A DNA stretch of 12,291 nt from an uncultured Pseudomonadota bacterium (GTDB lineage: Bacteria > Pseudomonadota > Gammaproteobacteria > Burkholderiales > SG8-39). The notes below the pieces were generated by a model. It was given only the letters and a program-made list of their open reading frames with translations, was not told the origin of the DNA and did no database searches. Made by a program: the position numbers and the translations under genes. Shown here one piece after another: positions 1 to 12,291 of this stretch (positions are counted from its first letter, which is position 1; each line of letters begins with the position of its first letter). The stretch covers positions 1 through 12,291 of the forward strand of contig CAITSH010000493.1 in NCBI GenBank assembly GCA_903895005.1, read 5' to 3'.

Positions 1-117
1 CTGCGACAGGATGATTTTCGGCGGCTTGCTCGGCCAGGCTTGCGCAAAGGCACCCGCAGCCAGCACGCTTAGTCCGGCTGCCAGCGCAAAACGGATGATA
101 CGGATCGATGCTTTCAT
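1..117 (-). CDS. Bug/TTT-family solute receptor, N-terminus only (partial)
   Basis: The reverse strand reads MKASIRIIRFALAAG then a hydrophobic stretch ending AGAFAQ, a classic Sec signal peptide. It continues AWPSKPPKIILSQ. The Trp/Tyr-Pro-x-Lys-Pro-x-(K/R)-(I/V)-I segment just after cleavage is the hallmark start of mature Bug (TctC-like) periplasmic receptors, which bind carboxylates for tripartite tricarboxylate transporters or sensing. The ATG at 117 is preceded by AGGAGG at a good distance. The gene runs off the left edge, so only 39 codons are visible and the ligand-binding lobes are missing. It lies 67 bp downstream of the extradiol dioxygenase on the same strand, as a probable last or later gene of the catabolic operon. 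Family assignment is from the leader and first mature residues only. Confidence 0.8.
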   Translation of the reverse strand, partial: MKASIRIIRFALAAGLSVLAAGAFAQAWPSKPPKIILSQ

Positions 118-184
118 GTTTTCCTCCTCGGGATTGCCCGCTCATCGCAGGCTGTTTTCGCAGATTGTAAGTGCTTGCCGCGTT

Positions 185-1057
185 CTACGATGCCGATGTG
201 AAACGGAACATTCTTTCGGCCAGCATGATTTTCGCGCTGTCCTTGGGCGCAACTCCCCAGTGATCAACGCGCCCCGGGGGCCATGTCCAGTCCTCAGGGC
301 CGCCGACACGGTAGTCATCACCTACCTCGGAGACCTCCGAGGTGTATTCGATCACCGCACCAAAGGGCGCGATGAAATAACCGAACACGTTGTTGCCGGC
401 ACCGTGTCGTCCCGGGCCCCAAACCGGCGAAAAGCCGTTGTCGCGCATGCGCCCGAAACCGCGCATCACCGTGTCAAGGTCGGTCATCTCAAACGCAATG
501 TGGTTGAGCGATGCGACCTCGGCGTGGGCGTAGGCGATGGCATGATGGACACGGTTGCAACGCACGAAGGTCATCGCGCGGGTACGGTCGGTCACGGTAA
601 AGCCCAGCACGTCCACGGCAAATCGCTCGCAGGCAAGCACGTCCAGCGCGTTGATCACGGTGTGCGTGATGCGCACCGGCGTGTCAGGGCCCGCATCCAC
701 GACGGGTACGCTGGCGTCGCTGACAAAACAGTAAGTCTGCGCTTCCGGTCCTTGCACAAAAAATCCGCTGCCGCCGCCGGGCGCGTCCAGCGCATCAAAG
801 GGGCGAAGAGGGGCGCCTGCGCGCTGAGCACGTTCGCGCAGCTGCGAGAGCTCGGCCGGCGAGCCGCCAAAGCAGACCGAAGCCACAGCCGGCGCAGCCG
901 CCTCGCGCAGGCAAAGAATGTAGGGCTGGTCGCCGCTGCCGCGAAAATACCGTGCACCGCCCTGCTCGCCTGCGGGCAGCAGCCGCCAGACATCGGTCAG
1001 GAATTGCGCCGCCGCGGCGACGCCGCTGACCCGCAATTCAACGCTACGCAAGCGCAT
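185..1057 (-). CDS. type I (VOC-fold) extradiol ring-cleavage dioxygenase
   Basis: Predicted 290-residue vicinal-oxygen-chelate protein with two repeated halves, a usual length for BphC-type catechol meta-cleavage enzymes. The C-terminal half keeps the 2-His-1-Glu iron site: His132 in ITHTV, His186 in LNHIAFE and Glu237 in GAVIEY. It also keeps residues equivalent to the BphC active-site acid/base set: the His171-His172 pair after VRCNR, His218 in GPGRHG, and Tyr238. The N-terminal half has no such ligands, as is normal for the family. I chose the ATG at 1057 because AAGGAG sits 6 nt upstream. An ATG 18 nt earlier (1075) is in frame but has no good site. The start overlaps the end of the flavin monooxygenase by 14 nt, so translation is probably coupled. 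Together they fit hydroxylation then ring opening of a phenolic substrate. The exact catechol is not deducible. Confidence 0.88.
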   Translation of the reverse strand: MRLRSVELRVSGVAAAAQFLTDVWRLLPAGEQGGARYFRGSGDQPYILCLREAAAPAVASVCFGGSPAELSQLRERAQRAGAPLRPFDALDAPGGGSGFFVQGPEAQTYCFVSDASVPVVDAGPDTPVRITHTVINALDVLACERFAVDVLGFTVTDRTRAMTFVRCNRVHHAIAYAHAEVASLNHIAFEMTDLDTVMRGFGRMRDNGFSPVWGPGRHGAGNNVFGYFIAPFGAVIEYTSEVSEVGDDYRVGGPEDWTWPPGRVDHWGVAPKDSAKIMLAERMFRFTSAS

Positions 1058-2666
1058 GCGATTCTCCTTGTGCACTCATTGCGGCGGCGAGCGACGCGAG
1101 GCCGGCATCAAGGCCCGCGGCATCGGCTGCAACCCCATAGACATAATGATCGGGCCGCACAATGGCGGCGGCGCAGGCATGGCGTGCAAACCAGCGCGAC
1201 AGCACGCCCTCGCATTCACTGACGCACCACACCCCGTCCTCGCCGCTCGCAGTGCCAGACTTGTCACCCAGCAGAACGATGCGTGCACTGAGCTTCGCAA
1301 TAATCGGATTCCCCCGCAATCCGGTGGCGATCGCAGGGTCGGTAGTGATAACGCGTACACCGGTGCCTGTGATGTCGTCCAGCAGCGCGGTCTGCACCCC
1401 CGGCTTATCCGGCGCAACGCGCGGCTGCGGGAAAATCGTGCCGTTGGCGGCGTGCTGCGCGGGCGACAGCAGGCAGCCCTCCCCCTGCAGCGGCGGAATC
1501 AGGTCCTGGCGCGCGACGGTCTTGATCTGCCCGCCCGCTTCTGCAAGCAGTCGCACATCGCGCTTTTTCGCCGCCACCGGGTCGCGTTCGCAGATCAACT
1601 GCCCGATGCCCTTGATGAGCGTGGTGAGGCGCCGTACATGGGCGCTGCGTTCGGCCTGGTAGGTATCGAGCAGCGCATCGCCGGCGGTGCCATCGAGAAC
1701 GCGTTTTAATTTCCAGCTGAGATTGGCGACGTCGCGCACGCCCTGGCACATGCCCTGCCCGGTAAACGGCGGTTGCTGGTGCGCTGCATCACCGGCAATG
1801 AAGACGCGGCCGCGCCGCCAGTCGCGCGCCACCAGCGCGTGAAAGCGGTAACTCGCGACACGCCACAACGCGGCCTCATCGGGCTTCAACCAGCGCGACA
1901 GCAGTTTCCAGATTTCGGCCTCGCCTTCCATGGTGCGCGGGTCTTCTCCGGGCAGCAGCATGATCTCCCAGCGCCGGTGACCGCCCGGGCCGATGAGGTA
2001 GGTGGTCGGACGCGCCGGCTCGCAATACTGGATGCTGACATCCGGAAGCTTGGCGAGCCCGCGTTCATTGACCTGCACGTCGACCACGAGCCAGGGTTCG
2101 TCAAAATCCAGATCCTCAAACGGCATATCAAGCAGGCGGCGCACGGTGCTCGAAGCGCCGTCACAGGCGACGACATAGCGGGCACTCACATTGCGCGTTC
2201 CACCGTCTTCGCCGCGCAGGCTCAGGCGCAGGCCTGCGGCGTCCTGTTCCAGCGCGGTGAGCTCGGCTCCCAATACCACTTCAACACCGGCGCGTGACGC
2301 GGCGCCCTTGCGCATGATTTCCTCGACCGGCGGCTGGGTGAACACCACGTTGGGCGGCCAGCCGAGCGGGTAGGGCGGGGGCACCGCCCCAAGGCGCTTG
2401 ATCAGTTGCCCCTCGACGCCGTAATACTCGGAGGGCGTGAAGGGCGCGGTATAGGGCAGCACCGCTTCGACGATGCCAAGGTTCTGGAACACGCGCATGA
2501 TTTCGTGATCCAGCGCGAAAGCGCGTGGCTTGTCATACACGGTTGTCGCCCTGTCGATGGCGAGGGTGCGCACACCCAGCTTGCCGAGCAGGCCGGCGCA
2601 GGTGGCGCCGGCCGGGCCGAAACCGATCACCGCAACATCGAAATCAAACTTGCCCTGGTCAGTCAC
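1044..2666 (-). CDS. MhpA-like FAD-dependent aromatic monooxygenase
   Basis: Predicted 540-residue class A flavoprotein hydroxylase of the MhpA/PheA/UbiH type. These use NAD(P)H, O2 and FAD to hydroxylate a phenol ring, usually ortho to an existing OH. Visible motifs are the Rossmann GxGxxG (GFGPAG, residues 15-20) with acidic Asp38 at the end of strand 2, the DG motif (ACDGASS, Asp169-Gly170) and the FAD-ribityl GD motif (FIAGDAAHQQPP, 292-293), followed by FTGQGMCQGVRDV. Length matches MhpA (about 550). The start is GTG with AGGAGG 7 nt upstream, which overlaps nothing and lies in the 14-bp gap after the Bug-like gene. Its stop overlaps the dioxygenase start. MhpA itself acts on 3-(3-hydroxyphenyl)propionate; the substrate here is unknown, so the MhpA label is family-level. 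Confidence 0.92.
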   Translation of the reverse strand: MTDQGKFDFDVAVIGFGPAGATCAGLLGKLGVRTLAIDRATTVYDKPRAFALDHEIMRVFQNLGIVEAVLPYTAPFTPSEYYGVEGQLIKRLGAVPPPYPLGWPPNVVFTQPPVEEIMRKGAASRAGVEVVLGAELTALEQDAAGLRLSLRGEDGGTRNVSARYVVACDGASSTVRRLLDMPFEDLDFDEPWLVVDVQVNERGLAKLPDVSIQYCEPARPTTYLIGPGGHRRWEIMLLPGEDPRTMEGEAEIWKLLSRWLKPDEAALWRVASYRFHALVARDWRRGRVFIAGDAAHQQPPFTGQGMCQGVRDVANLSWKLKRVLDGTAGDALLDTYQAERSAHVRRLTTLIKGIGQLICERDPVAAKKRDVRLLAEAGGQIKTVARQDLIPPLQGEGCLLSPAQHAANGTIFPQPRVAPDKPGVQTALLDDITGTGVRVITTDPAIATGLRGNPIIAKLSARIVLLGDKSGTASGEDGVWCVSECEGVLSRWFARHACAAAIVRPDHYVYGVAADAAGLDAGLASLAAAMSAQGESHALA

Positions 2667-2680
2667 TTGCCTGCCTCCTG

Positions 2681-3580
2681 CTATTTCGCCTGCGGGGCGA
2701 TGATGCGGCCGAACATTTCATCGTCTTCCTGCATATAGGCGGCGAAGTCGGCGTCGATTTTCCAGCCCAGCGTGTAACCCCGGCTGCGGCATTCCTTGGC
2801 AAAGTCAGCGTCGGCCGCGACCTTGCGCAGGACGGTGACAATGCGGTCCTTGACCGCCGGTTCCAGCCCGGCCGGCGCAACCAGGCCGCGCCAGTGCGCA
2901 ACGCTCCAGTCCAGGCGCGATGCCTCGCGCACCGTCGGCACGTCCGCAAACAACGGGTGGCGCGTGTCCGCCATGGTGGCAAGCGGCCTGATCTTGCCCT
3001 CGAAAATGAGTTCGGGCGCCTCGACCATCGGCACCGGCGCGACATCCACCTCGCCGGCGATGAGCTTGGCGATCCCCTCCTCGCCGCTGATGGTCGGCGT
3101 CCAGCTGACTCGGTCGCCACTGATGCCCGCCTTGTCGAGCAAGCCGAGCAGCGCGAACTTCCACACGCCGAAATCCGGCGATCCTGAACCGCGCAGCGGC
3201 GCGGCGGGTGTGGCACGTGCAGCCTCCAGAAAGTCATCGAGCGTGCGCCAGGGCGAATCGGCACGCACGATGATGGCCGCGGCCTCGACATAGGGCACCG
3301 CGAGCGGGGTGTAGGAGCGCCAGGTCAGGTCGGTGAGGCCCGCGTTCCAGTGCATCATGCCGATCTCGCCGGTGATCATGCCCAGCGTCAGCCCATCCGG
3401 TTTGGCCTGCGCGATGGCGGTGTGGCCCGCGACGGCGCCGGTACGGCTTACCGCCTTCACCGTTACGCCGAGGTGCTTTTCCAGGTAACGCGCCAGCAAC
3501 TGGCTGCGTTTGCCGGTCCCGCCGTCGATGATATAGGGCACGATCAGCTCAATCACCCCGCCCTTGTCAGTGTCTGCCAT
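2681..3580 (-). CDS. Bug/TTT-like solute-binding protein lacking a signal peptide
   Basis: A 299-residue protein clearly of the Bug fold: GGTGKRSQLLARYLEKHLG near the start, KPDGLTLGMITGEIG, then SPWRTLDDFLEAARATP, GEEGIAKLIAGEVDVAPVPM, EGKIRPLATMADTRHPLFADVPTVREA and GLVAPAGLEPAVKDRI, all in family order. It starts MADTDKGGVIELIVPYI with no basic/hydrophobic leader. The reading frame upstream of this ATG carries only a short polar stretch before an in-frame TGA, so a missed leader upstream is ruled out in this sequence. The ribosome site is weak (GGAAAGG, long spacing). It sits between the dehydrogenase (71 bp upstream) and the monooxygenase (14 bp downstream). It may be a cytoplasmic binding protein, or a receptor that lost export. 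Function unknown. Confidence 0.85.
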   Translation of the reverse strand: MADTDKGGVIELIVPYIIDGGTGKRSQLLARYLEKHLGVTVKAVSRTGAVAGHTAIAQAKPDGLTLGMITGEIGMMHWNAGLTDLTWRSYTPLAVPYVEAAAIIVRADSPWRTLDDFLEAARATPAAPLRGSGSPDFGVWKFALLGLLDKAGISGDRVSWTPTISGEEGIAKLIAGEVDVAPVPMVEAPELIFEGKIRPLATMADTRHPLFADVPTVREASRLDWSVAHWRGLVAPAGLEPAVKDRIVTVLRKVAADADFAKECRSRGYTLGWKIDADFAAYMQEDDEMFGRIIAPQAK

Positions 3581-3651
3581 GTGTTTGCTTGCCTTTCCGG
3601 CGTTCAGGTTTTCAATCGTTCAATGGTGCGACGGTTCGATGCTTCGTTCGT

Positions 3652-4422
3652 TTAGTTGTGAACCGAACCGGGATCGATCATCAGGCATTGCCCGGTCATG
3701 TGATCGCTTTCGGAGGAGGCAAGAAAGACCAGACCCCCGGTGATGTCCTCGGCGCGCAGGTGCACCGGCATCGCGCGCGGCCGGAAGGCATGGTCGCGAT
3801 AGTCGGCATCGTCCTCCAATGCCTGTTCGTTGATGCGGCTGGTTACCAGGCCGTAGGCGAGGGTATTCACGCAAATGCCCTCGGGCCCCAGTTCGCGCGC
3901 CAATGAACGTGACATCGCCAGCACCGCGCCCTTGGCCGACACATAGTGCAGCCGGTTGGGCGCCCCCGAATACATCATGGTCGAACCAACATTGATGATC
4001 TTGCCGTAACCCTGCTTGCGCATTTGCGGCAGCACAGCCTTGACGCAGACAAAGGGACCGCGCACGTTGACGGCATAAATGTCGTCCCAGGCGTCGAGCG
4101 CAATGTCACCGACCTTCACCGGCGGGATATTGGATCCTATGGCCGCGTTGTTGAGCAGGATGTCGATGCGCCCGAAACGCTTGACGGCGGAAGCGGCCAT
4201 CGCCGCCACCGAAGCCTCGTCGCGCACGTCCACGTGCACGGCCAGGGCCTCGCCGCCTGCCGCTTCGATTTCCTTGACCGCCGATGCGCAGTCGCGAATA
4301 TCGGCGACCACCACTTTCGCGCCCGCGGCGGCCAGGGCCTTGGCGAAATCGGCACCCAGCGCAGCGCGCTCACCATGCGATCCGCCGGTAACGATGGCAA
4401 CGCGGTTTTCCAGTCGTTTCAT
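3652..4422 (-). CDS. short-chain dehydrogenase/reductase (SDR)
   Basis: Predicted 256-residue classical SDR oxidoreductase. Strand 1 is VAIVTGG (8-14). Asp41 ends strand 2 (VVVADI), which favours NAD over NADP. HVDV (63-66) and NNAAIG (91-96) follow. The catalytic set is Asn119, Ser147, Tyr160 and Lys164 (YVSAK). The end, DHMTGQCLMIDPGS, is typical. The start at 4422 has AAGGA 7-10 nt upstream and gives the usual MKRLENRVAIVTGG opening. The frame stays open a further 62 codons upstream, but that stretch is Arg-rich, overlaps the Bug gene and looks non-coding. The glycine loop is odd: GGSHGERAALG has about four extra residues relative to TGxxxGxG. It lies 40 bp after the exported Bug gene, so it is probably co-transcribed. 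It likely oxidises a hydroxyl on a pathway intermediate (a diol or secondary alcohol); the substrate is unknown. Confidence 0.9.
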   Translation of the reverse strand: MKRLENRVAIVTGGSHGERAALGADFAKALAAAGAKVVVADIRDCASAVKEIEAAGGEALAVHVDVRDEASVAAMAASAVKRFGRIDILLNNAAIGSNIPPVKVGDIALDAWDDIYAVNVRGPFVCVKAVLPQMRKQGYGKIINVGSTMMYSGAPNRLHYVSAKGAVLAMSRSLARELGPEGICVNTLAYGLVTSRINEQALEDDADYRDHAFRPRAMPVHLRAEDITGGLVFLASSESDHMTGQCLMIDPGSVHN

Positions 4423-4462
4423 CCTTGCTTCCTTGTCTTCTGCTTGATCATTTATATAAGGT

Positions 4463-5467
4463 TCAGCGCTTGGCCTGTTTGGCCGCCTTGATGACCTGCC
4501 CCGAGCGTTCGCGATCGGTCTTGAGGAAGGCGGCAAACGCCTCCGGCGAGCTGACCGAGGTCTCGAGAAAGCGTGCGTCCATGAATTCACCGAACCTGGT
4601 TTCGCCAAAGAGTTTCACGAACTCGGCATTGAGCCTGGCGACAACGGCGTCGGGGGTTCCCGCGGGCACCACCAGGCCCCACCACGGCCGAACCGAATAC
4701 TCTCCCAATCCGGCCTCGGCCATCGTCGGCACATCCGGGAAGAGCGCCACGCGTTTTTGCCCGCCTATCGCCAGCGCCTTCAGCCTGCCGCCCTGGATAC
4801 CCCCGACAAAATTGCCCATGCCCATGGACGAGAGCTGGATCTCGCCGGCGATCAGCGCCGTGGCAATTGGGCCGCCTCCTTTATAGGGCACGGCGGTCAT
4901 GTCGGTCTTCCAGCGATCGCGCAACCAGCCGAGAAAAAGATCGGGCGAGGAGTCCGGACCCAGCGTGCCAAAATTGAGCGAGCCGGGTTTGGCCAGCGCG
5001 AGCGCGCGCAACTCCGCCACCGAATTGGCCGGCAGCGCTGCGTTGGCGACCAGCGCCTCGCGCACAAAAAAGAGGTTGGTCACCGGCCGGAAATCCTTGT
5101 CCGGATCGTAGGGCAGTTTATCGAAGCTAAAGGGGTTGCTCGACAGTGCATCGACTCCCAGCACACACAGCGTGTAGCCGTCGGGCGGCGACTTGGCGCA
5201 GGCCTCGGCGCCGATGATCATGTTCCCGCCGGGCTTGTTGTCCACCAGCACCGGCTGGCCGAGGCGCGTGGTGAGCTCCTGTGCGGCGGCGCGCATCACC
5301 ACGTCGGTCACGCTGCCGGCGGCAATGCCGACAATGACCTTGATCGGCTTGTTCGGGTAGGCAGTCTGCGCGCCGGCCCCGCCGGGGGCCAAGGCCAGTA
5401 GCGCCGCGATGGTCCCAAGCGTGGCGACGAGCGCCCTCCCGTGGACGATTTTCCAATTCTCGATCAT
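4463..5467 (-). CDS. exported Bug/TTT-family solute receptor
   Basis: Predicted 334-residue periplasmic binding protein. The N-terminus MIENWKIVHGRALVATLG continues into a hydrophobic core and a GAGAQ cleavage region near residue 33. Then comes the family start YPNKPIKVIVG, then GSVTDVVMR, NKPGGNMIIGAE, SPPDGYTL, KPGSLNFGTLG, YKGGGPIATALIAGE, GRLKALAIGG, LFPDVPTMAEAG and WWGLVVPAGTP. This order and length are textbook Bug (TctC-like) receptor. The ATG at 5467 has AAAGGAGGA directly upstream; the open frame continues 49 codons further but that part is the AT-rich promoter region. It is the first gene of the minus-strand catabolic operon and faces the LysR gene. It probably captures the aromatic acid or a related carboxylate. 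No TctA/TctB membrane genes are in view, which is common for orphan Bug proteins. Confidence 0.93.
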   Translation of the reverse strand: MIENWKIVHGRALVATLGTIAALLALAPGGAGAQTAYPNKPIKVIVGIAAGSVTDVVMRAAAQELTTRLGQPVLVDNKPGGNMIIGAEACAKSPPDGYTLCVLGVDALSSNPFSFDKLPYDPDKDFRPVTNLFFVREALVANAALPANSVAELRALALAKPGSLNFGTLGPDSSPDLFLGWLRDRWKTDMTAVPYKGGGPIATALIAGEIQLSSMGMGNFVGGIQGGRLKALAIGGQKRVALFPDVPTMAEAGLGEYSVRPWWGLVVPAGTPDAVVARLNAEFVKLFGETRFGEFMDARFLETSVSSPEAFAAFLKTDRERSGQVIKAAKQAKR

Positions 5468-5552
5468 GCGTTCCTCCTTTACCGCCGGCCCCGCTTTAAT
5501 GCGCCGGATACCGTGCGGATCCTCTGGTTGCCCGGCAGTGCCGGAAACGCCG

Positions 5553-5574
5553 CTTTTTATGTTCTTTTTATGTT
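5553..5574. repeat. perfect 11-bp tandem repeat in the LysR/Bug intergenic region
   Basis: CTTTTTATGTT occurs twice in direct succession (5553-5563 and 5564-5574) without a mismatch. The period is about one helical turn, so both copies face the same side of DNA. It overlaps the candidate operon promoter, so it may be a regulator or RNA polymerase contact site. Chance duplication in an AT-rich patch is possible. Confidence 0.65.
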
Positions 5575-5582
5575 TTAAGCAA
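5554..5582 (-). promoter_or_regulatory. candidate promoter of the catabolic operon
   Basis: On the minus strand TTGCTT (5582-5577) and TAAAAA (5559-5554) are separated by exactly 17 bp. They match the sigma-70 hexamers at 3/6 and 4/6. The -10 lies in the second 11-bp repeat unit, about 90 bp before the Bug start codon. This weak -35 would suit an activator-dependent LysR target. It is a pattern match only. Confidence 0.4.
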
Positions 5583-5612
5583 ACGGCTTGCGCGCATCCT
5601 ACGCAGCACGCC

Positions 5613-5639
5613 ATAATTTGAAAATCCGATTTTTATTAT
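5613..5639. promoter_or_regulatory. AT-rich palindrome, candidate LysR-type operator
   Basis: The core AAAATC-C-GATTTT (5621-5633) is a perfect inverted repeat, flanked by ATAAT (5613-5617) and ATTAT (5635-5639). It lies 17-43 bp before the LysR start codon. LysR-type regulators commonly bind interrupted dyads in such divergent regions and repress their own gene. A possible LysR promoter (TTGCGC at 5588, CATAAT at 5612, 18-bp spacer) would overlap it. Binding is inferred, not shown. Confidence 0.45.
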
Positions 5640-5655
5640 TGTCTGAATCCAAAAT

Positions 5656-6603
5656 ATGGATATTGGAAGGGCCGACCTCAACCTGCTGGTGGTGTTCGAC
5701 GCGATGCTCGTAAACCAGAGTGTGACCCGTGCGGGCACCGCCATCGGCCTGAGCCAGCCGGCGATGAGTGCCGCGCTCGCCAAGCTGCGTACGCTTTTCA
5801 ACGACCCGCTGTTCGTACGCACCAGCTCGGGCATGAGCCCGACCGCCCTCGCACTGGAACTGGCGGGCCCGGTGCACCAGGTGCTCGACACGGTGAAATC
5901 CGACATCCTGCAAAAATCCAGCTTCAACCCGGCGCGCACGGAACGCAGCTTCGGGTTGATCACACCCGACATAGGCGAATTCGCGCTGCTGCCGAAAATC
6001 TTTACGCGTATCGCCGTCGATGCACCGCACGCCAGGCTGAGGGCCACCTCGATGCCGGCGACCGCGACCGCGCAGGCGCTCGAGTCGGGTGCGGCGGACC
6101 TCGCGGTCGGGTACTTTCCCGACCTCACAGGCGCCGGCTTTTACCAGCAGCGCCTGTTTCGCAACGCGTATATCTGCATGGTGCGCGCCAACCATCCGCG
6201 CATCCACGAACGACTGAGCCTGAAGCAATTCATGGAGGGTGCGCACGCGGTGGTGAGACCCGAGGGGCGCAGCCATATTTTCGAGGTGTTCCTGCAACAG
6301 CGCGGCATCGTGCGCGATGTGCGCCTGGTTATCGCACACTTCACCAGCCTGCTCGCCATCATTGTCGAGTCAGACCTGATCGCCACCGTGCCGCTCGATA
6401 TCGGCGTCGCCTTCGCGCGCCTGGGGCGCGTTAAATTGCTCGCGCCGCCGATCAAGCCGCCCGCGTTTGACGTAAAGCAGTACTGGCACCGGCGCTTCAA
6501 CAAGGACCCGGCCAACATCTGGCTGCGCCGCACCCTGCACAACCTGTTCAGCGACTACGCCGAGCGCACCGCCGCGGACCTCGCCAGGCTGCGCCGCGGC
6601 TGA
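5656..6603 (+). CDS. LysR-family transcriptional regulator (NodD/NahR-like)
   Basis: Predicted 315-residue LTTR. The N-terminal winged helix-turn-helix covers about residues 6-65: DLNLLVVFDAML, SVTRAGTAIGLSQPAMSAALAKLR, then LFNDPLFVRTSSGMSPT. The DPLF(V/I)R segment and the sequence around it fit the NodD/NahR/nitroaromatic-responsive branch. The rest is the periplasmic-binding-like effector domain (RSFGLITPDIGEFALLPKI, DLAVGYFPD, ANHPRI, and ESDLIATVPLDIG). There is no clear Shine-Dalgarno before the ATG. The gene is divergent from the catabolic operon, the standard LTTR arrangement, so it most likely activates that operon in response to an aromatic or acid effector. It ends 26 bp from the convergent glycosyltransferase-like gene, and I see no clear terminator between them. 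Confidence 0.93.
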   Translation: MDIGRADLNLLVVFDAMLVNQSVTRAGTAIGLSQPAMSAALAKLRTLFNDPLFVRTSSGMSPTALALELAGPVHQVLDTVKSDILQKSSFNPARTERSFGLITPDIGEFALLPKIFTRIAVDAPHARLRATSMPATATAQALESGAADLAVGYFPDLTGAGFYQQRLFRNAYICMVRANHPRIHERLSLKQFMEGAHAVVRPEGRSHIFEVFLQQRGIVRDVRLVIAHFTSLLAIIVESDLIATVPLDIGVAFARLGRVKLLAPPIKPPAFDVKQYWHRRFNKDPANIWLRRTLHNLFSDYAERTAADLARLRRG

Positions 6604-6628
6604 AACGCGAAAGCCGCGATACAACACG

Positions 6629-7762
6629 TCAGCTCTGGCGCTGCAGTCCGGCGTAACGCTGGTACAAGGCGTGGTCGTGGCAATGCGTCAGGAAATCGAG
6701 TGTTTCGACGGTCTCTGCCGCGAACTCGCCGAAGTCGTTGCGACCGCCTCGCCAGGGCATGATGACCACCTCGCCCAGGATCGCCTCGTACAACCATTCG
6801 GGCTGCGGAAAAAAGCACACCCGGTCCCACGGGTAGCGCCGCGCATAAGCGATGGCGGCAAGGTGGGCGGTGTCAAACACCATGAAACCCGATTCGATGA
6901 AGTTCCACGGCGCGACGCGCGTGCTGAGTGCGGTCCGGCCGGCGGCGCGCATGTCGGCGGTCACATGCAGCAGATCAAGGCGCGTGAACACATCGAGTTC
7001 CAGCACCACCACGCTGCGATAGCCTGCGGCAATCGCGGTCAGCACGCCGGTGCTGATGGAACGCCCCGGGCCGTCCTTGCCGCGCCCGCTCATCGGGTGG
7101 CCGATATTGGACGGGAAGCTCACCGCATTGAAGCGCCCATCAAGTGCGACGGCGTGCGGTGCATCCTGCAGCAGCCGGCTTTTTTTCACCGCCTGCGAAA
7201 AGTGCAGCGCCTCCCATTCCGCCGCAGCGGAACCGTCATCGACAAGCAGCCAATCCACGCCCGGATTGAAGCGCTGCAGCGACGCAGTCCAATATGTGAC
7301 GAGGGCGTGCTTTTGCGGACCGTCGATGTAAGCCGGGCACACCACCAGCACATCGCGGCCGGGCACCAGCGAGAGGGCACCGGCCTGCGCGCAATATTCC
7401 GATTGCGCGGCGCGAATTTTTTTCGTCCACTTCGGGCTGACCTCGGTTTTGAACGACTCAGCCACCAGCAGCGTGGTCGCGCGCGCCAGGTCGGGTCTGC
7501 CCTGGGCCAGGAAAAGACGCACCAGTTGCAGCACATCGGCTGCACTGCCGGCCACCTCACTGCGCGCGATGCGCTGGAACAGCGCGAACGCGCCGGGCCA
7601 GTCGCCCTGTTCCTGCAGGGCATTCATTCGAAGCAGGATGGCACCGAGATGGCCCGGCGCACCGGCGAGCACGCGCGCGTAAGTGGCGGCCGCCGTCGCG
7701 GCATCGCCTGCGCAATGTGCGGCAAGGCAGGTCGCCAACTCGGATTCGGTGTCGCTGCTCAA
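6629..7762 (-). CDS. helical-repeat protein with glycosyltransferase-like domain
   Basis: About 377 residues from a TTG start at 7762. Residues about 5-125 are Ala/Leu-rich paired helices with TPR character (AATAAATYARVLAGAPGHLGAILLRMNALQEQGDWPGA split over two repeats). The C-terminal part looks like a GT-A glycosyltransferase: a strand then LLVDDGS (Asp175-Asp176), and VVVLELDVFTRLDLL with a DxD-like Glu-Leu-Asp at 255-257, then NFIESGFMVFD (287-297). Start choice is uncertain. The frame is open to 7894, but that TTG lies inside a terminator hairpin. GTG codons at 7861 and 7852 have no ribosome site. The 7762 TTG has only a weak upstream AGGA. A -10-like TACAAT lies near 7815. No secretion signal is visible. 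Sugar donor and acceptor are unknown. Confidence 0.7.
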   Translation of the reverse strand: MSSDTESELATCLAAHCAGDAATAAATYARVLAGAPGHLGAILLRMNALQEQGDWPGAFALFQRIARSEVAGSAADVLQLVRLFLAQGRPDLARATTLLVAESFKTEVSPKWTKKIRAAQSEYCAQAGALSLVPGRDVLVVCPAYIDGPQKHALVTYWTASLQRFNPGVDWLLVDDGSAAAEWEALHFSQAVKKSRLLQDAPHAVALDGRFNAVSFPSNIGHPMSGRGKDGPGRSISTGVLTAIAAGYRSVVVLELDVFTRLDLLHVTADMRAAGRTALSTRVAPWNFIESGFMVFDTAHLAAIAYARRYPWDRVCFFPQPEWLYEAILGEVVIMPWRGGRNDFGEFAAETVETLDFLTHCHDHALYQRYAGLQRQS

Positions 7763-7879
7763 GTCCGTGGCCAGTCCTGGGTTCGATACTCTGGTTGCGC
7801 GTAACGGGGGAACAGGGATTGTATGCGGGACTGCGATGCCACGGCGACGCACCGGCCGCACAAGCGCAGGAAAACCCCG

Positions 7880-7926
7880 GACACAAAAAGACAAGGCCCC
7901 GGCGACTCGCGTCTCCGGGGCCTTGT
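7880..7926 (-). terminator. strong intrinsic terminator after the 27-codon gene
   Basis: ACAAGGCCCCGG (7891-7902) and its exact complement (7915-7926) form a 12-bp stem. On the minus strand the 12-nt loop can fold further, with GAC/GTC pairing around a GCGA (GNRA-type) tetraloop. The stem is followed on that strand by CTTTTTGTGT. The plus strand has no U-tract after it, so it acts leftward. It sits 24 nt after the small gene's stop codon. Confidence 0.9.
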
Positions 7927-7949
7927 TACTGCTGAGGCTCGTGCCGGCC

Positions 7950-8033
7950 TTATAGGCTGGCGGTCATCCCTACAGAAAAGGTTGATCCGCAGTGTGAGCC
8001 GTGCTGGCCGGTTAAGCCTATGGGACTGATCAT
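7950..8033 (-). CDS. 27-residue small protein of unknown function
   Basis: An ATG at 8033 opens 27 codons ending in TAA: MISPIGLTGQHG, then SHCGST, then FSVGMTASL. The centre is Gly/His/Cys-rich (His11, His14, Cys15) and there is no transmembrane segment or signal peptide. I do not recognise the peptide. The case for translation is context: an exceptionally long Shine-Dalgarno 7 nt upstream, a promoter 33 bp upstream of the ATG and a terminator just downstream, with nothing else encoded between. Codon use is unlike the neighbours, with ATA, TTA, CTA, GTA, GGA and two TCA codons in a high-GC genome. It could be a functional small protein, an attenuation leader peptide for the gene at 6629-7762, or a structured RNA whose ORF is incidental. 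Confidence 0.6.
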   Translation of the reverse strand: MISPIGLTGQHGSHCGSTFSVGMTASL

Positions 8034-8034
8034 T

Positions 8035-8049
8035 GGATCACCTCCTTTC
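8035..8049 (-). promoter_or_regulatory. 15-nt perfect Shine-Dalgarno of the small gene
   Basis: The minus strand GAAAGGAGGTGATCC is the exact complement of the bacterial 16S rRNA 3' end (GGATCACCTCCTTTC). Most genes pair over 4-6 nt; this one can pair over 15. Spacing from GGAGG to the ATG is 7 nt, the optimum. It decides the start of the 27-codon ORF. Confidence 0.85.
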
Positions 8050-8065
8050 AAAGTTGTGAGAGTGC

Positions 8066-8094
8066 AGTCTAGCCGCGGTCCGCGGCGCTGACAA
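8066..8094 (-). promoter_or_regulatory. sigma-70-like promoter of the 27-codon gene
   Basis: On the minus strand TTGTCA (8094-8089, 5/6 match) and TAGACT (8071-8066, 4/6 match) are spaced by exactly 17 bp. Transcription would start near 8059, giving a leader of about 26 nt and an RNA of about 180 nt ending at the terminator. Confidence 0.65.
8072..8086. promoter_or_regulatory. perfect palindrome filling the promoter spacer (operator candidate)
   Basis: GCCGCGG-T-CCGCGGC is a 7-bp perfect inverted repeat around one base. It occupies 15 of the 17 bp between the -35 and -10 of the small gene, a position where a repressor, or a MerR-like protein, would control the promoter. A purely G/C palindrome in GC-rich DNA can also arise by chance. 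Confidence 0.45.
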
Positions 8095-8124
8095 GCGCAA
8101 ACAGCAGCGACTATCGCCCTCCCT

Positions 8125-8928
8125 TCAAGAAGGCCGGCCCGGCTTGGCTGCGCTGAAGATCAGCCGGTTCAGGCAAAAGAACCAGTCCCCCTCCGCGCTT
8201 CGCGAACGCATGTCCTCTTCCCAGTCCTTGATCTCGCCGGCGTCGATGCCGCCCTTGCGGGCGCCCCCGCGTACGGTGTCTATGAGACCGGCCACCCAGG
8301 AGTCCGGATCAAAGCGGGTTTCAATGATGGGCACCGCTGTCACTGCGTCGAGGCGCAATCCGGCTGCGGCGATCAGCGCATGCAACTTGCGCGGCAGGTC
8401 GGCATGGGCGAACTGCGCCGCTGCGCGCGCCGCGAGCAGCCGGCGCATGCGTGCATCATCGGCCGATTTCCACACGCAGGCGTCCCAGTCGGTGTCCAGC
8501 AACAGCAGGCGACCCGCCGGGCGCAAGACCCGCGCCACCTCGCGCATCGCGCCCGCGATATCAGGCACGTAGCAATAGGCTTGCGAGGCGGTGACAAAAT
8601 CAAACGAGGCATCAGGAAAATTCAGCACCGCGGCATCACACTGGCGGATAGCGACGATCTCCTGGAGGCCGTCGCGCGCCACCCGGTCGAGGCAGGCTTG
8701 CACGGCGTCCGCGCTGGCATCAATGCCGGTAATGCGCCCTGCAGCGCCGACCTCGGCGGCGAGCTCGCACACCAAGTGTCCGGCGCCGCAGCCCACATCC
8801 AAGCCTCTTTCACCCGGGAGTGCGGCGATCGCCGCACGCAGGCGCACGCGCTGCTCGATAATTTGGGGGGATGAATACACCCGGTCGAGATTGGCGATTT
8901 TTTTCGCGTCAAACGTAATCAAGCGCAC
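8125..8928 (-). CDS. class I SAM-dependent methyltransferase (UbiE/Methyltransf_11-like)
   Basis: 267 residues with a Rossmann methyltransferase core: motif I LDVGCGAG (43-50), acidic Asp70 in GIDAS ending strand 2, then RQCDAAVLNFPDASFDFVTAS, and VARVLRPAGRLLLLDTDWD, the usual 'RVLKPGGRL' region. Substrate is unknown; this family includes quinone, small-molecule and natural-product methylases. The GTG at 8928 has GGAGG only 2 nt upstream, too close. The in-frame TTG at 8922 is 8 nt from it and may be the true start, with no change to the domain. It stands 31 bp upstream of the small gene's promoter on the same strand, without an obvious terminator between, so read-through into the small gene is possible. 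Confidence 0.88.
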   Translation of the reverse strand: MRLITFDAKKIANLDRVYSSPQIIEQRVRLRAAIAALPGERGLDVGCGAGHLVCELAAEVGAAGRITGIDASADAVQACLDRVARDGLQEIVAIRQCDAAVLNFPDASFDFVTASQAYCYVPDIAGAMREVARVLRPAGRLLLLDTDWDACVWKSADDARMRRLLAARAAAQFAHADLPRKLHALIAAAGLRLDAVTAVPIIETRFDPDSWVAGLIDTVRGGARKGGIDAGEIKDWEEDMRSRSAEGDWFFCLNRLIFSAAKPGRPS

Positions 8929-9107
8929 CCCCTCCTTGTTCGCAAGCGGCCAGGCGCAGTCTACACCGGCGCCCGATCGCTCCCGCCGCAGCCCGGCCGG
9001 CGGTTGATTTGCAAGCAGCTGTAATCAAAGCGCCGCCGCTTACATGGCGTTACACACGCTCACATGTTCGCGTCACCCCCGCGGGCAGAGTCGGCGTTGT
9101 ACGAACA

Positions 9108-9122
9108 GGGACAAAAAGTCCC
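9108..9122. promoter_or_regulatory. inverted repeat upstream of the His-rich protein gene
   Basis: GGGAC-AAAAA-GTCCC is a perfect 5-bp dyad in the 249-bp gap 8929-9177, about 55 bp before the start of the His-rich protein gene. It could be an operator or a leader hairpin. Apart from this I see only a GTTACA/CTTACA-type patch near 9040-9056 in the gap and no further gene. Confidence 0.35.
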
Positions 9123-9177
9123 GAACGATCCAAACCGCTTCGTTCCAACGCAGTCGTTCGAAACCAAGGAGATAAAC

Positions 9178-9441
9178 ATGTTCAAGCCATCAATCAAAGT
9201 AGCCGGTCTGGTGCTCGGTGCCGTGTTGGGCCTGGGCGCCCTTTCAGCGGCCCACGCAGGGGATGTTGGCGGGCACGGACGTACCGTGGGCGGACACAAC
9301 ATGCACGCGGTGTCACACCAGCGACAGGTACGGCACCACAGCATCCACCGACATCAGGGCCACCACGGCCAGGCCGGCCACGCCATTCACCAGAACCACG
9401 CGGGGCATGCAGTGCAGCAGTCCGGAACGCATCGCCATTAA
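9178..9441 (+). CDS. small exported histidine-rich protein
   Basis: An 87-residue product. MFKPSIKVAGLVLGAVLGLG with an ALSAAHA cleavage site (about residue 27) is a strong Sec signal peptide. The 60-residue mature part has 16 His, spread as HxxH, HH and HxH pairs (for example RHHSIHRHQGHH), with Gly and Gln and no Cys. That composition suggests periplasmic divalent metal binding (Ni, Cu, Zn or Co); it is not a recognised domain. AAGGAG lies 7 nt before the ATG at 9178. The frame is open upstream to 9064 but without a ribosome site. It is followed 56 bp later by another small exported protein on the same strand, likely in one operon. Confidence 0.8.
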   Translation: MFKPSIKVAGLVLGAVLGLGALSAAHAGDVGGHGRTVGGHNMHAVSHQRQVRHHSIHRHQGHHGQAGHAIHQNHAGHAVQQSGTHRH

Positions 9442-9497
9442 GCGCGGCTCCCGCAGATTCACGTCACCACGATATAACACTTGAAAAGGAGAACACC

Positions 9498-9860
9498 ATG
9501 AAAACCACCCACCTTCGCGCACTTTGCCTCGCCACCCTCGCCGCCGGCTCTCTGGCGGCAAGCGGCAGCCTGTTCGCGCGCGACTTTGACTCGCGCGCGG
9601 ACTATCGCAGCGAAGCCCGCTTCGAGCGGCACGCGCATGAAGTGCGCGACCACGTGCGTTACGACCATTACGATCGCCGCTACGGCCCGAGGCATGAGGT
9701 GATTGTCAGCCACTACCGTCCGCGCGTCATCACCCGCGAGGTCATCGTCGAACGCCAGGCCTACTACGCGCCCGCGCCGGTGGCCTACACGCCTTCAATC
9801 GGGCAAGTCGTCGGCGGCATCATCGGCGGGGTCATAGACAACAACGGCTACAACCGCTGA
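9498..9860 (+). CDS. small exported protein with glycine-zipper-like tail
   Basis: A 120-residue product with AAAAGGAG just upstream of the ATG. Residues 1-28 (MKTTHLRALCLATLAAGS to LFA-RD) look like a Sec signal peptide. The mature part begins with a charged Arg/Asp/His/Tyr-rich region (about 29-65, DHVRYDHYDRRYGPRHE), then a VITREVIVERQAYYAPAPV linker. It ends with QVVGGIIGGVI (103-113), a glycine-zipper-like segment seen in small envelope proteins. No enzymatic motif is visible. It is probably co-expressed with the His-rich protein and ends at a terminator. Function unknown; an envelope or metal-stress role is a guess from composition. Confidence 0.78.
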   Translation: MKTTHLRALCLATLAAGSLAASGSLFARDFDSRADYRSEARFERHAHEVRDHVRYDHYDRRYGPRHEVIVSHYRPRVITREVIVERQAYYAPAPVAYTPSIGQVVGGIIGGVIDNNGYNR

Positions 9861-9905
9861 CCCGACTCGCTCGGCCGCCTTTGCGCGGCGGGGCGATAGG
9901 CCCGT

Positions 9906-9943
9906 GCCGCCGCGCCTCCAAAACGCCGGCGGCTGTTTTGTTT
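9906..9943 (+). terminator. intrinsic terminator of the small exported-protein pair
   Basis: GCCGCCG (9906-9912) pairs with CGGCGGC (9927-9933) around a 14-nt loop and is followed by TGTTTTGTTT. It lies 45 bp after the second small gene and reaches the stop codon of the convergent gene. Confidence 0.65.
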
Positions 9944-10779
9944 CAGCGCGTCGCCGACCAGTTGCCGGCCGGGCCGTCACCCGCAACCGGCTTGAAACTA
10001 CCTTCGATGACGTCGCCCTTCACCACGCCAGTGAACTCGCTTGAACCCACGTTGAAGTAAATGCGCTCGCCCTGGATGCGGCCCTTCTCCGTTGGCTTGC
10101 CGCCGATCGCGCCCTCGAAGGTTTGGAAGGCCTGCGTCACGGCCAGCGGCCCGATCGAACTCTTCCAGCGCCCCTCGATGCGCGCCGGCACGACCCAAAG
10201 ATAGGCGATGCAATGCGGTCCGCAGTTGAGGTCGGCCGCCTCGTCGGGCTTCCAGTCTCCCATGCGGAATGTGTTGGAAACAATGCGCGTGCCGGCCTTC
10301 AGATTGAGAATGGACGGGCGCAGGCGCAGATTGAGTTCGGGCAGCAGGAACAGCGTGATGACGGACGCCTTGGTCAGATCGGACTGAAAAATATCGGCCT
10401 GTACGAACTGCGCCTTGCCCTCGACGCCCGCCTTTTGCGCCTCGCGTTTTGAAAACGTCACCATATCGGGGTTGAATTCAATGCCGGTGGCACTCACACC
10501 GCGCCGGGCTGCGGCAATCACCGTGCGGCCGTCACCCGAGCCCAGGTCCATCAACACATCAGCGGGCGTCACTCTAGCCATATCGAGCATTTTTTCAACG
10601 AGGTCGCCGGGCGACGGGACCCAGATGACGTCCTTGCCGGCCTGGTAAAGACTGGGTTTGTAGTCCTGCTGCGGCGCCGGCGCCGGTTGCGCCTGCGCGT
10701 TGCCCGCGCCGGTGCAAATGCCGACGCTTAGTAATACTGAAGCAAGGCCACCGCCCGCCACTTTGAAAAATCGAATCAT
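9943..10779 (-). CDS. signal-peptide-bearing class I methyltransferase-fold protein
   Basis: A 278-residue product. MIRFFKVAGGGLASVLLSVGICTGAGNAQAQ is a clear signal peptide (cleavage near residue 30). A Rossmann methyltransferase core follows: DLGSGDG motif I (78-84), acidic Glu101 in TGIEFNPD, QADIF (128-132), then LFLLPELNLRLRP and GTRIVSNTFRMGDW. Beyond about residue 195 there is a beta-rich tail (EGRWKSSIG to GNWSATR) outside the methyltransferase core. Two cysteines (186 and 190, CGPHC) could form a disulfide or metal site. The ATG at 10779 has only a weak AGGG site. The open frame extends to 11109 but that part has repeat sequence and no family similarity. SAM is not expected outside the cytoplasm, so activity and location are open. 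Confidence 0.83.
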   Translation of the reverse strand: MIRFFKVAGGGLASVLLSVGICTGAGNAQAQPAPAPQQDYKPSLYQAGKDVIWVPSPGDLVEKMLDMARVTPADVLMDLGSGDGRTVIAAARRGVSATGIEFNPDMVTFSKREAQKAGVEGKAQFVQADIFQSDLTKASVITLFLLPELNLRLRPSILNLKAGTRIVSNTFRMGDWKPDEAADLNCGPHCIAYLWVVPARIEGRWKSSIGPLAVTQAFQTFEGAIGGKPTEKGRIQGERIYFNVGSSEFTGVVKGDVIEGSFKPVAGDGPAGNWSATR

Positions 10780-10851
10780 GCCGAACCCTGTCTCAACTGA
10801 TGGAAATGCCGCACACGCGACGCTGTTGGCGCGCGGGACGCGGACAATCGC

Positions 10852-10899
10852 AATATTACCGACAAATTTACCGGCAAATTTACCGACAGATTCACCGAC
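10852..10899. repeat. four tandem 12-bp repeats (core TTTACCGAC)
   Basis: Units at 10852-10863, 10864-10875, 10876-10887 and 10888-10899 read AATATTACCGAC, AAATTTACCGGC, AAATTTACCGAC and AGATTCACCGAC. ACCG is invariant and the middle two differ by one base. They lie 73-120 bp before the exported methyltransferase-like gene's start. They could be a regulator array; slippage-derived repeats without function are also possible. Confidence 0.75.
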
Positions 10900-10947
10900 G
10901 AAGGCGCAGCGATTCTTTCGGGTGGGTGGCGGCGATATCAGGCAAAA

Positions 10948-10963
10948 TTGCGTCATGGCGCAA
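10948..10963. promoter_or_regulatory. 16-bp near-palindrome in the divergent gap
   Basis: TTGCGTCATGGCGCAA has paired ends TTGCG/CGCAA around TCATGG, with only one mismatched pair. A dyad of this size suits a dimeric repressor such as a TetR- or MarR-type protein. No regulator gene is adjacent in view. Confidence 0.35.
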
Positions 10964-11156
10964 GGGGCCGGCATGCCCGGACGCCGACCCGGATATTCCG
11001 CAGAAAACAACAAAAATGTCACCACTGTCGACCGCAAAACCCCGCCAGGCGCGGCTTTCGCGGGCACAAGCCACGGAACTGCCTGTTCAGCAAAAACCAG
11101 ATGCGCCACTGCAATCGTAACCGGCCCGCCTATCGCGCCGCTCCCGGCATGCCGCG

Positions 11157-12291
11157 ATGAAACTCTTCTATGGCTGGCGCATGGCCCTGGCCGGCGCGAG
11201 CATCCAGTTCCTGCAGGCCGGACTGCTGCAACAGGCTTTCGGAGCCTATCTCGCCGTCCTTACCGAAGAGCGCGGCTGGAGTAAAACCGCGCTCTCGGGC
11301 GCCGCCGCAATGCAGTCCATGGAAGCGGCGGCCATCGGCCCGCTGCTTGGCTGGATCATCGACCGCTTTGGCTCACAGGGCATGATCCGCGCAGGAGTCA
11401 TCCTGTTCGGGGTCGGCTTCATGCTCCTCAGCCAGATCGATTCGCTGGCCGGCTTTTACGGCGCATTCATCGTCATTGCACTGGGCTCGAGCATGTGCGG
11501 GTTTTTCCCGATCAACGTGGCGCTGATCCACTGGTTTGAAAAAAAACGCGCACGCGCCCTGTCCACACTGACCCTGGGCCTCGCCCTGGGCGGCATTTTC
11601 GTGCCGGCGGTCGCCTGGTCGATGCAGCAGTTCGGCTGGCGCGCCACCGCCTTCGCCTCGGGCGTCATCATCATCGTCATCGCATGGCCGCTGGCCGGCC
11701 TGTTCCGCCATCGCACGCCGCATTCGATCGGTGAGACCCTCGACGGTCTCCCGGAAACCGCGGGCAGGCCGGGCGAACCCGAACCGGCGACGCAACGCGA
11801 ATTCACCGCACGCGAGGCATTGCGCACGCGCTCGTTCTGGCTGTTGTCGCTGGGTCACGGCTTCGCGCTGCTGGTGGTGATGGCTGTCAACGTACACGCC
11901 ATCACACACATGAAGGAAGGGCTCGGCTATTCGGTGGCCGAGGCCTCGCTGGTGATCACGCTGGTGACGCTTTCACAGGTGGGCGGGGTACTGCTCGGCT
12001 GGGCCATCGGCGATCGTTATCAGAAGCGTCATGTCTCGGCGGTGTGCATGCTGATGCATTCGGCGGGACTGCTGATGCTGACCTTTGCCACTGGCCCGGC
12101 CATGCTCGTCGGCTTTGCGCTGCTGCACGGCGTGGCATGGGGTCTGCGCGGTCCGCTGATGCAGGCAATTCGCGCCGATTACTTCGGCCGCCAATCGATC
12201 GGCATGATCCTCGGCTTGTCCTCGCTGATCGTGGTCATCGGCCAGGCCGGCGGCCCGCTTATCGCCGGCGCCTTTGCCGACCTCACCGGCA
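11157..12291 (+). CDS. major facilitator superfamily transporter, 3' end missing (partial)
   Basis: An ATG at 11157 opens a frame with no stop to the window edge (378 codons). It begins MKLFYGWRMALAGASIQFL, the usual opening of monocarboxylate/oxalate-formate-type MFS proteins. Ten or so hydrophobic helices follow. The loop after the second is GWIIDRFGSQGMIRAG, a form of MFS motif A (GxxxDRxGxRxxI); IHWFEKKRARALS follows the fourth; a central cytoplasmic loop is rich in Pro/Glu/Arg (about 188-215); and GWAIGDRYQKR is the motif repeated in the second half. It breaks off at FADLTG. About 30-50 residues are likely missing. No good ribosome site precedes the start. Substrate is probably an organic anion, by family only. 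It faces away from the exported methyltransferase-like gene. Confidence 0.9.
   Translation, partial: MKLFYGWRMALAGASIQFLQAGLLQQAFGAYLAVLTEERGWSKTALSGAAAMQSMEAAAIGPLLGWIIDRFGSQGMIRAGVILFGVGFMLLSQIDSLAGFYGAFIVIALGSSMCGFFPINVALIHWFEKKRARALSTLTLGLALGGIFVPAVAWSMQQFGWRATAFASGVIIIVIAWPLAGLFRHRTPHSIGETLDGLPETAGRPGEPEPATQREFTAREALRTRSFWLLSLGHGFALLVVMAVNVHAITHMKEGLGYSVAEASLVITLVTLSQVGGVLLGWAIGDRYQKRHVSAVCMLMHSAGLLMLTFATGPAMLVGFALLHGVAWGLRGPLMQAIRADYFGRQSIGMILGLSSLIVVIGQAGGPLIAGAFADLTG

Follow-up and report, generated by a model that had tools for sequence, protein, structure and literature searches.

The stretch of DNA analysed here (the window; 12,291 nucleotides) carries on its minus strand a small and complete transcription unit, which lies between a methyltransferase gene and a gene with a TPR match. 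The unit and its two neighbors are laid out as follows:

8125..8928, minus strand: upstream neighbor, a SAM-dependent methyltransferase (Methyltransf_11), outside the element
7885-8094, minus strand: the complete unit, i.e., promoter, leader, 27-codon ORF and terminator
8066..8094, minus strand: sigma-70-type promoter, -35 TTGTCA (8089-8094), 17-nt spacer, -10 TAGACT (8066-8071)
8034..8049, minus strand: extended Shine-Dalgarno sequence (SD) GAAAGGAGGTGATCCA, 16 nt complementary to the 16S rRNA 3' tail
7950..8033, minus strand: ORF MISPIGLTGQHGSHCGSTFSVGMTASL, 27 codons plus TAA (ATG at 8033, stop TAA at 7950-7952)
8006..8019, minus strand: conserved 5' strand AGGC..CCGGCC, codons for G6, T8 and G9, complementary to 7935-7949
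7975..7988, minus strand: internal mimic of the 16S tail, GGATCAACCTTTTC, beginning with the codons GGA TCA and complementary to the gene's own SD
7935..7949, minus strand: conserved 3' motif GGCCGGCACGAGCCT, immediately 3' of the stop codon
7885..7926, minus strand: intrinsic terminator, a 12-pair stem plus a T run (CTTTTT)
6629..7762, minus strand: downstream neighbor with a TPR match, its start inferred from relatives, outside the element

Between 7500 and 8500 one promoter-like site was found, compared to 0.1 expected from shuffles, and the positions of promoter and terminator fit a predicted transcript of about 175 nt. The predicted transcript (7885-8059) folds at -76.3 kcal/mol versus -53.0 for shuffles (z -5.6, 0/200 shuffles as good), a large share of this energy being contributed by the terminator. 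The terminator stem begins about 24 nt past the stop codon; a simple terminator scan did not list the site at 7885-7926, although the fold shows its 12 pairs. A preliminary description of this DNA had placed a promoter, a reading frame and a terminator here, and all three are present on the minus strand. The ribosome site that it had proposed is likewise present as an exact complement of the 16S tail, with a length of 16 nt, not 15 as given there.

The 16S tail in question (...GGCTGGATCACCTCCTTTCT, of which GAAAGGAGGTGATCCA is the exact 16-nt complement) was read in genome G649, the one genome among seven examined that yielded a 16S gene, and is thus the tail of a relative, not of the window's own genome. 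The extended leader pattern is more than chance: AGGAGGTGATCCN{0,6}ATG occurs in 61/299 genomes of one phylum, in 88/249 genomes of the order of G112 and in 26/300 genomes of the order of G256, while AAGGAGGTGATCCN{0,5}TG occurs in 47/98 genomes of the family of G649, and the reversed controls gave 1/299, 0/249, 0/300 and 0/98. Small genes account for 16/30 (L013-L042), 14/26 (L049-L074) and 10/29 (L078-L106) of the pattern loci that were read; the remaining loci lie inside or ahead of other ORFs, long or very short. These controls speak against one alternative explanation, an ordinary, well-expressed small gene whose long SD arose by chance or serves strong initiation. Such a gene would accord with the observation that the same leader precedes longer ORFs in the order (33-80 residues, many with signal-peptide-like starts), yet the long site of rreB, a known gene of this layout, reportedly weakens translation, and the explanation appears very improbable. 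To take the extended site as a sign of the "high-output" transcript suggested by the preliminary description is not supported: in rreB it is reported to impede translation.

The leader has been met in other contexts as well. A second group in the same order shares it (AAAGGAGGTGATCC, then mostly GATGTCTAGT) ahead of ORFs of 33-52 residues starting with M/VSSR (L080, L081, L083, L095, L099-L103, L111, L126-L129, L131, L133); a signal-peptide-like stretch often comes next in these ORFs, and a cacggcatgtgccg-like inverted repeat lies just upstream. Five further loci, from other genomes of the order (L164, L165, L169, L170, L171), are longer, signal-peptide-like small genes of 41-80 residues where complete, in which the extended SD stands before GTG, so the leader is not limited to very short ORFs. 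Eleven viral contigs carry GGAGGTGATCCAATGATC with other ORFs of 45-185 residues.

The closest relative of the element is an orthologue in genome G825 (L155), which encodes MISPTGLTGQNGSHCGSTFAVRMTASLSV and shares 23/27 residues with the ORF of the window. Both promoter hexamers and their 17-nt spacing are identical in the two, while the letters of the spacer differ; leader, ORF, 3' segment and terminator are nearly identical, the terminator arms change together, and the outer sequence differs. The same genes surround L155: the downstream gene is 73%, the second methyltransferase 76% and the MFS transporter 86% identical, with a TctC gene sitting between the element and the downstream gene. 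The methyltransferase at 8125..8928 has no match within 12,000 bases of L155. It is this orthologue that places the window in or near the family of G649, which had been reached through relatives of the window's second methyltransferase. The protein with the TPR match (6629-7762) belongs to a small family of 7 database proteins at E <= 0.001; a search for this gene in 250 genomes from the order of G256 came back empty, an outcome that carries no weight. Several genomes of the order (G529, G558, G570, G599, G646, G650 and others) contain many relatives of the window's DOT1-like methyltransferase (9943-10770), some of them adjacent to one another. The nearest plasmid-borne relatives of the window's FAD monooxygenase and LysR protein are from Massilia putida (60.6% and 54.3%), followed by those of Microvirga and Rhizobium, and the FAD protein is 59 and 57% identical to two genomes in the order of G112.

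Beyond this pair, the element belongs to a larger family, which was captured by a covariance model (R1) of 39 relatives, with the window, L155 and the terminator left out. R1 matches the window at full length (86.2 bits, E 1.4e-26, positions 1-135 of 135). Over 70 loci, 41 score between 58 and 133 bits, 39 of which are the sequences that R1 was built from; below these 41, the highest score is 22. By R1 scores, a member is carried by 35/98 genomes of the G649 family, and G870 makes 36. Loci found twice (L117 duplicates L155, L166 duplicates L136, and L167 duplicates L151) were counted once; G834:C193, G858:C112, G861:C128, G865:C74 and G873:C180 are not among the loci read, and the place in G870 is L196. 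In a search of 76 of the 98 family genomes, 29 carried one strong match each, a thirtieth and weakest match (L201) being coding-like sequence with no small gene; R1 recovered no members with a diverged SD in these 76 genomes, but such absences weigh little because many of the genomes are fragmentary. Members also exist beyond the G649 family. The pattern AAAGGAGGTGATCCN{0,2}GTG occurs in 15/200 genomes in the order of G256, and 8/15 of these loci are of family type: L166 and L167 were already known, and L159-L163 and L168 are in genomes outside the 98. In most other relatives the ORF specifies 23-34 residues of the type V/MRDHQG.TG...GST..RS.AG, usually from a GTG start. One member (L130), whose leader reads AAAAGG rather than GAAAGG, was for this reason excluded from A1 and A2 as well as from the codon tests.

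The leader run complementary to the 16S tail is 15 nt long in 17, 16 nt in 2 and 17 nt in 22 of 41 members, with a 15-nt minimum by construction, as members were gathered with GAAAGGAGGTGATCC. Among relatives, the stem of the terminator shows covariation (helix 6, both-side changes in 5/10 pairs). At L063, L064, L065 and L116 the small gene is followed by two or more tandem copies of a terminator-like hairpin. The 16S gene of G649 has its best identity to a 16S gene of the plasmid collection at 89.9%, with Burkholderia and Caballeronia on top, so that G649 and its family are taken to be betaproteobacterial; the label rests on this one 16S gene, and family and order include the genomes used. 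Comparison of these loci shows that the predicted promoter, the leader, the frame, the position of the stop, the mimic and the putative terminator are conserved at the nucleotide level in a discrete betaproteobacterial family. The preliminary description had named conservation of frame, promoter and terminator in relatives as one check on its claim, and the self-contained transcription unit, being conserved together with all three, is not refuted by it.

What selection acts on in this family is a separate question. Under one explanation, the element is a micropeptide gene: the 27-residue product would be the point and the extended SD would merely drive its translation. Frame, start and stop are indeed kept in the 41 members read, L155 shares most residues with the window, and for this pair pN in the ORF is 0.068, i.e., low like that of the MFS neighbor (0.083). 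However, synonymous sites are held too: pS in the ORF is 0.10 versus 0.45, 0.52 and 0.57 in three neighboring genes, which gives a pN/pS of 0.67 on six changes compared to 0.18-0.29 in these genes. Across 35 members, pN/pS amounts to 0.94 (251/595 pairs, those with at most 30 differences), so purifying selection on amino acids, i.e., a ratio well below 1, was not found across the family, and codon positions 1, 2 and 3 are equally conserved, with entropies of 1.08, 1.12 and 1.06 bits. Peptide lengths range from 23 to 34 residues with variable ends. The best-kept residues (G6, T8-G9 and G16-S17) fall where the RNA itself is conserved and codons are rare: CAA GGC nnn ACC GGC stands opposite GCCGG..GCCTT just past the stop, and GGA TCA is the other conserved segment. 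The micropeptide explanation is therefore unlikely, and the "new small protein" considered in the preliminary description is not supported. The His/Cys/Gly center emphasized there fares no better across the family, as SHC is kept in L155 and absent from the other aligned members. Probably, the peptide itself is not the product under selection, and ribosome binding, rather than the 27 residues, is what matters. In the betaproteobacterial family the amino acids drift while the leader, the frame, the place of the stop and the in-frame mimic are kept. This cautions against assuming that every short ORF that is translated yields a functional peptide.

In the window, the mimic of the 16S tail (GGATCAACC) is in frame and begins 45 nt downstream of the first ORF base, and its GGATCA is complementary to TGATCC in the leader. 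The exact hexamer GGATCA occurs in 27/35 members. The glycine codon of the mimic is GGA at 34/35 sites, versus 11/134 other glycine codons in the same ORFs, and the serine codon is TCA at 28/33, versus 8/119 elsewhere in these ORFs; the p values of these codon counts are a guide only, because the sequences are related. The mimic is in frame in 35/35 members and in 6/6 further ones; its spacing takes seven values between 36 and 54 nt, each divisible by three (where several GGAT were present, the one nearest nt 45 was taken; L142 has GGGT). The stop codon lies -1 to +3 nt from the 3' motif in 30/35 members and 7, 10 and 14 nt away in three, and in two the motif was not found, with a loose motif list used for this search.

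The energies of mimic-SD duplexes surpass those of shuffles by a modest margin. Given the alignment alone, RNAalifold pairs GGAUC with the SD. In the window the duplex of mimic and SD reaches -13.9 kcal/mol (z -1.66, 13/200 shuffles as good); in the minimum-energy fold of the window the SD pairs with the region of the start codon, not with the mimic. Compared to shuffles, the duplex has a mean z of -1.15 over 35 members (below -1.64 in 10/35), of -0.89 over 14 loci of the second betaproteobacterial group (3/14), and of -1.39 over 29 presumed alphaproteobacterial loci (9/29), where "alphaproteobacterial" is presumed for L014-L074 because they resemble CC2171 as well as rhizobial and sphingomonad types, L001 being the one that is named. 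In L040 and L041 the duplex is worse than in shuffles and there is no mimic-like stretch. The SD is invariant in the members, which were mostly gathered by it, and the pair is therefore beyond the reach of covariation. The long-range P1/P2 helix (8006-8019 with 7935-7949) is invariant too and showed no covariation above shuffles, 110/500 of which pair as well. A different stretch occurs in presumed alphaproteobacterial loci: GGRGCARCCT, complementary to AGGAGG, stands near the end of the ORF in the 12 loci picked from the 29 for encoding QP near their end, and its proline codon is CCT in 12/12, versus 36/275 in the longest ORFs of those loci.

From the layout and its conservation, we favor with modest confidence the reading that the element gives rise to a small mRNA of its own, about 175 nt long, which would grip the 30S subunit through its 16-nt extended SD and could be closed by the 16S-tail mimic within its frame. 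In this closed form, GGAUCA.. would pair with UGAUCC of the leader and hide the ribosome site. A free 30S subunit with a mature 16S tail, which offers the longer and perfect match, could out-compete the mimic and open the RNA. Ribosomes would then translate the short frame, pass over the mimic and thereby keep the RNA open, with termination beside the conserved 3' motif. Opening would probably alter the stability of the RNA or its availability to partners, and the RNA might thus respond to, hold or buffer free 30S subunits. The preliminary description had offered a "dual RNA/peptide regulator" as its other option, which comes close to what the data favor.

The element could also be a regulatory RNA that acts in trans, with the 3' motif (GCCGGC..GCCTTAGCAG) or the 16S-like loop pairing with other mRNAs and the ORF only tuning the life of the RNA. 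This would suit a stand-alone gene with one strong match per genome in 29/76 genomes, a strongly conserved 3' motif, and the observation that no same-strand downstream ORF cluster, among the 12 top clusters, comprises more than 7/35 loci. An ORF cluster seemingly shared by 17 loci was set aside as apparent only, because it mixes strands and antisense ORFs. The usual core of a Shine-Dalgarno sequence is AGGAGG. GGATCA complements the unusual UGAUCC of this very gene, not that usual core, and the conserved frame and stop point to translation; a trans-acting role as the main function is accordingly rather doubtful.

The literature searched, which covered few subscription papers, yielded no description of a betaproteobacterial family of such mRNAs, and a search of plasmids by DNA and by peptide yielded no match to the element. 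An exact 21-base pattern led, in genome contigs, to a single locus (L001/L013) from a Hyphomonadaceae MAG, whose layout is similar (MISGISKSAMALLGHAGVGATSSAG). This locus has the same start AAGGAGGTGATCCAATGATCAGT, a 25-residue ORF and then a hairpin; it was set aside as an orthologue, since R1 matches its leader only (16.7 bits). Of the 30 presumed alphaproteobacterial loci read, 22 were searched with R1, and their matches span only about 30 nt, almost entirely the leader, the exceptions being L016 (89 nt, 11.8 bits) and weak off-site matches in L054.

Among Rfam families, RF01867 (Caulobacter sRNA CC2171) aligns with the window over model positions 1 to 159 (27.7 bits, E 2.8e-4), below its gathering score of 75. 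With the window, its consensus shares GAAAGGAGGUGAUCCAGUGUCUCAU and a 3' hairpin, whereas the middle of the window is unaligned and RF01867 is classified as an sRNA. The model also matches 8/9 presumed alphaproteobacterial loci at E 0.5 or better (26.9-60.2 bits), the ninth (L016) giving no match at that level. At curated thresholds Rfam finds nothing in the window and nothing in 16 presumed alphaproteobacterial loci; in other words, the CC2171 family at its present threshold recognized 0/16 of the loci of the class that it was given. A match of sodF_sRNA in the window (28.3 bits, threshold 46) is terminator-like and was set aside. An RF01867 locus is among the genome-wide predicted sRNAs of Mesorhizobium huakuii (PMC5596092). 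Dual-function small RNAs with a short ORF are also represented by rnTrpL/peTrpL, which is leaderless, derives from a tryptophan attenuator, and has a translated ORF of 14 residues (PMC10117765). The element is like it in being a small RNA with a short ORF and differs from it in having a leader of its own and no origin in a tryptophan attenuator. A copy of the 16S tail is not known in rnTrpL/peTrpL.

One may tentatively suppose a widespread RNA class that senses free, matured 30S subunits, in which the leader is an antisense of the 16S tail, a copy of that tail in the coding sequence closes the RNA, translation is kept for the effect of the ribosome on the RNA rather than for the peptide, and the alpha- and betaproteobacterial versions were built independently. 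Just as tentative is the idea that the same self-closing device recurs throughout this class, with GGATCA.. in one version and GGRGCARCCT or GGATCGCCTTC in others. For an orphan class, the supposition provides a testable idea, namely an RNA that measures free small subunits.

The closest known systems are rreB of Bradyrhizobiaceae and rreR of Rhodobacter/Roseobacter, which are reported by Hahn and colleagues (2017) to have an extended SD, to associate with 30S subunits and to be weakly translated, the class reportedly being confined to alphaproteobacterial orders. Both are reportedly stand-alone mRNAs of about 165 nt with a GTG or ATG start, a very short ORF and an SD whose complementarity to the 16S tail spans 16-17 nt, and no role is known for these alphaproteobacterial small mRNAs and their over-long ribosome site. 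The threshold of at least 16 nt of complementarity between the SD and the 16S 3' end is reached by the window with 16 nt, the tail being taken from a relative. Compared to rreB and rreR, the element is alike in its predicted stand-alone layout, its 16-nt SD to the 16S tail and its very short ORF; it is unlike them in that its family is betaproteobacterial, with an apparently different ORF and 3' part. The peptide is thus as unfamiliar as the preliminary description found it, but the kind of gene had already been described. Measured against that description, the element is of the same kind as rreB and rreR and appears to form a separate family, and a separate betaproteobacterial family allows a comparison with the alphaproteobacterial one that neither gives alone.
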